From NCBI RefSeq assembly GCF_009497655.1, contig NZ_CP023317.1, positions 897,501-961,500 of the forward strand: a stretch of DNA of 64,000 nucleotides. The letters run 5' to 3'. Origin of the DNA: Priestia megaterium (GTDB taxonomy: Bacteria; Bacillota; Bacilli; Bacillales; Bacillaceae_H). This document shows positions 1-64,000 of this stretch, one piece after another. Below the pieces are notes generated by a model that searched no databases, had not been told where the DNA came from, and worked only from the letters and a program-made list of their open reading frames with translations. The position numbers and the translations under genes were made by a program. The stretch's first letter is position 1; each line of letters opens with the position of its first letter.

Positions 1-505
1 CCGCTTGGTACATAGAAAAAATCACCTTTTTTTATAGGAATGCGCTGAAGAAATTGGTTCCAGTTTCCTTGATCAATCATGGAAACTAGCTCTTCTTTTG
101 ATTGAGCGTGATGCCCGAAGACTAGTTCTGCTTTCTCATCGCAGTCGATAATATACCAGCACTCTGTTTTCCCCAACTCTCCGTTTGCATGGTTGGAAGC
201 ATAGGCATCATTGGGATGTACTTGAACAGATAAATCATGATTCGCATCCAAAATTTTAACAAGAAGAGGGAATTTTTCTCCTTCTATATCTCCGAATAAT
301 TCACGATTTGCTTTCCAAAGTTCCCCTAGAGCTTTTCCCTTATGGACGCCATTTGACACCACTGACTGACCATTAGGATGTGCAGAAATTGCCCAGCATT
401 CACCAACTGAATTCGATTCAATATTATAGTGGAAATCTGTTCTTAGTTTTTGACCGCCCCAAACGCGATCCTGAAATACGGGAGTGAAAAAAAGTGGTTC
501 TATCA
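1..505 (-). CDS. manA: Mannose-6-phosphate isomerase, class I (N-terminal part; runs off the window)
   Basis: This is the first ~168 residues of a class I phosphomannose isomerase, which interconverts mannose-6-phosphate and fructose-6-phosphate in the cytoplasm. The frame opens with MIEPLFFTPVFQDRVWGG and carries the family's zinc-site segment LSVQVHPND followed by GKTECWYI. The start is the ATG at 505, with AGAGGTG eight bases upstream. The 3' end lies beyond base 1. It is the last visible gene of the leftward PTS/mannosidase operon, 63 nt after the mannosidase stop, so it would feed the released mannose-6-phosphate into glycolysis. Family assignment is secure; the operon role is inferred. 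Confidence 0.93.
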
Positions 506-533
506 TTATTATTCACCTCTATAAGTAAGTAAC

Positions 534-553
534 ATGAGTGCCGGCATACTCAT
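534..553. other. Small intercistronic inverted repeat
   Basis: Arms ATGAGT/ACTCAT flank the self-complementary centre GCCGGCAT, in the 63-nt gap between the mannosidase and manA. There is no T-run, so it is unlikely to be a terminator. It shares the TGCCGGC core with the hairpin at 3202-3231 in the other gap of the same operon, which suggests mRNA processing or stabilising elements. Confidence 0.4.
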
Positions 554-568
554 CTAAGGAACTAACAA

Positions 569-3169
569 TTATGCAAAAAGAATTGATTTGACTTGATTGC
601 TCTTGACAGGTAAAGAAATTGAAGAGTCGTTTACTTGTAAAGTTTGAATAGGCTTTTCATTTAAATTGATTTCGTATACTTCCTCTGCTTTAAGTTTAAA
701 CAGGGCTATTTTTTCTTTACTTGCTGCATTGTAGAATCGTAAAATAAGTGCGGAATCTTTCTCAGCTTTTTTTAAGGTACTAATAACCATATCGCTGTTT
801 TCTTCTGTCAAAAGACTAAAGCTCATTGGAGTAGAAATATTTTCTTTATTTAGCTTCATGGCGTTGAACGGTATTTTATTATAAAAATGAACAGGTGTTG
901 TGTAATGTTTAGCAATTCGAGCAATATTAGCAGAGTTAGAATGAGTGACAAGTGCAAATTCAAGACGCAGCTTACCAATCATTTGGGAATCAGGCGTTGG
1001 AAGTTTGATTCCAGATGGTCGACCTGGTCTTCTAATTAATTCTTCTTTACCTAATGTGCCTACGCTGCGGAATAACGTAAGAGCGATAGTTTCATAGTTT
1101 TCGCCTATAATTTCGTATTCACGAATACTATTAGTCAGAACACTTACACCCTTATTATGATCAGCAAGGCTTACAAAACTTAGCATTGGATAAATTGAAT
1201 CAGGGCGTTCATCCCAGCCTTCTTGTTGCCAAAGGTCCATCGCACTGTCGTACACATCTCGTTTGATCGTGCCAAATTGGTTATCAGATACAGAGAATGA
1301 TGAAGCAATTTCTGTTGGAATCAATGCTCTTAATCGATGGTCTTCAGCTTGATTGTTTATTTCCATTTCTATTGAAATAATTTGTTTATGCATAGGAATT
1401 ATTAGCTTCATACTGATATCAATTGAGCTATTGATATTTCTATATTTTCGTGCTTCTAAATTTTTAGGAACGTCGAATGTATAATGAATCTCAACGGTGG
1501 CTTCGTATTTATTTTCTGTCATTAAAACAGTTGCATTTACGTTGTTGCTATACAGTAATTGTTCATTTTCAAGAGGAGAGAAGTCATACTCGTCACCATC
1601 GTCTCCGCCATTTTCTAGAAGCAGTACGTTATTGAACAGCTGATTTAGCTGCTTATCGAATAAATTGATTGTTCCGTTTTTGTTGGCAGTAATATGGTAA
1701 AATTCTGTTTCTATTTCTTTTACTTGTTGACATTGATTTTGTATAGAATCTTGTTCACTTGGAACAACAAAATATGTTTTATAGCCCATAGATGGAAGAG
1801 TGTCTTTAAATTGAACGGTATATTTGATAAACGGATCATAGTTACCATAGTGTACAATTTGACGATCGATAAGGCCTGGATCCATAACTTCACTATTTAA
1901 TACATCAAAAGGAACTTGATTGTCATCTTTGTCAGTTAATGTGAAGGTTTTTAATTTGGTAATAATAGTAGTTGTTAAAACTTCTTCACGCTTATAAGGA
2001 AGGAAGTTAAATGCTGCCAAGCGATCAAAATCATTGTCTGCCTGAACAGAGTCTACAATTTTTCTTTTGTAAAATTCAATCAGCTGATCTGTTTTTTCCT
2101 CGGCTAAAAAGAAACGATTCATAATTTCACGATGCACTTTATCAGAACAGCAGCAGCCGATGCTATCATGGGCATGATTTTTCATAATTTCTTTCCATAT
2201 TAGTTCAATAAGTCCATGGTGATACTCAAAACCTAATTTATAAGCCATTGAAGCTAAAGGTTCTAGTACGTTTGTAATTTTATTTTCAATTCGTGTATTG
2301 GCGGCTTTAATGTCGGTACGCGTTGAGTAAATACTGCGATGGACGCGCATGTATTTCCCATCTAAAAATTCACCTTGTAAAAGTGGGAGATCTTCATTTT
2401 TTTCTAGCTCTTCAAATACATTTTCGTATTTGCTCAAGAAAAACTCGCGTTCAGGATAAAGGGTTTTTAGCTTATCCATGATTGTAAATATATTTTGCTG
2501 AATTGGCATTTGATCATGTCCATTTGGCAAAATAATATTTTTAGTTGTAGCGCCACGATCAAGCACAGCAAAATATTTATCGATTCGTTTTTGCAATTCA
2601 CTTTCATCTTCAGGTAAATATTTACCGATTGCATAACCTAATGGGAAAAGTTGAACAAGCACCTTAGAACCGTCCTCTGTTCGCCAGTAAAACTCTGTTT
2701 TGTCTGTACCATGACGTTCTGAAGTTCCTCTCCAAAAAATAGAGTAATGGATATCAAATCCATTTAAAATTTGCGGCATTTGTGCGGATTGTCCAAATGA
2801 ATCAGGCAAATAGCCAATTTTCATTGAGCTTCCGAATTCTTCGCAATCTTTCAACCCATATAAAAGGTTGCGGACGATTGATTCACCACCAACCACCATT
2901 TCATCGGTCTGGGTATACCAAGGACCGATAATAAGCTTTCCCTTTGTAACAAGAGCTTTTACTCGTTCTTTGTTTTCTGGCTTCACCGCGAAGTAATCTT
3001 CTAAAATAGAGGTTTGTCCATCTAATACGTAATAAGGGTAGTCAGGGTTGGTTTCAAGCATATGCAAAATTTCTTCCATATTATTAACAAGAAGGATGCG
3101 TGATTCTTCTGTTGAAAAGTACCATTCTCGATCCCAGTGCATATGAGGTACAATGTGAACATTCTTCAT
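569..3169 (-). CDS. GH38 alpha-mannosidase, MngB-like
   Basis: An 866-residue glycoside hydrolase family 38 protein without a signal peptide, so cytoplasmic. The zinc-binding HMHWDREW (H11, D13) is at the N-terminus. GYLPDSFGQSAQMPQIL carries the predicted nucleophile D123. A third metal region, KNHAHDSIGC, lies near residue 333, followed by the long beta-rich C-terminal half typical of the family. The ATG at 3169 has GGAGG nine bases upstream. It sits between a fructose-family PTS EIIABC and manA, the arrangement expected for hydrolysing an imported phosphorylated mannoside. 2-O-(6-phospho-mannosyl)-D-glycerate, the substrate of E. coli MngB, is the best guess. Bacterial GH38 enzymes can also act on alpha-1,3 or alpha-1,6 mannosides, so the substrate is uncertain. 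Confidence 0.9.
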   Translation of the reverse strand: MKNVHIVPHMHWDREWYFSTEESRILLVNNMEEILHMLETNPDYPYYVLDGQTSILEDYFAVKPENKERVKALVTKGKLIIGPWYTQTDEMVVGGESIVRNLLYGLKDCEEFGSSMKIGYLPDSFGQSAQMPQILNGFDIHYSIFWRGTSERHGTDKTEFYWRTEDGSKVLVQLFPLGYAIGKYLPEDESELQKRIDKYFAVLDRGATTKNIILPNGHDQMPIQQNIFTIMDKLKTLYPEREFFLSKYENVFEELEKNEDLPLLQGEFLDGKYMRVHRSIYSTRTDIKAANTRIENKITNVLEPLASMAYKLGFEYHHGLIELIWKEIMKNHAHDSIGCCCSDKVHREIMNRFFLAEEKTDQLIEFYKRKIVDSVQADNDFDRLAAFNFLPYKREEVLTTTIITKLKTFTLTDKDDNQVPFDVLNSEVMDPGLIDRQIVHYGNYDPFIKYTVQFKDTLPSMGYKTYFVVPSEQDSIQNQCQQVKEIETEFYHITANKNGTINLFDKQLNQLFNNVLLLENGGDDGDEYDFSPLENEQLLYSNNVNATVLMTENKYEATVEIHYTFDVPKNLEARKYRNINSSIDISMKLIIPMHKQIISIEMEINNQAEDHRLRALIPTEIASSFSVSDNQFGTIKRDVYDSAMDLWQQEGWDERPDSIYPMLSFVSLADHNKGVSVLTNSIREYEIIGENYETIALTLFRSVGTLGKEELIRRPGRPSGIKLPTPDSQMIGKLRLEFALVTHSNSANIARIAKHYTTPVHFYNKIPFNAMKLNKENISTPMSFSLLTEENSDMVISTLKKAEKDSALILRFYNAASKEKIALFKLKAEEVYEINLNEKPIQTLQVNDSSISLPVKSNQVKSILFA

Positions 3170-3201
3170 GAGTATATTCCTCCAATTATATGTAGTTTGA
3201 T

Positions 3202-3231
3202 AGTGCCGACGGGTGGAAAGCTGCCGGCACT
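3202..3231. other. GC-rich intercistronic hairpin
   Basis: Arms AGTGCCG and CGGCACT are separated by 16 nt between the PTS gene and the mannosidase gene. There is no T-tract. It is far more GC-rich than its surroundings and resembles the 534-553 element. A role in mRNA processing or differential stability within the operon is inferred. Confidence 0.4.
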
Positions 3232-3238
3232 GCTTCTA

Positions 3239-5191
3239 TTAAATAGCTTTGCTGTTACTTTCTGATGCTAAATTTGCTTCAGGGCTGATTTTTTTTTGCT
3301 TTTTTAGCTTTGTTTTGCGTGTTACAAGGAGCAAAATCGTTGAAATAGCTGCTCCTACAACGGCTGCACCTAACCAAATTCCCACACCTAGTAGCACAGG
3401 CTGCCCTTTTAAAAGTGCTAATGAGAAAATGCCTGCACCAGGAACATTTAATCCTATTTGAAAATAAGAAACAATGGCTCCTGTTACAGCAGAACCAGCA
3501 ATGAGTGAAGGAATAACACGAAGGGGATCGTTCATCATAAAAGGAATGGCCCCTTCTGTAATACCGGCTAACCCAAGCAGCCACGTTTGTTTTCCCACCT
3601 CTTGCTCTTGTTTTGAAAAATGTTTCTTTCCAATAATAGTAGCTCCTGTAATGGAGAATGCTGAAACCATTTTGACAGATGCAAATGTAGCGTAGGGTAC
3701 AAAGTTTCCGCTTGCCATCGCTCCGATACAAAATGTATATGCAGCTTTATTGATAGGCCCTCCTAAATCAAATGACACCATAGCGCCAATTAAAGCGCCT
3801 AAGATAATAGCGTTAGTGCCAGACATTCCTTGCAGCCAACTAATAAGTCCCTCGTTAAGGAAAGCAAGAGGTTTGCCGATGACAAACAGCATAATAGAAC
3901 CAACAACTAAGGTACCGACAACAGGGTAAAGCCAAAAGCTAATGAATCCTGCAAAGGTGCCTTTAGGTTTAATTTTATTTTTCAATAACTTCAAGAAATA
4001 ACCAGCTAAAATCCCACCTAGCATTCCACCTAGGAAACCGCTTCCGATTAAGTTGGCAGCTACACCAGCAGCAAATCCCGGTCCAAGAGCGGGTTTATCA
4101 GCAATGGAATAAGCCATGTAAGCGGCCAAAATTGGAACCATTAATGTGCCTAAAAGAGTACCTCCAAGTTGACGAAGCATCCAGAGCCAAGAACCTTCAG
4201 CATTGTACACCTCTTGAAGATTAAATGCTTGAGAAATGAGAACAGCTGCTGCCAATGTCATTCCACCTGCTACGATAATTGGAATGATGTATGAAATCCC
4301 TGTTAGAATGGAATCTTTAATTTCTTTTTTTATGGATTGTTTATCTTCTTCGTCTGAAGCAGTGCTCACATATTCCTTTTTGGTGGCGCTTTCAGATTTT
4401 TGTAAAGCATCGTTTAATAATTTTTTTGCTTGCCTTAATGGTGATGCCACCGAGGTTTTGACTTTAGGCAAATGTCGGTAGCGCTCTTCATTTTTTACAG
4501 CCACATCTGTTGCGAAAATTACTGCATCTGCTTTTTGTAAAAGAGAGTGTGTGTGGCGGTCTTCAATTCCATTAGCTCCTTGTTTCTCAACGAAAACATC
4601 AATACCGAGTTCTTTACCAGCCTTTACAAGAGCTTCCGCTGCCATATATGTATGAGCAATACCAGCTGGGCAAGCCGTAACTGCAAGTACTGTTTTATTA
4701 AGTTTGGGTACAGCTGCTATAGCTTCAGTAGTTTGTTCAGCATCTAAACGTTGAAATAAATCCTCATTTGTTGTGGCTTGTAATAAACTCTTTTTATAGT
4801 CTTCATTTGATAAACGAGTGACTAGTTCTGATAGCAAAGTTAAATGTGTGGAACCGGATTCATTTTCTGGTATAGCTAATAGGATAATAAGTTCAACTTG
4901 GTTGGCGGGATCTATACTTTCCCATGTGTGAATCGGTTTTCTTAACGTTGCAACAGCAAAGGCAGCTTCTTTTACAGCTGTTGATTTACCGTGGGGAATG
5001 GCTAATCCTCCTTCAAATCCTGTCGGAGAAAGCTCTTCACGAGCGATAACTGCTTTATAAAACTCATCTTCAGAATGAAGTTTACCAGCTTTACTCAATT
5101 GTTTAATTAAGTAGCGAATAATTTCATCTTTAGATTCAAACGGTTGTTTTGTATCAATTAACGCTGGTGATGTAAGGTTTTGCAATAACAT
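3239..5191 (-). CDS. PTS fructose/mannosylglycerate-family EIIABC
   Basis: A 650-residue phosphotransferase permease with domains in the order EIIA-EIIB-EIIC. EIIA has its phosphorylated histidine in GLAIPHGKS (H67). EIIB has its cysteine in AVTACPAGIAHTYM (C174). The rest is a fructose-type EIIC with many membrane segments and the conserved DLGGPINKAAY and ITEGAIPF stretches. The ATG at 5191 is preferred over an in-frame upstream start at 5245 because AAAGGGGG lies just before it. Length and domain order match E. coli MngA. With the adjacent GH38 enzyme and manA, it most likely imports and phosphorylates a mannoside; fructose itself is unlikely since no 1-phosphofructokinase is present. Confidence 0.9.
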   Translation of the reverse strand: MLLQNLTSPALIDTKQPFESKDEIIRYLIKQLSKAGKLHSEDEFYKAVIAREELSPTGFEGGLAIPHGKSTAVKEAAFAVATLRKPIHTWESIDPANQVELIILLAIPENESGSTHLTLLSELVTRLSNEDYKKSLLQATTNEDLFQRLDAEQTTEAIAAVPKLNKTVLAVTACPAGIAHTYMAAEALVKAGKELGIDVFVEKQGANGIEDRHTHSLLQKADAVIFATDVAVKNEERYRHLPKVKTSVASPLRQAKKLLNDALQKSESATKKEYVSTASDEEDKQSIKKEIKDSILTGISYIIPIIVAGGMTLAAAVLISQAFNLQEVYNAEGSWLWMLRQLGGTLLGTLMVPILAAYMAYSIADKPALGPGFAAGVAANLIGSGFLGGMLGGILAGYFLKLLKNKIKPKGTFAGFISFWLYPVVGTLVVGSIMLFVIGKPLAFLNEGLISWLQGMSGTNAIILGALIGAMVSFDLGGPINKAAYTFCIGAMASGNFVPYATFASVKMVSAFSITGATIIGKKHFSKQEQEVGKQTWLLGLAGITEGAIPFMMNDPLRVIPSLIAGSAVTGAIVSYFQIGLNVPGAGIFSLALLKGQPVLLGVGIWLGAAVVGAAISTILLLVTRKTKLKKQKKISPEANLASESNSKAI

Positions 5192-5246
5192 GTTTGAACC
5201 CCCTTTGTTTGAATGATTTCCTTTGATAGTTCTATCGTAGCACAAA

Positions 5247-5277
5247 AAAAATAAGAAGAGATTTTCTTCTTATTTTT
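5247..5277 (-). terminator. A/T-rich hairpin terminator after the RpiR regulator gene
   Basis: A perfect 13-bp inverted repeat (arms AAAAATAAGAAGA and TCTTCTTATTTTT, 5-nt loop). On the minus strand it is followed by a further T-run. It lies 47 nt after the regulator stop and 56 nt before the PTS start, so it would separate the regulator transcript from the PTS operon or act as an attenuator. The stem holds few G-C pairs, so its strength is uncertain. Confidence 0.6.
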
Positions 5278-5307
5278 ACACATTCGGAAATATAAAAAGG
5301 TTTTTTT

Positions 5308-5323
5308 TGTGTATAAATACACA
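5308..5323. promoter_or_regulatory. Candidate operator upstream of the PTS/mannosidase operon
   Basis: A perfect inverted repeat TGTGTA-TAAA-TACACA directly abuts the stop codon of the RpiR-family gene and lies 117 nt upstream of the PTS start. A second, shorter palindrome GATAG-TT-CTATC lies at 5224-5235. Either could bind the neighbouring regulator; this is inferred from position and symmetry only. Confidence 0.4.
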
Positions 5324-6049
5324 TTACTCATGATTCCAAAAACATTCAGAAAGTTTTCGTAACACAATCATCAGCGGGGTACGATCTGTTGCATTGTAGC
5401 CGTGTATTACTTTTTGAGGTGCGTAGCAATATAAATTATACTCTGCTATTTGCTGTAAAGGATTGCGTGTAAAGTTGGTCATAGATACAATAGGTATTTG
5501 TTTTTCATGACCTAGACAAGCTATTTCTAATACCTGAGAGGTTTCACCAGTCAAGCTGATAAGAAAAAGGACATCATCTTTTTGGAGATATTCAAGTTCA
5601 TGAATCATATCATGTCTATGCATATGGAACTCACTTTGCTTCCCTGTAATTTTTAAATTTTTGACCATCATTTCACAAAAAGGGACGGTATCTCCTACGC
5701 CAAAAAAAAGAATACGCTTTGCATGATGAAGAAGCCTAGTTACGGTATGTAATCTTTCAACATCTATAATATTCAATGTTTTTTGAATATTATAAGCGAG
5801 GGAGTCTTCCTTTATAATAGGCGAACTAAGCTCGCTTTTTAAGTTGTTTTTAAAATGTGAATATCCATCATAATCAAGTTTTTTACAAAAACGAGTAATG
5901 GTATTTGGTACGGTAAATAATTGAGATGCTAGGTATTGAATAGACATGTGAACAATATCTTGTGTATGTTCTCTTATATATTCGACGATTTGATCATCGG
6001 TATCATTTAATTTGTATTCAAATTTGTGAACACGGTCTTCGAATAGCAC
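5324..6049 (-). CDS. MurR/RpiR-family transcriptional regulator
   Basis: A 241-residue regulator with the RpiR layout. The N-terminal helix-turn-helix contains HMSIQYLASQLFTVPNTITR. A C-terminal SIS sugar-phosphate-binding domain contains RILFFGVGDT and VLFLISLTGET. The start is the GTG at 6049, with GAGGTG upstream. It is the first gene of the leftward cluster, so it very probably controls the PTS/mannosidase/manA genes in response to a phosphorylated sugar. E. coli mng is controlled instead by a GntR-type regulator, so the regulator differs from that precedent. Confidence 0.88.
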   Translation of the reverse strand: MLFEDRVHKFEYKLNDTDDQIVEYIREHTQDIVHMSIQYLASQLFTVPNTITRFCKKLDYDGYSHFKNNLKSELSSPIIKEDSLAYNIQKTLNIIDVERLHTVTRLLHHAKRILFFGVGDTVPFCEMMVKNLKITGKQSEFHMHRHDMIHELEYLQKDDVLFLISLTGETSQVLEIACLGHEKQIPIVSMTNFTRNPLQQIAEYNLYCYAPQKVIHGYNATDRTPLMIVLRKLSECFWNHE

Positions 6050-6267
6050 AGTAGATGCTCACCTCAGCTTTTCCTTTATTAATGAGTATAGTTATTATAG
6101 CAGATTATTGAAGCAGAGAAGAGCGGAAGTAATGATTAAGAGAAGATTAGAGATGATATTTGTGTGTGAAAATTGTTAGGGAATTGTTACGTTATACAAT
6201 GAATGGTTATAAGTGCATGTATATAATAGAAAAGAAAGGGTAAGCTTCTTTTTTGTAAAAAGATATA

Positions 6268-6307
6268 AAAAGCGTGTGTCCATAAAATAAATGAACACAC
6301 GTTTTTT
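6268..6307 (-). terminator. Terminator after the MarR gene
   Basis: A CGTGTGT/ACACACG inverted repeat with flanking A- and T-runs lies just downstream of the stop codon at 6312. It can act on either strand but is placed to end the minus-strand marR transcript. Confidence 0.7.
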
Positions 6308-6311
6308 AGCA

Positions 6312-6767
6312 TTAACGATCTACAGTTTGTCTAATTCGTTTTTCCATTTTTTCAAGCATGCGGAGGTACTCATCCTGTTCTTCAGGAGTTAGAGCAAAAA
6401 GCATGTCTTGCCAAAATAAATTTCGCTGCTCAATTACATAGTTCACTAATGTTTCGCCAGCCTCTGTTAAGGATATCCATACAATTCGGCGGTCTTTTTG
6501 GTCACGTACGCGCTTAATGAGTGCATCATCTTCTAATTGATTTAATAAAATGGTAGTAGCCCCGGAGGTTAGCTTTAGATTTGAAGAAATTTCGGCTACC
6601 ATACGTTTAGAGCTGATTCCAATGAATTTTAGAATTAAAAATTTTGTAATGGTCAAATTATAGGGCTGCTCACTGATTTTATCTTCCAAGAGCTTTCGCT
6701 TGAGTTCAAATAATGAGGTTTTAACTTGGTCAAGTTTTTCTAGTTTATCTATTAACTGCTGATCCAT
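6312..6767 (-). CDS. MarR-family regulator, divergent from an efflux operon
   Basis: About 151 residues with the MarR winged helix-turn-helix. AEISSNLKLTSGATTILLNQ forms the recognition region and DQKDRRIVWISLTEAG forms the wing. The ATG at 6767 gives AAAAGGTG a six-base spacing; a second ATG three bases upstream or a longer start at 6806 are less likely. It is divergent from, and separated by about 350 bp from, a HlyD/EmrB pump operon, the usual position of a local repressor released by a toxic small molecule. The inducer cannot be told from sequence. Confidence 0.85.
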   Translation of the reverse strand: MDQQLIDKLEKLDQVKTSLFELKRKLLEDKISEQPYNLTITKFLILKFIGISSKRMVAEISSNLKLTSGATTILLNQLEDDALIKRVRDQKDRRIVWISLTEAGETLVNYVIEQRNLFWQDMLFALTPEEQDEYLRMLEKMEKRIRQTVDR

Positions 6768-7119
6768 CATAATCACCTTTTCTTTATCATTATAGGTGTT
6801 AAACAATTGCTGCTAGTTACCTATTGTGGTTTATGTATATAGGGAGTTTGTTCCAAAAAAAGGAGCTGTTTTTATGTATAACCCTATGCTTATATATCTA
6901 ACTTTAAAGTAAAGTAAAGTACTTGTAAAGAAACCAAAACTTTTAAGTTGTATTTCAGTTAAAGATGTAGTAAAGTATTCAGTCGGGAAAACTTTATGAA
7001 ACATAAATGTTTAGTTTTAAAAATAAATTAAAATCAAAGTTATTTACAACTAAATATCTTTGTGATAAAGTTATCTAGCGTAATACTTAACTGAATGAAA
7101 TATTAAGGAGGTAAAATAA
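6768..7119. promoter_or_regulatory. Divergent promoter region between marR and the efflux operon
   Basis: An AT-rich 352-bp gap. It holds direct repeats of the type AAAGTAAAGTAAAGTA around 6905-6920 and a GTAAAGTA repeat near 6970. A widely spaced inverted pair TTTAGTT (7010-7016) and AACTAAA (7048-7054) is closer to the pump gene. These are candidate MarR operators by position only. AAGGAGG lies just ahead of the ATG at 7120. Confidence 0.4.
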
Positions 7120-7758
7120 ATGTCAAGAGGGCGTTTAATTTTAATGAACTTTATCGGAATTATTGTAGTATTAGCTTTAATTATTGGTGGGGGATACTAT
7201 TATATTCAAAAATCTAATTATGTATCCACAGACAATGCAAAAGTGTCGGGCGATCTTTATACAGTAGTAGCGCCAGCGGCAGGTAAAGTAGCAAGCTGGA
7301 ATATTGAAGAAGGTAAGGATGTTTCAAAAGACGATGAGGTAGCTAAAATCCAATCAGAAGATGGAGAAAAAACAGTTACAGTACCAGAGGATGGTAAAAT
7401 CATCAAAACACAGGTAAAAGAAAATCAAATGGTTCAAGCTGGTCAACAAATTGCTAGCGAAGTAGATATGAATAACTTATTCATCATTGCAAACATTAAA
7501 GAAGACAAATTAAAAGATATTGAAGCTGGCGATGACGTTGATGTAACAGTTGACGGAGATACTAAAACAACAATCGATGGAAAAGTAGAAGAAATCGGTT
7601 ATGCAACAAACTCAATTTTCTCATTAATGCCAAGCTCTAATTCAGACGGCAACTATACGAAAGTATCACAAACAGTTCCTGTTAAAATCTCTATTTCTAA
7701 CTACTCTGAAAACGTACTACCAGGTATGAACGCAGAAGTTAAAATCTCTAAAAACTAA
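7120..7758 (+). CDS. HlyD-family membrane fusion subunit of an efflux pump (EmrA-like)
   Basis: A 212-residue periplasmic-adaptor-type protein, shorter than Gram-negative EmrA. One N-terminal membrane anchor (about residues 8-27) is followed by the characteristic YVSTDNAKVSGDLYTVVAPA. A lipoyl-like beta hairpin contains GKVASWNIEEGKDVSKDDEV, and a beta-barrel domain ends at LPGMNAEVKI. AAGGAGG precedes the ATG. It lies 42 nt before the EmrB-like permease gene, with which it presumably forms a complex. The short form without a long coiled-coil hairpin is usual in Bacillaceae. Confidence 0.9.
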   Translation: MSRGRLILMNFIGIIVVLALIIGGGYYYIQKSNYVSTDNAKVSGDLYTVVAPAAGKVASWNIEEGKDVSKDDEVAKIQSEDGEKTVTVPEDGKIIKTQVKENQMVQAGQQIASEVDMNNLFIIANIKEDKLKDIEAGDDVDVTVDGDTKTTIDGKVEEIGYATNSIFSLMPSSNSDGNYTKVSQTVPVKISISNYSENVLPGMNAEVKISKN

Positions 7759-7800
7759 GAACGTACATGATTAAGAAGAGAAGAAAGGAGGAAGGAACTG

Positions 7801-9426
7801 ATGTCAGCAAACACGATACAACCAGAGGAAAGCTCAGTTAAAAAGCATATCCCGCTACTAGTCGTACTTATGCTTGGATTGTTCTTAGCAATTTTAAACC
7901 AAACGCTGCTAAATGTTGCGATTCCGCATCTGATTACAGAGTTTGGCGTTACGGCTAATACCGCACAGTGGTTGCTTACAGGATATATGCTTGTAAATGG
8001 TGCACTTATTCCATTATCAGCCTATTTAATTGAACGTTTTGGCGTTCGTCGCTTATTCTTATTTGCGATGGCCTGCTTTACAATTGGAGCGCTTGTCTGC
8101 GGAATCGCGCCGACTTTCTCAATTATGCTAATTGGACGTCTGGTTCAAGCAGTCGGGGGCGGAGTGCTAGCACCTCTAGTTATGACCATTATCGTATTTA
8201 TTTTCCCTCCTCATATGCGCGGAAAAGGAATGGGTATCTTTGGTTTAGCCATGATGTTCGCTCCGGCAATTGGACCGACGCTTTCAGGATGGGTTATTCA
8301 AAACTATGACTGGCACATTTTATTTACGGGAATGGTGCCACTAGGTGCACTCGTACTTATTATTGCAGCTTTTAAATTAAAAGATATTAAACCGCCTCAA
8401 AATGTAAAAGTAGACCTAATTTCTGTGTTTACATCTCTTGCAGGTATGGCTTTACTTCTATACGGCTTCAGTGAAGCTGGAAACGATGGCTGGACGGATT
8501 CAGTTGTGTTATCAACGATGATCGGCGGTATTGTCTTATTAATCATCTTTGTTGTACAGCAGCTTCGACTTAAAAGTCCATTACTTGATGTGAGAGTATT
8601 TAAATACAATATTTTCTCATTATCTAATATCATCAGTATTGCCATTACAATCAGCATGTATGCTGGTATGTTCTTATTACCGATTTATTTGCAAAACATC
8701 CGTGGCTATTCAGCGTTTGACTCAGGCTTATTAATCTTGCCTGGTGCACTTGTTATGTTAGTCATGTCACCGATTTCTGGTACGCTGTTTGATAAATTAG
8801 GACCGCGTCCACTAGGGATTGTCGGGATGTTGATTACGGTTGTGACAACATTTGAATTTACAAAATTAACGCTTGAAACACCGTTTAGTCATATTGTTAT
8901 TATTTATATGATTCGTGCATTCGGTATGTCATTATTAATGATGCCAATTATGACAGCTGGTTTAAATCAGCTGCCGGCAAAATTAAGCAGCCACGGTACA
9001 TCTATGTCGAACACGCTTCGTCAGGTGAGTGGTTCAATCGGTATCAGTTTAATGACTACAATCTTTACAAATCGCACAACATATCATGTGAATGAAATGA
9101 GCAGTTCAATGACTACATCTGATCCATTCTTTATGAATAACTTCCAGGTATTTGTGCAAAAGATTGCTCAAACGCTTCACCTTTCTCAAACAGAAGCGCA
9201 AAAACAAGCTTTAACAACATTAGCTGGAAAAGTTCAAGCGCAAGCAACTGTACAAGGAATTAACGACGCGTTTTACTGGACAGTTATCATTGCCATTATT
9301 GGATTGATTTTAAGTTTCTTCCTACGTGATGTTCGTAAAGATCCAGTGGTAGAAGTAGAAGAGACAGAAAAAGAAACAACAGACGATATTCGTATGTTAC
9401 CGGCACCAAAAGATATGAACTCATAA
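7801..9426 (+). CDS. DHA2-family MFS drug efflux permease (EmrB/QacA type)
   Basis: A 541-residue major facilitator with about 14 membrane segments. LLNVAIPHLITEFG and TAQWLLTGYMLVNGALIPL near the N-terminus and GRLVQAVGGGVLAPLVM in segment 4-5 are signatures of the DHA2 group. It exports hydrophobic drugs or fatty-acid-like toxins by proton antiport; the precise substrate is unknown. It is co-transcribed with the HlyD-family gene upstream (42-nt gap, AAAGGAGG) and with a flavodoxin-like gene 18 nt downstream. The pair is divergent from its likely MarR repressor. Confidence 0.92.
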   Translation: MSANTIQPEESSVKKHIPLLVVLMLGLFLAILNQTLLNVAIPHLITEFGVTANTAQWLLTGYMLVNGALIPLSAYLIERFGVRRLFLFAMACFTIGALVCGIAPTFSIMLIGRLVQAVGGGVLAPLVMTIIVFIFPPHMRGKGMGIFGLAMMFAPAIGPTLSGWVIQNYDWHILFTGMVPLGALVLIIAAFKLKDIKPPQNVKVDLISVFTSLAGMALLLYGFSEAGNDGWTDSVVLSTMIGGIVLLIIFVVQQLRLKSPLLDVRVFKYNIFSLSNIISIAITISMYAGMFLLPIYLQNIRGYSAFDSGLLILPGALVMLVMSPISGTLFDKLGPRPLGIVGMLITVVTTFEFTKLTLETPFSHIVIIYMIRAFGMSLLMMPIMTAGLNQLPAKLSSHGTSMSNTLRQVSGSIGISLMTTIFTNRTTYHVNEMSSSMTTSDPFFMNNFQVFVQKIAQTLHLSQTEAQKQALTTLAGKVQAQATVQGINDAFYWTVIIAIIGLILSFFLRDVRKDPVVEVEETEKETTDDIRMLPAPKDMNS

Positions 9427-9444
9427 GCAACGGAGGGATAAAGG

Positions 9445-9975
9445 ATGAAAATTTGTATCGTATATGATAGTGAAGGCGGACATACAGAGGCATTAGCAAA
9501 AGCGATTGCTTCTGGCGCTGAGCTGTCTGGAGAAGCAACTGTATATGTAAAGCATGTCGAAGAAGCAGATGTACGTGAACTGCCTGAAATGGATGCTATT
9601 ATTTGGGGCTGCCCAGGGCATTTTGGAACAATCAGTTCAGGGTTAAAAACGTGGATTGATAAATTAGGTTATTTATGGGCAGAAGGTAAATTAATTGATA
9701 AAGTAGGTGCGGTGTTCTGTACAACAGCTACAACGCACGGTGGCTTAGAAGCAACGCTTTTAAATTTAATTACACCAATGCTTCACCAAGGAATGGTGAT
9801 CGCTGGCTTACCAGGTAACATTCCAGAAAATGCGCTGTACGGTACTTATTACGGTGTGGGAATTACTTGTCCAATCGAAGGTGACGAATTATTAACAGAG
9901 AACGACCAAGCGCTAGGTAAAGCGTTAGGAGAACGTGTTGTTCAAGTGACTAAACGAATGACACAAGGACAGTAG
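9445..9975 (+). CDS. WrbA-like flavodoxin/NAD(P)H:quinone oxidoreductase
   Basis: A 176-residue cytoplasmic flavodoxin-fold protein. The N-terminal phosphate loop is [15 protein letters not shown]. It then has [20 protein letters not shown] and [16 protein letters not shown], both typical of WrbA-type FMN sites. It probably reduces quinones by two electrons, which would detoxify the kind of compound the upstream pump exports. It is 18 nt after the pump gene with a GGAGG site. WrbA is usually about 200 residues, so this is a compact member. Confidence 0.85.
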
Positions 9976-9983
9976 GTGACAGT

Positions 9984-10406
9984 ATGTTAGGTATTTTACT
10001 GATCGTTGTAGCTGTGATTCTGGTTGTCCTAATTATTACAATGAATGCTAAAGCATCATCTTCTAAGCGCCAGCGTACAGTTCCACCTAAAAAAGAAGCG
10101 GCTGCTTCAAATGCTCCTAAAGAGCCAAAAGTAGAAGAGAAAAAAGTAGCAGAAGAAAAACCTGCAGCATCAAAAGAAACACCAAAAGAAGAGCCAAAAG
10201 AGCCGCAGGCGAAGACGGAAACAAGAACATCTAGACATAAGAGAGAAAAAGATGTCATGAACGATGATATGTATCGTCAAGTGCTGCAAAAGTTTAGAGA
10301 AGGCGAAAAAGACGACACGGTTTTTACAAAAGAAGAACGTGACGTTATGAATGATGACGCTTTTCGTAAAGCTTTAAGATCGTTTAAGAAAAACGATAAT
10401 GAATGA
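9984..10406 (+). CDS. Membrane-anchored hypothetical protein with duplicated C-terminal motif
   Basis: 140 residues, family not recognised. Residues 1-20 form one membrane segment (LGILLIVVAVILVVLIITM). A long Lys/Glu/Pro/Ala-rich, probably disordered linker follows. The C-terminus contains two copies of a short motif, DVMNDDMYRQVLQKF and DVMNDDAFRKALRSF, about 30 residues apart. It begins 8 nt after the flavodoxin stop and is the last gene before a non-coding stretch, so it appears to belong to the efflux operon. Function unknown. Confidence 0.75.
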   Translation: MLGILLIVVAVILVVLIITMNAKASSSKRQRTVPPKKEAAASNAPKEPKVEEKKVAEEKPAASKETPKEEPKEPQAKTETRTSRHKREKDVMNDDMYRQVLQKFREGEKDDTVFTKEERDVMNDDAFRKALRSFKKNDNE

Positions 10407-10463
10407 GTTTCTTCTATTATAATAGTACGGAATAAAACAGATAGAAAATAGGTCATAAGCATT

Positions 10464-10498
10464 CCGCGAAACTAGCCGCTCTCCCCAGGTTAGGTTTC
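10464..10498. repeat. GC-rich inverted repeat in an intergenic gap
   Basis: GCGAAAC and GTTTCGC are separated by 21 nt containing GCCGCTCTCCCC. It lies between the efflux operon and the second marR gene. The stretch 10460-10540 is clearly more GC-rich than its surroundings and could fold, but it matches no RNA family I recognise and has no T-run. Confidence 0.35.
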
Positions 10499-10568
10499 GC
10501 TTGGAGTGCAGCAGGGGGCTGACATGTTAGAATCGACTCCCTGATTATAAGAAAGGGGACGTCAAAAC

Positions 10569-10994
10569 ATGGAACAGCTCACATTTATTGAAGAGGTCCA
10601 GAGAATTTCGATATCCCTTAACAAAAAGGTAATGACAGAGATAAAAGAAAGGTTACTTTCACAAGGGATTACGCCTTTTCAATATCATATCTTATTAATT
10701 ATCGGTAAATGCAGTCATATTGGAGTAACCAAGCTGGCAGAGGAGATGCGTGTAAAGCCTAGTGCGATCACTCCTGTTATTACTCGTTTAATAGACTTAG
10801 AGTTAGTTTCACGCTATCACTCTAAAGAGGATCGCCGTAAGGTAAACATTGAGTTAACTGCTAAAGGTGAACAAGTGATTGAAGAAGCAAATGAAATTGT
10901 GCAAAAGATGATTGCTCATTTCTTTTCTTGCTATGAGCCGAAAGATCAAGAGCAATTTTTGAAATTATTTAAGAAACTAGACGCTAATATCTAA
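10569..10994 (+). CDS. MarR-family transcriptional regulator
   Basis: A 141-residue winged-helix regulator. GVTKLAEEMRVKPSAITPVI is the DNA-recognition part and SKEDRRKVNIELTAKGEQVI is the wing. AAAGGGGA precedes the ATG. It has its own terminator downstream and stands alone between the efflux operon and the ribose operon. Its target is unknown; the upstream efflux genes are one possibility, though they already have a divergent MarR. Confidence 0.85.
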   Translation: MEQLTFIEEVQRISISLNKKVMTEIKERLLSQGITPFQYHILLIIGKCSHIGVTKLAEEMRVKPSAITPVITRLIDLELVSRYHSKEDRRKVNIELTAKGEQVIEEANEIVQKMIAHFFSCYEPKDQEQFLKLFKKLDANI

Positions 10995-11004
10995 TGAAAG
11001 AAAC

Positions 11005-11033
11005 ATCACTTCTTAATGGAGTGATTTTTTTTT
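11005..11033 (+). terminator. Rho-independent terminator after marR
   Basis: ATCACT/AGTGAT stem with a 9-nt loop, followed by eight to nine T residues, starting 11 nt after the stop. Confidence 0.85.
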
Positions 11034-11043
11034 GATAAAAAGA

Positions 11044-11072
11044 TTGTCAACTTCACTTTTCCATGATATCAT
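11044..11072 (+). promoter_or_regulatory. Sigma-A promoter of the rbs operon
   Basis: TTGTCA, 17-bp spacer, TATCAT. The predicted start point falls at the cre site immediately downstream. It is the only good promoter between the marR terminator and rbsR. Confidence 0.75.
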
Positions 11073-11075
11073 TTG

Positions 11076-11089
11076 TGTAAACGGTTACA
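11076..11089 (+). promoter_or_regulatory. cre / LacI-type operator of the rbs operon
   Basis: TGTAAACGGTTACA matches the CcpA cre consensus TGWAANCGNTNWCA at every position and is nearly palindromic. It overlaps the predicted transcription start, which fits repression by CcpA. RbsR, also a LacI-family protein, could bind here too. Confidence 0.85.
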
Positions 11090-11111
11090 TATATGGAGGG
11101 AGGGAAATAAA

Positions 11112-12101
11112 GTGGTAACAATTCGTGATGTAGCAAAAGAAGCAGGTGTGTCCGTTGCGACCGTTTCGCGTGTTTTAAACAGTACAGGGTATGTAAAAGA
11201 AGACACGCGTGTGCGAGTAATGAATACAATTCAAAAATTAAACTACAGCCCTAACGAAGTAGCCCGTTCGCTTTATACACGTGAATCACGTTTGATTGGT
11301 CTATTGCTTCCAGACATCACAAACCCTTTTTTCCCTCAGCTCGCACGAGGAATAGAAGATGAAGTACATAGCCATGGATTTCGTTTAATTCTTGGCAATA
11401 GTGATGAGCAGTTAGAGAAAGAATTGACATATCTCCAAACGTTTACGCAAAATCATGTAGTAGGAATGATTACGGCAACAACAAGTTTAGCTCAGAAACT
11501 ATATGAAGGTCTTACATTTCCCGTCGTGTTTTTAGATAGAAGTTCTGATCAGTATCCATCCGTTTATGCTGATGGTTTTGAAGGCGGGAAAATCGCTGCA
11601 GAAGAAATAATCAAAAGAGGAAGTAAAAGAATTACTCTTATCAAAGGTCCAGTAAATGTAAAGCCTGCTCAGGAACGTTTTCAAGGCTCTCTTTCTGTCT
11701 TGAGTCAGTCTGATGCAGACTTTTACGTATTAAATACAAATTCTCTAGCATTTGACGATGCGCAGAAATGGGCAAAGGAAATCTTTCAAAAGTACCCTGA
11801 AACAGACGGGATTATCGCAAGTAATGACATTGTAGCCACAGCTGTTTTACATGAGGCGTTTCGATTAGAGAAAAGCGTGCCTGATGATCTTCAAGTGATT
11901 GGTTTTGATGATATTCCGCAAAGCCGCTTTTCGTTTCCAGCCCTGTCTACAATTCGTCAGCCTGCTTACGAAATGGGCAAGCAAGCAGCAGGTCTGTTAA
12001 TGAAATGCATTAAGAAAGAACCTTTAATTCAAAAGCAAGTACAACTACCCGTTACGTTTATTGAACGAAATACGACACGAAAGGTTGAGGAACATGGCTA
12101 A
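11112..12101 (+). CDS. rbsR: Ribose operon repressor, LacI family
   Basis: A 329-residue LacI-family repressor. The N-terminal helix-turn-helix is VTIRDVAKEAGVSVATVSRV, followed by the hinge and a periplasmic-binding-protein-like ligand domain with TNPFFPQLARG, VIGFDDIP and STIRQPAYEMG. The start is the GTG at 11112, with GGAGGGAGGG seven bases upstream, giving a protein of the usual RbsR length. An ORF running from 11073 would overlap the operator and lacks a site. It is the first gene of the operon and so autoregulated. Its stop overlaps the rbsK start. Confidence 0.93.
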   Translation: MVTIRDVAKEAGVSVATVSRVLNSTGYVKEDTRVRVMNTIQKLNYSPNEVARSLYTRESRLIGLLLPDITNPFFPQLARGIEDEVHSHGFRLILGNSDEQLEKELTYLQTFTQNHVVGMITATTSLAQKLYEGLTFPVVFLDRSSDQYPSVYADGFEGGKIAAEEIIKRGSKRITLIKGPVNVKPAQERFQGSLSVLSQSDADFYVLNTNSLAFDDAQKWAKEIFQKYPETDGIIASNDIVATAVLHEAFRLEKSVPDDLQVIGFDDIPQSRFSFPALSTIRQPAYEMGKQAAGLLMKCIKKEPLIQKQVQLPVTFIERNTTRKVEEHG

Positions 12102-12972
12102 AGTAACTGTGATTGGAAGTTCATCAATGGATTTAGTAGTAACATCAAATATTCGTCCTGGAGCTGGAGAAACAGTGTTAGGAGAATCATTTAAAACCGT
12201 TCCGGGAGGAAAAGGAGCGAACCAAGCTGTTGCAGCAGCCCGGCTTGGAGCGGATGTGAGTATGATTGGATGTGTGGGTGAAGATCATTACGGAAAAGCA
12301 ATCCTGGAGAATTTCAAATCAAACGGTGTATCTGTGGAAAATGTGAAACCGGTTACAGATTCAGATAGCGGAACAGCTCACATTATACTCGCTGAAGGAG
12401 ACAACAGCATTGTAGTTGTTAAAGGAGCAAACGATTATATTACTCCAGACTACGTAGAAAAAGCCAAAGAAAAAATTAAAGAAGCTGATATCGTACTTAT
12501 TCAGCAAGAAATTCCAGAAGAAACGGTTGAATATGTTGCTCAGCTTTGTCAGGAACTTAAAGTACCGCTTTTATTAAATCCAGCGCCTGCAAGACCATTA
12601 AAAGCAGAAGTGATTGAACAAGTTTCTTACATCACTCCAAATGAACATGAAGCAGCGCTTTTATTTGAAGGAAAAGAAAAAGAAGAAGTATTAAAACAGT
12701 ATCCAAATAAATTGTTTATTACAGAAGGAAAACAAGGTGTACGCTATTTTAACGGCGAGAAAGAAGTATTGGTTCCTTCTTATCAAGTAGAAACGATTGA
12801 TACAACAGGAGCAGGAGATACGTTTAACGCAGCGCTTGCTGTGGCACTTGCCGAAGGAATGGGTTTTGAAAAAGGAATTCAGTTTGCTAATCGCGCAGCT
12901 TCGCTATCCGTCACTAAATTTGGTGCGCAAGGCGGTATGCCGACTCGAAAAGAAGTGGAGGAGAGTCTGTAA
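12094..12972 (+). CDS. rbsK: Ribokinase
   Basis: A 292-residue PfkB-family kinase that phosphorylates D-ribose to ribose-5-phosphate. VIGSSSMDLVV opens the fold. VPGGKGANQAVAAARLGADV is PfkB signature 1 and DTTGAGDTFNAALAVAL is signature 2 with the catalytic aspartate. The ATG at 12094 overlaps the last eight bases of rbsR and has a GAGG site. Position between rbsR and rbsD matches the B. subtilis operon. Confidence 0.96.
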   Translation: MAKVTVIGSSSMDLVVTSNIRPGAGETVLGESFKTVPGGKGANQAVAAARLGADVSMIGCVGEDHYGKAILENFKSNGVSVENVKPVTDSDSGTAHIILAEGDNSIVVVKGANDYITPDYVEKAKEKIKEADIVLIQQEIPEETVEYVAQLCQELKVPLLLNPAPARPLKAEVIEQVSYITPNEHEAALLFEGKEKEEVLKQYPNKLFITEGKQGVRYFNGEKEVLVPSYQVETIDTTGAGDTFNAALAVALAEGMGFEKGIQFANRAASLSVTKFGAQGGMPTRKEVEESL

Positions 12973-13362
12973 ATGAAACGTCACGGAATGATTAACAGTC
13001 ATATTACGAAAATACTAACAGATCTAGGTCATACAGACACTATTGTCATTGCAGATGCAGGGTTACCTGTTCCGAGTGACGTGCCTAAAATTGATTTATC
13101 TTTAAAGCTAGGAGTGCCTAGCTTTGAAGATGTAGTAGTAGCTGTGTTAGAAGATATGGCTACAGAAAAAATAGTGATTGCTTCTGAAATGAAAGAAAGA
13201 AATCAAAAGGCTTACGAGTTGATAGAAAAGCAAAACATCTTAGTAGAAGAAGTATCGCATGAACAATTGAAAATGTTGACAAGCAAAGCGAAAGTTGTGA
13301 TTCGTACAGGAGAAGCAACTCCTTATGCAAACTGTATTTTACAAGCGGGAGTTATTTTTTAA
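12973..13362 (+). CDS. rbsD: D-ribose pyranase
   Basis: A 129-residue RbsD/FucU-family mutarotase that converts beta-pyranose ribose to the furanose form used by ribokinase. The catalytic His20 is visible in [20 protein letters not shown], and the C-terminus has [17 protein letters not shown]. The start codon follows the rbsK stop with no gap. Length matches the family. Confidence 0.96.
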
Positions 13363-13376
13363 AAGAGGTGAACAGC

Positions 13377-14858
13377 ATGCATATTGCAATGAGAGGGATT
13401 CATAAAGCCTTTGGAGCAAACCGTGTACTAAGAGGCGTGGATTTTGAATTACATGAAGGTGAAGTTCACGCACTAATGGGGGAAAATGGAGCGGGGAAAT
13501 CTACGCTGATGAATATTTTAACCGGCCTTCATAAAAAAGATGAAGGACAGATTCTGATTGATGGCAAAGAGACGTATTTTCAAAACCCAAAAGAAGCAGA
13601 ACAAAACGGAATTACCTTTATTCATCAAGAGCTGAACGTTTGGCCTGAAATGACGGTGCTTGAAAACTTATTTATCGGCAAAGAATTAAAAACACCTTTA
13701 GGTTTTTTAAAAACAAAAGAAATGAAAGCGTTAGCAAAGAAGCAGTTTGAAAAATTAGCTGTCACCATTCCTCTTGATCAAGAAGCAGGACTTTGTTCTG
13801 TCGGACAGCAGCAAATGATTGAGATAGCCAAAGCGCTGATGACGAATGCAAAAGTGATTATCATGGATGAGCCGACCGCAGCGCTTACTGAAAGAGAAAT
13901 TCAAAAGTTATTTGACGTAATTAATGCGTTGCGAAAACAAGGTGTATCGATTGTCTATATTTCACATCGTATGGAAGAGATTTTCGCTATTTGTGATTCC
14001 ATTACGGTCATGCGTGACGGACAGACGGTAGACAAAAAGCCGATTCCAGAAACCAGCTTCGATGATGTTGTTCGCAAAATGGTAGGAAGAGAGCTAACGG
14101 ATCGATTTCCTGCTAGGACATCTCCTAAGGGAGACGTTGTTTTTGAAGCAAAAGGCTTGGAGAGAAAAGGTGTGTTTCAAGACGTTCATTTTTCAGTGCG
14201 ATCAGGAGAAATTGTCGGCGTTGCGGGGCTAATGGGAGCTGGAAGAACCGAGATTATGCGCGCTATCTTCGGGCTTGATCCGTTAGAAAAAGGCGAAATT
14301 ATCTTAAATGGCAAACGGGTCAGTATCACAAAGCCAGACCAAGCCATTAAATTAGGTCTCGGGTTCATTACAGAAGATCGTAAAACAGAAGGGCTCGTTC
14401 TGGATTTTTCTATTCGAGAAAATATTGCACTTCCAAGTCTATTCAGCTTTTCGCCAAAAGGCTTTATTGAACAAAAAAGCGAGCAGCAATTTGTAGATTT
14501 GCTTATTAAACGTTTAACGATCAAAACCGAGTCGTCTGAGACGAGTGCGGCTAATTTATCGGGAGGAAATCAGCAAAAAGTAGTTATTGCCAAGTGGATT
14601 GGCATTGGACCAAAAGTGCTAATTTTAGATGAACCAACTCGAGGAGTTGACGTGGGGGCGAAGCGTGAAATTTATCAGCTTATGAATGAACTGACAGACA
14701 GAGGCGTGGCTATTATCATGGTGTCTTCAGAGCTTCCGGAAGTACTCGGCATGAGTGATCGCATTTTGGTTGTGCATGAAGGAAAGATAACAGGTGAACT
14801 GACAAGTGAAGAAGCAACTCAAGAAAAAATTATGACATTTGCAACAGGAGGTCAGTAA
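13377..14858 (+). CDS. rbsA: Ribose ABC transporter ATP-binding protein
   Basis: A 493-residue protein with two fused ABC cassettes, cytoplasmic, energising ribose uptake. The first cassette has Walker [10 protein letters not shown] and signature [14 protein letters not shown]. The second has a degenerate Walker [10 protein letters not shown], as is normal for the family, and a clear signature [14 protein letters not shown]. The ATG at 13377 is chosen because AAGAGGTG fits it; the GTG at 13368 lies within that ribosome site. Confidence 0.96.
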
Positions 14859-14859
14859 A

Positions 14860-15819
14860 ATGAAAGCAAAAACAGCGATAAAAGAAAATCGCGTTGATAA
14901 CGTGATGCAAAAGCTAGGTCCGTTACTAGGTTTATTTATTCTTATTGTCATTGTATCGATTTTAAATCCAAGCTTTTTAGAACCTTTAAATATTTTAAAC
15001 TTGCTGCGTCAAGTGGCTATTAATGCTTTAATTGCATTCGGTATGACATTTGTTATTTTAACAGGGGGAATTGATTTATCCGTGGGCTCTATACTTGCTC
15101 TATCAAGTGCGTTAATGGCAGGTATGATTGTGTCAGGTGTAGATCCTATTTTAGCTATTTTAATAGGATGTGTGTTAGGAGCTGTAATGGGTATGGTTAA
15201 CGGCTTACTTATTACAAAAGGAAAAATGGCGCCGTTTATTGCGACGCTAGCGACGATGACAATTTTTAGAGGATTAACGCTTGTTTATACAGATGGAAAT
15301 CCGATTACGGGCTTAGGCGAAAACTATTACTTCCAGTTATTTGGCCGAGGCTATTTCCTAGGTATTCCTGTTCCAGCGATTACGATGGTACTAGCGTTTG
15401 CTGTCCTATGGGTGATTTTGCATAAAACACCGTTTGGCCGTAGAACATATGCAATCGGTGGAAATGAAAAAGCAGCATTTATTTCAGGAATCAAAGTTCC
15501 GAAAGTTAAGGTTATGATTTACTCACTAGCAGGATTATTGGCAGCGCTATCAGGAGCGATTTTGACTTCTCGCCTGAATTCTGCTCAGCCAACGGCAGGT
15601 ACGTCTTACGAGTTAGATGCTATCGCCGCAGTAGTACTGGGTGGCACAAGCCTTTCCGGAGGACGTGGACGCATTGTTGGAACGTTAATTGGTGCGCTGA
15701 TTATCGGAACATTAAACAACGGTTTGAACTTACTCGGCGTTTCGTCGTTTTACCAAATGGTCGTAAAAGGAATTGTTATTTTAATTGCGGTATTAATTGA
15801 TCGCAAAAAGTCAGCTTAG
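14860..15819 (+). CDS. rbsC: Ribose ABC transporter permease
   Basis: A 319-residue integral membrane permease of the RbsC/XylH type with roughly eight to ten hydrophobic segments. The family motifs [19 protein letters not shown] and [17 protein letters not shown], plus IPKVKV-like coupling loops facing RbsA, are present. The ATG at 14860 has GGAGG eight bases upstream and starts one base after the rbsA stop. Confidence 0.96.
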
Positions 15820-15830
15820 GAGGGAAAAAC

Positions 15831-16751
15831 ATGAAGAAAATTTGGCTCGTGCTATTATCATTTTCATTATTACTGTTAGGGGCTTGTTCACTTCAGCCTC
15901 CTGAGTGGGCGAAACCATCTGAAAGTAAAAATTTAAAAGATATTAAAATTGGTTTATCCGTGTCTACATTAAACAATCCGTTCTTTGTTTCCCTAAAAGA
16001 AGGAGTACAAAAAGAAGCAAAAAAACTGGGCATGGAAGTAGTTGTAGTAGATGCTCAAAATGATTCAGCAAAACAAATTAACGATGTAGAAGATTTAATG
16101 CAGCAAGGTGTTAACATTCTGCTTATTAACCCAACGGATTCAGCCGCTATTTCAACAGCTGTACAATCGGCTAATAATGTAGGCATCCCAGTTATTACGC
16201 TAGATCGTTCAGCAGAAAAAGGAAAAGTGGAAACACTGGTAGCTTCAGATAATGTAAAAGGTGGTCAAATGGCTGCTGATTACATTGTAAAAAAAGTAGG
16301 TAAAAAAGCTCAGGTAGCAGAACTTGAAGGCGTGCCCGGAGCTTCAGCAACTCGTGAACGAGGAAAAGGGTTCCACAACGTTGCAGATCAAAAGCTAGAT
16401 ATTACGGCTAAACAGTCAGCTGATTTTGACCGTACAAAAGGCTTAAACGTTATGGAGAATGTTCTTCAAGGAAACCCTGGTATCAAAGCCGTATTTGCTC
16501 ACAATGATGAAATGGCATTAGGAGCTATTCAAGCGATTAACAGCTCAGGAAAAGATGTATTAGTAGTAGGGTTTGATGGAAACGACGATGCAATTAAAGC
16601 AGTAAAAGAAGGGAAACTAGGCGCAACTGTAGCCCAGCAGCCTGTTTTAATTGGTAAACTTGCCGTAAAGTCTGCTAAAAATGTTCTTCAAGGCAAAAAA
16701 GTAGATAAGCAAATTCCAGTGCCTTTAAAACTAGTAACCTCTGAAAAATAA
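15831..16751 (+). CDS. rbsB: Ribose-binding lipoprotein
   Basis: A 306-residue substrate-binding lipoprotein. The signal peptide ends in the lipobox LLGAC (C19). The mature part has the type-I binding fold with [29 protein letters not shown] and [19 protein letters not shown] precedes the ATG. It is anchored on the outer face of the membrane and delivers ribose to RbsC/RbsA. It is the last gene of the operon, followed by a strong terminator. Confidence 0.96.
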
Positions 16752-16773
16752 TGGTTCTATACGTGTGAAGAAA

Positions 16774-16806
16774 AAAGACGCTCATTTGATTTATGGGCGT
16801 CTTTTT
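16774..16806 (+). terminator. Terminator of the rbs operon
   Basis: A 12-bp stem (AAAGACGCTCAT/ATGGGCGTCTTT, one G-U type mismatch) with a 7-nt loop and a T-run, 22 nt after rbsB. Confidence 0.9.
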
Positions 16807-16946
16807 ATATATATATAGTGTAAAAAAGAAGTGAAAAAGTCACAACTTTATAAATAGTGTAGGAATTATGTAGGTGGAATTTATGTAATAAAAAGTAAAA
16901 AACACAGAAAAAAGACGGTAAAACACATAATTTTCTGTGAAAAATT

Positions 16947-16963
16947 TGTAATATAGCTGTAAT
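16947..16963 (+). promoter_or_regulatory. WalR (YycF)-type box upstream of the wall-protein gene
   Basis: TGTAAT-ATAGC-TGTAAT exactly fits the direct-repeat consensus TGTWAH-N5-TGTWAH of the essential WalRK two-component system. It lies in a 440-bp AT-rich gap, about 230 bp upstream of a 3D-domain wall gene, the kind of gene WalR controls in B. subtilis. Distance to the promoter is unknown, and I could not pick a single convincing promoter in the gap. Confidence 0.6.
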
Positions 16964-17190
16964 AATAAGCGTTTATTTTGATTTTTAAAGAGTAATTTTG
17001 CCCCCTTTGTGACAAAAATATATCTTTTTTAATAAACAGTAAACCTCTCTATCAAGGGATTTTGGTGGTAAATTCCCAGAAAGAGATTCTTGGTTATACA
17101 GATTATGGGAAACTTTTAACTGTATTGTAACATAAACAGCTAGTTTTTTATGGTATAACTATGTCTATGAGGAAAGGGGACTATTACTTT

Positions 17191-18459
17191 ATGAAAATTT
17201 TTAAGCGTATGACTCTTGCAGCAGTCACAGGAATTTTCTTCATGACCGGCATTACAGAGACTCACGCCCAATCGAATGAAGAAGCGCTCCAGACTACTGA
17301 AAATAAAATTAAAGAAACAGAAAAGGCTGTTCAACAAAAAGAGAAAGAGAAACAGTCTATCAATTCAGATGTTCAAAACATACAGTCACAATTAAATTCA
17401 TTACATACAGTAATCTCTAGCAATAAAAAAGAGTTAGCATCGACTGAAAAGCAGATTTCAGAAGCGAACAAAATGATTGAGAAAAAGAAAAAAGAGATCG
17501 TTTTGCTTCAGGAAAAAGTGTTAAGTCGTAAAGATATTATTGAAAATCGATTAGTTGCTTTACAGCAGGACGATAAAACAAGCGTTGTTATTGATACATT
17601 AATGAATGCTGATAACTTTGGAGATTTTGTTGCACGTATGGGTGCGGTCACAACTTTATTGTCAGCAGATAATGATATTTTAAAGCAGCATCAAAATGAC
17701 TTAGATCAAATTGAAAAAGATAAAAAAGAAATTGATAAGCAAGAAAAAGTATTAGAAGCAGCAAAAAGTAGCCTAGCGGCTAAACAAGCTGAATTAGATA
17801 AAAACGTTGCGAAACAAACAGCAACGTTAACAACTATGCAAGAAAAATACAGTACGGTCGTAAATGAAATTGATGCAGCTTCTTCAGAAAAAGCAAATCT
17901 TCAGTCTGAACTAACAGGCATTCAAGATAAGATTGCAAAAGAAAAAGAAGCAGCTCAAAAGCAAGCTGAGCAAGTGGCAAAACAGCAGGCGGCTGAAAAG
18001 GCTGAGGCTGATGCAGAAGCAAAGCGTCAAGCTGAATTAGCAACAGCTAAAAAAGAAGTAAAAACAGAGCCGAAACAAGAAGTAAAAACAGCTGCGGCTA
18101 CAGAGAAGAAAGCAGCCGTTTCTTCAGAAGCAAAAGAAACGAAAAAAGAAGAAAGCACACAAAAGCATTCTGGAAAAGAAATGTATGTAGAAGCAACAGC
18201 TTATACAGCTAATTGTGCAGGCTGCAGCGGCGTAACAGCCACTGGACAAAATGTAAGTTCAGGCACTCATAAAATTATTGCGGTAGATCCATCCGTTATT
18301 CCATTAGGTTCAAAAGTATATGTAGAAGGATACGGAGTGGCAACAGCAGGTGATACGGGCGGTGCGATTAAAGGATATCGAATTGACGTATTAGTACCTT
18401 CTGAGTCAGCTGCAAAAGCATTCGGACGTCGTACAGTGAAAGTAACGGTGCTAAACTAA
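17191..18459 (+). CDS. Secreted coiled-coil protein with C-terminal 3D domain (cell-wall lytic type)
   Basis: A 422-residue exported protein. A signal peptide covers residues 1-26 (cleavage near THA-Q). A long Glu/Lys/Gln-rich coiled coil like that of CwlO/PcsB follows to about residue 245. Next come an Ala/Lys/Glu-rich linker and a C-terminal 3D domain with three conserved aspartates in AVDPSVIPLG, AGDTGGAI and YRIDVLVPS. The 3D fold is a lytic-transglycosylase-like domain also found in YocH. The ATG at 17191 gives a proper signal peptide; the ATG at 17161 would add a polar extension. A WalR-type box upstream supports a role in wall turnover. Confidence 0.85.
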   Translation: MKIFKRMTLAAVTGIFFMTGITETHAQSNEEALQTTENKIKETEKAVQQKEKEKQSINSDVQNIQSQLNSLHTVISSNKKELASTEKQISEANKMIEKKKKEIVLLQEKVLSRKDIIENRLVALQQDDKTSVVIDTLMNADNFGDFVARMGAVTTLLSADNDILKQHQNDLDQIEKDKKEIDKQEKVLEAAKSSLAAKQAELDKNVAKQTATLTTMQEKYSTVVNEIDAASSEKANLQSELTGIQDKIAKEKEAAQKQAEQVAKQQAAEKAEADAEAKRQAELATAKKEVKTEPKQEVKTAAATEKKAAVSSEAKETKKEESTQKHSGKEMYVEATAYTANCAGCSGVTATGQNVSSGTHKIIAVDPSVIPLGSKVYVEGYGVATAGDTGGAIKGYRIDVLVPSESAAKAFGRRTVKVTVLN

Positions 18460-18501
18460 AGAGAAGATCCGAACGATTTATCGTTCGGATCTTCTCTTTA
18501 G
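18456..18501 (+). terminator. Very long perfect hairpin overlapping the stop codon
   Basis: A 22-bp perfect stem with a 2-nt loop begins within the stop codon of the 3D-domain gene. It probably ends or protects that transcript, although the following T-run is weak. Its inner part, GATCCGAACGAT, recurs in the hairpin at 37673-37703. Confidence 0.75.
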
Positions 18502-18634
18502 TTGGTTTTCAGATGAGATGGATGCAGCTATGTCTCAGCCTCTTCTTTGCATGTTTGGTGAGCAAGTTGCTAGCTAATCTATGCTCTTTTCGTTACCATA
18601 CAATAAAGTAAATGGAAGAAAAGGAGTGGGTAAA

Positions 18635-19246
18635 ATGAAGGTAGTTGATCCAGCAGTACAAAATGCAAAAGATAATTATCATTTGCTAACAGGTGTCGTC
18701 ATTCCCCGGCCAATTGCGTTTATTACAAGTCAAAATGATGACGGTGTAGTGAATGCCGCGCCGTTTAGTTTTTTTAATGTAGTTGCGGCAGAGCCTCCGC
18801 TGATTGCCGTTTCGGTTTCGAGAAGTGAAGGTCAAATGACGAAAGATACGGCCAAAAATATTAGTGCATCTAAAGAATTTGTAGTTCATCTTGTAGACGA
18901 AAACTTAGTGGAACAGGTGAATCAAGCGGCATCTTCTTACCCTTCTTCCGTGAGTGAAGTCGAGGAAACAGGGTTAACACTAGCACCGAGCAAAAAAGTG
19001 CAGGTTCCCGGAATTCAAGAAGCCAGCATTCGAATGGAATGTAAACTTCACCAAATTGTTCCATTAGGAACGGATGAGGCATACAGCTCAGATTTGTTTA
19101 TCGGTGAAGTTGTGATGTTTCATATTAGTGAAAAAGTAATAGAAAACGATCGCGTTTCTGCAGAACGTGTGAAGCCAGTCAGCCGGCTTGCGGGTTCTAA
19201 CTATAGTAAATTGGGGCAATTATTTTCCTTAGAACGTCCCAAATAA
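18635..19246 (+). CDS. Flavin reductase-like protein (YwrF type)
   Basis: A 203-residue FMN-binding split-barrel protein of the flavin-reductase-like family. VIPRPIAFITSQNDDGVVNAAPFSFFNVVA is split between the typical PRPIA and NAAPFS motifs, and VKPVSRLAGSNYSKLG closes the domain. It binds FMN and may reduce flavin or act on an unknown substrate. The ATG at 18635 follows AAGGAG with an eight-base spacing; an ATG at 18581 would add an unconserved leader. It is monocistronic. Confidence 0.85.
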   Translation: MKVVDPAVQNAKDNYHLLTGVVIPRPIAFITSQNDDGVVNAAPFSFFNVVAAEPPLIAVSVSRSEGQMTKDTAKNISASKEFVVHLVDENLVEQVNQAASSYPSSVSEVEETGLTLAPSKKVQVPGIQEASIRMECKLHQIVPLGTDEAYSSDLFIGEVVMFHISEKVIENDRVSAERVKPVSRLAGSNYSKLGQLFSLERPK

Positions 19247-19302
19247 GCAAGAAAGTGTTACTTATGTAGCAAAAAAATAGTATACATTGGATTTTTTAAA
19301 AT

Positions 19303-19350
19303 AAGCGATTGTGTTCTGTTTCAACAATAACAGTACATTCGCTTTTTTTT
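19303..19350 (+). terminator. Terminator after the flavin reductase gene
   Basis: An imperfect stem-loop closed by AAGCGA/TCGCTT and followed by eight T residues. A second 12-bp stem without a long T-run (arms AAAAGGCAAAAA/TTTTTGCCTTTT) lies at 19398-19428. Confidence 0.75.
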
Positions 19351-19438
19351 ATGAACGAAAAAGTTAATAGAAACCATAATAACAAAATCAATTTACAAAA
19401 AGGCAAAAATGTAAGGTTTTTGCCTTTTATATTTACCA

Positions 19439-19467
19439 TTGAGGAAAAGGGTATTCATTCATATAAT
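19439..19467 (+). promoter_or_regulatory. Sigma-A promoter of the sugar ABC operon
   Basis: TTGAGG, 17-bp spacer, and a perfect TATAAT. The predicted start point is about 125 nt upstream of the binding-protein gene. Confidence 0.7.
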
Positions 19468-19482
19468 TTAGATTAAGTAAAT

Positions 19483-19496
19483 TGTATACGCTTTCA
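19483..19496 (+). promoter_or_regulatory. Near-consensus cre site downstream of the ABC promoter
   Basis: TGTATACGCTTTCA matches the cre consensus at 13 of 14 positions. It sits about 10-20 bp after the predicted start point, where bound CcpA would block elongation. Confidence 0.6.
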
Positions 19497-19597
19497 ATAT
19501 ACAGAATTATTTTTCAATAATTCTATCTAGAAAGAGACGTGAGCGTTTGCAAAAAAACTTGCCACACTAGGAGACGAGATCATAGGAGGGGTATTCA

Positions 19598-20875
19598 TTG
19601 AAACGTTGGTTTAGTTTAATCAGTTTTGCACTCATTTTAACCCTAGTACTTGCAGGATGCGGAGGAAAGTCCGCTAATGAAACAAGTGGTAGCGGTGGAA
19701 AAGAAGTTGTTGCATGGGCTTGGAATATTAACGTACCGGTATTAAAGAAAGCAGCAGCAGAATATCAAAAAGAGAATCCAGGATTTAAATTAAAAGTAGT
19801 GGATATGGGACGTGAAGACGTTTATTCAAAACTAACAACAGGATTGCAGGCTGGCGGAAAAGGTCTTCCTGATATTGTATTAGTAGAAGACGATCGTTTC
19901 CAAGGATATTTGGATGCATTTCCAAAAGCATTTTTAAACCTATCTAAAAAAGGGTTCGATAAGCAAGAAGATAAATTTCCAGAGTTTAAGAAAGCTCTTT
20001 TATCAAAGGATGGGGACATGTACGGCTTCCCGTTTGATGCAGGTCCGACAGGCGTTTTCTACCGCACAGATTACTTTGAAAAAGCAGGCGTAGATCCAAA
20101 CAGCATCAAAACATGGGATGATTATATTGCGGCTGGTAAAAAAATTAAAGAAAAAGTTGGCGTTGATTTACTAGGTTTAGATTTTAATAATGACGATGGC
20201 TTATTCCGAATGGCACTAACGCAGCAAGGTACATTCTATTTTAATAACAAAGGTAAGCTCAATTTAACTTCTAAAGAAGCGAAAAAAGCGATGGAGTTAA
20301 ATAAGAAGTTAAAAGAAGCAGGCATTGTTAAAAATACAGTGGGCTGGGATGCTTCAATCAGTGCTTTAGCAGAAGGTAAAGTAGCAAGTTCACCATCTGG
20401 TGCTTGGCTATCTGGTTCTATTACGCAGCAGGCTCCAGATTTAAAAGGAAAATGGGGAGTATTTTTATTACCTTCGTTTGAAGAAGGAGGCAACCGTGCT
20501 TCTAACTTAGGCGGAAGCAACTATGTGATTTCAGCAAATAGCCAAAAAGCAGATGAAGCGTACAAATTTATGGAATATTTCTCAACAACAGATAAAGTTC
20601 AAGAAGAAGCGATGAAGGGCGGATTATTCCCATCATTAAATACCGTATATTCTTCAAAATTATTCACTGCACAAGATGAGTACTTTAACAATCAGACGAT
20701 TTGGAAAACATTCGCAGATGAAATGAAAGATATTAAGCCGGTTAATTTTACAGGCAATTACTCAGTTGCAAACAGTGAAGCAGTCAAAGCTGTGTCAGAG
20801 GTAACAAATGGTAAGGGCGTTACAGACTCGCTTGAAGCAGCTCAAAAACGCTTAGAAAACCGAATTCAAAAATAA
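19598..20875 (+). CDS. Sugar ABC transporter substrate-binding lipoprotein
   Basis: A 425-residue family-1 extracellular solute-binding protein. The signal peptide ends in the lipobox VLAGC (C21). The mature domain has PDIVLVEDDRFQGYLDAFP, MYGFPFDAGPTGVFYRTDYF and SNLGGSNYVIS. The start is a TTG at 19598 with AGGAGGGG six bases upstream. It captures an oligosaccharide for the two permeases that follow. There is no ABC ATPase gene in the cluster, so a shared ATPase such as MsmX probably energises it. The sugar cannot be assigned from sequence. Confidence 0.9.
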   Translation: MKRWFSLISFALILTLVLAGCGGKSANETSGSGGKEVVAWAWNINVPVLKKAAAEYQKENPGFKLKVVDMGREDVYSKLTTGLQAGGKGLPDIVLVEDDRFQGYLDAFPKAFLNLSKKGFDKQEDKFPEFKKALLSKDGDMYGFPFDAGPTGVFYRTDYFEKAGVDPNSIKTWDDYIAAGKKIKEKVGVDLLGLDFNNDDGLFRMALTQQGTFYFNNKGKLNLTSKEAKKAMELNKKLKEAGIVKNTVGWDASISALAEGKVASSPSGAWLSGSITQQAPDLKGKWGVFLLPSFEEGGNRASNLGGSNYVISANSQKADEAYKFMEYFSTTDKVQEEAMKGGLFPSLNTVYSSKLFTAQDEYFNNQTIWKTFADEMKDIKPVNFTGNYSVANSEAVKAVSEVTNGKGVTDSLEAAQKRLENRIQK

Positions 20876-20884
20876 TCAAGAAGC

Positions 20885-20917
20885 ATAGAAGGTGATTTCT
20901 AGAAAATTGCCTTCTAT
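20885..20917 (+). other. Intercistronic hairpin between binding protein and permease genes
   Basis: Arms ATAGAAGG/CCTTCTAT with a further, mostly paired interior, no strong T-run. Such elements commonly keep the level of binding-protein mRNA above that of the permeases; that role is inferred. Confidence 0.55.
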
Positions 20918-20947
20918 CTCTTCTTCTTGCGGTACTAGGAGGTCATC

Positions 20948-21802
20948 ATGAAGACAAATAAATCATTGCCTTACTTATTTATTGCTCCAGCACTTTTGCT
21001 GTTCGCGCTGTTTACCATCTATCCTATTTTTTCATCGTTTATTCTAAGCTTTCAGAGTATGGAAGGCGGAAAGTATGTATTTACCGGTTTATCAAACTAT
21101 ACACGTTTGCTCGGAGATGATATTTTCTGGAAAGCGCTTGGAAATACGGGGATTATTTTAATCGTTCAAGTACCCGTCATGATTTTATTAGCGCTTTTAC
21201 TAGCTAACGCGTTAAACAGTCAGCTTTTAAGACTAAAAGGTTTTTTCCGAGTTTCATTTTTCTTGCCCGCAGTAACGTCGCTAGTTGCCTATTCTATTTT
21301 GTTTTCAATCATTCTTCAAGATGAAGGAATTATGAATACTATTTTAGGGTTTTTCGGTATCAATGCCATTCAGTGGCTGGGAGATCCTTTCTGGGCTAAA
21401 GTCTCAATCATCGTTGCGATGACTTGGAGATGGACAGGTTATAATATGGTTATTTTTCTAGCAGCTCTTCAAAGTTTATCTCATGAAGTTTACGAAGCAG
21501 CTGATTTAGACGGGGCAAATCGTATTCAAAAGTTTTTCCACGTAACGGTTCCACAATTAAAACCCGTTATCTTGTTTGCTACTATTTTATCAACAATTGG
21601 CACGCTTCAATTGTTTGACGAACCTTTTAACTTAACAAAAGGCGGCCCTGCTGATTCCACGATGACGCTAGGCTTATATATTTATCAAAATGGCTTTAAA
21701 TATTTTGATTTTGGATATGCTTCAGCCATTGCGTACGTTGTTGTATTATTAGTCGGTATTTTAACGTTCTTCCAATTTAAATTTACGGGTGATAAATCAT
21801 GA
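20948..21802 (+). CDS. Sugar ABC transporter permease, MalF/LacF type
   Basis: A 284-residue membrane protein with six hydrophobic segments. The cytoplasmic EAA loop, which contacts the ATPase, is EVYEAADLDGANRIQKFFHV. FIAPALLLFALFTIYPI at the start is typical of the MalF-like partner. AGGAGG precedes the ATG. Its last four bases overlap the start of the second permease gene, implying translational coupling. Confidence 0.92.
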   Translation: MKTNKSLPYLFIAPALLLFALFTIYPIFSSFILSFQSMEGGKYVFTGLSNYTRLLGDDIFWKALGNTGIILIVQVPVMILLALLLANALNSQLLRLKGFFRVSFFLPAVTSLVAYSILFSIILQDEGIMNTILGFFGINAIQWLGDPFWAKVSIIVAMTWRWTGYNMVIFLAALQSLSHEVYEAADLDGANRIQKFFHVTVPQLKPVILFATILSTIGTLQLFDEPFNLTKGGPADSTMTLGLYIYQNGFKYFDFGYASAIAYVVVLLVGILTFFQFKFTGDKS

Positions 21803-22677
21803 GTGTATTAGAGAGAGTAGAAGCAACCGCAGTAGCTACCGTGCCTAAGGTTAAAAAGAAAAGTAACATCATGCGCAAAATAGGATTATACAGCATGCTT
21901 GGGCTGTTCACGATTATCTCTATTTTTCCGTTTTACTGGATGATTATCGGCGCTACGAATGAATCGGGAAAAATGTTTACAAACCCTCCAACGCTGAAGC
22001 CTGGCGATCAATTTATGACAAATCTACAAAATTTAAATGCTTCAATTGATTTAGGGCGGGTCTTTTTTAACTCAGTATTTGTTTCAGTAGTGTATGTGAT
22101 TGTAGCTTTAATGGTTTGTTCTACAGCTGCATATGCGCTATCTAAATTTGAATTTAAAGGACGAAACGCAATTTTTACAACGCTTTTATTGTCCATGATG
22201 ATTCCGTATCAAGCAACGCTCATTCCGCTTTTTCAGCTGATGTCGAATTTTAATTTGCTTGATACGTATTTTGCTCTTATTGTTCCGCAGCTGTGCTTTC
22301 CGTTCGCTATCTTTTTATTACGTCAGAACTTTTTAGCTTTTCCAACGGAACTGATTGAAGCAGCACGTTTGGACGGTGCTGGAGAGATGAGAATCTTTTT
22401 AACCATTGTGCTTCCTTCTATGAAGCCTGCGATGGCTGCAGCAGCTATTTTCTTATTTATGACACAGTGGAATAACTTTATGTGGCCTTTAGTTGCGACT
22501 ACATCAAACGAAATGGCTACATTGCCAGTTGCTCTTTCAAGCTTAATTGGATTATCGATTATTGATTACGGTCAAGTAATGATGGGGGTAACGATTGCCA
22601 CCATTCCAATCATTGTCTTCTTCCTAGCACTTCAGCGTCATTTTATTTCAGGAATGCTTGGAAGTGCAGTAAAATAA
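21799..22677 (+). CDS. Sugar ABC transporter permease, MalG/LacG type
   Basis: A 292-residue membrane protein with six hydrophobic segments after a basic N-terminal tail. The EAA loop reads ELIEAARLDGAGEMRIFLTI. The MalG-like features SIFPFYWMIIGATN and TAAYALSKFEFKGRN are present. It starts inside the preceding gene (ATGA overlap) and is the heterodimer partner of that permease. It is followed immediately by a terminator-bearing repeat. Confidence 0.92.
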   Translation: MSVLERVEATAVATVPKVKKKSNIMRKIGLYSMLGLFTIISIFPFYWMIIGATNESGKMFTNPPTLKPGDQFMTNLQNLNASIDLGRVFFNSVFVSVVYVIVALMVCSTAAYALSKFEFKGRNAIFTTLLLSMMIPYQATLIPLFQLMSNFNLLDTYFALIVPQLCFPFAIFLLRQNFLAFPTELIEAARLDGAGEMRIFLTIVLPSMKPAMAAAAIFLFMTQWNNFMWPLVATTSNEMATLPVALSSLIGLSIIDYGQVMMGVTIATIPIIVFFLALQRHFISGMLGSAVK

Positions 22678-22695
22678 AAAGCAGCAGATGTTGAG

Positions 22696-23027
22696 AAAAA
22701 AGTATGTTAGTTAAAGGAGGATCCGAAAGAATCTGATTGTTGATCGAGAATCAAATTCGTTCGGATTTTTTCCTTTCTAGGATGAACGTAGATTTAATTG
22801 TAGTTAATTGCTTCTAGGTGTTGATTGGAGGGCAAGACGAAGACTCCTGCGGGAAAAGCGGAACAGGTGAGACCCCGCAGGAGCGTAAGCGACGAGGAGG
22901 CTCACCGGCCGCCCGCGGAAAGCAAAGTCTTGCACGGAAATCAACAGCTGTGTAACAAGTAATTCATACTAGTTCAATTTGTTCGTCTTTAGATTGGGTT
23001 GATTTAGCCATAGTTCAATCACTTTCT
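22696..23027 (+). repeat. Composite dispersed repeat, longest copy
   Basis: A modular non-coding element: a degenerate leader, a terminator hairpin (22721-22771), a GATGAACGTAGATTTAAT-type joiner, a 126-bp GC-rich core (22820-22945) and an AT-rich tail to about 23027. The core is bounded by GTTGATT/AATCAAC and then GCAAGAC/GTCTTGC inverted repeats. It contains GACTCCTGCGGG pairing with CCCGCAGGAGC, so it should fold extensively. Related, shortened copies lie at 37636-37810 and 42951-43172. It fills the gap between the ABC operon and the isomerase gene. Confidence 0.8.
22721..22771 (+). terminator. Terminator within the repeat, after the ABC operon
   Basis: A long stem with arms ATCCGAA/TTCGGAT, then GAAT/ATTC and TGATT/AATCA, followed by six T residues, 43 nt after the second permease gene. 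Confidence 0.8.
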
Positions 23028-23048
23028 TAATGAACAGGGGGAGAGAAG

Positions 23049-23783
23049 ATGGGAGAAATACCTGTAGGAGTACAGCTTTATACGCTGCGTGAAGAAACGA
23101 AAAAAGATTTTAAAGGGACGCTTCAAAAAGTAGCTGCTTTAGGATACCAAGGGGTAGAATTTGCAGGGTATGAAGGATATACAGCGCAAGAAGTAAGAGC
23201 GTGGTTAATGGATTTGCAGCTGAAGCCAGCTTCTAGTCATATTCCACTTGAACAATTAGAATCTAATTTAGAGCAAGTGATTCACTTTGAGCAGCAAGTC
23301 GGAAATTCACATATTGTTTGTCCTTATTTAATGCCTGAACGTCAAACGGAAAAAGGGTATTACGAACTTATTGATTCTTTAAATGATATTGATACGTATT
23401 GTAAAAAAGAAGGCATGTCGTTTAGCTATCATCATCATGATTTTGAGCTGAAAAAATTGTCAACCGGAAAGTCAGCTCTCCAAACGATTCTAGAAGAAAC
23501 TGGGGTAAATGTAGAGCTGGACATTTATTGGCTCACTAAAGCAGGCGAAGATCCAGTTGAGTGGATGAAGCACTATCGAAATCGTACGCCTTTTATCCAT
23601 TTAAAAGATATGACAACAGACGGCGAGCAATTCTTTGCTCCTCTTGGTACCGGAGGGGTAAATGTAAAGGCTGTCATGAAAGAAGGCAATAAAGCAGGCG
23701 TAAAATGGTGGATCGTTGAACAAGATCAGTGCATAGAAAATCCTCTTAGCAGTATTAAAAAAAGCTTAGCATATATCAAATAA
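23049..23783 (+). CDS. Sugar phosphate isomerase/epimerase (TIM barrel)
   Basis: A 244-residue xylose-isomerase-like TIM-barrel protein. VQLYTLREE opens strand 1. FSYHHHDFELKKL supplies metal-site histidines, VELDIYWLTKAGEDP a metal-binding aspartate, and FIHLKDM another His/Asp pair. GGGGGAGA precedes the ATG. It probably isomerises a sugar or inositol-type intermediate. Its position after the sugar ABC operon suggests the same pathway, but a terminator-bearing repeat separates them. The substrate is unknown. Confidence 0.85.
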   Translation: MGEIPVGVQLYTLREETKKDFKGTLQKVAALGYQGVEFAGYEGYTAQEVRAWLMDLQLKPASSHIPLEQLESNLEQVIHFEQQVGNSHIVCPYLMPERQTEKGYYELIDSLNDIDTYCKKEGMSFSYHHHDFELKKLSTGKSALQTILEETGVNVELDIYWLTKAGEDPVEWMKHYRNRTPFIHLKDMTTDGEQFFAPLGTGGVNVKAVMKEGNKAGVKWWIVEQDQCIENPLSSIKKSLAYIK

Positions 23784-23816
23784 AAAAAACGAACAGACGC
23801 TGTCTGTTCGTTTTTT
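23784..23816. terminator. Bidirectional terminator between convergent genes
   Basis: A perfect 15-bp stem (inner arms ACGAACAGAC/GTCTGTTCGT) with a 3-nt loop and A/T flanks, shared by the isomerase gene and the minus-strand GNAT-like gene. Confidence 0.9.
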
Positions 23817-24330
23817 ATTGATAAGCTGGAGTCCATTCAATTTCTCCGCACTTATTCGTATAATCAATATTTACTTCAAAGTTATGTTTTTCATAAAAAT
23901 GAATTAATCTTTCGAGATGATCCCAGTCGCGCTCAGCGATATCTCCTTTAATGACATGAACATTTTGATCAACCGCTACTTCTTTTAAATAATTCATACA
24001 TACAGAGCCATATCCCTTATTAGCGGGACCTTTAATATCACCAATAAAAATCGTGTGATTATCTTCATATACGCCATCGATGGCAAAATCCCAAGCCCCT
24101 CTATAGGCTTTTGTGCATTCATTTAGCATAATTTTACATGCGTTTCCGTCATTTTGTGCCGATACAATAACTAACTGATTATCTTCAGGCTGATCGACAC
24201 CGATAACTTCGTACTTTTTAGCAATTTCTTTTAAATTATCCTGCATGCGAAATAGCTGAAACTCTAAATCATCAAGTGTTTCTTTTAGTTCTTCTGCATT
24301 CTGGTTTTTTTCTGTAAGCTGAGTAAACAT
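23815..24330 (-). CDS. GNAT-like N-acetyltransferase domain protein with N-terminal coiled coil
   Basis: 171 residues. The first ~40 form a heptad-like helix (NAEELKETLDDLEFQLFRMQ). The rest looks like a small GNAT fold: TIFIGDIKGPANKGYGSVCM resembles the acetyl-CoA-binding G/A-x-x-G-x-G/A turn, and LIHFYEKHNFEVN matches the C-terminal FYxKxGF motif. GGAAAGGAG precedes the ATG at 24330. The acceptor substrate is unknown. I am fairly confident of the fold, less of catalysis. Confidence 0.65.
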   Translation of the reverse strand: MFTQLTEKNQNAEELKETLDDLEFQLFRMQDNLKEIAKKYEVIGVDQPEDNQLVIVSAQNDGNACKIMLNECTKAYRGAWDFAIDGVYEDNHTIFIGDIKGPANKGYGSVCMNYLKEVAVDQNVHVIKGDIAERDWDHLERLIHFYEKHNFEVNIDYTNKCGEIEWTPAYQ

Positions 24331-24816
24331 TTTATACTCCTTTCCGTCTGTTTTCGGTCTAAACGCGCCTATGACAAAGAGAACACGGTGTATAAAGCGA
24401 AACTTTATTTAGCAAAGTATCTGCCTTAGTAAAAATATAAAAAGGAAAGAACCTGATTTGATTGATCGTTCATCAAAACGGCTGCTTTCCTTAACATTCA
24501 CTTTTAAATTTTTCACAACGTGTATAAGGGTAACAAAGACTCATTAATTTTGTCAATAAGGTTGCAGGTCTATTTGTAAAGAAGATAACAGGACATTTTA
24601 CTTATCTGGAAAGAAAAATAATGAGTGAAAAAAGAATCATTTTAAAGTAAAATCATTGGAGGAAAAGTATGGTTAAAAAGGAATTGCTTTTCATTTGAAA
24701 AAAACATACTTAAAATAAAAGTAAGAAAATATTTCATTTACTTACAAAATATTATAGAAAAATGGATGGAGTAATATGGGGTAAGTGTTAACTATATCGA
24801 ACAAAGGGTGTATAAG
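24331..24816. promoter_or_regulatory. 486-bp gap upstream of the polysaccharide/phosphorelay operon
   Basis: AT-rich and divergent, so it must hold promoters for both flanking genes. I see no clear terminator, riboswitch or operator. A nine-codon ORF with a GGAGG site begins at 24669 (MVKKELLFI); it could be a leader peptide but is too short to support. The operon's ATG at 24817 is preceded by AAAGGGTG. Confidence 0.35.
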
Positions 24817-26424
24817 ATGGATAAATATCAAATTGCATTATTAGCTAATGTGCGTAAGCAGCTGCAAGAGTGGACTGATCAAAATAAAGAAATACCTCAT
24901 GAAGAGGTGTACCGCTTTTTGCATTCAATTTCTGGAACGTCTGCGACTATTGGACTGCATTATTTAGGAGATCGTTCCCGCGCGTTAATGGAAGCTGTTG
25001 AAAAAAAACAGAAAAAAATCTGGGATTACGCGGAGTTGAATACTTTTTTATTAGATATTATTAAAATTTGTTATCAAGATGAAATTCAATCCGCAGAAGA
25101 TATAAATAAACCGATAGAAATCAGTGAACAAACAGCTAGCATTTTACTTGTGGACGACGATCTTTCAATGCTGATGTATTTAAAAGAACAGTTTGAAAAG
25201 CAGGGATGGTACGTATTAGCAACTGCATCTAAAGAAAAAGCTATTACGGCTTTTTACGAATTAAAGCCGGATTGTTTTGTTGTTGATGTACATATGAAAG
25301 ACTGTACAGGCTTTGACATTCTTTCATTTTTACGTGATAAAACAAAGCAACTGTTCGTCCCGATTGTCATGATGAGCGTTGATAATCAAAGAGAGACGCG
25401 TTTGAAGGCTTTTAAATTAGGGGCTGATGACTTCCTTGTTAAACCTTTCGATCTGGAAGAAAGTCTACTTCGAATTGGTCACCATATTGAACGAAAGCAA
25501 ATGTTTAACTCCTATTTAATGTTTGATGAATTAACAGGAGCCTATAACCGAACGTATTTAAAAGAAATCTATAGTCAGCAGCTGTCGAGCTACGACCGCT
25601 TAAAAGATCCTTTTTGTTTAGCGATTTTAGATTTAGATTTCTTTAAAAGAATAAATGATCAGTATGGACATCTTATGGGAGACCGCGTACTGCAAGCATT
25701 TGTAGAGTATATGAAGCATGAAATTCGTCCAACAGATCACATTTTTAGATATGGAGGCGAAGAATTTATTCTTTTACTGCCAAAAACCAATATAAAAGAG
25801 GCAGAAACAGTATTAAATAGACTGTTGGATTCCTTTGTGAAAAAAGTGTTCACACATCAAAGCAATTCGTTTTATTGCAGCTTTTCCGGCGGAGTTGTAG
25901 AAGTTCATAACAATGAATGGCCGTTAGAAAAAGCGCTTCATCAAGCTGATGAAGCATTATATATAGCGAAGGAATCAGGACGTCAAAAAATTGTAGCTTC
26001 TTCTCAAAGCAAGCTGGTTAAAAAGCGAACGCTTCGTATGGCTATTATTGATGATGATTCTATCATTCGAACGATGCTGAAAGAGCTTTTAAGTAAGATT
26101 GATGTAGGAGATCGTTATGAAGTGAAAATAGAAGTGTTTAAAGACGGCATCGAGTTTTTTGAGTCCCAATGGATTCACTCTAGCGATCACTACTTTGTTA
26201 TTTTAGATGGAATGATGCCTAAGATGGATGGCTTAGAAGTGCTGCAAAAATTAAGGCAGCAGAAACGTCACGATCAGTACACGGTTATTATGCTTACATC
26301 ACGAAACAGCGAACAAGATATTCAAAGAGCATTAGAACTTGGGGCAGACGATTACATGACAAAGCCATTTAAGTTAATGGAGCTTGAAGCGCGCGTACGT
26401 CATTTAATGAAGAAGGTGAAATAA
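24817..26424 (+). CDS. Diguanylate cyclase with HPt, two receiver domains and GGDEF
   Basis: A 535-residue cytoplasmic signalling protein with an unusual order. It begins with an HPt-like domain (phospho-histidine candidate H36 in FLHSISGTSATIGL). Receiver 1 has D157 in CFVVDVHM and a DD pair in ILLVDDD. The GGDEF domain has an intact GGEEF at 313-317 and an inhibitory-site RPTD at 304-307, exactly five residues upstream. Receiver 2 has D464 in VILDGMMP. It should make cyclic di-GMP under phosphorelay control. The ATG at 24817 is chosen because AAAGGGTG precedes it. It is the first gene of a six-gene operon. Confidence 0.9.
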   Translation: MDKYQIALLANVRKQLQEWTDQNKEIPHEEVYRFLHSISGTSATIGLHYLGDRSRALMEAVEKKQKKIWDYAELNTFLLDIIKICYQDEIQSAEDINKPIEISEQTASILLVDDDLSMLMYLKEQFEKQGWYVLATASKEKAITAFYELKPDCFVVDVHMKDCTGFDILSFLRDKTKQLFVPIVMMSVDNQRETRLKAFKLGADDFLVKPFDLEESLLRIGHHIERKQMFNSYLMFDELTGAYNRTYLKEIYSQQLSSYDRLKDPFCLAILDLDFFKRINDQYGHLMGDRVLQAFVEYMKHEIRPTDHIFRYGGEEFILLLPKTNIKEAETVLNRLLDSFVKKVFTHQSNSFYCSFSGGVVEVHNNEWPLEKALHQADEALYIAKESGRQKIVASSQSKLVKKRTLRMAIIDDDSIIRTMLKELLSKIDVGDRYEVKIEVFKDGIEFFESQWIHSSDHYFVILDGMMPKMDGLEVLQKLRQQKRHDQYTVIMLTSRNSEQDIQRALELGADDYMTKPFKLMELEARVRHLMKKVK

Positions 26425-27474
26425 ATGGGGATGTCAATTCAAGTGGTATATATCTTATTTGGCGGATTGCTATTGCTGTTGGTTTGTTTTCTAAGTTATT
26501 TACTTATTCAAAAAGCGCGTTTAAACGCTTTCCGGGCAAAAGTAGAATCCTATAAAGATAGTATAAAAGAATCTCTTTTTATTTATTTATACAGAAAAGA
26601 TGAAGAACATCGGATAGAGCCTAAAAATAAAATAGAGCTGGCGGGTGTAGAGGAACTATTGAGCGGTTTTTCTGCAGCTGTGCAAGGTGATGACATTCGA
26701 AATAACATCACGCTCTATGCGGAGAAGGTTTTTACACCCAAATATAAAAAAGAGCTGCATCATTCTAGGTGGAGTGTCAGAATGAATGCCCTTTATGCTA
26801 TTGAAGATTTTGGTCTTACTACGCTAACAGACCAATTAGTAGAAATGTATGAGAAAAAAAATAGTACAGCGGCTGAAAAAAATCAAATTTTAAAGATTTT
26901 AGTTAAGCTAAACCGTCCTGAGTTTGTTATATACATGACGAATGCCTCTAAACCGCTGTCTGAATTTATGTACCGCTCTTTGTTTGGAACTATGAACAGT
27001 GAGCAGTTTCAGCAATTTATTAATAAATTTGAAGACCTGCAAGAAGAAATTCAGCTACCACTTATCGATATGGTCGGTATCAATCATAAGTTAGAGTATA
27101 TCGATTTCTTAAAAATGCACATGAAAAGTTCATCAGAAGAACTGCGAATTCGTTCGTTGAAATCACTTAACGCTTTATCTTTTCCATTAAAAGTAGAGGA
27201 GCTCACGAAACATCTTCAATCAGATATGTGGCAAGAGAGAATGATGGCTACCAAACTAGTAGGCAAAACGAGAGATGAGAAGGGATTGTCACTTCTCGAG
27301 CAGTCGCTGAAAGATTCTCATTTTCTTGTGCGCTCGAATGCTGCTCAGTCAATGATGAAAATCCCAACGGGTACAGAATACTTAGTTCATGTATATGAAA
27401 CGACTGATGACAAGTTTTCGAAAGATATGGCAGCAGAATGGCTTGAAAAGGGAGGAATTACGGTTGTGGAATAG
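26425..27474 (+). CDS. Membrane-anchored HEAT-repeat protein
   Basis: 349 residues. An N-terminal membrane segment (about 6-28, VVYILFGGLLLLLVCFLSYL) is followed by a cytoplasmic alpha-solenoid. HEAT-like repeats are recognisable in WSVRMNALYAIEDFG, LRIRSLKSLNAL and FLVRSNAAQSMMKI. It starts directly after the cyclase stop and overlaps the glycosyltransferase gene by 11 nt. It is probably a scaffold or regulator of the synthase; no enzymatic motif is visible. Confidence 0.8.
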   Translation: MGMSIQVVYILFGGLLLLLVCFLSYLLIQKARLNAFRAKVESYKDSIKESLFIYLYRKDEEHRIEPKNKIELAGVEELLSGFSAAVQGDDIRNNITLYAEKVFTPKYKKELHHSRWSVRMNALYAIEDFGLTTLTDQLVEMYEKKNSTAAEKNQILKILVKLNRPEFVIYMTNASKPLSEFMYRSLFGTMNSEQFQQFINKFEDLQEEIQLPLIDMVGINHKLEYIDFLKMHMKSSSEELRIRSLKSLNALSFPLKVEELTKHLQSDMWQERMMATKLVGKTRDEKGLSLLEQSLKDSHFLVRSNAAQSMMKIPTGTEYLVHVYETTDDKFSKDMAAEWLEKGGITVVE

Positions 27475-28873
27475 TGTTTGGCATCTTTTTTTGTCCGTTT
27501 GCGGATGGGCTGTATTTGCTTATATGATTTTTGTGCTTTGTTTTTATTTTATGATGTTTATCATTTCTGCTTTTCAACTGCGAAAGCAATATCAATTAAA
27601 TGATGAAGAACCTTATGAAGATTTGCTTGCGGTTAGCTATACAACGCCGTTATCTATATTAGTTCCCGCTTATAACGAATCTGTCGGGATTATTGGAAGC
27701 GTGCGTTCGCTGCTTGGAATTGAATATCCGGAATATGAAGTAATTGTAGTAAATGACGGATCTTCAGATGATACGTTAGAAAAGCTCATCGAAGAGTTTT
27801 CTCTTGTGAAAATGAATCGAGTTGTGAGAAAGCAAGTGGAGACGAAAGAAGTAAAAGCTGTATATCGTTCTAAATTATACGATTATTTATATGTAGTCGA
27901 TAAACAAAATGGAGGAAAGTCAGATGCATTAAATGCAGGAATTAATTTATCCAACTATCCTTATTTTTGTTCGATCGATGGTGATTCAGTGTTGGAAAGA
28001 GACGCTTTTTTAAAAGTTATGAAGCCAATTATTGATTCAGACGGAGAAGTAATTGCTTCAGGAGGAAGTATTCGAATTGCAAACGGATGTAAAATCGAAA
28101 ACGGTGCGGTCGTATCGATTGGACTTGATACGCAGCCGCTTGTTGTGATGCAGATTATTGAATATTTACGTGCCTTTCTTATGGGGCGCATTGGTCTCAG
28201 TCGCCATAATTTATTACTTATTGTGTCAGGAGCATTTGGCGTATTTTCTAAACGCTGGGTGATTGAAGCTGGGGGTTATTCTCATACAGTCGGCGAAGAC
28301 ATGGAGCTTGTTGTTCGCCTCCACCGACTGATTAAACAGAAAAAAGCCAACAATCAAATTGTTTATATTCCAGATCCTGTATGCTGGACAGAGGCACCTG
28401 ATGAAATCAAATATTTGCGAAGACAGCGAAACCGCTGGCACCGCGGTTTATTTGATAGTCTTTGGAAGCATAAAGAGATGCTGTTTAATCCGAAATACGG
28501 AAGTATCGGAATGATTTCTATGCCTTATTTTGTGTTTATTGAACTAATCGGGCCGGTCATGGAAATGTTAGGCTATTTGTTTATTGTTATTTCTCTAGTT
28601 GTAGGCGGGATTTATGTGGAATTTGCGTATTTGCTTTTTCTCTTAATGGTTGTATATGGTTCTCTTTATTCGATGGCGGCTGTTTTGCTAGAAGAGTGGA
28701 GCCTTCGCAAATATCCAAAAGTATCTGATATCGCTAAGCTGTTTGTCTTTTCCCTGACTGAATCCTTTTGGTATCGCCCTCTAACTGTTATATGGCGCTG
28801 TCATGGATTGTTGGACGTTATTCGCAATAAAAAGGGCTGGGGAGACATGCAGCGAAAAGGAGTTTCACAATGA
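27464..28873 (+). CDS. Processive membrane family-2 glycosyltransferase
   Basis: A 469-residue inverting synthase of the BcsA/PgaC/hyaluronan type. Motifs in order: VVNDGSSDD (D98), CSIDGDSVLE (D172, D174), GEDMELV (catalytic-base region D279) and QRNRW at 321-325, the QxxRW of processive enzymes. One membrane segment precedes the catalytic domain and three or four follow. The start is a TTG at 27464 with GGGAGG eight bases upstream; upstream ATGs in frame lie inside the HEAT gene. It polymerises a beta-linked polysaccharide across the membrane. No PilZ domain is present, so cyclic di-GMP must act through another protein. Confidence 0.9.
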   Translation: MWNSVWHLFLSVCGWAVFAYMIFVLCFYFMMFIISAFQLRKQYQLNDEEPYEDLLAVSYTTPLSILVPAYNESVGIIGSVRSLLGIEYPEYEVIVVNDGSSDDTLEKLIEEFSLVKMNRVVRKQVETKEVKAVYRSKLYDYLYVVDKQNGGKSDALNAGINLSNYPYFCSIDGDSVLERDAFLKVMKPIIDSDGEVIASGGSIRIANGCKIENGAVVSIGLDTQPLVVMQIIEYLRAFLMGRIGLSRHNLLLIVSGAFGVFSKRWVIEAGGYSHTVGEDMELVVRLHRLIKQKKANNQIVYIPDPVCWTEAPDEIKYLRRQRNRWHRGLFDSLWKHKEMLFNPKYGSIGMISMPYFVFIELIGPVMEMLGYLFIVISLVVGGIYVEFAYLLFLLMVVYGSLYSMAAVLLEEWSLRKYPKVSDIAKLFVFSLTESFWYRPLTVIWRCHGLLDVIRNKKGWGDMQRKGVSQ

Positions 28874-31800
28874 AAAAATGGTTATTAATCGGCGGCATTA
28901 TTTTGGTTATGGCAGTAACGGCTTCGCCATTTCTTATTTGGCAGCTAAAGAAACCAACTGATTTGAATATGCTTGTCATTGATAAAACAGTGCCAGATCA
29001 AACATTTCGAGAGCATCAGGGCTTAATGTGGATGCTGAATCAAGCGAAAGTACGCAAAGACGGGAAGCCTTATGAAATCTCAAAAGATTATGCAGGGTTT
29101 TATCCGAATGGAGATAAAACATACAGCATTAAATCTCTGCCAAAAACAAACTCTGCAGATATGATTTATATCACGGACACGTATGGCGTATACAAAGAAG
29201 ATTTAGGCGTAAAAGCTAAAAGAGGAGATCGTTCTCAGCTGGTGTATGGCGGCATGACTTCTGAAGATGTGAGCTACGTTAAGAAAGCACTGAATGGACG
29301 TACAAAAACGCTGATTGGAGAGTTTAATACATTTGGAAGTCCTACTTCTCTAGACGTTCGCAAAGAACTGTATGAATTGTACAATGTTACGTGGTCCGGC
29401 TGGATTGGTCGCTATTTTGATGAATTCGGCAGTGAAGAAGTTCCTGCTTGGGTGAAAAGTGCTTACAAAAAGCAGTACAACAAAGAGTGGAACCTTACGG
29501 GCAAAGGCTTACTGTTTGTTAATGAATCCAATAAGCTCGTTATTATAACGGAAAAAGAATTAAAAGAAAATCCAGTATGGTTTCAATATACAAAACAAGG
29601 AAAAAAAACATTGAATTTACAGGATGAATCTGCTTATCAATATTGGTTTGACGTAATTACACCCCAGCAAAAAAGTGATGTGCAGGCTCAGTTTGTCTTT
29701 CACTTGGATTCTGAAGGAAAAAACAAGCTAAAGGAAAATGGTATTCCTTTGTCCATACCAGCAGTCGTTCATCATAATAAAGAGCGATATGATACTTATT
29801 ACTTTGCAGGAGATTTTGCAGATCAAGGAGAAGTACCTTCCATTTATCAAACCTCTTTTTACCCGGTGTGGAAGAAATGGACAGAGAAAATCGGAAAAGA
29901 AGATGAGTCTTCTTTTTACTGGACTGTTTATCTGCCTCTTATGAATAAGATTATAGATCAACAGCAAAATGCATCGCAGCCTGCTTCTGTTACTTTTAAT
30001 GAAAATATGGAAATCTATGAAGATGCTGACCGTAAAGTAGCAGGGAAAGTAGGAAAAGATTATTTGCAAGTTTATCAAAACGGCAAGTGGAAAGATTTGC
30101 TGATTAAAGGAGTAAATATGGGCATTAGTAAGCCAGGCCATTTCCCTGGTGAGACCGCTATTTCGAAAGAAGAATATTTACGCTGGTTTAAAGAAATTGG
30201 CAAGATGAATGCAAACTCAATCCGCGTATACACTATTCACCCTCCCGGCTTTTATGAAGCGCTTGCTGAGTATAACCAAAAAGCCAAAGAACCCATTTAT
30301 CTTTTTCATGGAGTATGGGTGAATGAAGAAGTTTTCTATGATTCACAAGATGCTTTTGCAAAGGAAAATACAAAAGAATTTGAAGCTGAAATGAAAAGGA
30401 TTGTAAACGTTATTCATGGAAATGCAACACTGCCAAAACGGACGGGACATGCAAGCGGAACGTATACAGCAGACGTGTCTCCTTATGTTTTAGGCTGGAT
30501 TATAGGAGTTGAATGGGATCCCACGGTAGCCCTTTCGACAAATGAAAAACATAAAGGAATGAAAGATTTTAAAGGGAAGTACATCTATACGGAAAAAGGC
30601 AATCCCTTTGAAATTTGGCTTGCGCAGCTTATGGAAAAAACAATTTCCTATGAGCAGGATAAATATGATTGGCAGCGGCCTATGAGCTTTACGAACTGGG
30701 TGACGACGGATTTATTGACTCATCCATATGAGCCTTCTGAAGACGAAGATAAAGTGTCTGTTAATCCTAATTTAATTCACACAACTAAAAAATTTGAGCC
30801 GGGATTATTTGCTTCTTATCATATTTATCCTTACTATCCTGATTTCTTAAACTATGAACCTCGTTATCTCGCTTATCGCGATCATCGAGGAGAGAAAAAT
30901 AACTACGCAGGTTATTTGCAAAATATGAAAGAAGTTCATCATATGCCCGTGCTTGTTGCTGAATTTGGCATTCCGGCTTCGCGAGGACTCACCCATAGAA
31001 ACGTATACGGATGGGATCAAGGCTTTCATACGGAACAAGAACAAGGAAAGATTCTGTCACGCTTGTACGAAGATATTGTTGAAGAAAAAATGGCTGGCGG
31101 TATGGTCTTTACATGGCAAGATGAATGGTTTAAGCGAACGTGGAATACGATGGAGTACGACAATCCGAACCGCAGGCCATTTTGGACGAATTTGCAAACG
31201 GGAGAACAGCATTTTGGCCTGTTGAGTTTTGATCCAGGAACAAAGCTGAAAGTCAAAGTAGACGGCAAATCAGATGATTGGGAAAAGCTGAACAGCAAGT
31301 CGGTATATAAGCCGTCTAAGAAGTTAAAAGCATTGAACATTACAAGTGATGAAGGTTATCTATATCTACACGTGAGTGCAAAAGAGCTGGAAGATCAAAA
31401 GCTTTATTTCTTGTTTAACACAATTAACAATCAGGGACAGTCAAAGATTCCTCAAATTCCTTCTTTAAAAACAAAAGGAATTGATTTTGTAACAGAATTA
31501 AACGGGAAAGAAGACAGTCACTTGTGGATAGACAGCTATTACGATACGTATTATTTTTCGTATGCCCATCAGCTTCAAATGATTCCATCTGTAAAAGGAA
31601 CCGATACAAAAGATAACGGCATGTTTAATCCAATCAGGCTCGCCCTTAACAAAGAGTTAGCGATTGGAGAGGGGAAAAACAAGAGAACCATTCCTTTTGA
31701 CGCCTATGAAACTGGGAAGCTCCAAGAAGGAAACAGCGATCCTAACTCTTCTTCATTTGATTCGCTGGCAGATTTTAAAGTGAATGAATCAAATGGAATT

Positions 31801-32118
31801 GCTGAACTTCGCATTCCTTGGGCGCTTTTAAATGTAAAAGACCCGAGTCAAAAAGAAATAATGGGAGATATTTGGTCCAAAAAAGGATTAGAATCCAGCG
31901 AGAAAATGAAAGGAATTCAAGTGGGAGTCGTAGCTGTTAATAAGAAGAGCAATGACGTGGAAGATACGTTTCCGACTCAGAAAAAAGGAGAACTTTTATT
32001 AAAAGATTTTTACTTATACAAGTGGAAAAATTGGGAGTATCCAACTTTTCACGAACGAATAAAGCCGTCCTACTTCATATTGCAAAAAACGTATGGACGA
32101 CTACAAGCGGAGGAATAA
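28870..32118 (+). CDS. Large membrane-anchored glycosidase-like protein
   Basis: 1082 residues, starting four bases inside the glycosyltransferase gene. A signal anchor covers residues 5-24. An N-terminal domain of about 360 residues is unlike anything I know. A probable (beta/alpha)8 clan-A glycosidase domain follows at about 390-760, with WIIGVEWDP (E548) and VLVAEFGIPASRG (E698) as candidate acid/base and nucleophile. A C-terminal beta-rich, carbohydrate-binding-like module spans about 790-1070 (WEKLNSKSVYKP, YLYLHVSAKEL). It lies outside the membrane and may trim, cross-link or export the polymer. Catalysis is inferred from motif shape only. Confidence 0.7.
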   Translation: MKKWLLIGGIILVMAVTASPFLIWQLKKPTDLNMLVIDKTVPDQTFREHQGLMWMLNQAKVRKDGKPYEISKDYAGFYPNGDKTYSIKSLPKTNSADMIYITDTYGVYKEDLGVKAKRGDRSQLVYGGMTSEDVSYVKKALNGRTKTLIGEFNTFGSPTSLDVRKELYELYNVTWSGWIGRYFDEFGSEEVPAWVKSAYKKQYNKEWNLTGKGLLFVNESNKLVIITEKELKENPVWFQYTKQGKKTLNLQDESAYQYWFDVITPQQKSDVQAQFVFHLDSEGKNKLKENGIPLSIPAVVHHNKERYDTYYFAGDFADQGEVPSIYQTSFYPVWKKWTEKIGKEDESSFYWTVYLPLMNKIIDQQQNASQPASVTFNENMEIYEDADRKVAGKVGKDYLQVYQNGKWKDLLIKGVNMGISKPGHFPGETAISKEEYLRWFKEIGKMNANSIRVYTIHPPGFYEALAEYNQKAKEPIYLFHGVWVNEEVFYDSQDAFAKENTKEFEAEMKRIVNVIHGNATLPKRTGHASGTYTADVSPYVLGWIIGVEWDPTVALSTNEKHKGMKDFKGKYIYTEKGNPFEIWLAQLMEKTISYEQDKYDWQRPMSFTNWVTTDLLTHPYEPSEDEDKVSVNPNLIHTTKKFEPGLFASYHIYPYYPDFLNYEPRYLAYRDHRGEKNNYAGYLQNMKEVHHMPVLVAEFGIPASRGLTHRNVYGWDQGFHTEQEQGKILSRLYEDIVEEKMAGGMVFTWQDEWFKRTWNTMEYDNPNRRPFWTNLQTGEQHFGLLSFDPGTKLKVKVDGKSDDWEKLNSKSVYKPSKKLKALNITSDEGYLYLHVSAKELEDQKLYFLFNTINNQGQSKIPQIPSLKTKGIDFVTELNGKEDSHLWIDSYYDTYYFSYAHQLQMIPSVKGTDTKDNGMFNPIRLALNKELAIGEGKNKRTIPFDAYETGKLQEGNSDPNSSSFDSLADFKVNESNGIAELRIPWALLNVKDPSQKEIMGDIWSKKGLESSEKMKGIQVGVVAVNKKSNDVEDTFPTQKKGELLLKDFYLYKWKNWEYPTFHERIKPSYFILQKTYGRLQAEE

Positions 32119-32120
32119 CA

Positions 32121-32489
32121 ATGGCAAAAATTTTATTAGCGGAAGATGAAGAAGTGCTTCGTATGTTAGTGGTAGATACGCTTGAAGATGAAGGACATGA
32201 AGTGACGGAAGCAGAAAACGGCGAAGAAGCGTTGGAATTTATTAAAGAACGTGATTTTGACTTAATTATTTTGGATTATATGATGCCCGTGTTCACCGGG
32301 CTTGAAGTCATTCAGCAGCTGAAAGAAATGAAAGATAAGCGCCATACAAAAGTATTGATGCTTTCAGCTAAGAATCAATCTGCTGATCAAAGCCGGGTGT
32401 TAGAAGCAGGGGCTGCGTATTTTATGTCTAAACCGTTTAGTCCCCTATTGCTAGCCGAACGTGTTGAGGAAATTTTAGATGAACAATAA
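32121..32489 (+). CDS. Single-domain (CheY-like) response regulator
   Basis: A 122-residue receiver domain and nothing else. The acidic pair is in LLAEDEEVLRML, the phospho-acceptor D52 in LIILDYMMPVFTG, the conserved Ser in VLMLSAKN and the Lys in FMSKPF. GGAGG lies seven bases before the ATG. With no output domain it probably shuttles phosphate between the hybrid kinase encoded just downstream and the HPt domain of the cyclase, as Spo0F does. Confidence 0.92.
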   Translation: MAKILLAEDEEVLRMLVVDTLEDEGHEVTEAENGEEALEFIKERDFDLIILDYMMPVFTGLEVIQQLKEMKDKRHTKVLMLSAKNQSADQSRVLEAGAAYFMSKPFSPLLLAERVEEILDEQ

Positions 32490-35355
32490 ACTAAAACGAA
32501 AAAGTATCTCAACCCAGTTCATCTTCTTAGCAAGTATCCTTTTACTTGCTTTTGCGGCGGGTTCAACTGTACTTGTTGTACGGCAAAAAGAAATTACAGC
32601 TGATTATGCCCAGTACAGGGCACAAGTACGGGAAAAGGCACAGCTGCTATCTACAATTGATAAATCAATGAACAGAGCTTTTTTGCAGGCTCGTGGGTTT
32701 ATTGCATTTGATTCAGAGGATATGTATAACGAGGCTGCAAGTCAGCAAAAAAGTATCGAAGAAAATCTTGATCGACTTTCAGGTCTAGCGGCAGATAGAC
32801 GTGAACGTACGTTTGTAAATGAAGCGACGGTGATGCTAAACACGTATTTTAATCAAACGCTTCCTTATTTTAAAGATATTTACGACAAAAAAGGCATTGA
32901 AGGAGTCCGCTCTAGTCCTGAGCGGAAGGCTGCTTCTAAATCAATAGAACAAATGCAAAAAGAACTTGATGACTACCAAAATGAATTAACTAAAGACTTA
33001 AATACACAGTACGATGACACGTCGAGTGACATGCAGAAAAGTCAAACGTTCTTTATTTTATTTTTAGCGTTTACAGTGGTCATTTTATTATTGCTTACAC
33101 GGGTATTGCTAAATAAGTTTGTAAAGCCGCTGAGTCAGCTAGCATATACGGCAAGCGAAATTGCTGCGGGAAAAGAAATGCCTATGACATTTGATGAACA
33201 TAGAAGAGATGAAATCGGTATGCTATCTCAGGCCTTTTACAAAATGGTATCGACTTTGCAAAATAACGAACAGGAGTTAACGGCTCAAAATGAAGAGCTG
33301 ATTGCACAGCAAGATGAGTTGCACAGTCAGCAAGATGAACTTCAGCACGCATTGGAATTGACAAAGGAACGAGAAGGCGAGTTAGAATTGCGCAATTTAT
33401 TTGTGCATGGACTAACAAATTCTCTTCAAAAGCAAGAAGTTCTCACGAGTGCTGTCACAAACATGAGCCGAGTAATGAAAGCTGATCACGGTTTTATTAT
33501 GCTAACCGATGAAAAGACACATGCTTCATTTGGTCTATCTTCATCAAGTGTTCAACAGATGATGAAAAACCTTCATAATAATTACATTGATCATGTGCAA
33601 AAGACGAAAAAATGTATGGTAGTAAAAAGAGAGTGTATAGAACATGAGCGCCTATATCATCGGCAAACGTTTTATTTGTATGATGTTATCGTACCGGTGC
33701 TGTCTTCACAGGGAGATATGCTAGCCTATATGTTTTACAGCCGCTACGCGGATGAATACACAGAACATGAATTACAGACATTTGAAATATTGGCCAAACA
33801 AATTACGATTGCTCTTGAAAAAATTTATATTTACGAAGAGTCTGAGCATGACAGACTGCTATCTCAAGATATTTTAAATTCGATTCAAGAAGGAATGCAG
33901 CTTGTAGATACAAGCGGTACGATTCTACAAGTGAATACGAAGACTAGCGAATTGTTTCAATATGAGCATCAAAGCGGGCTTCTTCAGCTTTCTCGCGATC
34001 AATGGCTAGATGCTCTCTCTCAAAAAGTCGAAAATATAGAGGAGCTAAGACAATACGTTAAAGCCATTTGTAAGGGAGAGCAAGTAGAAAAGTCTTTTGT
34101 TTATTATCTGCACACGGAAGGTAAGCGAAAAGTTATAAAAGTTTATAGCGAATACGTATATCGAAACCGTCAGATGTTTGGCGTATTGTTCGTTCATCGT
34201 GATATTACGAAAGAATTTGAAGTTGATCAGATGAAGTCGGAATTTGTAAGCACTGTGAGTCACGAGCTGCGCACACCTTTAGCAAGTGTATTAGGGTTCA
34301 CTGAGCTTATGCTAAACAAAACATTAAAAGAAGAAAGACAGAAGAAGTATTTAACTACTATTTATCAGGAAGCACAGCGGTTAACTTCTTTAATCAACGA
34401 TTTTTTGGATGTCCAAAGAATGGAAGCGGGGAAACAAACCTACGATAAAAAGTATCAAGACATTCTGCCGCTTATTAAGCAGGTGATTGAGGTCCAGAAC
34501 ATACAAACAAGTAAGCATGAATTTGATATGATTTCCGATCAAGAGCATTTTACAGTAATGGGAGATAAAGATAAGCTTCTGCAATTGTTTAATAACGTAA
34601 TTAGCAATGCAGTAAAATATTCGCCCGATGGAGGGAACGTTACAGTTAAAGTGTATCAAAAGGAACACGCTGTTTATATTGATATTCAAGATGAAGGAAT
34701 TGGTATACCAAGTGAAGCGCTAGGACATTTGTTTACCAAATTCTACAGAGTAGATAACTCCGATATGCGCAAAATTGGCGGAACGGGTCTAGGGTTAGCA
34801 ATTGTAAAAGAAATTGTAAAAGCTCATGGTGGAGACATTACTGTACAATCAGAATGGAAAAAAGGAACAACATTCACGGTTGTTCTCCCGCTTCTACATG
34901 AAGTTCAGTACGATGAAGAAATGATGATAAGTGCGAATGATAACCGTAAAAGCGTAGTGATTGTAGAAGATGATAAAAGTTTAGCGACGCTTTTACAGGT
35001 AGAATTAAAAGAAAGCGGCTTTCACGTTCGGTATTTTAATAACGGAGAAGACGCATTAAACTCTATTCATCAGCAAAAGCCTGAAGTGGTTGTTCTAGAT
35101 ATCATGCTAGGAGAAAATAAGTTAGACGGCTGGGATGTTTTAAGGCATCTCAAAGAAAATACAGAGACAGAAAAAATTCCTATCTTAATCTCATCTGCTT
35201 TAGACGAAAGAAGCAAAGGATTAGAGCTTGGAGTGTGTGAGTTTCTGATTAAGCCCTATCAGCCTAGTAAACTATCTAAAACGATTCTCCAGCTGCTTTT
35301 GAAAAAACAAGAGCATGAAGGAGAAATTATGATTCCATCAGATAAAGAAGAGTAG
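32479..35355 (+). CDS. Hybrid sensor histidine kinase with C-terminal receiver
   Basis: 958 residues. Two membrane segments (about 12-33 and 192-212) enclose an extracellular helical sensor of the CHASE3/four-helix type. Then follow HAMP, a striking Gln/Glu coiled coil (ELIAQQDELHSQQDELQHAL), a GAF domain, a PAS domain, HisKA with phospho-histidine H595 in VSHELRTPL, and an ATPase domain with DEGIGIPSEAL and GGTGLGLAIVKEI. The C-terminal receiver has D874 in VVVLDIMLG. The gene overlaps the response-regulator gene by 11 nt. With the HPt and receivers nearby it completes a His-Asp-His-Asp relay. Confidence 0.92.
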   Translation: MNNKLKRKSISTQFIFLASILLLAFAAGSTVLVVRQKEITADYAQYRAQVREKAQLLSTIDKSMNRAFLQARGFIAFDSEDMYNEAASQQKSIEENLDRLSGLAADRRERTFVNEATVMLNTYFNQTLPYFKDIYDKKGIEGVRSSPERKAASKSIEQMQKELDDYQNELTKDLNTQYDDTSSDMQKSQTFFILFLAFTVVILLLLTRVLLNKFVKPLSQLAYTASEIAAGKEMPMTFDEHRRDEIGMLSQAFYKMVSTLQNNEQELTAQNEELIAQQDELHSQQDELQHALELTKEREGELELRNLFVHGLTNSLQKQEVLTSAVTNMSRVMKADHGFIMLTDEKTHASFGLSSSSVQQMMKNLHNNYIDHVQKTKKCMVVKRECIEHERLYHRQTFYLYDVIVPVLSSQGDMLAYMFYSRYADEYTEHELQTFEILAKQITIALEKIYIYEESEHDRLLSQDILNSIQEGMQLVDTSGTILQVNTKTSELFQYEHQSGLLQLSRDQWLDALSQKVENIEELRQYVKAICKGEQVEKSFVYYLHTEGKRKVIKVYSEYVYRNRQMFGVLFVHRDITKEFEVDQMKSEFVSTVSHELRTPLASVLGFTELMLNKTLKEERQKKYLTTIYQEAQRLTSLINDFLDVQRMEAGKQTYDKKYQDILPLIKQVIEVQNIQTSKHEFDMISDQEHFTVMGDKDKLLQLFNNVISNAVKYSPDGGNVTVKVYQKEHAVYIDIQDEGIGIPSEALGHLFTKFYRVDNSDMRKIGGTGLGLAIVKEIVKAHGGDITVQSEWKKGTTFTVVLPLLHEVQYDEEMMISANDNRKSVVIVEDDKSLATLLQVELKESGFHVRYFNNGEDALNSIHQQKPEVVVLDIMLGENKLDGWDVLRHLKENTETEKIPILISSALDERSKGLELGVCEFLIKPYQPSKLSKTILQLLLKKQEHEGEIMIPSDKEE

Positions 35356-35431
35356 AAATTTGGTGAGGCTTCGTTATATGTACGGAGTCTCATTAAACGA
35401 AAAGAAAATTAGTAAAGTAATAAAAAAACAT

Positions 35432-35445
35432 TGAAAACGCTATCA
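35432..35445 (+). promoter_or_regulatory. Consensus cre site
   Basis: TGAAAACGCTATCA matches the cre consensus at all 14 positions. It overlaps a possible promoter (TTGAAA at 35431, 17-bp spacer, TTTTAT) whose transcript would run only to the terminator at 35504-35532. Confidence 0.7.
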
Positions 35446-35503
35446 AAATGTGGTTTTATAGAAAGTAGGCATAACATGATGACCTTAGAATTACCTTTTT
35501 CCA

Positions 35504-35532
35504 CCTCCTTACATGCGTAAGGAGGCTTTTTT
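35504..35532 (+). terminator. Strong rho-independent terminator
   Basis: Perfect 9-bp stem CCTCCTTAC/GTAAGGAGG, 4-nt loop, then CTTTTTT. It lies 149 nt after the kinase gene. It would end the phosphorelay operon and/or a short transcript beginning near 35465. Confidence 0.85.
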
Positions 35533-35809
35533 GTATAAATATAGTAAGATAAGATAACAAAACCTCATGCAGAATCGTTTATTGAATTTCAGCTCGTTAA
35601 CAAACTGCTCAAGAAAGTTCGTTAGTGAAAGGAGTGAAGCTCTAGAAACGATTTCACAAAGGGAGGATAGTCTCTCCAAGAAGTGAAGGTAGTTCAATTT
35701 TTATAATCATAGTATAATAAAAAATACGGTTATAAAAGCTGTGTTTTTTATACATCTTTTATATAGAAGGCAAGATTGAATTTTATATTTTCTTAAAGGA
35801 GGTCTTTCC
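35533..35809. other. Gap before the DUF1992 gene
   Basis: No gene seen. The stretch 35570-35690 has several short complementary segments (for example GGGAGGATAGTCTCTCC) and could be a folded 5' leader, but it fits no RNA family I know. TATAATAAAAAA near 35712 is a possible -10 region for the next gene. Confidence 0.3.
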
Positions 35810-36184
35810 TTGGATATTGCGTATATAATTGCTGAAGAAAGAATTAGACAAGCAATAAAAGACGGTGACTTTGATAAGCTGCCTGGGGAAGGAAAACCAT
35901 TAAAGTTAGAAGATTTATCACATATACCTGAAGAACTGCGCCAAGCGTATAGGATGTTAAAAAATGCAAATATGATAAGTGATGAACAAGAGCTAAAACG
36001 AGATATGGCTACAATAGAAGAATTGATTTCTATATGCACGGATGCTAATGAAGAACAAAGGCTAACAGAGATGCTTACGGAAAAGCGTTTGCGCTTTGAG
36101 CAGCTCGTTGACAAGAAAAAGATGACAAGTTCTGCAGCTTACAGGACGTATCAGAATAAAATTTACTCCAAATTTTTTTATTAA
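35810..36184 (+). CDS. DUF1992 (DnaJ-homologue C28-like) protein
   Basis: A 124-residue protein consisting only of the DUF1992 domain. AEERIRQAIKDGDFDKLPG and GKPLKLEDLSHIPEELRQAY are the family hallmarks. The start is a TTG with AAAGGAGG seven bases upstream. Despite the DnaJ-related name of the family, no J-domain is present. Function unknown. Confidence 0.85.
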   Translation: MDIAYIIAEERIRQAIKDGDFDKLPGEGKPLKLEDLSHIPEELRQAYRMLKNANMISDEQELKRDMATIEELISICTDANEEQRLTEMLTEKRLRFEQLVDKKKMTSSAAYRTYQNKIYSKFFY

Positions 36185-36220
36185 TGAGTGTAATAGACGA
36201 GACGATCGGAGGGTGAGAAC

Positions 36221-37027
36221 TTGCGGCTGTTAATTTTATTGATTAGTATCATATTATTTATTTCGCTTTGTTTTTATATTTTTGCCCCACAAATAAAACG
36301 AGGCGCCCAATCGAAAAATGTGCCGGTTTTATTTATTCATGGCTATTTAGGCAGTCAAAAAAGCTTAGGGAAAATGATTAAACGATTTGAACAAAACGGA
36401 TGGGGAACTAAAGTAGCTTACTGCGTCGTTCAAAAAGATGGAGCTATTCAGTGGAAGCACATTATGAAAGCAAAAGAGGGAAAACTCCCGCTTATTCATA
36501 TCGTCTTTAAAAAGCCAGATGCCAGTATTGCACAGCAGCAAAAATGGATTGAAGCTATTATGCAAGATGTACGTGATACATATAAAGCATCTTCTGTTGA
36601 TTTAGTTGGACATAGTATGGGAGGAGTAACAGCAGCAGCAGTTAGTTTGGCTAACCCTCAATATATTCAAAAGTTAGTTACGTTAGGATCGCCGATTCAA
36701 GGATTAGATTATCAGGAATTAATGGAGATGTATCCTCATGCACGCAATCATATTGAATCTATGGGGGCTCGTGATTTAGCTTTTCACTCTATGGCGTTAA
36801 ACAAGCTATACGAAAGTCGTCAAGATTTCTCAAAAGAGATCGACGTTTTTTCAGGAGCAGGAGATGTGGGAGATAAGACAGATGGAGTGGTAACAGTAGA
36901 AAGTGCATACGGACTGCAAGAGTTTACCGAACACATTCATCTCCAAACGTTTCATGAAGCACATTCGGATTTACATGAAAGCTCAGAGGTTGATAAAGCT
37001 GTTTATCAATTTTTAAAACGAGATTAA
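36221..37027 (+). CDS. Alpha/beta hydrolase, DUF915 family (lipase-like), membrane-anchored
   Basis: 268 residues. A signal anchor covers residues 2-19 (LLILLISIILFISLCFYIF), followed by an alpha/beta hydrolase domain. PVLFIHGYLGSQKSLGKMI gives the oxyanion region and VDLVGHSMGGVTAA the nucleophile serine. FSGAGDVGDKTDGVV supplies the acid and a late His is in HEAHSDLHE. The start is a TTG at 36221 with GGAGGGTG upstream. Twelve nt separate it from the histidine-phosphatase gene. Substrate unknown. Confidence 0.85.
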   Translation: MRLLILLISIILFISLCFYIFAPQIKRGAQSKNVPVLFIHGYLGSQKSLGKMIKRFEQNGWGTKVAYCVVQKDGAIQWKHIMKAKEGKLPLIHIVFKKPDASIAQQQKWIEAIMQDVRDTYKASSVDLVGHSMGGVTAAAVSLANPQYIQKLVTLGSPIQGLDYQELMEMYPHARNHIESMGARDLAFHSMALNKLYESRQDFSKEIDVFSGAGDVGDKTDGVVTVESAYGLQEFTEHIHLQTFHEAHSDLHESSEVDKAVYQFLKRD

Positions 37028-37039
37028 AGGGGGATTACG

Positions 37040-37627
37040 ATGCTTTACTTAATTAGACACGGCCAAACAGATTGGAATAAAAACAAACTTATTCAAGGGC
37101 ATGCTGATATTCCGCTCAACGAAACAGGAAAGCAACAAGCCAAACGCGTAGCGGAACGTTTTAAAGATATCCATATTGATGTAGTCTACACAAGCGATTT
37201 GCTTCGTGCGCAGGAGACGGCTAGGAAAATTGCAGCAGCTGCTAAAGTAGAGAAAGTCGAGGTTTGTGAGCAGCTGCGCGAGCGCTCTTTTGGAGAATTA
37301 GAATCAAAGAACGTAGAAGTTCTGCATGATCTTTTGCCAAACTATGCGACAAATTGGGGAGAAGAACCTTTATATAATATTGAAACACTCGAAGCCGCTC
37401 AAGAACGGATGGTTCGGCGTTTAACGGAAATTATGAAGGAGTCTATTGGAAAGAAAGTAGCAGTTGTTAGTCACGGGGCGGCAATTAATACATTCATTCA
37501 TCATGTAACAAGCGGAGAACAAGGAACAGGGACTACTATTTTACAAAATACATCGATTACAACTTTTGCTTATGAAAGTGGAAAATGGCGTCTTGAAACA
37601 ATCAATGATGCCAAACATCTTGAATAA
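37040..37627 (+). CDS. Histidine phosphatase family protein (phosphoglycerate mutase-like)
   Basis: A 195-residue cytoplasmic enzyme. The catalytic RHG motif is LIRHGQTDWN (H8), with the second histidine in VAVVSHGAAINTFIHH and a conserved ELRERSFGELE. AAAGGGGG precedes the ATG. Proteins of this size are usually phosphatases of small phospho-compounds (PhoE-like) rather than glycolytic mutases. It forms a probable two-gene unit with the upstream hydrolase. Confidence 0.88.
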   Translation: MLYLIRHGQTDWNKNKLIQGHADIPLNETGKQQAKRVAERFKDIHIDVVYTSDLLRAQETARKIAAAAKVEKVEVCEQLRERSFGELESKNVEVLHDLLPNYATNWGEEPLYNIETLEAAQERMVRRLTEIMKESIGKKVAVVSHGAAINTFIHHVTSGEQGTGTTILQNTSITTFAYESGKWRLETINDAKHLE

Positions 37628-37635
37628 ATATACTT

Positions 37636-37810
37636 AAAGAGGCTGTGACAGTAGTATTTTAGTTGAGGGAGGATCCGAACGATTAATCGTTCGGATTTTT
37701 TTATGGTGATGGTGAACGCAGGTTTCATATATGTAAGTACTTCTGGCTGTTGATTGGAGGGAAAGGCGAAGACTCCTATGGGAAAAGCGGAAGGGGTGAG
37801 ACTCCGCATA
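37636..37810 (+). repeat. Composite dispersed repeat, 3'-truncated copy
   Basis: It contains the leader AAAGAGGCTGTGACAGTAGT, the terminator palindrome, the joiner GGTGAACGCAGGTTTCAT and the first ~60 bp of the GC-rich core (GTTGATTGGAGGG through GTGAGACTCCGCA). It then stops abruptly in AT-rich DNA. Order and spacing match the copy at 22696-23027. Confidence 0.75.
37673..37703 (+). terminator. Terminator within the repeat, after the histidine phosphatase gene
   Basis: A 24-bp perfect palindrome with half-site ATCCGAACGATT, followed by seven T residues, 46 nt after the stop codon. Confidence 0.85.
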
Positions 37811-37987
37811 TTAATTTTATATATAAATATTTATACAATTGATTTTAATAAAAATGCATAGTAAAATAAGTTTTATTACTATTCTATTAAAGCGTTTAGT
37901 ATAACTGGATTTCCTAATATTGTTTAATAAGTAACTATATTTCGGAATAAGATTAATTGATTTGTATAATTTCAAGGAGGATGTAGT
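37811..37987 (+). promoter_or_regulatory. AT-rich upstream region of the aminotransferase gene
   Basis: No gene or hairpin of note. A TATAAT at 37965-37970 lies only 17 bp before the start codon and would give a very short leader. GGAGG precedes the ATG at 37988. Confidence 0.35.
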
Positions 37988-39307
37988 ATGTCTAAAGATT
38001 GGAGTCACTTATTTGAAAGAATGCCTGAATTGCTAGCACCGACAATGGCTAAAGATCATCCGAATTTGCCCGTTGTGAAAGAAGAAGGATGCTATTATTA
38101 TGGATTGGATGGTAAAGAATATCTCGATTTTACTTCTGGAATCGCTACGACAAATGTAGGACACAGACATCCGAAAGTAGTAAAAGCAATTAAAGACGGA
38201 GCAGATCAATTATTGCACGGTCCTTCAGGTGTGATTATGTACGAATCGATATTAAAATTAGCCGATGAGTTAGGAAAAGTAACGCCGGGCAATTTAGACT
38301 GCTTTTTCTTTGGAAATAGTGGCACAGAAGCAATTGAAGGAGCCTTAAAATTAGCGAGGCATGTTACAAAGCGTCCGTATGTTATTTCTTTTTTAGGGTG
38401 TTTTCATGGCCGCTCGATGGGAGCTTTAAGTGTTACAACATCGAAAAGCAAATATAGACAATTTCAGCAGCCTTCGGGACTGACATATCAAATTCCATAT
38501 GCCAATCCAAAAGAGTGCCCTGCGGAGCTAGACAGCGATGTATACTTTACTGAAAAGCTTGAAAAAGATTTTGAAATACTGTTTAAGCACCAAGTCACGC
38601 CTGAAGAAGTGGCGGCCGTTATTTTGGAACCAGTATTAGGAGAAGGCGGCTATATTATCCCTCCGAAAAGCTGGATGAAGAAGTTAAGAGAGATTTGTGA
38701 TCGTCACGGAATATTACTTATTTTCGATGAAGTGCAAACAGGGTTTGGCCGTACCGGCGAATGGTTTGCTGGCCAAACGTTTGATGTTGTACCAGATATT
38801 ATGGCTATAGCAAAAGGAATTGCTTCTGGAATTCCGCTTAGCGCAACGGTAGCTTCTCAAGAATTAATGAAGCAGTGGCCTCTTGGCACACATAGTACAA
38901 CATTTGGTGGGAATCCTATCGGATGTTCAGCAGCTCTTGCAACTCTTGAAGTGATGAAAGAAGAACAGCTGCTGGATAACACGAAAAAAATGGGCGCTTA
39001 TGCATTAGAAAAGCTGCATCTTTTAAAGGAAAAACATTCAGTTATTGGAGATATCCGTGGTTTAGGACTTATGATTGGAATTGAAATTGTTAATCCGCAT
39101 ACGGGAGAAGGAGATGGAGACGCTTTATTCGAGATTTTGGACTTAGCTTTAGAAAAAGGCGTGTTATTTTATTTTTGCGGAAATGCAAGTGAAGTTATTC
39201 GCATGGTACCTCCGCTTACTGTGACAAAAGAACAGATAGATGACGGCATTCGTATGCTAGATGAGGCTATTACTTCTTTTGAGAAAAAGTCAGCTGTAAA
39301 AGCGTAA
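37988..39307 (+). CDS. Class III PLP aminotransferase (4-aminobutyrate aminotransferase-like)
   Basis: A 439-residue cytoplasmic aminotransferase. [17 protein letters not shown] binds the cofactor phosphate, [16 protein letters not shown] has the PLP-pyridine aspartate (D247) and [16 protein letters not shown] has the Schiff-base lysine K276. GGAGG lies seven bases before the ATG. It probably uses GABA or a similar omega-amino acid with 2-oxoglutarate. It stands alone without a succinate-semialdehyde dehydrogenase or GabR-type regulator, so the exact amino donor is open. Confidence 0.87.
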
Positions 39308-39405
39308 TAAAAAAATATAAAAAATTTATATATTTGTAACCTAGTTGTCATAGTAATGGTAGCGATATCATAGTTTTAGAGGGAAAACAATTTTCTGAAA
39401 AGTAG

Positions 39406-39434
39406 TTGACATCTGTTTGTGCAGCATGTAACAT
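39406..39434 (+). promoter_or_regulatory. Promoter of the SAM riboswitch transcript
   Basis: Consensus TTGACA, 17-bp spacer, TAACAT, about 35-40 nt upstream of the aptamer. Confidence 0.65.
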
Positions 39435-39475
39435 AATATTTATCTTATCAACAATTATCAACAAAATTCGACAAA

Positions 39476-39655
39476 CTTCTTATCAAGAGAGGCGGAGGGA
39501 TAGGCCCTGTGAAACCTCGGCAACGGACTTTATAGAACCGTGCCAACTCCCACAAGCAGTGCTTGAAAGATGAGAAGAGACCAGGCTTACTAACAATTGT
39601 GATCCCAACCTCTTCTTACAGGCACTTAGACACTGGAAGTGGAGGTTTTAATTTT
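39476..39655 (+). ncRNA. SAM-I (S-box) riboswitch with terminator, no downstream gene
   Basis: The aptamer spans 39476-39577. P1 is CTTCTTATC/GATGAGAAG. Conserved elements in order are AGAGAGGCGGAGGGA, GTGAAACCTCGGCAAC, GTGCCAA and TTGAAAGATGAG. The expression platform has a terminator (AACCTC at 39607-39612 with GAGGTT at 39642-39647, then T-rich sequence). A competing antiterminator pairs CTCTTCTT with the 3' side of P1. SAM binding should end transcription near 39655. Read-through meets only a four-codon ORF (39656) and then the bidirectional terminator at 39681-39712; all following genes face the other way. It is either a trans-acting RNA or the remnant of a lost sulphur-metabolism gene. 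Confidence 0.92.
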
Positions 39656-39680
39656 ATGACAAGAATATGACATTTAGATA

Positions 39681-39712
39681 AAAAACAGCAGGTGAAATTA
39701 CCTGCTGTTTTT
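39681..39712. terminator. Bidirectional terminator between S-box and the 30-residue peptide gene
   Basis: A perfect 13-bp stem AAAAACAGCAGGT/ACCTGCTGTTTTT with a 6-nt loop. It overlaps the stop codon of the minus-strand small gene. Confidence 0.9.
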
Positions 39713-39803
39713 ATATGCTGTAAAATGATAAATAACCTACCAGAATTCCTAGTAAAAGCACCCCGGCCGTAATACCAATAATCCACCACATCATTTTTTT
39801 CAT
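39711..39803 (-). CDS. 30-residue single-span membrane peptide
   Basis: A small ORF reading MKKMMWWIIGITAGV at the start, then a Leu/Gly/Val-rich membrane span ending in LSFYSI. A basic start followed by one uninterrupted hydrophobic stretch is typical of small membrane proteins. GAGGA lies about eight bases before the ATG at 39803. It begins 16 nt after the stop of the secreted protein gene, and the site overlaps that gene's end, so the two are probably co-transcribed. A terminator follows at once. No family recognised. Confidence 0.6.
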   Translation of the reverse strand: MKKMMWWIIGITAGVLLLGILVGYLSFYSI

Positions 39804-39819
39804 CGTTTATTCCTCATTA

Positions 39820-40455
39820 TCAATTGACTGTAGCTGTAGATCCGCCAGAAGCGCCGGAAGCCGTACCATAAGCGGTTTGTCTTTTGATTCCAGCATTTTT
39901 AGCTGCAACTTTCCACTGCCAGTCAATTCGCCCGTAGGCTCGATTATTTTGTACCCAAGATTTTGAGCTCTTTTTTGAAATAGACACAAGGGGGTTTACG
40001 TTTTTTGTGACCACACCTCGTACACTTTTGACTGAAGTTACTGAGGAGCTTTTTGTGTAATAATCTACATACACCGTTAGTTTTGTTGTTGTAAATCCAG
40101 CCGCTTTATAAGAAGCCGTATAAGCTGCTGTTTTGAATAAAGGTGAAGCCGTTTTTGCTCCGTATGCTGCTGTACTTGCAGCTTCGACCGTGCCGCTGCT
40201 CTCTTCAATATCCATTTTGAACAGAGATGGATCCCTTAGTGATTGTACAACTTTTTGTTTTTGTTGACGCGACAGTTTTGAAAATTCATACAGTGAACTT
40301 TTATCACCTTGCCCTTTCAAGAACTGCGTGTAAGAAGCAACCGTTAAATGAGCAGGTTTTTCACTAGCCTGAACAGAGTTTGGTACGACTAATAGACATA
40401 ATAATGCACCTATCAGGGAAAAAGCAAAAAACGTTCTTTTTGTAGCCATATTCAT
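39820..40455 (-). CDS. Secreted hypothetical protein
   Basis: 211 residues. A signal peptide (about 1-30, FFAFSLIGALLCLLVVP, likely cleaved near VQA-S) is followed by a helical stretch with SSLYEFSKLSRQQKQKVVQS. A Ser/Thr/Lys/Tyr-rich, probably beta-structured C-terminal domain contains KLTVYVDYYTKSSS and YGRIDWQWKVAAKNAG. AAAGGA lies five bases before the ATG at 40455. I do not recognise the family. The aromatic-rich repetitive strands resemble extracellular matrix or wall-associated proteins, but that is only an impression. Confidence 0.75.
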   Translation of the reverse strand: MNMATKRTFFAFSLIGALLCLLVVPNSVQASEKPAHLTVASYTQFLKGQGDKSSLYEFSKLSRQQKQKVVQSLRDPSLFKMDIEESSGTVEAASTAAYGAKTASPLFKTAAYTASYKAAGFTTTKLTVYVDYYTKSSSVTSVKSVRGVVTKNVNPLVSISKKSSKSWVQNNRAYGRIDWQWKVAAKNAGIKRQTAYGTASGASGGSTATVN

Positions 40456-40502
40456 ATAAATCCTTTCTAGTACTCTATCTTTATAAATAGATAAGAAGTA
40501 AT

Positions 40503-41072
40503 TTATCGTTTTGAAGAAGGGCTGTGTGCTGACATATTAACTGTCATCACGACACGAGCTTGCTGTACAGATTTCATAAAGCATTCGTATAGAGAAGCGA
40601 ATACTTTGTCCACATCTCCTTCTAAAGCTGTTGCAAAAGGCACGGTTTCGGCAAATACTCCCTGTTGTTTAACTGCGCCAATTCCGCTTTTGATGATGTC
40701 TACATAATGCGGCGTATCTAATGGATACAAAGAAAATTGAGTGGATACAGGGAACGAAGCACAAAGCTGTTGGTTTAAAGGCATGTTTTCTTTTGAGTTT
40801 ATTTTTCTTTCTTCGAAATATTCTTCGTGACGCCCTGTTGAAAACGTGGCATTCAGCACAATATGCTTTTCTGATTTTCCAGCACTTTTATAAATGGCCT
40901 GTACAACTTCAAATACGTCTTTGGCAGTTCCTTCAATAAACGTACTAACACGGTCCGTTTTTCGCTGAACTTTAGACATATCCACTTCGTTTAGTGCGCT
41001 TAAAATAATATCGATGAAGTTATCGCTCATAACGGAAAGCGTAAAACGACAGCCAACATTTATTTTTTCCAA
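40503..41072 (-). CDS. ykoF: YkoF-family thiamine/HMP-binding protein
   Basis: A 189-residue protein made of two ferredoxin-like ACT-type repeats. The halves start with CRFTLSVMSDNFIDIILSAL and FSLYPLDTPHYVDIIKSGI, and each ends with a comparable block (STFIEGTAKDVFEVVQAIY; ATALEGDVDKVFASLYECF). VMTVNMSAHSPSSKR closely resembles the B. subtilis YkoF C-terminus. B. subtilis YkoF binds thiamine precursors next to the YkoEDC importer. Here no transporter gene is adjacent and I see no TPP riboswitch upstream. The start is taken as the TTG at 41072 with AGGGGTG six bases upstream; an ATG at 41123 has no site. Confidence 0.82.
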   Translation of the reverse strand: MEKINVGCRFTLSVMSDNFIDIILSALNEVDMSKVQRKTDRVSTFIEGTAKDVFEVVQAIYKSAGKSEKHIVLNATFSTGRHEEYFEERKINSKENMPLNQQLCASFPVSTQFSLYPLDTPHYVDIIKSGIGAVKQQGVFAETVPFATALEGDVDKVFASLYECFMKSVQQARVVMTVNMSAHSPSSKR

Positions 41073-41594
41073 GTTAATCACCCCTAAAATATAGATTTGT
41101 AGTTTTTTAATCATACAAATCATAAAATAACTTTTCTGTTTTGTATAGAAACAGAAGATAGATTCTTTATTTTTAGTAAATATTACATAGAAGAAACGAG
41201 AATAAATTGCATAACATGAAAATTAAGGGTGTCAAGAAAAGTCACATAGTGAAAAAGAATAAAAAAACAATGTTAGAACTTCTGACAAAAAGCTGGTATA
41301 TAGACTGAAAACACCATATTATAAATACAAGATCACATTATTCTCCTGCGATTTCGTATAACCTCTTGAAAAAGGGACTTGGGATTTTATCATAAATCCA
41401 ACCTCCTAGCTGTATAATCAGCTAGGAATTTTTTTTACCCAAAGTCTCTATCGCCCATGAGGTTACCTGCACTTATTCAACTCAGAGCATGCACCATATA
41501 TATTTAAGACCAGTGTAAGAAAGATTGCTTGAAGATGTTAGTGTTCGGTTTGAGCTAGAAATAGATAGATGTTACGAAAGAGGGGAAAGAAGGT
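41073..41594 (+). promoter_or_regulatory. Structured gap upstream of the amidohydrolase gene
   Basis: The gap serves two divergent genes. On the plus strand a possible promoter (TTAGAA, 18-bp spacer, TATATA at about 41297) leads into a leader. This holds a GGATTT/AAATCC hairpin and then a strong terminator at 41405-41436, 160 nt before the gene. The segment TTCGTATAACCTC resembles part of a purine aptamer, but the TCTACC joining segment and P3 are absent, so I do not call one. Confidence 0.4.
41405..41436 (+). terminator. Leader terminator upstream of the amidohydrolase gene
   Basis: Perfect 8-bp stem CCTAGCTG/CAGCTAGG, 6-nt loop, AA then eight T residues. No plus-strand gene ends nearby, so it terminates a leader or a small RNA. 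Confidence 0.8.
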
Positions 41595-42938
41595 ATGACG
41601 CACACATTAATTAAAAATGCAGAGATTATTACGATGAATGAGAAGAATGATATTATTTACGGTGACCTTTATATTGTTGGAAATCGTATTGCAGCCATCG
41701 GGAAAAATCTGCATCCGGAAAAGGTAGATAAAGTCATTGACGCAGCAAATAAAACGATTGTGCCGGGCTTTATACATACTCATATTCATTTATGTCAAAC
41801 GCTTTTTAGAGGGCAAGCAGATGATTTAGAGCTGCTAGACTGGCTAAAGAAGAAAATATGGCCGCTTGAAGCTTCGCATGATGAAGAATCTATCTATTAT
41901 TCAGCACTGTTAGGGATCGGTGAACTCATTCAAAGCGGGACTACAACAATTGTCGATATGGAAACTGTTCATCATACAGACTCTGCTTTTCAAGCTATAT
42001 CTAAGAGTGGAATCCGAGCTCTTGCAGGAAAAGTAATGATGGATAAAAAAGGCGACGATCTGCCAAAAGCTCTGCAGGAGACAACGGCTGACTCGATTAA
42101 AGAAAGCGTAGAGCTGCTTGAAAAATGGCATAATTCAAATAACGGTCGTATTCGATACGCATTCTCCCCAAGATTTGTGCTGTCGTGTACGGAAGATTTG
42201 CTGCGTGAAGTGAGCCATTTATCAGCTGCCTATAATGTTCATGTCCATACTCATGCTTCTGAGAATCAAGAAGAAATTCGCATTGTAGAAGCTGAAACGG
42301 GTATGAGAAATATCATGTACTTAGACCATTTAGGATTAGCCAATGAGCGCCTTATTTTAGCGCACTGTGTGTGGCTAAACGATCAAGAAAAGCAAATTAT
42401 TAAGAATCAAGGAGTAAAAGTCAGTCATTGCCCAGGCTCAAACTTAAAACTTGCATCGGGAATCGCAGATGTGCCCAGTTTATTAGAGCAAGGTGTATTT
42501 TTAAGCCTTGGCGCTGATGGTGCTCCTTGTAATAATAATTTGGATATGTTCAACGAAATGAGGCTGGCCGCTACGATTCATAAACCCTCTTACGGACCAA
42601 CAGCCATGAATGCAAAACACGTGCTCGAAATGGCTACAATCGGCGGAGCGAAAGCAGTTGGGCTTGAAAAAGAAATTGGAAGTTTAGAGGTTGGGAAAAA
42701 AGCGGATCTTGCCATTTTAAATTTAAATCAGCTTCATACTTTTCCATCTTACGGCGTAGACCCTATTTCCAGAGTTGTGTATTCAGCAACGCGAGGAGAT
42801 GTAGAACTAACAATGGTTGACGGTGAAATTGTGATGGAGAATCGCGTGCTAAAAACCATTGACCAGGGAATTGTGCTGAAAGAGGCAAATCATTCGATAG
42901 ATCGTCTTTTAAAAAGAATTCCACTTTTAATTTCGTAA
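41595..42938 (+). CDS. Metal-dependent amidohydrolase, purine/deoxyadenosine deaminase type
   Basis: A 447-residue cytoplasmic amidohydrolase of the TrzN/AtzA/SAH-deaminase group. Metal ligands appear in PGFIHTHIHLCQTLFRG, HVHTHASE and LAHCVWLND, with the catalytic Asp in SLGADGAPCNNNLDMFNEM. HCPGSNLKLASG is typical of deaminases acting on adenosine-like or guanine-like substrates. GAGGGGA precedes the ATG at 41595. The next gene on the strand encodes a purine permease, which supports a purine substrate. The exact one (guanine, adenosine, 5'-deoxyadenosine) is unresolved. Confidence 0.85.
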   Translation: MTHTLIKNAEIITMNEKNDIIYGDLYIVGNRIAAIGKNLHPEKVDKVIDAANKTIVPGFIHTHIHLCQTLFRGQADDLELLDWLKKKIWPLEASHDEESIYYSALLGIGELIQSGTTTIVDMETVHHTDSAFQAISKSGIRALAGKVMMDKKGDDLPKALQETTADSIKESVELLEKWHNSNNGRIRYAFSPRFVLSCTEDLLREVSHLSAAYNVHVHTHASENQEEIRIVEAETGMRNIMYLDHLGLANERLILAHCVWLNDQEKQIIKNQGVKVSHCPGSNLKLASGIADVPSLLEQGVFLSLGADGAPCNNNLDMFNEMRLAATIHKPSYGPTAMNAKHVLEMATIGGAKAVGLEKEIGSLEVGKKADLAILNLNQLHTFPSYGVDPISRVVYSATRGDVELTMVDGEIVMENRVLKTIDQGIVLKEANHSIDRLLKRIPLLIS

Positions 42939-42950
42939 GATGTAAAACGA

Positions 42951-43172
42951 AGAAGAGGCTGGGATAAAAGTATTTTAACAAAAGTAAAGCTCAAATTATT
43001 AATCGGAATTATTGATTAATAATTTGAGTTTTTTGTTGTCAAGGTGAACGTAGGTTTCATCTGTTTAGTTGCTTCTAGCTGTTGATTGGAGGACAAGGCG
43101 TAGACTTCTGCGGTTATTCCATTTATTTGTCTTTAGAATGGATTTATTTAGTTATGTTTCAATCTCTTTTTT
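42951..43172 (+). repeat. Composite dispersed repeat, copy with internal deletion
   Basis: Leader AGAAGAGGCTGGGATAAAAG, terminator hairpin (42990-43034), joiner GGTGAACGTAGGTTTCAT and GTTGATTGGAGGACAAGG with the first ~35 bp of the GC-rich core. At about 43113 it jumps straight to the AT-rich tail (TTGTCTTTAGAATGGATTTA), which aligns with 22981-23027 of the longest copy. About 130 bp of the core and tail start are missing. Confidence 0.75.
42990..43034 (+). terminator. Terminator within the repeat, after the amidohydrolase gene
   Basis: A perfect 15-bp A/T-rich stem (CTCAAATTATTAATC/GATTAATAATTTGAG), 9-nt loop, six T residues. Confidence 0.8.
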
Positions 43173-43317
43173 GTATAAATGAGTAAAAAGAGTACTCTTG
43201 CAACAGACTAAAAAGATAAGAGAAATAAATTTTCAAAATTCCAAACTAACGGAAGATAAAAATTTTTATAATGATAGCGTTTTCCACCTTTGCATATCTA
43301 CAAATTAAGACTATAAT

Positions 43318-43398
43318 AGGACAAAAGATTTTACTTTGAAACGTAAAATCCTCCTAAATCGTGTCCTTTTTAGGACATTCGAATAGGTAGGATTTTTT
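43318..43398 (+). promoter_or_regulatory. Two-state attenuator leader of the purine permease gene
   Basis: Two mutually exclusive folds are visible. In one, GATTTTAC (43327) pairs with GTAAAATC (43343), and AGGACA (43318) can pair with TGTCCT (43362). In the other, AAAATCCT (43345-43352) pairs with AGGATTTT (43389-43396) around TGTCCT/AGGACA (43362-43377), making a terminator followed by T-rich sequence 30 nt before the gene. TATAAT boxes at 43267 and 43312 are possible promoters; the second would exclude the first AGGACA. It does not match the known purine riboswitch consensus. Confidence 0.55.
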
Positions 43399-43426
43399 AT
43401 TTTTTTTTAGAAGTAGGGAGGCGCGC

Positions 43427-44755
43427 GTGTTGGAGCGTAACGGAATATTAGAGCGCTTGTTTAAACTATCAGAGCGCAACACAACACCAAAACAAGAAAT
43501 ACTAGCAGGACTTACAACTTTTATGACGGTCAGTTATATGGTAATCGTCAATCCCATTATCATGTCTGACGCGGGTATCCCTCGAGAAGCGGCTCTTGCA
43601 GCTACCATTTATGCCATTGTATTTAGTACGTTACTGATGGCTCTATGGGCAAACTTCCCGATTGTAACCGGTCCAGGGATGGGTTTAAATGCGTTTTTTA
43701 CGTATTCAGTAGTATTAGGACAAGGATTGTCATGGCAAACGGCACTTGGAGCAGTTTTTATATCCGGGGTCTTATTTTTTGTTTTAACGGTAACAGGAAT
43801 ACGCGGAAAGATTATTGATGCCATTCCGAACGTATTAAAGTCTTCCATAGCAGTTGGAATTGGTCTTTTTGTTGCGTTTATCGGTTTGAAAAACGCTGGA
43901 TTAGTTGTGGCAAACGAGTCTACTTTCGTAGGGCTTGGAAATGTCATGGATAAAGGCCCGTTACTTGCTATTTTTGGGCTGATATTAGCAGCTGTACTGA
44001 TGGCTAAAAATGTAAAAGGTGCTCTTATTATAAGTATTTTTGCTACGACAATATTAGCAATGATTGTAGGAGTACAAGCAGTTCCCCATTCTCTGAAAGA
44101 CGTCTTTTCAGCTACGCCGCCAAGCGTTGGAGAAACATTCTTTCAAATGGATTTAAAGGGTGCAGTTGCCTACGGCATTTTTTCAGTTGTATTTTCTTTC
44201 ACCATCGTAGAATTATTTGATACGCTAGCGACATTGATTGGACTATCTAAAAAAGCAAACTTAGTAGATAAAAACGGTAAAATTCCAGGTTTAAATCGCG
44301 CGCTTGCAGCAGATTCAATTGGTACAATGGCGAGTGCTATTTTTGGAAGCACTGCGCTAAATACGTATATTGAAAATGCAACAGGTATTGCAGAAGGAGG
44401 GCGTACCGGCTTAAAGGCATTAACGGTTGCCATCTTATTTATATTTACCTTGTTTTTTGCACCGCTTATTCAATTTATCCCAAGCGTTGCTACTGCTCCA
44501 GCACTCATTATTATTGGTTCGCTTATGCTAAGTGACATTCGAAACGTTAACTTCGACGATTTCACTGAAGTTGTTCCCGCTTTCTTAACAATTGTCATGA
44601 TGCCGTTAACCTACAGCATTGCAGAAGGGTTAGCATTCGGCTTCATTTCATACACAGCGATTAAACTGTTTACAGGACGCCATCGCGAAATTCATTGGAT
44701 GATGTATGTAATCACCATTGCCTTTTTTATCAATTTTTATATGAGTTCCCATTAG
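43427..44755 (+). CDS. NCS2/AzgA-family purine (hypoxanthine/guanine/adenine) permease
   Basis: A 442-residue membrane protein with 12-14 segments. PGMGLNAFFTYSVVLGQGLSW and ELFDTLATLIGLS are the AzgA signatures, together with TALNTYIENATGIAEGGRTG near the substrate site. The start is a GTG at 43427 with GGGAGG six bases upstream; a TTG follows immediately. It imports a nucleobase by proton symport, as PbuG and PbuO of B. subtilis do. Neighbouring purine-type amidohydrolase and the attenuator leader suggest purine-responsive control. Confidence 0.9.
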   Translation: MLERNGILERLFKLSERNTTPKQEILAGLTTFMTVSYMVIVNPIIMSDAGIPREAALAATIYAIVFSTLLMALWANFPIVTGPGMGLNAFFTYSVVLGQGLSWQTALGAVFISGVLFFVLTVTGIRGKIIDAIPNVLKSSIAVGIGLFVAFIGLKNAGLVVANESTFVGLGNVMDKGPLLAIFGLILAAVLMAKNVKGALIISIFATTILAMIVGVQAVPHSLKDVFSATPPSVGETFFQMDLKGAVAYGIFSVVFSFTIVELFDTLATLIGLSKKANLVDKNGKIPGLNRALAADSIGTMASAIFGSTALNTYIENATGIAEGGRTGLKALTVAILFIFTLFFAPLIQFIPSVATAPALIIIGSLMLSDIRNVNFDDFTEVVPAFLTIVMMPLTYSIAEGLAFGFISYTAIKLFTGRHREIHWMMYVITIAFFINFYMSSH

Positions 44756-44760
44756 GAATG

Positions 44761-44793
44761 AAAAAAGACGTAGCATTAAGCTACGTCTTTTTT
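44761..44793. terminator. Bidirectional terminator, purine permease / aroK
   Basis: Perfect 14-bp stem AAAAAAGACGTAGC/GCTACGTCTTTTTT with a 5-nt loop between convergent genes. Confidence 0.92.
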
Positions 44794-44828
44794 GTAAAGG
44801 CTTGTTGAGAGAACAAACCTTTATTTCA

Positions 44829-45380
44829 TTAAGGTTGATAAATATCCCAAGCTGTTTTTAATGAATCAACGATATAGTTAGCTACTTCTTCGATATCCAA
44901 ATTATCAGTTTCAACTTTTGAATGGTGGTTTGAGTAGATAGCTTGACGGTCGTAAAATAGCTTTTCAATATCTTCTAAGCTTCTTCCTTGTAAAACAGGA
45001 CGGCTATCAATGATCAAACTAATGCGTTCTTTCCAAGAATCCCAAGACAAATCTAAAAAGAATACGATGCAGTTAGATAAACAAATCTCTTGAATTTCTT
45101 CTTGTAAAAAAGCGCCTCCCCCTAAAGAAATGATTTTTAAGCGCTGCTGTGAAAGTCGACTTATTACTTCTTTTTCTTTTTGTCTGAAGAAAGTTTCACC
45201 GTGCTCTTTAAAAATCTGAGAAGTAGGCATATTAAATTCTTTTTCGATTTCTTGATCTATATCAACAAAATCTCTATACAATTTTTTGGCAACCATTTCT
45301 CCAATAGTTGTTTTTCCTACCCCCATAAAGCCGATAAACACAATACTTTTCTCTCTAAGAGATATGTCGTTATATGCCAT
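44829..45380 (-). CDS. aroK: Shikimate kinase
   Basis: A 183-residue P-loop kinase that phosphorylates shikimate in aromatic amino acid synthesis. Walker A is GFMGVGKTTIGEM, the shikimate-binding Asp is in FVDIDQEIEKEFNMP, ETFFRQKEKEVI supplies the arginine and SLGGGAFL the glycine loop. SRPVLQGRS is in the lid region. AGAGGC lies upstream of the ATG. It is monocistronic, convergent with the permease gene. Confidence 0.93.
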   Translation of the reverse strand: MAYNDISLREKSIVFIGFMGVGKTTIGEMVAKKLYRDFVDIDQEIEKEFNMPTSQIFKEHGETFFRQKEKEVISRLSQQRLKIISLGGGAFLQEEIQEICLSNCIVFFLDLSWDSWKERISLIIDSRPVLQGRSLEDIEKLFYDRQAIYSNHHSKVETDNLDIEEVANYIVDSLKTAWDIYQP

Positions 45381-45497
45381 TTTTAAGCCTCTTTCTGATT
45401 TTTAAATACAAATCGGATGTTATAGTAAATACTGAAATTATAATATAAATCCTTTAGTTTGTAAAAGCTACTATTCTTCTCTGAAATAAAGAAGAAA

Positions 45498-45671
45498 TTA
45501 TTTTTTAGGATGCATAGAAAGATACACCCGAGTATCTTTTTTGTGCTCATATTTTGGATTAGCGCTTCGCGTATATTCTTTTGACTGATGTTCTATATGG
45601 TAGTTCTGTTCAAATTGTTTGATTGCTTCATTAATTTCTTCTTGTGTTCCCATTAATCTTACTTGCAGCAT
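45498..45671 (-). CDS. Small hypothetical protein (DUF3970-like)
   Basis: 57 residues, reading MLQVRLMGTQEEINEAIKQF at the start, then a helix and a charged tail with DTRVYLSMHPKK. The beta-alpha-beta pattern and the N-terminal VRLxGTxEEI resemble the small DUF3970 family (B. subtilis YvzF-like). The ATG at 45671 has AAGGAG eight bases upstream and is preferred to an ATG at 45689 that lies within that site. Function unknown. Confidence 0.65.
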   Translation of the reverse strand: MLQVRLMGTQEEINEAIKQFEQNYHIEHQSKEYTRSANPKYEHKKDTRVYLSMHPKK

Positions 45672-45743
45672 TGTAATGTCTCCTTCCATACACTTTGCTT
45701 TTTGACTATATCATGAAATGAAAAAGAAGTAATTTTATTTTTG

Positions 45744-45772
45744 TTGACGGACTTGTATATACAGGTTAGAAT
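45744..45772 (+). promoter_or_regulatory. Sigma-A promoter of the trehalose operon
   Basis: TTGACG, 17-bp spacer, TAGAAT. The spacer consists almost entirely of the first TreR operator. Confidence 0.85.
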
Positions 45773-45799
45773 AAAAATATAAAACTTGTATATACAGGT
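45751..45799 (+). promoter_or_regulatory. Two TreR operators
   Basis: Two identical 16-bp copies of ACTTGTATATACAGGT at 45751-45766 and 45784-45799. The palindromic core TTGTATATACA resembles the B. subtilis tre operator. Their spacing of 33 bp puts them on the same DNA face. One occupies the promoter spacer, the other the region just after the start point. Confidence 0.85.
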
Positions 45800-45843
45800 T
45801 TGTGGTGAGATTTATATGGGGGATAGGAGATATAGGAGTAAAA

Positions 45844-45857
45844 TGAAAGCGGAAACA
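45844..45857 (+). promoter_or_regulatory. Near-consensus cre site before treP
   Basis: TGAAAGCGGAAACA matches the cre consensus at 13 of 14 positions and lies about 70 bp after the predicted start point, as expected for CcpA roadblock repression. Confidence 0.55.
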
Positions 45858-45870
45858 AGGGGGAAAAGAC

Positions 45871-47334
45871 ATGAATCGAGAATCTGTTGAACGCATTGTA
45901 GAAGCCGTTGGCGGAAAAGAAAATATCTCTGCTGCAACGCACTGTGTAACGCGCCTTCGACTTGTTTTAAAAGATGAAGGTAAAGTCAATCAACGTATGC
46001 TAGATGAGCACGAATTAGTAAAAGGATCTTTTTCTACAAACGGCCAGTTTCAAGTTGTCATTGGTCAAGGCACGGTGGATAAAGTATATAAAGAAATGGT
46101 GGCGCTTACAGGTATAGGCGAGCTATCAAAAGAAGAAGTGAAAAACGAAGCGGCTAAAAACTTAAATCCGCTGCAGCGCGCAATAAAAACATTAGCTGAC
46201 ATTTTTATTCCTATTTTACCGGCCATCGTAACCGCGGGTTTATTGATGGGAATCAATAATGTACTAACAGGAGCCGGAATTTTTTACGATGATAAATCAA
46301 TCGTAGATGTTCATACACAGTGGAAAGACTTCGCAAGCATGATTAATTTAATTGCGAATACGGCTTTTGCCTTTTTGCCAGCTCTTATTGGGTGGTCAGC
46401 TGTTACGCGTTTTGGAGGAAGTCCTTTATTTGGAATTGTCCTTGGGCTCATGCTTGTACATCCTGACTTGCTAAATGCTTGGTCTTACGGAGAAGCATTA
46501 AAAAAAGGAAGTATCGATACGTGGAATTTATTTGGCCTGCATGTTGAGAAAGTAGGCTATCAAGGACAGGTTTTACCCGTATTAGTCGCTTCATTCGTCT
46601 TGGCAAAAATCGAATTATTCTTACGAAAACGCATACCGGATGGATTTCAACTTTTGATTGTAGCACCTGTAGCTCTTTTAGTAACAGGGTTTCTCGCTTT
46701 TATTGTAATTGGTCCAATTACATTTGCAATAGGAAATGTTATTACAGATGCAGTTGTATGGCTGTTTAAAACGGCTCCATTTATTGGAGGGCTTGTATAT
46801 GGAGGTTTATACGCTCCTCTTGTTATTACAGGGATGCACCATACATTTTTGGCCGTAGATTTACAGCTGATTGGAAGCGTAGGGAGTACGTTCTTATGGC
46901 CAATGGTAGCATTATCGAATATTGCACAGGGCTCTGCGGCTTTTGCGATAATGATTCTTTCAAAAGATGATGAGAAATTAAAAGGATTGTCTTTAACGTC
47001 AGGGATTTCAGCGTGGCTTGGCATTACGGAGCCTGCAATGTTTGGTGTGAATTTGCGTTTTAGATTTGCTTTTATTTCTGCAGTGATTGGTTCAGCTATT
47101 GCCGGTGTTGTCATATCTGTAGCCGGAGTAAAAGCAGCATCGGTGGGAATCGGTGGTATCCCTGCTCCATTATCAATTGTTCCACAGAGCTGGCCGCCTT
47201 TTATTATTGGAATGATAATCGTAATCGTAGTGCCGTTTCTTTTAACGTTAACGCTCGGAAAGCTTCAGAAAAAATCAACCGTTACATCAACGGTCGCGGG
47301 TACAGACTCGTTTCAACATAATTCAAAGAATTAA
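45871..47334 (+). CDS. treP: PTS trehalose-specific EIIBC
   Basis: A 487-residue permease with an N-terminal EIIB domain (ENISAATHCVTRLRLVLKD, phospho-cysteine in the CVTRLR motif) and a glucose-superfamily EIIC with about ten membrane segments (GITEPAMFGVNLR near the end). It has no EIIA domain, so a glucose-type EIIA from elsewhere must donate phosphate. AAGGGGG precedes the ATG. It imports trehalose as trehalose-6-phosphate for TreA. Followed without a gap by treA. Confidence 0.95.
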   Translation: MNRESVERIVEAVGGKENISAATHCVTRLRLVLKDEGKVNQRMLDEHELVKGSFSTNGQFQVVIGQGTVDKVYKEMVALTGIGELSKEEVKNEAAKNLNPLQRAIKTLADIFIPILPAIVTAGLLMGINNVLTGAGIFYDDKSIVDVHTQWKDFASMINLIANTAFAFLPALIGWSAVTRFGGSPLFGIVLGLMLVHPDLLNAWSYGEALKKGSIDTWNLFGLHVEKVGYQGQVLPVLVASFVLAKIELFLRKRIPDGFQLLIVAPVALLVTGFLAFIVIGPITFAIGNVITDAVVWLFKTAPFIGGLVYGGLYAPLVITGMHHTFLAVDLQLIGSVGSTFLWPMVALSNIAQGSAAFAIMILSKDDEKLKGLSLTSGISAWLGITEPAMFGVNLRFRFAFISAVIGSAIAGVVISVAGVKAASVGIGGIPAPLSIVPQSWPPFIIGMIIVIVVPFLLTLTLGKLQKKSTVTSTVAGTDSFQHNSKN

Positions 47335-47349
47335 ATGGTGGTGTTAAAA

Positions 47350-49035
47350 ATGCAAGAACCTTGGTGGAAAAAATCTGTTGTTTATCAAATTTATCCAAAA
47401 AGTTTTTATGATACGACTGGAAACGGCGTGGGTGATATAGCTGGCATTATTGAAAAGCTAGATTATTTGAAAAAGCTCGGGGTAGATGTTCTGTGGCTAA
47501 CGCCAATTTATAAATCACCACAGCGGGATAATGGATATGATATAAGTGATTATTTTGTTATTCAAGAAGAATACGGAACAATGGAGGACTTTGATCGTTT
47601 AATAACAGAAGCGCATAAGCGGGATCTTAAAATTATCATGGATATTGTCGTTAATCATACGTCAACTGAACATGAATGGTTTCAAGAAGCTAAAAAATCG
47701 AAAGATAACCCGTACCGAGATTTTTATATTTGGAAAGATCAAAAAGAAGATGGAAGTGCTCCGACGAATTGGGTTTCAAAATTTGGAGGATCCGCATGGG
47801 AGCATGATAACCTCACAGAACAATCGTATCTGCATTTGTTTGATGTTACGCAAGCGGATTTGAACTGGGAAAACGAGCGTGTGCGCCGCAGCGTGTATGA
47901 TATGATGACGTTTTGGTTTGAAAAAGGAGTAGATGGATTTCGTCTGGACGTTATTAATTTAATTTCAAAAGATCAGCGTTTTTTAGATGATGACGGTTCC
48001 GTTGCACCAGGAGATGGCCGAAAATTCTACACCGACGGTCCTCGCGTGCACGAATATATGCGGGAAATGAATCAAGAAGTTTTTTCAAAATATGATAGTA
48101 TGACCGTTGGGGAAATGTCATCGACAACCGTTGACCACTGCATTCAGTACTCTCATCCGGACCGACGCGAGCTTAGCATGACGTTTAATTTTCATCATTT
48201 GAAAGTTGATTACCCAAACGGAGAAAAGTGGGCCCTAGCAGATTTTGATTTTATTAAATTAAAAGAGATTTTATCAACTTGGCAAACGGAAACGAATAAA
48301 GGTGGGGGATGGAATGCATTATTTTGGTGCAACCATGATCAGCCTCGCGTTGTTTCACGCTATGGAGACGACGAACTCTATCATAATAAATCTGCTAAAA
48401 TGCTCGCTACAACGATTCATTTGATGCAGGGAACGCCTTATATCTATCAAGGCGAAGAAATAGGTATGACAAACCCGAAGTTTTCCTCTATTGATGAATA
48501 TAGAGATGTGGAGTCATTAAATGTGTATGAAATAAAACGTGCACAAGGAATGGACGAAAATGAAATTTTGGAAATTTTAAAACATAAATCAAGAGATAAT
48601 TCCCGTACACCGGTGCAATGGAACGATAAGCCGAATGCAGGTTTTACAAAAGGAAAGCCATGGATTCATCCGGCCGATAACTACCGTAAAATTAATGTAG
48701 AAAAAGCGTTAGAGGATAAAGATTCAATCTTTTATTTTTATCAAAAGCTTATTGCACTGCGCAAGCAGTACGAGATTATCACCTATGGAAACTATGAATT
48801 GATTCTTGGAGAAGACGAGCAGATTTTCGCTTATATCCGAAATGGAGCAGATGAAAAGCTGCTCGTGATAAATAATTTCTACGGCAGCGAGAAAATTTTT
48901 GAACTGCCAGAAGATATAACTTTTGAAGGATATCATAGTGAAATATTGCTGTCTAACTACGAAGATTCATCAAAGGAATTCAAGCGAGTCTTACTTCGGC
49001 CGTATGAATCAATCGTGTATCATTTAAAAAAATAG
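47350..49035 (+). CDS. treA: Trehalose-6-phosphate hydrolase (GH13)
   Basis: A 561-residue phospho-alpha-1,1-glucosidase giving glucose and glucose-6-phosphate. WWKKSVVYQIYPKSFYDT opens the GH13 barrel. MDIVVNHTS is conserved region I, DGFRLDVINLIS has the nucleophile Asp, TVGEMSST the acid Glu and FWCNHDQPRV region IV. The ATG at 47350 has GGTGGTG six bases upstream and gives the B. subtilis TreA length; an ATG at 47335 abuts the treP stop. Confidence 0.95.
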   Translation: MQEPWWKKSVVYQIYPKSFYDTTGNGVGDIAGIIEKLDYLKKLGVDVLWLTPIYKSPQRDNGYDISDYFVIQEEYGTMEDFDRLITEAHKRDLKIIMDIVVNHTSTEHEWFQEAKKSKDNPYRDFYIWKDQKEDGSAPTNWVSKFGGSAWEHDNLTEQSYLHLFDVTQADLNWENERVRRSVYDMMTFWFEKGVDGFRLDVINLISKDQRFLDDDGSVAPGDGRKFYTDGPRVHEYMREMNQEVFSKYDSMTVGEMSSTTVDHCIQYSHPDRRELSMTFNFHHLKVDYPNGEKWALADFDFIKLKEILSTWQTETNKGGGWNALFWCNHDQPRVVSRYGDDELYHNKSAKMLATTIHLMQGTPYIYQGEEIGMTNPKFSSIDEYRDVESLNVYEIKRAQGMDENEILEILKHKSRDNSRTPVQWNDKPNAGFTKGKPWIHPADNYRKINVEKALEDKDSIFYFYQKLIALRKQYEIITYGNYELILGEDEQIFAYIRNGADEKLLVINNFYGSEKIFELPEDITFEGYHSEILLSNYEDSSKEFKRVLLRPYESIVYHLKK

Positions 49036-49045
49036 AGAAAAAGTG

Positions 49046-49080
49046 AAAAGAACGATGGGTGACAATCTATCGTTCTTTTT
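49046..49080 (+). terminator. Terminator between treA and treR
   Basis: Stem AAAAGAACGAT/ATCGTTCTTTT with a T-run. It probably reduces read-through into treR. Confidence 0.8.
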
Positions 49081-49122
49081 ATACAATTGGGTATATATAG
49101 AAAGTAAAATAGGTGATGGCAA

Positions 49123-49839
49123 TTGAAAGAAAATAAATTTATCAGCATTTACGAACAGTTAGTCGATAAAATTAAACGCGGTGACTGGCGTCCTAATACA
49201 AAACTTCCTTCTGAAAATGAGCTTGTTGAACAGTATCAAACGTCTCGTGAAACGATACGGAAAGCGTTAAATTTACTCTCGCAAAATGGGTACATTCAAA
49301 AAATGAAAGGAAAAGGTTCTTTTGTATTAGACGTATCACGCTTTGATTTTCCAGTATCAGGACTTGTTAGCTTCAAAGAAGTCGCGGAAAAGCTAGGACA
49401 TACGTCGACTACTATTGTAAAAGAGTTTGAATTAATCAAGGCTGATCAAGATTTGTGCACACAGCTTGGCGCAACGAAAAAAGATCTCATATGGAAAGTA
49501 GTTCGAGCACGTGAAATCGATGGAGAAAAAATTATTTTAGATAAAGATTTTTTTCATAAAAAATATGTTCCTCACCTCACAAAAGACATATGCAAAGGCT
49601 CTATTTATGAATACTTAGAAAAAGATCTTGGGCTGAAAATCAGCTTTGCTAAAAAAGAAATTTCCGTTGACGAGCTGACGGACGAAGATAAATGTTACTT
49701 AGATTTGAAAGACTATGAACATATTGTGGTAGTAAGAAACTATGTGTATCTAGAAGATGCAAGCCTTTTTCAGTATACGGAATCACGTCATCGTCTTGAC
49801 AAGTTTCGTTTTGTGGATTTTGCTCGCAGAGGTATATAA
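49123..49839 (+). CDS. treR: Trehalose operon repressor, GntR family
   Basis: A 238-residue GntR/HutC-type repressor. The winged helix is in LPSENELVEQYQTSRETIRK, followed by NGYIQKMKGKGSFVL. A UTRA effector domain ends with FQYTESRHRLDKFRFVDFAR, nearly as in B. subtilis TreR. It senses trehalose-6-phosphate. The start is a TTG at 49123 with AGGTG upstream. It should bind the paired operators in front of treP. Confidence 0.95.
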   Translation: MKENKFISIYEQLVDKIKRGDWRPNTKLPSENELVEQYQTSRETIRKALNLLSQNGYIQKMKGKGSFVLDVSRFDFPVSGLVSFKEVAEKLGHTSTTIVKEFELIKADQDLCTQLGATKKDLIWKVVRAREIDGEKIILDKDFFHKKYVPHLTKDICKGSIYEYLEKDLGLKISFAKKEISVDELTDEDKCYLDLKDYEHIVVVRNYVYLEDASLFQYTESRHRLDKFRFVDFARRGI

Positions 49840-50194
49840 TGGTTCACTGCCCATGAGTTTTTCCTTTTTTTAGATGTTTACAAAAAACTGCTTTGGTATA
49901 AAAAACAAAGCAGTTTTCTTATGGAGAAAACTGAAAAAACGTGATCCTTTTGACGATAAAATTCTAAAAAGGTTGAATTTTTATTTAGAGTTTGTTTTAG
50001 TAGAACATAAGATTATTTTATATTTGTATAATGTTATTCATACGGTATACAGATTTATTGATCTTTTTTTTATTAGATATATAAGAAAATGTTATTTGAA
50101 AATGATAAATTCATTAGTAATTCTAATAAAACTGTCCAACTACAGCATTAAAGGGAGCTGCTCAAACAATACTAAGTAAAAAGGAGGAGACGGA
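49840..50194. other. 355-bp gap between treR and pxpB
   Basis: It holds the treR terminator (49884-49917) and AT-rich DNA. A 101-codon open frame from 49874 runs through that hairpin, has no ribosome site and looks accidental. AAGGAGGAG precedes pxpB. I see no clear promoter or operator. Confidence 0.4.
49884..49917 (+). terminator. Terminator after treR
   Basis: A perfect 12-bp stem AAAACTGCTTTG/CAAAGCAGTTTT, 10-nt loop, 45 nt after the stop; the T-run is short. Confidence 0.75.
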
Positions 50195-50917
50195 ATGAGT
50201 AACGATTATCGACTTTATCCTCTTGGTGATAGCGGCATTGTCGTTTCATTTGGAGACGAAATTAATTTCGGTATACATAAACGTATTCAGCAATTTACTG
50301 AGGTGCTAGAGCAATCATTATGTAAGGGAATGATTGAATATGTGCCGGCTTTTACGACGGTTACAATCTATTATGATCCTTGGATAATGAGTGAAAAAGG
50401 AAGAAGAAATCCTTACACAGCAATATCTACATATATTGAAGAACTGCTTTTCCACCAGGAAGAAAAATCTGAAGCGGTCGCTAGACAAATTGACATTCCG
50501 GTGTGTTACGGAGGAAAGTACGGCCCCGACTTAGAGAGAGTAGCTGCTTTTCATTCATTAACGCCTGATGAAGTTATCTCCATTCATACAAACGGAGAAT
50601 ATTTGGTGTATATGATAGGCTTTGCTCCTGGTTTTCCTTACTTAGGAGGGATGAGTGAAAAAATTGCGACTCCAAGGAAAGAATCACCGAGAAACAGCAT
50701 CCCAAAAGGGTCAGTTGGCATCGCAGGAATGCAAACCGGCGTGTACCCAATTGAAACACCTGGAGGATGGCAGTTAATCGGGCGTACTCCTCTTACACTA
50801 TTTAACCCAGAAAAAGACTCGCCAAGCTTACTTCAAGCAGGTGATCGTATCCGATTTGTTTCCATTTCTGAAACGGAATATGAAGCACAAAAGGAGGTGG
50901 ATGAAGATGAGTATTAA
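50195..50917 (+). CDS. pxpB: 5-oxoprolinase subunit PxpB (KipI family)
   Basis: A 240-residue protein of the KipI/AHS1 family. FGDEINFGIHKRIQQF, YMIGFAPGFPYLGGM and GWQLIGRTPLTLF are diagnostic. With PxpA and PxpC it forms the ATP-dependent enzyme that opens 5-oxoproline (pyroglutamate) to glutamate in the cytoplasm. The B. subtilis homologue KipI was first described as a KinA inhibitor. AAGGAGG precedes the ATG; its end overlaps pxpC by 11 nt. Confidence 0.92.
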   Translation: MSNDYRLYPLGDSGIVVSFGDEINFGIHKRIQQFTEVLEQSLCKGMIEYVPAFTTVTIYYDPWIMSEKGRRNPYTAISTYIEELLFHQEEKSEAVARQIDIPVCYGGKYGPDLERVAAFHSLTPDEVISIHTNGEYLVYMIGFAPGFPYLGGMSEKIATPRKESPRNSIPKGSVGIAGMQTGVYPIETPGGWQLIGRTPLTLFNPEKDSPSLLQAGDRIRFVSISETEYEAQKEVDEDEY

Positions 50918-51905
50918 AGTGATGCGTCCTGGTTTATTAACAACGATTCAAGATATCGGCAGACATGGATATCAAAAGGACGGCATGATTGTCAGCGGGG
51001 CAATGGACAAAGTTGCTTTAAGGATTGCCAACTTATTAGTAGGAAATCAAGAAAATCAGCCGGTTATTGAAATTACGTTAATGGGACCAAAAATTGAATT
51101 TCAGCAAGATGCTTTAATTGCCCTGACAGGAGGGGATTTATCGCCAACTGTTAATGGTGAAGCCGTAAAGATGTGGCGGCCTTTATATGTAAAAAAAGGG
51201 AGCGTGCTGCAGTTTGGTGTTCCGACTTTAGGTTGCCGTTCTTATTTATCGGTTTCCGGTGCCTTTAACGTTCCTGCAGTTATGGGAAGTACATCTACTT
51301 CGCTTCGCGCTCGGATAGGAGGGCTACACGGTAAAGCATTACAGTCAGGAGACGAAGTATTAAGCCATCCTCCTACAGAAATAGGGGAAGCAATTATAAA
51401 GAAACTGGTGAAAAAGCAAACGGACCGCTCTTTTCAGCAGGCTTTTTGGACCATTCATCCTAAACTTCTTCCTTCATACGAGACGCCTATTATCCGCACA
51501 ATGAAAGGTGCGGAATTTGATTGGTTTACGAAAGAAAGTCAACAACATTTCTTTAATCAAGAATTTGACGTTACGCCGCAATCTGACCGAATGGGCTATA
51601 GGCTAAAAGGGAAGAAACTAGTCCTTCAGCAGGAAAAGGAACTGCTTTCTAGCGCTGTGACGTTTGGTACAATTCAAGTACCAAAAGAAGGACAGCCCAT
51701 TGTTTTATTAGCAGATCATCAAACGACAGGAGGATACCCTAGAATCGGGCAGGTAGCAACTGCCGATTTTTCGGCGCTGGCACAAGTTTCTCCAGGGCAA
51801 AAGGTTTCTTTTCAATTCGTTTCACTGGATGAAGCGCAGCATTTATATATGGAGCAGGAAAAGAAAATCAATCATATTAAAAGAGCACTTCGAATGAAAA
51901 TATAG
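50907..51905 (+). CDS. pxpC: 5-oxoprolinase subunit PxpC (KipA/AHS2 family)
   Basis: A 332-residue partner of Pxp[19 protein letters not shown] at the N-terminus, [18 protein letters not shown] and [11 protein letters not shown] are the family's conserved blocks, ending with [16 protein letters not shown]. The ATG at 50907 has AAGGAGG about nine bases upstream inside pxpB; a longer frame from 50841 would overlap pxpB by 77 nt. Confidence 0.92.
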
Positions 51906-51916
51906 GGGGGAAGAAA

Positions 51917-52672
51917 ATGGCTACCGTTGATTTGAACTGTGACTTAGGGGAGAGCTTTGGGAACTATAGATTAGGAAATGATAAAGAAATTTTACGCTAT
52001 GTAACGTCAGCAAACATTGCCTGTGGCTTTCATGCCGGAGATCCTTCTGTTATGAGAGAAACAGTAAAGCTGGCTTTGAGTGAAAATGTGGCGATCGGCG
52101 CGCACCCCGGATTGCAAGATTTAGCTGGATTTGGACGTAGATATATGAAAATTACGCCTCGAGAAGCTTATGATTTGATGGTGTATCAAATGGGGGCTCT
52201 TTCAGCTTTTATACGTGCAGAAGGAGGGGCCCTTCATCATGTGAAACCTCATGGCGCTTTATATAATATGGCTGCAGGGGATCGAGATATAGCTAAAGCT
52301 ATTGCTGAAGCTGTTTATAATGTTAGTGAGGAAGCTATTCTATATGGTCTTGCTGGAAGTGAATCGATTAAAGCTGGAAACGAAATCGGCTTGCGTACGT
52401 CTCAGGAAGTATTTGCAGATCGAACCTATCAACAGAACGGCATGCTGACGCCGAGAAACGTTGAAAACGCCGTGATTCAAGATGAGAAAGCAGCTATTTC
52501 TCAAGTAATTAAAATGGTCAAAGAAAAGAAAGTATTCACTGTGCAAAATGAAGAGATTCCGATTCAGGCAGATACCGTCTGTATTCATGGAGACGGTGCA
52601 CATGCTGTTGAATTTGCCAAAGCTATTTGTGACAAGCTAAAAGAAGAACAAATCATTATTCAACCACAATGA
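51917..52672 (+). CDS. pxpA: 5-oxoprolinase subunit PxpA (LamB/YcsF family)
   Basis: A 251-residue catalytic-type subunit of the LamB/YcsF family. [55 protein letters not shown] and [10 protein letters not shown] are the conserved metal/substrate blocks. GGGGGG precedes the ATG, 11 nt after pxpC. Together pxpBCA lets the cell use or detoxify 5-oxoproline. Confidence 0.94.
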
Positions 52673-52681
52673 GGTGACATC

Positions 52682-53869
52682 ATGAAAAAAGAACGCAACT
52701 GGAGCGTGCTCCTCGGAGCAGCATTTTTAATGGCTACTTCAGCAGTGGGTCCAGGTTTTTTAACTCAAACAACTGTCTTTACACAAGCTCTCGCCGCAAG
52801 TTTTGGTTTTGTCATTTTACTGTCGATTTTATTAGACATTGGCGTTCAGCTAAACGTATGGCGTATTATTGCCGTCTCAGAAAAAAGAGCACAGGATATT
52901 GCTAACAGTGTTTTCCCAGGTCTCGGTTTATTTATTGCTATTTTAATTGTAATCGGAGGCTTAGCATTTAATATTGGAAATGTAGGAGGAGCGGGTCTTG
53001 GCTTCAATGCGCTATTTGGTATTTCTCCTAAAGTTGGTGCAGTTATTACAGCCATTATTTCTATTGCCATCTTTTTAGTCAAAGAAGCCGGAAAATTAAT
53101 GGATCGTTTTGCTCAATTAATGGGCGGAATATTAATTATTTTAATGGTGTATGTTGCGGTTTCTTCCGCTCCGCCAGTAGGAGAAGCGGTATCTAAAACA
53201 TTTTGGCCGGATCACATTGACGTAATGGCGATTGTTACTCTTGTAGGAGGAACGGTAGGAGGATATATTACATTTGCAGGAGGTCACCGTTTATTAGATG
53301 CAGGAATCAAAGGAAAAGCCGCGATTCCGGAAGTAACAAGAGGAGCAGTATCCGGCATTACGATCGCTTCGATCATTCGAATTTTTCTATTTTTGGCAAC
53401 ATTAGGTGTGTTGAGTCAAGGGTTAAAACTGAATCCCGATAATCCACCTGCCTCTGTTTTTCAGTTAGCCGCAGGGGATATTGGCTATAAATTATTTGGT
53501 GTCGTCATGGCAGCAGCGGCTATCACTTCAGTTATTGGTTCGGCATATACATCGGTTTCCTTTATTAAATCCTTCAGCAAAAGGATTGAGAAATATGAAA
53601 ACTGGATTATCATTGCATTTATTACGATTTCAACCCTGGTTTTCTTAACGATTGGTCAGCCGGTCACGCTGCTCATTTTAGCTGGAGCATTAAATGGGTT
53701 AATCTTACCTATTACACTCGGTACAATGCTTATAGCGGCGTATAAAAAGAAGATAGTAGGGGATTACAAGCATCCGACTTGGCTTACCGTTTTTGGCAGT
53801 TTTGTGGTCGTTATTATGGCTGTGCTAGGAGTCTATACGCTTGTGACTCAAATGGCAAAACTGTGGTAA
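52682..53869 (+). CDS. NRAMP-like transporter linked to 5-oxoprolinase (YcsG-like)
   Basis: A 395-residue membrane protein with about 11 segments, distantly related to NRAMP metal transporters (SAVGPGFLTQTTVFTQ corresponds to the first metal-site helix). The classic DPGN motif is not present: the position reads VGPGF, which argues against simple manganese transport. In B. subtilis ycsG sits in the ycsF-kip operon. Its place nine nt after pxpA suggests it imports 5-oxoproline or a related compound; that is inference. Confidence 0.8.
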   Translation: MKKERNWSVLLGAAFLMATSAVGPGFLTQTTVFTQALAASFGFVILLSILLDIGVQLNVWRIIAVSEKRAQDIANSVFPGLGLFIAILIVIGGLAFNIGNVGGAGLGFNALFGISPKVGAVITAIISIAIFLVKEAGKLMDRFAQLMGGILIILMVYVAVSSAPPVGEAVSKTFWPDHIDVMAIVTLVGGTVGGYITFAGGHRLLDAGIKGKAAIPEVTRGAVSGITIASIIRIFLFLATLGVLSQGLKLNPDNPPASVFQLAAGDIGYKLFGVVMAAAAITSVIGSAYTSVSFIKSFSKRIEKYENWIIIAFITISTLVFLTIGQPVTLLILAGALNGLILPITLGTMLIAAYKKKIVGDYKHPTWLTVFGSFVVVIMAVLGVYTLVTQMAKLW

Positions 53870-53876
53870 GAAATTC

Positions 53877-53924
53877 TATAACCAATTAAAAAAGGGCCAG
53901 AAGGCCCTTTTTTAATTGGTTATA
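53877..53924. terminator. Very long bidirectional terminator
   Basis: A perfect 22-bp stem with a 4-nt loop (core AAAAAAGGGCC/GGCCCTTTTTT) that overlaps the stop codon of the convergent hemolysin III-family gene. Confidence 0.92.
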
Positions 53925-54562
53925 GGCAATACATATAAAATGATTGCTAAAAAGTGAAGTACGGTTCCGCCAAGAACAAACATATGCCAAATCATATGGT
54001 GAAAACGAAATCCTCGCCATACGTAAAAAACGGCTCCGATTGTATACAACACGCCTCCAACTACAAGAAGGACAATTCCTTGATGGGCAATGTTTTGAGT
54101 TAACGAATCCCACGCAAACACAATCATCCATCCCATAAATACGTAAAGAATGGTGGAAATAAAAAGGAATTTCTTCACAAAAAAAGCTTTGAATACAATT
54201 CCTGCAAGAGCGATGCCCCATACAATTCCAAAAAGTGTCCAGCCGGTGGTTCCTTTTACTGCGATAAATAAAAATGGAGTGTACGTACCGGCAATAAACA
54301 AATAAATAGAAGAATGGTCAAATATCTCAAAAAGATCTTTTACCTTACCTTCCGGAAAGCTATGGACAAGCGTAGAGGAGACATAGAGAAGCAGCATGGT
54401 TACTCCGTAAATAGTAAAACTGATAACATGCCAAGGCGTTCCTTCTAACGAAGAAAGTACGATTAAAAGCGTTAATCCCACAATGCTGAGTACGGCTCCA
54501 ACGCCGTGTGTAATCGCATTTGCAATTTCTTCTCCTCTTGTAAATGTGTGTGTAGTAGCCAT
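53912..54562 (-). CDS. Hemolysin III / PAQR-family membrane protein (YplQ-like)
   Basis: A 216-residue protein with seven membrane segments. FTRGEEIANAITHGVGAVLS, YVSSTLVHSFPEGKVKD, FDHSSIYLFIAGTYTPF and HMIWHMFVLGGTVLHF hold the conserved His/Asp/Ser residues that bind zinc in this superfamily. The ATG at 54562 is preceded by AAAGGA. Despite the name, a haemolytic role is not established for such proteins in bacilli; membrane-lipid homeostasis is likely. Confidence 0.88.
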   Translation of the reverse strand: MATTHTFTRGEEIANAITHGVGAVLSIVGLTLLIVLSSLEGTPWHVISFTIYGVTMLLLYVSSTLVHSFPEGKVKDLFEIFDHSSIYLFIAGTYTPFLFIAVKGTTGWTLFGIVWGIALAGIVFKAFFVKKFLFISTILYVFMGWMIVFAWDSLTQNIAHQGIVLLVVGGVLYTIGAVFYVWRGFRFHHMIWHMFVLGGTVLHFLAIILYVLPITN

Positions 54563-54944
54563 TTACAAAATCCTTTCTTTACACAAATTTATCTTCTATT
54601 TTCTCAGAGGATCAGTTTTGAACATACCTGCTGAGAAAAAATCCGTAACGGTCAAAAACATGAGTGAAAAGTTCATTGGTTATTTCTTTATTATAGACCA
54701 TTCTTTTGATTTTATCTATTTTGACTGGAGGTCCGAAAAGAGTAAAGATATATATGTGAATGTTCACTAGCTGTAAAAAGCATGTATAGAAGAAAAAAAT
54801 GCTTTTTGAAAAAATGGCAGAAAAGTTGTCATGAAGGCATGATTTTGAAATACATATAAAATAAAACTTTTAACAGTCAAGGTTACGATTACTGCTTAGC
54901 TCATTTGCAATAGATAAGTAACAAGATTGTAAGAAGGCAGGGGG
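54563..54944. other. 382-bp gap between divergent genes
   Basis: A 36-codon ORF from 54660 (MSEKFIGYFFIIDHSF...) has no ribosome site and is not called. An AAAAAGCAT/ATGCTTTTT hairpin lies at 54775-54807, with a weak T-run. The rest is AT-rich with no clear signal apart from the promoters that must serve both neighbours. Confidence 0.35.
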
Positions 54945-55583
54945 ATGGAAGCAGTGAAAAAAGAAGTTATTTTTGATGAAACAGGCACATACAAATATTC
55001 TCTATTATGCAAATGGAGTGAAGTAAACGAACGTAAACTTACGTTTATCTTGTCCTTTCCAGAAAATACGTATGAATACAGCGATGATACAGCTGTATCC
55101 AAATGCATCGACCTGGCGCAAAAGTGGGGATTTGGAGTCTTAGAAATCGTTTATTTATTCAGCTATCAAACCGATCATGTTTCGTTTTTACGCATGCTTT
55201 CAAAAGAAGAAGCTGTTGGAACAAGAACAGGTGAATATATTCAAAAAGCTGTGGAAGATGCTGAACTGGTTGTGGTAGCTTGGGGTGATCATGGAAGCAT
55301 TTATAACCGGCAAGAGGAAGTAGAACGCTTTTTGAAACACAAGCCGGTATACTGTTTTGGAAAAACGAAGCAGCAATTTCCTCGCCATATTTTATCCGTC
55401 GTGCACCGTACAGAATTACAGAAATACGAAGTGCCGGCTAATCGTGAAGAGTCAGAAGAAGTTTCTTCGTTTATTGAAGACATAGATCAAAGTTTTGGTG
55501 GAGAGGATTATTCTCCAATTAAACAACTAACAGAAGAAGAACCGCTTATGTTTATTGAAGACATTGCCAGTATGTATCGATAA
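54945..55583 (+). CDS. DUF1643 family protein
   Basis: A 212-residue protein with the DUF1643 core at about 15-150. It has TYKYSLLCKW, KCIDLAQKWGFGVLEIVYLF, VVVAWGDHGS and a late FGKTKQQFPRHILSV. An acidic C-terminal tail of about 60 residues is extra to the domain. The ATG at 54945 directly follows AGGGGG with GAAGG seven bases upstream; a GTG at 54954 fits the second site equally well. Function unknown. Confidence 0.78.
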   Translation: MEAVKKEVIFDETGTYKYSLLCKWSEVNERKLTFILSFPENTYEYSDDTAVSKCIDLAQKWGFGVLEIVYLFSYQTDHVSFLRMLSKEEAVGTRTGEYIQKAVEDAELVVVAWGDHGSIYNRQEEVERFLKHKPVYCFGKTKQQFPRHILSVVHRTELQKYEVPANREESEEVSSFIEDIDQSFGGEDYSPIKQLTEEEPLMFIEDIASMYR

Positions 55584-55587
55584 AGAG

Positions 55588-55617
55588 AAAAAGCGAGGTT
55601 TATATTCCTCGCTTTTT
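55588..55617 (+). terminator. Terminator after the DUF1643 gene
   Basis: Perfect 11-bp stem AAAAAGCGAGG/CCTCGCTTTTT with an 8-nt loop. Confidence 0.9.
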
Positions 55618-55684
55618 CGTTAGTATAAAACACCAAGTTTTGTCATATGGTTGTATCAAGAAGCGTGTGTGAAGGGGGAACTTT

Positions 55685-56104
55685 ATGAAGTTGAATGAAG
55701 TGTTGCACCGCATCACAACTATTTACAATGAGTTAGAAGAAGAGTGCTTTCAATATATAGGGACTGTGATCAATGAAAATGCAGAGCTGGATATTTCTCG
55801 TCTAGAAGAATTAAGTACGCTGTTAAACTTCGTATACGAATGCTCGCAGGATGTATTAGTAGGTTCTATTTTAACAAAATTGGATTATGGACAACCCATT
55901 TATCAATTTGCTATGTTAAAGCCTATTTCCCTTGAAGGAAATGAAGATAAGTTAGATATTTTATATGAAGAAAAGGTAAAAGTAGAAAGAGCGATTCTAG
56001 ATGTGTATACAGCTCAGCGAAAGAAGTTATTGACTCAAGCAGCCGAAGACTTAAAAGAACTGCACTACGAGCTGCAGACCTACGTGTATGCTTGCAACAT
56101 ATAA
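55685..56104 (+). CDS. Hypothetical helical protein
   Basis: 139 residues, predicted all-helical, acidic, soluble, with no signal peptide or membrane span. It reads like a helical bundle: LNEVLHRITTIYNELEEECF, LEELSTLLNFVYECSQDVL and ERAILDVYTAQRKKLLTQAA. GAAGGGGG precedes the ATG. It lies between two terminators and so is monocistronic. I do not recognise the family. Confidence 0.7.
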   Translation: MKLNEVLHRITTIYNELEEECFQYIGTVINENAELDISRLEELSTLLNFVYECSQDVLVGSILTKLDYGQPIYQFAMLKPISLEGNEDKLDILYEEKVKVERAILDVYTAQRKKLLTQAAEDLKELHYELQTYVYACNI

Positions 56105-56164
56105 GTGAATCTGTTGAAATAGCAAGGCATATATACAAATAAAAAGGAACATGTTAGGATAAGT

Positions 56165-56195
56165 AAAAAGAACTCCTAATCAAAGAGTTCTTTTT
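56165..56195. terminator. Bidirectional terminator, helical protein gene / 21-residue peptide pair
   Basis: Perfect 11-bp stem AAAAAGAACTC/GAGTTCTTTTT, 9-nt loop. On the minus strand it follows another hairpin (about 56228-56272, inner stem GGTAA/TTACC). Confidence 0.88.
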
Positions 56196-56273
56196 ATTGT
56201 AAAATATATGATTTTGAACTAGTCAAGCATAAAGACGGTGGTAATGGCAGTTACCCTTTTCTTTGTGCTTTTT

Positions 56274-56339
56274 TTATCCGATTGTGTTGATGATGCTGCT
56301 TACTGCGTTAAAAAAGTTCATAAGTACCTCGTTTAGCAT
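56274..56339 (-). CDS. 21-residue amphipathic peptide, second of a tandem pair
   Basis: Begins MLNEVLMNFF and ends NTIG. It differs from its upstream neighbour at only three of 21 positions (2, 4 and 9). GAGAGGAGG lies seven to eight bases before the ATG at 56339. Hydrophobic residues at 2, 5, 6, 9, 10, 13, 16, 17 and 20 fall on one helix face; Asn and Ser occupy the other. There is no leader or processing site, and one acidic residue. A 39-nt gap separates it from the first peptide gene. It resembles phenol-soluble-modulin-like peptides in design, not in sequence I can match. Confidence 0.72.
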   Translation of the reverse strand: MLNEVLMNFFNAVSSIINTIG

Positions 56340-56378
56340 GTAATATGCCTCCTCTCTTACTCAATATGTACAATCAAA

Positions 56379-56444
56379 TTATCCAATTGTGTTAATGATG
56401 CTGCTTACCGCGTTAAATAAGTTCATTAAAACGTCGTTGAACAT
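56379..56444 (-). CDS. 21-residue amphipathic peptide, first of a tandem pair
   Basis: Begins MFNDVLMNLF and ends NTIG, with the shared block NAVSSIINTIG. AAAGGAGG lies eight bases before the ATG at 56444, as strong a ribosome site as any in the window. The two copies keep the same codons in some places but differ silently in others (for example GCG/GCA, ATT/ATC), which suggests selection at protein level. It diverges from bluB across a 124-bp gap that must contain its promoter. Function unknown; surfactant, antimicrobial or signalling roles are possible. Confidence 0.72.
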   Translation of the reverse strand: MFNDVLMNLFNAVSSIINTIG

Positions 56445-56568
56445 GTTTGCAACCTCCTTTATGATAGATTCATATAGTAATACGAGAAAACATAAAGTTT
56501 AGATCACATTTTTTTAATATTTTTTTAGAAAAATAGTTAAAAAAAGAGTTTAATGGAGGTTGAAAAAG

Positions 56569-57222
56569 ATGAATTCGTTTACAAACGACGAAAAGCAAGC
56601 GGTATACAAAGCGATTTACGGAAGAAGAGATGTACGCACATTTTTGTCTGATGAGATTCCGAATGAAACGGTTTATAACATTCTACAGGCTGCTCACAGC
56701 GGACCTTCCGTCGGGTTTATGCAGCCTTGGAATTTTATATTAGTATCTGATACAGAAGTGAAAAATAAACTTGCCTGGGCAGCAGATAAAGAGAGAAGAG
56801 CACTGGCTATTCATTATGAAGGTGAAAAGAAAGAAGATTTTTTAGAGCTAAAGATTCAAGGATTAAAAGAAGCGCCGTTAACTATTTGCGTAACGTGTGA
56901 TCCAACAAGAGGGGGCTCTCATGTTCTCGGAAGAAACTCAATTCCAGAAACTGATATGATGTCAACTGCGTGTGCGATTCAAAATATGTGGCTTGCTTCA
57001 TATGCAGAAGGACTGGCAATGGGATGGGTAAGTTTTTATAAAAAAAATGATGTACGTGACATTTTACATATTCCTCCTCATATTGATCCTGTAGCGCTCA
57101 TGTCAATTGGCTATACAGATAAATACCCTGAGAAACCAATCTTAGAACAAGCTAACTGGGAAAAAAGAAGGGATTTAGACAAGCTAATTTATCATAATGT
57201 ATGGGAAAATGAAAAAGAATAG
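56569..57222 (+). CDS. bluB: 5,6-dimethylbenzimidazole synthase (BluB, nitroreductase fold)
   Basis: A 217-residue flavin enzyme. It cleaves reduced FMN with oxygen to make the lower ligand of vitamin B12. BluB-type motifs run throughout: IYGRRDVRTFLSDEIP, AAHSGPSVGFMQPWNFI, LKEAPLTICVTCD, GRNSIPETDMMSTACAIQNM and EGLAMGWVSFY. GGAGG lies nine bases before the ATG at 56569; a TTG at 56560 overlaps that site. No other cobalamin gene is nearby, so it is a stand-alone locus. Confidence 0.9.
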   Translation: MNSFTNDEKQAVYKAIYGRRDVRTFLSDEIPNETVYNILQAAHSGPSVGFMQPWNFILVSDTEVKNKLAWAADKERRALAIHYEGEKKEDFLELKIQGLKEAPLTICVTCDPTRGGSHVLGRNSIPETDMMSTACAIQNMWLASYAEGLAMGWVSFYKKNDVRDILHIPPHIDPVALMSIGYTDKYPEKPILEQANWEKRRDLDKLIYHNVWENEKE

Positions 57223-57305
57223 CGGAGAGAAAATAAAGACATACTAAAAAGCGCTGAAATATAGTAAAATTTGAATATTAAATGATACACTATATATAGC
57301 GAAAG

Positions 57306-57334
57306 CGGATATGAGCGTCTAGCGTATCCGTTTT
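57306..57334 (+). terminator. Terminator after bluB
   Basis: CGGATA/TATCCG stem with a 13-nt partly paired loop and a short T-run, about 85 nt after the stop. Confidence 0.6.
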
Positions 57335-57390
57335 ATTTATATGTATACAAATGACTTGGGAAAAAGAGAGATAGGAGAATTGAAGGTTTC

Positions 57391-58425
57391 ATGAATATTG
57401 CAAGAAGTTGGCTTCACAACAAACTTACTGTTCGCATCATTACGCTTATTATTATTACAGTTTTACTTGTCAGCATTAGAAGTATGCTTCAGCTGCTGTT
57501 ATTTACGTTTATTTTTACCTTTTTAATTGGTCGTCTTCAACAAACGTTAAGAAGAAAGCTTCCGCTTAATTCAACGCTTATACTCATCGTCATCTATATC
57601 GCACTGATTGGTGCTCTCGGTATTGTAGGATATGTATATATCCCGGTTATTATGACGCAAGTTACTGAGCTTGTACAGAAGCTGATGTATTTTTACAAGC
57701 ACCCCCCTGATAATACATTCGTCACCTATATTATCGATAATCTAAAGAGATTTAAATCACCAGAAAATATTCAGCAGAATATTGATTTAGTATACAGCTA
57801 TTTATCTAATATTGGAAAAGTAAGTGCACAAGTTTTCTTAGCACTCTTGTTAAGCCTATTCTTTTTACTTGAAAAGTCGCGGATTCACCGATTATTTGTC
57901 CAACTGGAACAATCTAGGCTGGGCTGGTTTTTCAAAGAAGCTGGCTATTTGGGGAGAAAATTTGTTAATTCCTTCGGCAAGGTAATAGAAGTTCAGTTTA
58001 TTATCGCTTTTGTGAACAGCATTTTATCCGTTATTGCCCTGTGGGTGTTAGGGTTTCCTAATTTGCTTGCGCTTGGCGTTATGGTCTTTCTACTAGGGCT
58101 AGTGCCGGTTCTTGGGGTATTTGTTTCACTCATTCCGCTTTGTACAATCGCTTACAGTTTAGGAGGCGGTGTAAAAGTACTATCTGTGTTAATTATGGTG
58201 GTAGTACTTCACGCACTTGAAAGCTATGTATTAAATCCAAAGCTTATGTCATCTAAAACAAACTTGCCAACATTCATTACGTTTATCATTTTAGTATTTG
58301 GTGAACATTTCTTGGGCGTATGGGGGCTGATTCTTGGTATTCCTATTTTTATTTTCTTTTTAGATCTCGTAGGAGTAGATTCAGCACAGCAACTGTCAAA
58401 AAAAGAAGAGACTGGGACAAAATGA
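57391..58425 (+). CDS. AI-2E family transporter (PerM/UPF0118)
   Basis: A 344-residue membrane protein with about eight segments. It has the conserved GLVPVLGVFVSLIPLCTIAY and a C-terminal VLHALESYVLNPKLMSSKT followed by FGEHFLGVWGLILGIP. Family members export small molecules or exchange cations; the name does not prove autoinducer transport. AAGG precedes the ATG at 57391. The last residues (EETGTK) are encoded by the leader of a dispersed repeat, so the native C-terminus may have been replaced. Confidence 0.87.
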   Translation: MNIARSWLHNKLTVRIITLIIITVLLVSIRSMLQLLLFTFIFTFLIGRLQQTLRRKLPLNSTLILIVIYIALIGALGIVGYVYIPVIMTQVTELVQKLMYFYKHPPDNTFVTYIIDNLKRFKSPENIQQNIDLVYSYLSNIGKVSAQVFLALLLSLFFLLEKSRIHRLFVQLEQSRLGWFFKEAGYLGRKFVNSFGKVIEVQFIIAFVNSILSVIALWVLGFPNLLALGVMVFLLGLVPVLGVFVSLIPLCTIAYSLGGGVKVLSVLIMVVVLHALESYVLNPKLMSSKTNLPTFITFIILVFGEHFLGVWGLILGIPIFIFFLDLVGVDSAQQLSKKEETGTK

Positions 58426-58490
58426 TTTTAGACGAGGTGAAAAACGAACCATTAATCAAGATGTTTGATTAGTGGTTCGTTTCTTTTTTT
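58405..58490 (+). repeat. Leader and hairpin of the composite repeat family (partial copy)
   Basis: GAAGAGACTGGGACAAAATG matches the leader of the copies at 37636 and 42951, followed by a long hairpin (58443-58481) and a T-rich run. No joiner or GC-rich core follows. It supplies the stop codon of the AI-2E-family gene and, through the hairpin, of the convergent lysR gene. Confidence 0.6.
58443..58481. terminator. Bidirectional terminator, AI-2E transporter / lysR
   Basis: A 17-bp stem with one mismatch (inner arms TAATCAA/TTGATTA, outer AACGAACCA/TGGTTCGTT), 5-nt loop. Confidence 0.88.
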
Positions 58491-59344
58491 AACGAGTGTA
58501 TCGTTTTTTGAATGACTGGATGATCTCGATGCTTAAGTTTATAAGCAAGAAAGATCTGATTTTTTACCGCTAAATGTTCAAGTTCGATTTTCACCTTTTT
58601 TTCTTGGAGCGCTTCTTGAATCAAATAGCGGGGAAGCAGGCTGATTCCCATGTGATGCTGAATGGCTTTTAACACCGTTTGAAGATTTGGAATCACATGA
58701 TGAGGCTGAATTTCAGGCCGTTTTTTAAAATGCTGTCGCCAAAAACGCCTGATAATAGGAAGTTCAAGGCCATAGCTAATCCACCGCTGATTGTATAAAA
58801 AATCCTCTATGTCTTCATTGGGTGTCATTTCAAAAGAAGGAGGGACGGTTAAGACAAACTCTTCTTCTTCAATGACCGTATATTCGACTCCTGGTATTTG
58901 CAATCTTTGGGTTGTAATCGCAATATCAATTTCGTCGCTTTGTATCTTTTCAAGTAAAACAGAAGCAATACCAAACTGGCTGTAGCAGCGGATACCTGCA
59001 TCTTTTATTCTTTCTAAAGCTTGTTCGGTAAAATACTCTACGGGAGAACCAATTTTTACGACCGGCAGCGCGTCGGGAGATGAAGCGGTCATTTTTAATT
59101 CAATTGAAGCAGCTTCTAGACTTTCAATTAACGGGACAATACGCGTGTACAGTTCTTTACCTTTTTCTGTTGGAATCATCTTTCTTGGTGCACGGATAAA
59201 TAAACCTTCGCCTATTTCAGCTTCTAAAGCAGCTAAGTGCTGACTCATGGCCGGCTGCGTTAAGATCCTCGCTCTGGCTGCTTCAGAAACGGATCGATAT
59301 TTGTAAATGCTAATAAAGCTGCGATACCATTCAAAATCAATCAT
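58469..59344 (-). CDS. LysR-family transcriptional regulator
   Basis: A 291-residue LysR regulator. The winged helix contains SVSEAARARILTQPAMSQHL and GEGLFIRAPRKMIPTEKG, followed by a periplasmic-binding-like effector domain (VKIGSPVEYFTEQAL). It diverges from the dehydrogenase gene across 161 bp. LysR regulators commonly control the divergent gene, so that dehydrogenase is the likely target. Inducer unknown. Confidence 0.9.
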   Translation of the reverse strand: MIDFEWYRSFISIYKYRSVSEAARARILTQPAMSQHLAALEAEIGEGLFIRAPRKMIPTEKGKELYTRIVPLIESLEAASIELKMTASSPDALPVVKIGSPVEYFTEQALERIKDAGIRCYSQFGIASVLLEKIQSDEIDIAITTQRLQIPGVEYTVIEEEEFVLTVPPSFEMTPNEDIEDFLYNQRWISYGLELPIIRRFWRQHFKKRPEIQPHHVIPNLQTVLKAIQHHMGISLLPRYLIQEALQEKKVKIELEHLAVKNQIFLAYKLKHRDHPVIQKTIHSLKKETNH

Positions 59345-59505
59345 TTATGCTATCCTTTCTTATAAATTTATTTATGGATATCTATTTATTTTCTAATTTG
59401 TATTATAGACAAGCTCTCTTTAAAATAAAAATAGTAAGCAAATCATTTTTAGATAAAATAATAAAAGTAACGCTAAGCAAATGATTTAAAAAGGAGAGTT
59501 AGACT

Positions 59506-60486
59506 GTGAAAGCATTATTATTGCAAGATAAAAATAAATGGACAGAAATGAAAGTAGAAGAAATAGAAAAACCTCTTCCAAATAAAGGAGAAGTAGTAGT
59601 TGAAGTTCACGCAGTGGGACTTAATCCAGTGGATTATAAAACGGCTACTAATGGAAATCCTCATTGGACATATCCTCACATTCTAGGTTTGGATGTAGCT
59701 GGGACAATTGATGAAGTTGGAGAAGGAGTAGTTGACTGGAAAAAAGGAGACCGCGTTGTCTATCACGGGGACTTTATGAAAAAAGGCGGATATGCTGAGT
59801 ATGCGGTCACAACTGCTCATTCAATTTCGCGCATTCCTGATGCTGTTACATTTGAAGAAGCTGCTGCATTGCCTACGGCAGGTTACACGGCGTATGAAGC
59901 ACTATTTCGTAAACTTCCAATGAACCATATTCAAACCATCTTAATTCACGGAGGAGCTGGAGGCGTAGGGGGCTTTGGCGTGCAGCTTGCTAAAAACGCT
60001 GGAAAAACCGTTTTCTCAACAGCTTCAGCACATAATCATGAGTATGTGAAGTCGTTAGGAGCTGATTATGTAATGGATTATCGCGAGGAAAACGTCGTAG
60101 AAAAAGTATTGGAGCTGACAAATGGTCGCGGCGTAGATGCTGTGCTTGATACGGTGAGCGCAAAGAACGCAACGGATTCTTTAGATATGATTGCCTATAG
60201 AGGACATTTAGCACATATTGCTGGTGCACCTGATTATACAAAAGTAAAGCCTTTTACAAAGGTGATTTCTTATCATGAAGTAGCTTTAAATGCTGCACAC
60301 CACATTGATGACATGATGGCGCAAGCGGATTTAGCAAAAATGGGAGATGAGCTTTTAGCATTAGTAGCAGAGAAGAAAGTAGCTCCGATGATTGAGCGCA
60401 TCATCTCGTTAAAAGAAGTGCCAAGTGCATTAGAAGAGCTTTCAAAACGCCATGTGAAAGGGAAAATTATTGCTAAAGTTAAATAA
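59506..60486 (+). CDS. Zinc-independent MDR-type NAD(P)H:quinone/enone oxidoreductase
   Basis: A 326-residue medium-chain dehydrogenase. VGLNPVDYKTATNG and ILGLDVAGTIDEVGEGV form the catalytic domain and LIHGGAGGVGGFGVQLAKNAG the nucleotide-binding Rossmann loop. The zinc-ligand cysteines of alcohol dehydrogenases are missing, placing it with quinone or enone reductases. The start is a GTG at 59506 with AAGGAG upstream. Divergent from lysR. Confidence 0.88.
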   Translation: MKALLLQDKNKWTEMKVEEIEKPLPNKGEVVVEVHAVGLNPVDYKTATNGNPHWTYPHILGLDVAGTIDEVGEGVVDWKKGDRVVYHGDFMKKGGYAEYAVTTAHSISRIPDAVTFEEAAALPTAGYTAYEALFRKLPMNHIQTILIHGGAGGVGGFGVQLAKNAGKTVFSTASAHNHEYVKSLGADYVMDYREENVVEKVLELTNGRGVDAVLDTVSAKNATDSLDMIAYRGHLAHIAGAPDYTKVKPFTKVISYHEVALNAAHHIDDMMAQADLAKMGDELLALVAEKKVAPMIERIISLKEVPSALEELSKRHVKGKIIAKVK

Positions 60487-60503
60487 ATAGCAGGACAGAA
60501 AAG

Positions 60504-60538
60504 ACTCTTTTATTACAACTAATAAAAGAGTTTTTTTT
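60504..60538 (+). terminator. Terminator after the dehydrogenase gene
   Basis: Perfect 11-bp stem ACTCTTTTATT/AATAAAAGAGT, 6-nt loop, long T-run. Confidence 0.88.
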
Positions 60539-60723
60539 CTGCTATTTTCTTTTTTTGCGTTACTTCACTTATGAACTGCATATGATAGAAGATAATCAAA
60601 TATAGCAAACGGGTGCGTATAAGCTTTTTTTACTAGTAAAATTGCTTTGAAATCGTGAAATTTTGAATAGTTTGAGTTATGATGAAAGAACGTGAAATTT
60701 GTATGATTGAAAGGAGAAAAAAG

Positions 60724-61290
60724 GTGCAAGGGTTTATTGATTTTGTACAAAACTTAGGCATAGTGGGCATCTTTATTGCTACAGCAATCGAAGCTGCGGC
60801 AATTCCTTTTCCGTGTACGTTATCGATTTTGCTCATTGGCTCGGTTCTGCAGCTCTCAATATGGAAAATCCTTATGGTTTCAGCTGTCAATACCGTTATT
60901 TATATCGCATTCAACTATATTCCGTTCGTGATGGGATACAGGTTTGAATCTATTACCAAGCGCTGGTTTGGTGAAAAAAATATAAAGCGTGCCCAAAAGT
61001 GGTTTCATAAGTATGGAAAATGGAGTATTACGATTTCTCGGCCCATCAGTATCGCAAACTATATAACCTATTTGGCAGGCCTTAGTAAAATTAAATCTAA
61101 GGACTTTGTTTTATACAGCACATTAGGTATTTTTCCATGGTTTGTTTTTTTGCTCTATGTAGGAGGACTTGGAGATATTGAAAAAATCCAAAAATATTTG
61201 CATGATGTAGACCGTTTAATATTTGTTATTCTTATAATCGGAGTGATAGTTGGTGCAGGCTGGTGGATGAAAAAGAGAAAAAGTACATAA
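60724..61290 (+). CDS. DedA-like VTT-domain membrane protein
   Basis: About 188 residues with four or five membrane segments. IATAIEAAAIPFPCTLSIL matches the E-x-x-x-P-P/F re-entrant region, and FHKYGKWSITISRPISIAN the conserved F/Y-x-x-G-x-x-x-x-x-x-R-x-x-P/S motif. The start is taken as a GTG at 60724 with AAAGGAG seven bases upstream; an in-frame ATG at 60679 would add a charged leader. Such proteins are lipid flippases or membrane-potential factors. Confidence 0.8.
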   Translation: MQGFIDFVQNLGIVGIFIATAIEAAAIPFPCTLSILLIGSVLQLSIWKILMVSAVNTVIYIAFNYIPFVMGYRFESITKRWFGEKNIKRAQKWFHKYGKWSITISRPISIANYITYLAGLSKIKSKDFVLYSTLGIFPWFVFLLYVGGLGDIEKIQKYLHDVDRLIFVILIIGVIVGAGWWMKKRKST

Positions 61291-61357
61291 AAAAGACCGG
61301 ACCAAATAAGTGATTCCTTAAAATAAGAGCGCTTTTATAGTAAGGTTTTTATAACTC

Positions 61358-61405
61358 AAAAGAGCCGCCTCTAAGTCGAAACCCTGACTTAGAGGCAGCT
61401 CTTTT
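61358..61405. terminator. Bidirectional terminator, DedA-like / allophanate hydrolase
   Basis: A near-perfect 20-bp stem (GCCTCTAAGTC/GACTTAGAGGC plus outer AAAAGAGC/GCTCTTTT), 8-nt loop. Confidence 0.92.
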
Positions 61406-61407
61406 AT

Positions 61408-63156
61408 TCAACTATAAACAGCCCGCCAGCTTCTATAAGACGTAATATCCTCCGCATCTTCTGTCGCATGAGCTTCACAAAGAAAACCCGCTACTTCACT
61501 GCCGTCTTCGAGAGTGATTTTGCCTAGTCCAAGAGGAGAAGGGATAGAATCGGCAAAAGAGCCGAGTAGTGATAAGGGCATTTCCCAAAGTTCAACTTCA
61601 ATTTTTTCTCCTTGTTGATGCGTTCGCAGCAGCCCCGGTTTTGCTGGAGAAGTAGGCAGTTTAAAAAGCTGGTAATAAGGAGCGGTTTGGTCTTTTCGTA
61701 CGAATGAAGCTCCGTGTTCACGCATTTGAAATTCAAGTGGAAACCCGCGCATATGCAAACCGCAAACAGCTACTAAGGTTGTATCTTTTCTTGAATCAAC
61801 CGTTCGTTCACCATTTAAAAACACTTCGCTAAGCCCGCAAATGAATTGTTCGCCGTCAAATGTAGAGAAAAATGAAATGCCAAACGGTAAATCAAGATCT
61901 GCATCTTGAGATGGAAGAGAGACAGCGCATAAGTCGAGCAAGTTACAATGGTTTGTAAAACGCCCCATGTCACTGTTTGTTTCAATTGGATTTTCTCTTA
62001 CTTGTTCCCGCGTCCACGTTCCGCCTGCTGTCGGCATAACAAGAACAGCATTTTTAAGCTGATGATATGCTTTATGTTTAAAGGATTGAAGCTTATGTGA
62101 AGCTTGAAATAAAGCAGCAGCATCATATTCTGATTTAGCTCCTGAACGAAGGACTTGCTCGGTTACAGGAAATGCTGTTTCTTCATGAGAAGTAATAAAT
62201 TCTCCTAAGTCAGCCCAGCGCTCCGCTACGTATGGGCCGTCATACAATAAAGCAGCTGCTTCGCTTAAATACGAGCCGTCAATGTATTCAATGGGAATAG
62301 ATAAACCTTCAATCTTTTTCACTGCTTGCTTCCAAGCTTCCTCGTACTGCTCAGCAAACGGTCCGTAAAATGAGAGCGGTTCTTTTACCATACAAATTTT
62401 TTCAGGGAGAGCCGAAGAAGCCCGAACAACAGAGCGTGACCATGGATCTTGATCGTCTACTCCTCTAATAATAGAATCTACAAGCAGTACGTCACTCCAT
62501 TCATGAGCAAAAGCAGTGACGCAGTCTAAGCTTTTACACGCCGGAACTACACCTGCAGATGGCCACGCTCCGAGAGAAGGTTTATAGCCAATTAAACGGT
62601 TTAAACCGGCTGGAACGCGCCCTGAACCTGCTGTATCGGTACCTAAAGAAAAAGCAGCGTGCCCGCGAGCTACGGATACAGCTGACCCTGAGCTCGATCC
62701 GCCGCTAATGAGCTCGGACTTTAACGCATTGTGCGTTTCGCCGTAAGGGCTTCGTGTACCGACCAGCCCTGTAGCAAATTGGTCCAAGTTGGTCTTTCCA
62801 AGAGGAATAGCACCTGCATCAATAAGACGTTGAACAACCGTAGCATGTGCAGAAGGGATATACGTATATTCTTTACATCCGGCTGTCGTTGGTACATGTG
62901 CTATATCAATATTATCTTTAACGGCGAATGGAATTCCCCATAAAGGTAACGCTTCAGGGCTTAGGGTAGCTAAGCGATCGAGATAAGGTTTTAACTCACC
63001 GAGTGTAGGAGGGGTAATCCAAATGTTCATATCTTTGTCAGCTTCTACACGCGTAAGAATTTGATGTACTACATCTTCCGGAGTTAATTCTTTTTTGATA
63101 TACATATCACGTAACCATTGAACCGAAAATGTTTTAGGCAAACTAACTGTTTTCAT
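61408..63156 (-). CDS. atzF: Allophanate hydrolase
   Basis: A 582-residue amidase-signature enzyme that splits allophanate to ammonia and CO2. The catalytic region has AVKDNIDIAHVPTTAGC (Lys) and LISGGSSSGSAVSVARGHAA (cis-Ser), with TDTAGSGRVPAGLNRLIGYKP (nucleophile Ser) split over the oxyanion loop. A C-terminal domain of about 130 residues, typical of AtzF, follows. The ATG at 63156 is chosen over a GTG at 63165 because GGACGGTGG precedes it. It lies 14 nt after the urea carboxylase gene, with which it forms the urea amidolyase pathway. Confidence 0.93.
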   Translation of the reverse strand: MKTVSLPKTFSVQWLRDMYIKKELTPEDVVHQILTRVEADKDMNIWITPPTLGELKPYLDRLATLSPEALPLWGIPFAVKDNIDIAHVPTTAGCKEYTYIPSAHATVVQRLIDAGAIPLGKTNLDQFATGLVGTRSPYGETHNALKSELISGGSSSGSAVSVARGHAAFSLGTDTAGSGRVPAGLNRLIGYKPSLGAWPSAGVVPACKSLDCVTAFAHEWSDVLLVDSIIRGVDDQDPWSRSVVRASSALPEKICMVKEPLSFYGPFAEQYEEAWKQAVKKIEGLSIPIEYIDGSYLSEAAALLYDGPYVAERWADLGEFITSHEETAFPVTEQVLRSGAKSEYDAAALFQASHKLQSFKHKAYHQLKNAVLVMPTAGGTWTREQVRENPIETNSDMGRFTNHCNLLDLCAVSLPSQDADLDLPFGISFFSTFDGEQFICGLSEVFLNGERTVDSRKDTTLVAVCGLHMRGFPLEFQMREHGASFVRKDQTAPYYQLFKLPTSPAKPGLLRTHQQGEKIEVELWEMPLSLLGSFADSIPSPLGLGKITLEDGSEVAGFLCEAHATEDAEDITSYRSWRAVYS

Positions 63157-63170
63157 TGTATCCACCGTCC

Positions 63171-64000
63171 TTAATGAGTAATTGGAGAAAAGGCTTTTAT
63201 ACCGGCAATCAGCTGTCCAGCCTGTACTTCATCGCCGGGTTTTACATGAATAGAACTGATATATCCATCCATAGGTGCTAGCTGTGGAAACTCCATTTTC
63301 ATGCTTTCTTCGATAATTAACGTATCGCCTTTTTTAACTTTTTGTCCTTCTTCAACAAGAACTTTCCATACGCTTCCCGGCATTGTACAGCGGGCGGCCT
63401 CCGTACCTTCAGGCAGTTCTTGTTCCGTAATTTCAGCTGTTTCATGTTCAGAGACGTACTCAGCTAAGCCGAGTGCTTTCCAATCTTCTCGCTCTGTTTG
63501 AAAAGCAGCCTGCTGGGTGTGACGAAAAGCAGCCGTGCTTTCTTCAATAGATGAAAGAAAATCTAAATATTCTCCAAGTTTAAACGTTGTCTCCGTAATA
63601 TCTGCTTCAAATCTCCCGCGAAGAAAATCTTCGCGCAGTTTTAAAAGCTCATCTGCTTCTACTGGGTAAAATTGAATTTGATCAAAGAAACGAAGAAGCC
63701 ACGGTTTTCCTGCTTCAAAACTTTCCGTTTGACGAAGTCGGTTCCACATTTGAATCGTGCGTCCCACAAATTGATAGCCCCCAGGACCTTCCATTCCGTA
63801 TACGCACATATACGCACCGCCAATACCAACTGCATTTTCAGGTGTCCATGTACGAGCGGGATTATATTTCGTTGTCACTAAACGGTGACGAGGGTCTAGA
63901 GGCGTAGCAACAGGCGCGCCTAAATATACATCTCCAAGCCCCATTACAAGATAATTAGCGTCAAATACAACTCGTTTCACATCTTCAATGTGATCCAGAC
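63171..64000 (-). CDS. Urea carboxylase, C-terminal part (5' end outside the window)
   Basis: The last ~276 residues of a biotin-dependent urea carboxylase (urea + HCO3- + ATP to allophanate); the frame is open to base 64000. Visible are part of the AHS2-AHS1 region ([58 protein letters not shown]) and the C-terminal biotinyl domain with the biotin lysine in [10 protein letters not shown]. Full-length enzymes are about 1,200 residues, so most of the gene is missing. A GTG at 63980 is internal, not a start. Confidence 0.93.

What the first reader, a model, noticed from the sequence alone, without database searches (positions are those of the whole stretch)
24817..35355. Self-contained phosphorelay and cyclic di-GMP operon around a polysaccharide synthase
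Six same-strand genes, most overlapping or within 3 nt, encode a diguanylate cyclase, a membrane HEAT-repeat protein, a processive GT2 with QxxRW, a 1082-residue anchored glycosidase-like protein, a lone receiver and a hybrid histidine kinase. All four phosphotransfer element types of a His-Asp-His-Asp relay are encoded here: kinase H595, kinase receiver D874, the lone D52 and the cyclase HPt H36 with its own receivers. I know no described Bacillus exopolysaccharide locus (eps, ydaJKLMN, pgs) with this composition. I infer that an external signal sets local cyclic di-GMP and polymer output.
Basis: partly seen in the sequence, partly recalled or inferred. Interest (0 to 1): 0.85.

Follow-up and report, generated by a model that had tools for sequence, protein, structure and literature searches.

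The report
Receiver-controlled HEAT-partnered polysaccharide synthase operon
Six neighbouring genes of a Priestia megaterium-like bacterium look like a switchable machine for making a surface sugar polymer, and its core pair, a sugar-chain synthase with a HEAT-repeat partner, turns up next to two-component signalling genes in very different bacteria and in archaea.

Summary
In detail: six overlapping or touching same-strand genes encode an HPt-REC-GGEEF-REC diguanylate cyclase, a membrane HEAT protein, a processive GT2, a 1082-residue anchored glycosidase-like protein, a lone receiver and a hybrid kinase. All named residues check out. Of 80 fetched relatives, 29 carry all six genes, 24 in this order. 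Comparison changes the interpretation. The constant core is HEAT-GT2: 29 of 30 fetched Bacillota loci of this GT2 family have HEAT within about 1.5 kb on the same strand; the 30th is a HEAT-GT2 fusion with a weak score. All 11 cross-phylum loci viewed, archaea included, have HEAT, and 7 have a receiver close by. Kinase, HPt and cyclase motif are replaceable inputs that tend to be lost together. In Bacillales the cyclase's C-terminal receiver usually stays. It survives alone in some Neobacillus; one clade of 23 lost its phospho-Asp and GGDEF, 22 keeping the RxxD site. I infer a synthase gated through HEAT by a receiver fed by phosphate or c-di-GMP. The only published relative found is C. perfringens NELoc-2, without assigned polymer function. 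No biochemistry exists. Novelty: new variant of synthase-dependent exopolysaccharide systems.

The parts
24817..26424 (+). HPt-REC-GGEEF-REC diguanylate cyclase, 535 aa
   Evidence: GGEEF 313, I-site RPTD 304
24817..25101 (+). HPt domain of the cyclase (residues 1-95), H36
   Evidence: Pfam Hpt in 28 of 31 homologues; H36 in 30 of 31
26041..26400 (+). C-terminal receiver of the cyclase (RECb), D464; the part kept when GGDEF is lost
   Evidence: D464 in 32 of 32 full-length, 4 of 4 middle-length, 6 of 6 receiver-only; Asn in 23 of 26 degenerate regulators
26425..27474 (+). HEAT-repeat protein with one N-terminal membrane helix, 349 aa
   Evidence: Pfam HEAT_2 60.1 bits, cut-off 27.7; hydrophobic 1-33
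27464..28873 (+). processive GT2 synthase; start probably TTG 27464 (469 aa), listed ATG 27389 (494 aa)
28870..32118 (+). 1082-aa membrane-anchored protein: N-domain, TIM barrel, C-terminal beta domain
28948..29979 (+). N-domain (GHn) of the 1082-aa protein, residues 27-370; a separate gene in some relatives
   Evidence: L136, L137, L139; fold not determined
30010..31254 (+). clan GH-A-like barrel (GHt), E548 and E698 invariant in 68 rows
31255..32115 (+). C-terminal beta-rich domain (GHc)
   Evidence: found with GHt in the loci
32121..32489 (+). lone receiver, D52
   Evidence: Pfam Response_reg 101.8 bits
32479..35355 (+). hybrid histidine kinase: two hydrophobic regions, HAMP, GAF, PAS, HisKA H595, HATPase, REC D874
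35504..35525 (+). terminator-like hairpin after the operon
   Evidence: consensus scan only

Best explanation
A membrane polysaccharide synthase (GT2) works as a unit with a membrane-tethered cytoplasmic HEAT solenoid. The HEAT protein receives a receiver-domain signal and gates polymerisation; the extracytoplasmic 1082-aa protein trims, transfers or anchors the emerging chain. In this bacterium the signal comes from the hybrid kinase, whose phosphate passes via its receiver, the cyclase HPt and the lone receiver to the cyclase receivers, which sets cyclase activity and the state of the C-terminal receiver (RECb). RECb, with c-di-GMP at the I-site as second input, acts on HEAT-GT2. Shown by sequence: the parts, the HEAT-GT2 linkage, HEAT-GT2 and barrel-HEAT gene fusions, persistence of RECb in most Bacillales loci. 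Inferred: gating by RECb through HEAT, the order and direction of phosphate flow, the polymer's identity (an amino sugar is possible), trimming by the barrel.
For: HEAT on the same strand within the fetched 1.5-kb flank of GT2 in 29 of 30 Bacillota loci (19 of 20 not used to build the HEAT model; the miss is a 1004-aa fusion at 18 bits). Same pairing at 34.9-43.8% GT2 identity in archaea, Alphaproteobacteria, Bacteroidota and Deinococcota. Receiver within three genes upstream of HEAT in 7 of 11 cross-phylum loci viewed. HEAT-GT2 single frames in 4 of 82 genomes of one class, the query's own included, one cut by its contig end; barrel-HEAT fusion L131 and HEAT-GT2-GHn fusion L123, with membrane sides that agree (inferred). 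A clade at 99* holds 11 of 13 RECb rows, all 5 receiver-only or double-receiver rows and all 6 degenerate rows put in. Degenerate regulators: GGDEF lost 26 of 26, RxxD kept 22 of 26. E548 and E698 invariant in 68. GlmS and a nucleotidyltransferase follow GT2 in Halosolutus.
Against: A receiver is not obligatory: none near HEAT in 4 of 11 cross-phylum loci viewed; 15 of 30 Bacillota GT2 loci show one in the fetched stretch, 12 of them on the HEAT side; 7 of the 75 loci with the core have no adjacent regulator, one of them at a contig end. Loss of RECb's Asp is one event on the tree. Two of 13 RECb rows (L058, L062) fall outside the RECb clade. No interface was modelled; no experiment exists. 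GlmS is seen in one locus only.
Confidence: 0.5

Rival explanations
1. One reading: the relay exists to set local c-di-GMP, and c-di-GMP is the only signal to the synthase; HEAT or an unlinked receptor reads it.
For: Intact GGEEF and I-site; kinase, HPt and GGDEF are all present in 28 and all absent in 36 of 68 loci; a degenerate-GGDEF c-di-GMP receptor is shown for Pel in B. cereus (passages).
Against: GGDEF absent or broken in 39 of 68 regulators, with 7 changes on the tree; receiver-only regulators in 6 loci, of which L049 may be a split longer gene; in the 7 cross-phylum loci with a receiver no GGDEF gene was annotated or found by our model in the 6-8 kb flanks. No PilZ or MshEN domain on this GT2.
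Confidence: 0.3
2. HEAT is only an assembly scaffold or stability factor for GT2, and the receivers act elsewhere, for example on motility or transcription.
For: HEAT sequences diverge strongly (mean column identity 20%) while GT2 is conserved (49%); half of the 30 Bacillota GT2 loci show no receiver in the fetched stretch.
Against: Receiver immediately upstream of and overlapping HEAT in two haloarchaea; RECb persists after loss of the rest of the regulator.
Confidence: 0.3
3. The GT2 decorates proteins, lipids or wall polymers rather than making a free exopolysaccharide.
For: The named families it matches are all far below their cut-offs.
Against: Processive motifs, BcsA and hyaluronan synthase among the PDB matches, TPR and/or YaiO partners in diderms.
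Confidence: 0.15

Closest known systems
C. perfringens NELoc-2 (PMC2879425 passages with table 4; PMC11677781 passages)
   Same: 685-aa hypothetical protein, HEAT 377 aa and GT2 466 aa adjacent, with VTC-domain, 'tubulin/FtsZ' and CotH genes. A Planococcus plasmid has a like-sized set in which the 689-aa protein matches our GHt model and the neighbours are annotated polyphosphate polymerase, DUF4956 and CotH
   Different: No receiver, cyclase or kinase listed; authors mention a chitin synthase of unclear relevance and possible plasmid maintenance. C. perfringens sequences were not compared here; the match is by annotation, size and order
NfrBA-YbcH of E. coli (PMC8669469, abstract and passages)
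   Same: GT2 synthase under a local cyclase; TPR outer-membrane partner like several diderm loci here
   Different: c-di-GMP read by an MshEN domain in the GT2; no HEAT or receiver in the passages seen
Gram-positive Pel (PMC7112168, passages)
   Same: Degenerate GGDEF with RxxD site as receptor, as in 22 degenerate regulators here; CotH and DUF4956 accessory genes
   Different: pelDEADAFG biosynthetic genes; sequences not compared here
PleD-type cyclases
   Same: Receivers plus GGEEF with I-site
   Different: Extra N-terminal HPt and C-terminal receiver; below the PleD family cut-off
B. subtilis ydaJKLMN (titles and abstract starts in a search listing; composition recalled)
   Same: GT2 EPS operon with a GGDEF-type protein (recalled)
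   Different: No HEAT, receiver or kinase (recalled, not aligned here)

Membership tests
PNAG synthase PgaC/IcaA | TIGR03937 score at or above 422.3 bits | tested here: not met
   112.2 bits
Cellulose synthase BcsA | TIGR03030 score at or above 699.1 bits and a PilZ domain | tested here: not met
   34.4 bits; no PilZ match
XrtG-associated GT (TIGR03111) | score at or above 363.95 bits | tested here: not met
   93.6 bits
NfrB | MshEN domain on the GT2 | tested here: not met
   not among Pfam matches up to E 1
PleD (NF007135) | score at or above 474 bits | tested here: not met
   254 bits
HPt domain | Pfam Hpt match with phospho-His | tested here: met
   28 of 31 members at E up to 0.01; H36 in 30 of 31; window sequence alone below cut-off
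Diguanylate cyclase | GG(D/E)EF and GGDEF family score | tested here: met
   137.5 bits, cut-off 23.8; GGEEF 313
HEAT repeat protein | Pfam HEAT above cut-off | tested here: met
   60.1 vs 27.7 bits
GH157 | same fold and catalytic residues | tested here: inconclusive
Gram-positive Pel | pel biosynthetic genes | not tested
   no Pel sequence was compared
ydaJKLMN | homology of each gene to the B. subtilis operon | not tested
   no B. subtilis sequence was compared

The most novel reading that the evidence does not exclude
HEAT-GT2 is an undescribed class of synthase-dependent polysaccharide system shared by Bacteria and Archaea, in which a receiver domain docks on a HEAT solenoid to gate the synthase directly, and in which the docking receiver can be rewired from phosphate to c-di-GMP sensing by losing its Asp and keeping a GGDEF I-site.
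Probability: 0.35. Interest if true: 0.88.

Novelty: new variant of a known kind. Interest (0 to 1): 0.72.

Why it matters
Known exopolysaccharide synthases read c-di-GMP through PilZ, MshEN, PelD-type or PgaCD sites (partly recalled). A synthase gated by a receiver through a HEAT adaptor would be a different control logic, present in archaea too, and would give a function to REC-HEAT-GT2 operons that carry only generic annotation. The minimal three-gene haloarchaeal form and the natural fusions make it directly testable.

Tried and rejected
Rejected: that the six-gene set is the unit; it is one version of a smaller core. Rejected: PNAG, cellulose, XrtG and NfrB membership. Rejected: a PilZ or MshEN domain on the GT2. 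The idea that phospho-Asp and I-site replace each other rests on one evolutionary event, so the counts are not independent evidence. Kinase-HPt-GGDEF co-loss is not significant after kinship correction (median p 0.125). A receiver tree could not place the cross-phylum receivers (32 of 65 inner branches open). Rfam at gathering threshold found nothing in the operon. Paper searches that showed no description of a HEAT-GT2-receiver system: 20 of 112 listed; 0 papers; 20 of 67 listed; 0 papers. They were seen as listings; passages were read of seven papers (38 and 43; 99; 101; 103; 104; 105). Anoxybacillus flavithermus genome paper: the 12 of 18 places shown did not mention this locus. The GHn fold is unknown: its prediction was interrupted and then unavailable. 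Fold lists were filled by the barrel, so the other domains of the 1082-aa protein are barely tested; Foldseek's whole-length TM-scores are low (0.24 for the top hit).

Limits of counts: L001-L080 are the best 80 of 505 matching stretches, so they favour near relatives; L001 is nearly the window. 'Kinase present' means within the fetched DNA (up to 10 kb each side). L026 was added to the six-gene count although its kinase lacks a GAF hit, L018 although its HPt is a separate frame. Of the five loci without HEAT-GT2, L080's contig ends about 0.3 kb after the 1082-aa gene. L047's regulator frame is short (217 aa) and lacks the I-site stretch; why was not examined. In one search, 30 of the 33 places were fetched and examined; in L193 the HEAT hit is weak (30 bits) and not directly adjacent. 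GT2 controls outside the family: 3 of 3 without an annotated HEAT gene within 3 kb, a small sample from the lower rows. The HEAT and GT2 models were built with most of the cross-phylum rows in them; independent support there is the record annotation and Pfam for Emticicia (25.0 bits, just below cut-off); Paenibacillus L146 rests on our model alone. Only part of the regulators went into the receiver tree.

Full report
What is there. The window lies at 897501-961500 of contig 1 of a 5.24-Mb genome; the nearest named record found is Priestia aryabhattai (97% protein identity), hence 'Priestia megaterium-like' (inference). Six + strand genes run from 24817 to 35355 with gaps of at most 2 nt or overlaps. 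One correction: the GT2 more likely starts at TTG 27464, which has GGGAGG in front and gives 469 aa, close to many relatives' lengths, rather than at ATG 27389.

How conserved is the six-gene set? Of the best 80 of 505 matching stretches, 75 hold HEAT, GT2 and the 1082-aa protein within the fetched DNA, and 29 hold all six genes, 24 of them in the order of the window (L026 and L018 included as explained under Tried and rejected). Five show the 1082-aa protein without HEAT-GT2. Within the genus, 6 of 9 other genomes have the 1082-aa protein. The host genome has one strong member of the GT2 family (759 bits, next 94) and 10 GGDEF matches.

What varies. A regulator with a receiver could be assigned in 68 of the 80. 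Kinase, HPt histidine and GGDEF motif are all present in 28, all absent in 36, mixed in 4. The labels need 6 (kinase), 7 (GGDEF) and 7 (HPt) changes on a GT2 tree. In five independent pairs on starred branches the cyclase motif goes with the kinase in 3-4 and never opposite, median p 0.125. They tend to be lost together, but kinship leaves this short of significance. L010, L012 and L037 keep full length with a broken motif and no local kinase; L016 keeps the motif without one; L004 has GGEEI with one.

What stays. The C-terminal receiver usually persists. In six loci the regulator is little more than this receiver (140-154 aa); one of these, L049, has further GGDEF-type frames just upstream and may be a split longer gene. 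L021 has two receivers and no GGDEF. In a receiver tree, 11 of 13 RECb rows, the 5 receiver-only or double-receiver rows and the 6 degenerate rows that were put in form one group at 99*; RECb of L058 and L062 falls outside. D464 is kept in 32 of 32 full-length, 4 of 4 middle-length and 6 of 6 receiver-only regulators. In 26 degenerate ones GGDEF is gone in all, the Asp is Asn in 23, and an RxxD site remains in 22; the three with Asp kept lack it, and the one Asn row without it, L047, has a shortened frame. This looks like exchange of phosphate input for c-di-GMP input, but the 23 Asn rows are one clade, that is, one event.

Beyond Bacillales. Of 398 Bacillota genomes, 25 have the 1082-aa protein or a part of it (E up to 1e-3) and 31 have the GT2 family (E up to 1e-80). 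In 30 fetched GT2 loci, HEAT lies on the same strand within the fetched 1.5 kb in 29, and in 19 of 20 that did not help build the model; the last is a fusion with a weak HEAT score. A receiver is seen in 15 of the 30, on the HEAT side in 12; a GGDEF match in 5. In Clostridia the N-domain and the barrel are often separate genes. Natural fusions join the parts: HEAT-GT2-N-domain (L123), barrel-HEAT (L131), and HEAT-GT2 frames in 4 of 82 genomes of one class, the query's own included.

Across phyla. tblastn of the GT2 against plasmid records gave 13 records at 34.9-43.8% identity covering at least 83% of the query; the next rows listed are at 25.7-29.2% (25 of 274 records listed). The Erythrobacter GT2 as query recovers the same 13; the Salinirubellus GT2 recovers 12 of them, misses Devosia and adds a Legionella record with a HEAT gene under the match. 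I viewed 11 loci (one of the three M. ciceri records). HEAT is annotated or detected in all 11; Emticicia's is just below Pfam's cut-off and Paenibacillus's rests on our own model. A receiver stands within three genes upstream of HEAT in 7 (Halosolutus, Mesorhizobium, Emticicia, Erythrobacter, Salinirubellus, Haloarcula, Devosia) and was not found there in 4 (Deinococcus, Planococcus, Bacteroides, Paenibacillus). In Salinirubellus and Haloarcula the unit is receiver-HEAT-GT2 with overlapping or nearly touching genes. Mesorhizobium and Devosia also have an Hpt gene next to GT2 on the other strand. In five diderm loci the partner is a TPR and/or YaiO barrel protein (Mesorhizobium, Emticicia, Erythrobacter, Devosia, Bacteroides), in Deinococcus a TPR-barrel(GHt) fusion. 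Three GT2s outside the family had no annotated HEAT within 3 kb.

Mechanism. I read this as a synthase whose HEAT partner receives a receiver-borne signal. In the window the kinase, HPt, cyclase and lone receiver are an elaborate input stage. The direct receiver-HEAT contact is inferred from persistence and adjacency; no interface was computed. c-di-GMP may act at the I-site of the cyclase itself, as it does at PelD for Pel in B. cereus (passages). The product is unknown; GlmS and a nucleotidyltransferase behind the Halosolutus GT2 hint at an amino sugar in that organism only.

Known or not. The searches listed in Tried and rejected showed no paper describing HEAT-GT2 as a system; two of the lists were capped. 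C. perfringens NELoc-2, found by comparative genomics, lists a 685-aa hypothetical protein, HEAT and GT2 among its eleven genes with no polymer function assigned; I take it for the same core from annotation, size and order, without a sequence comparison. The library is open-access only, so a description elsewhere is possible.

Noticed in passing
window 39477-39576 (+): SAM riboswitch with a hairpin and T-run seen by eye behind it and no + strand ORF of 100 aa or more starting before 41595; perhaps a solitary S-box.
   Followed up: partly
own genome C1:3601012-3604803: A GGDEF match and a 445-aa GT2 frame about 2 kb apart: a second candidate c-di-GMP exopolysaccharide locus in the same genome.
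   Followed up: no
L052:13341-22801 (similar frame sizes in L054, L064, L079): A second polysaccharide cluster beside the HEAT-GT2 locus: UDP-glucose dehydrogenase family gene, deacetylase, PilZ-GT2, deacetylase-like, GH18; domains were searched in L052 only.
   Followed up: partly
L060: Record titled Arthrobacter nests among Bacillaceae in the GT2 tree: contamination or transfer.
   Followed up: no
L149:5998-7434: Devosia GT2 of this family is annotated as two pieces.
   Followed up: no
L144, L135: Barrel-HEAT-GT2 with CotH, DUF4956 and polyphosphate-polymerase-like genes on a Planococcus plasmid (annotated), and genes of similar size and order beside the same core in a clostridial genome (not annotated), like NELoc-2.
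   Followed up: partly
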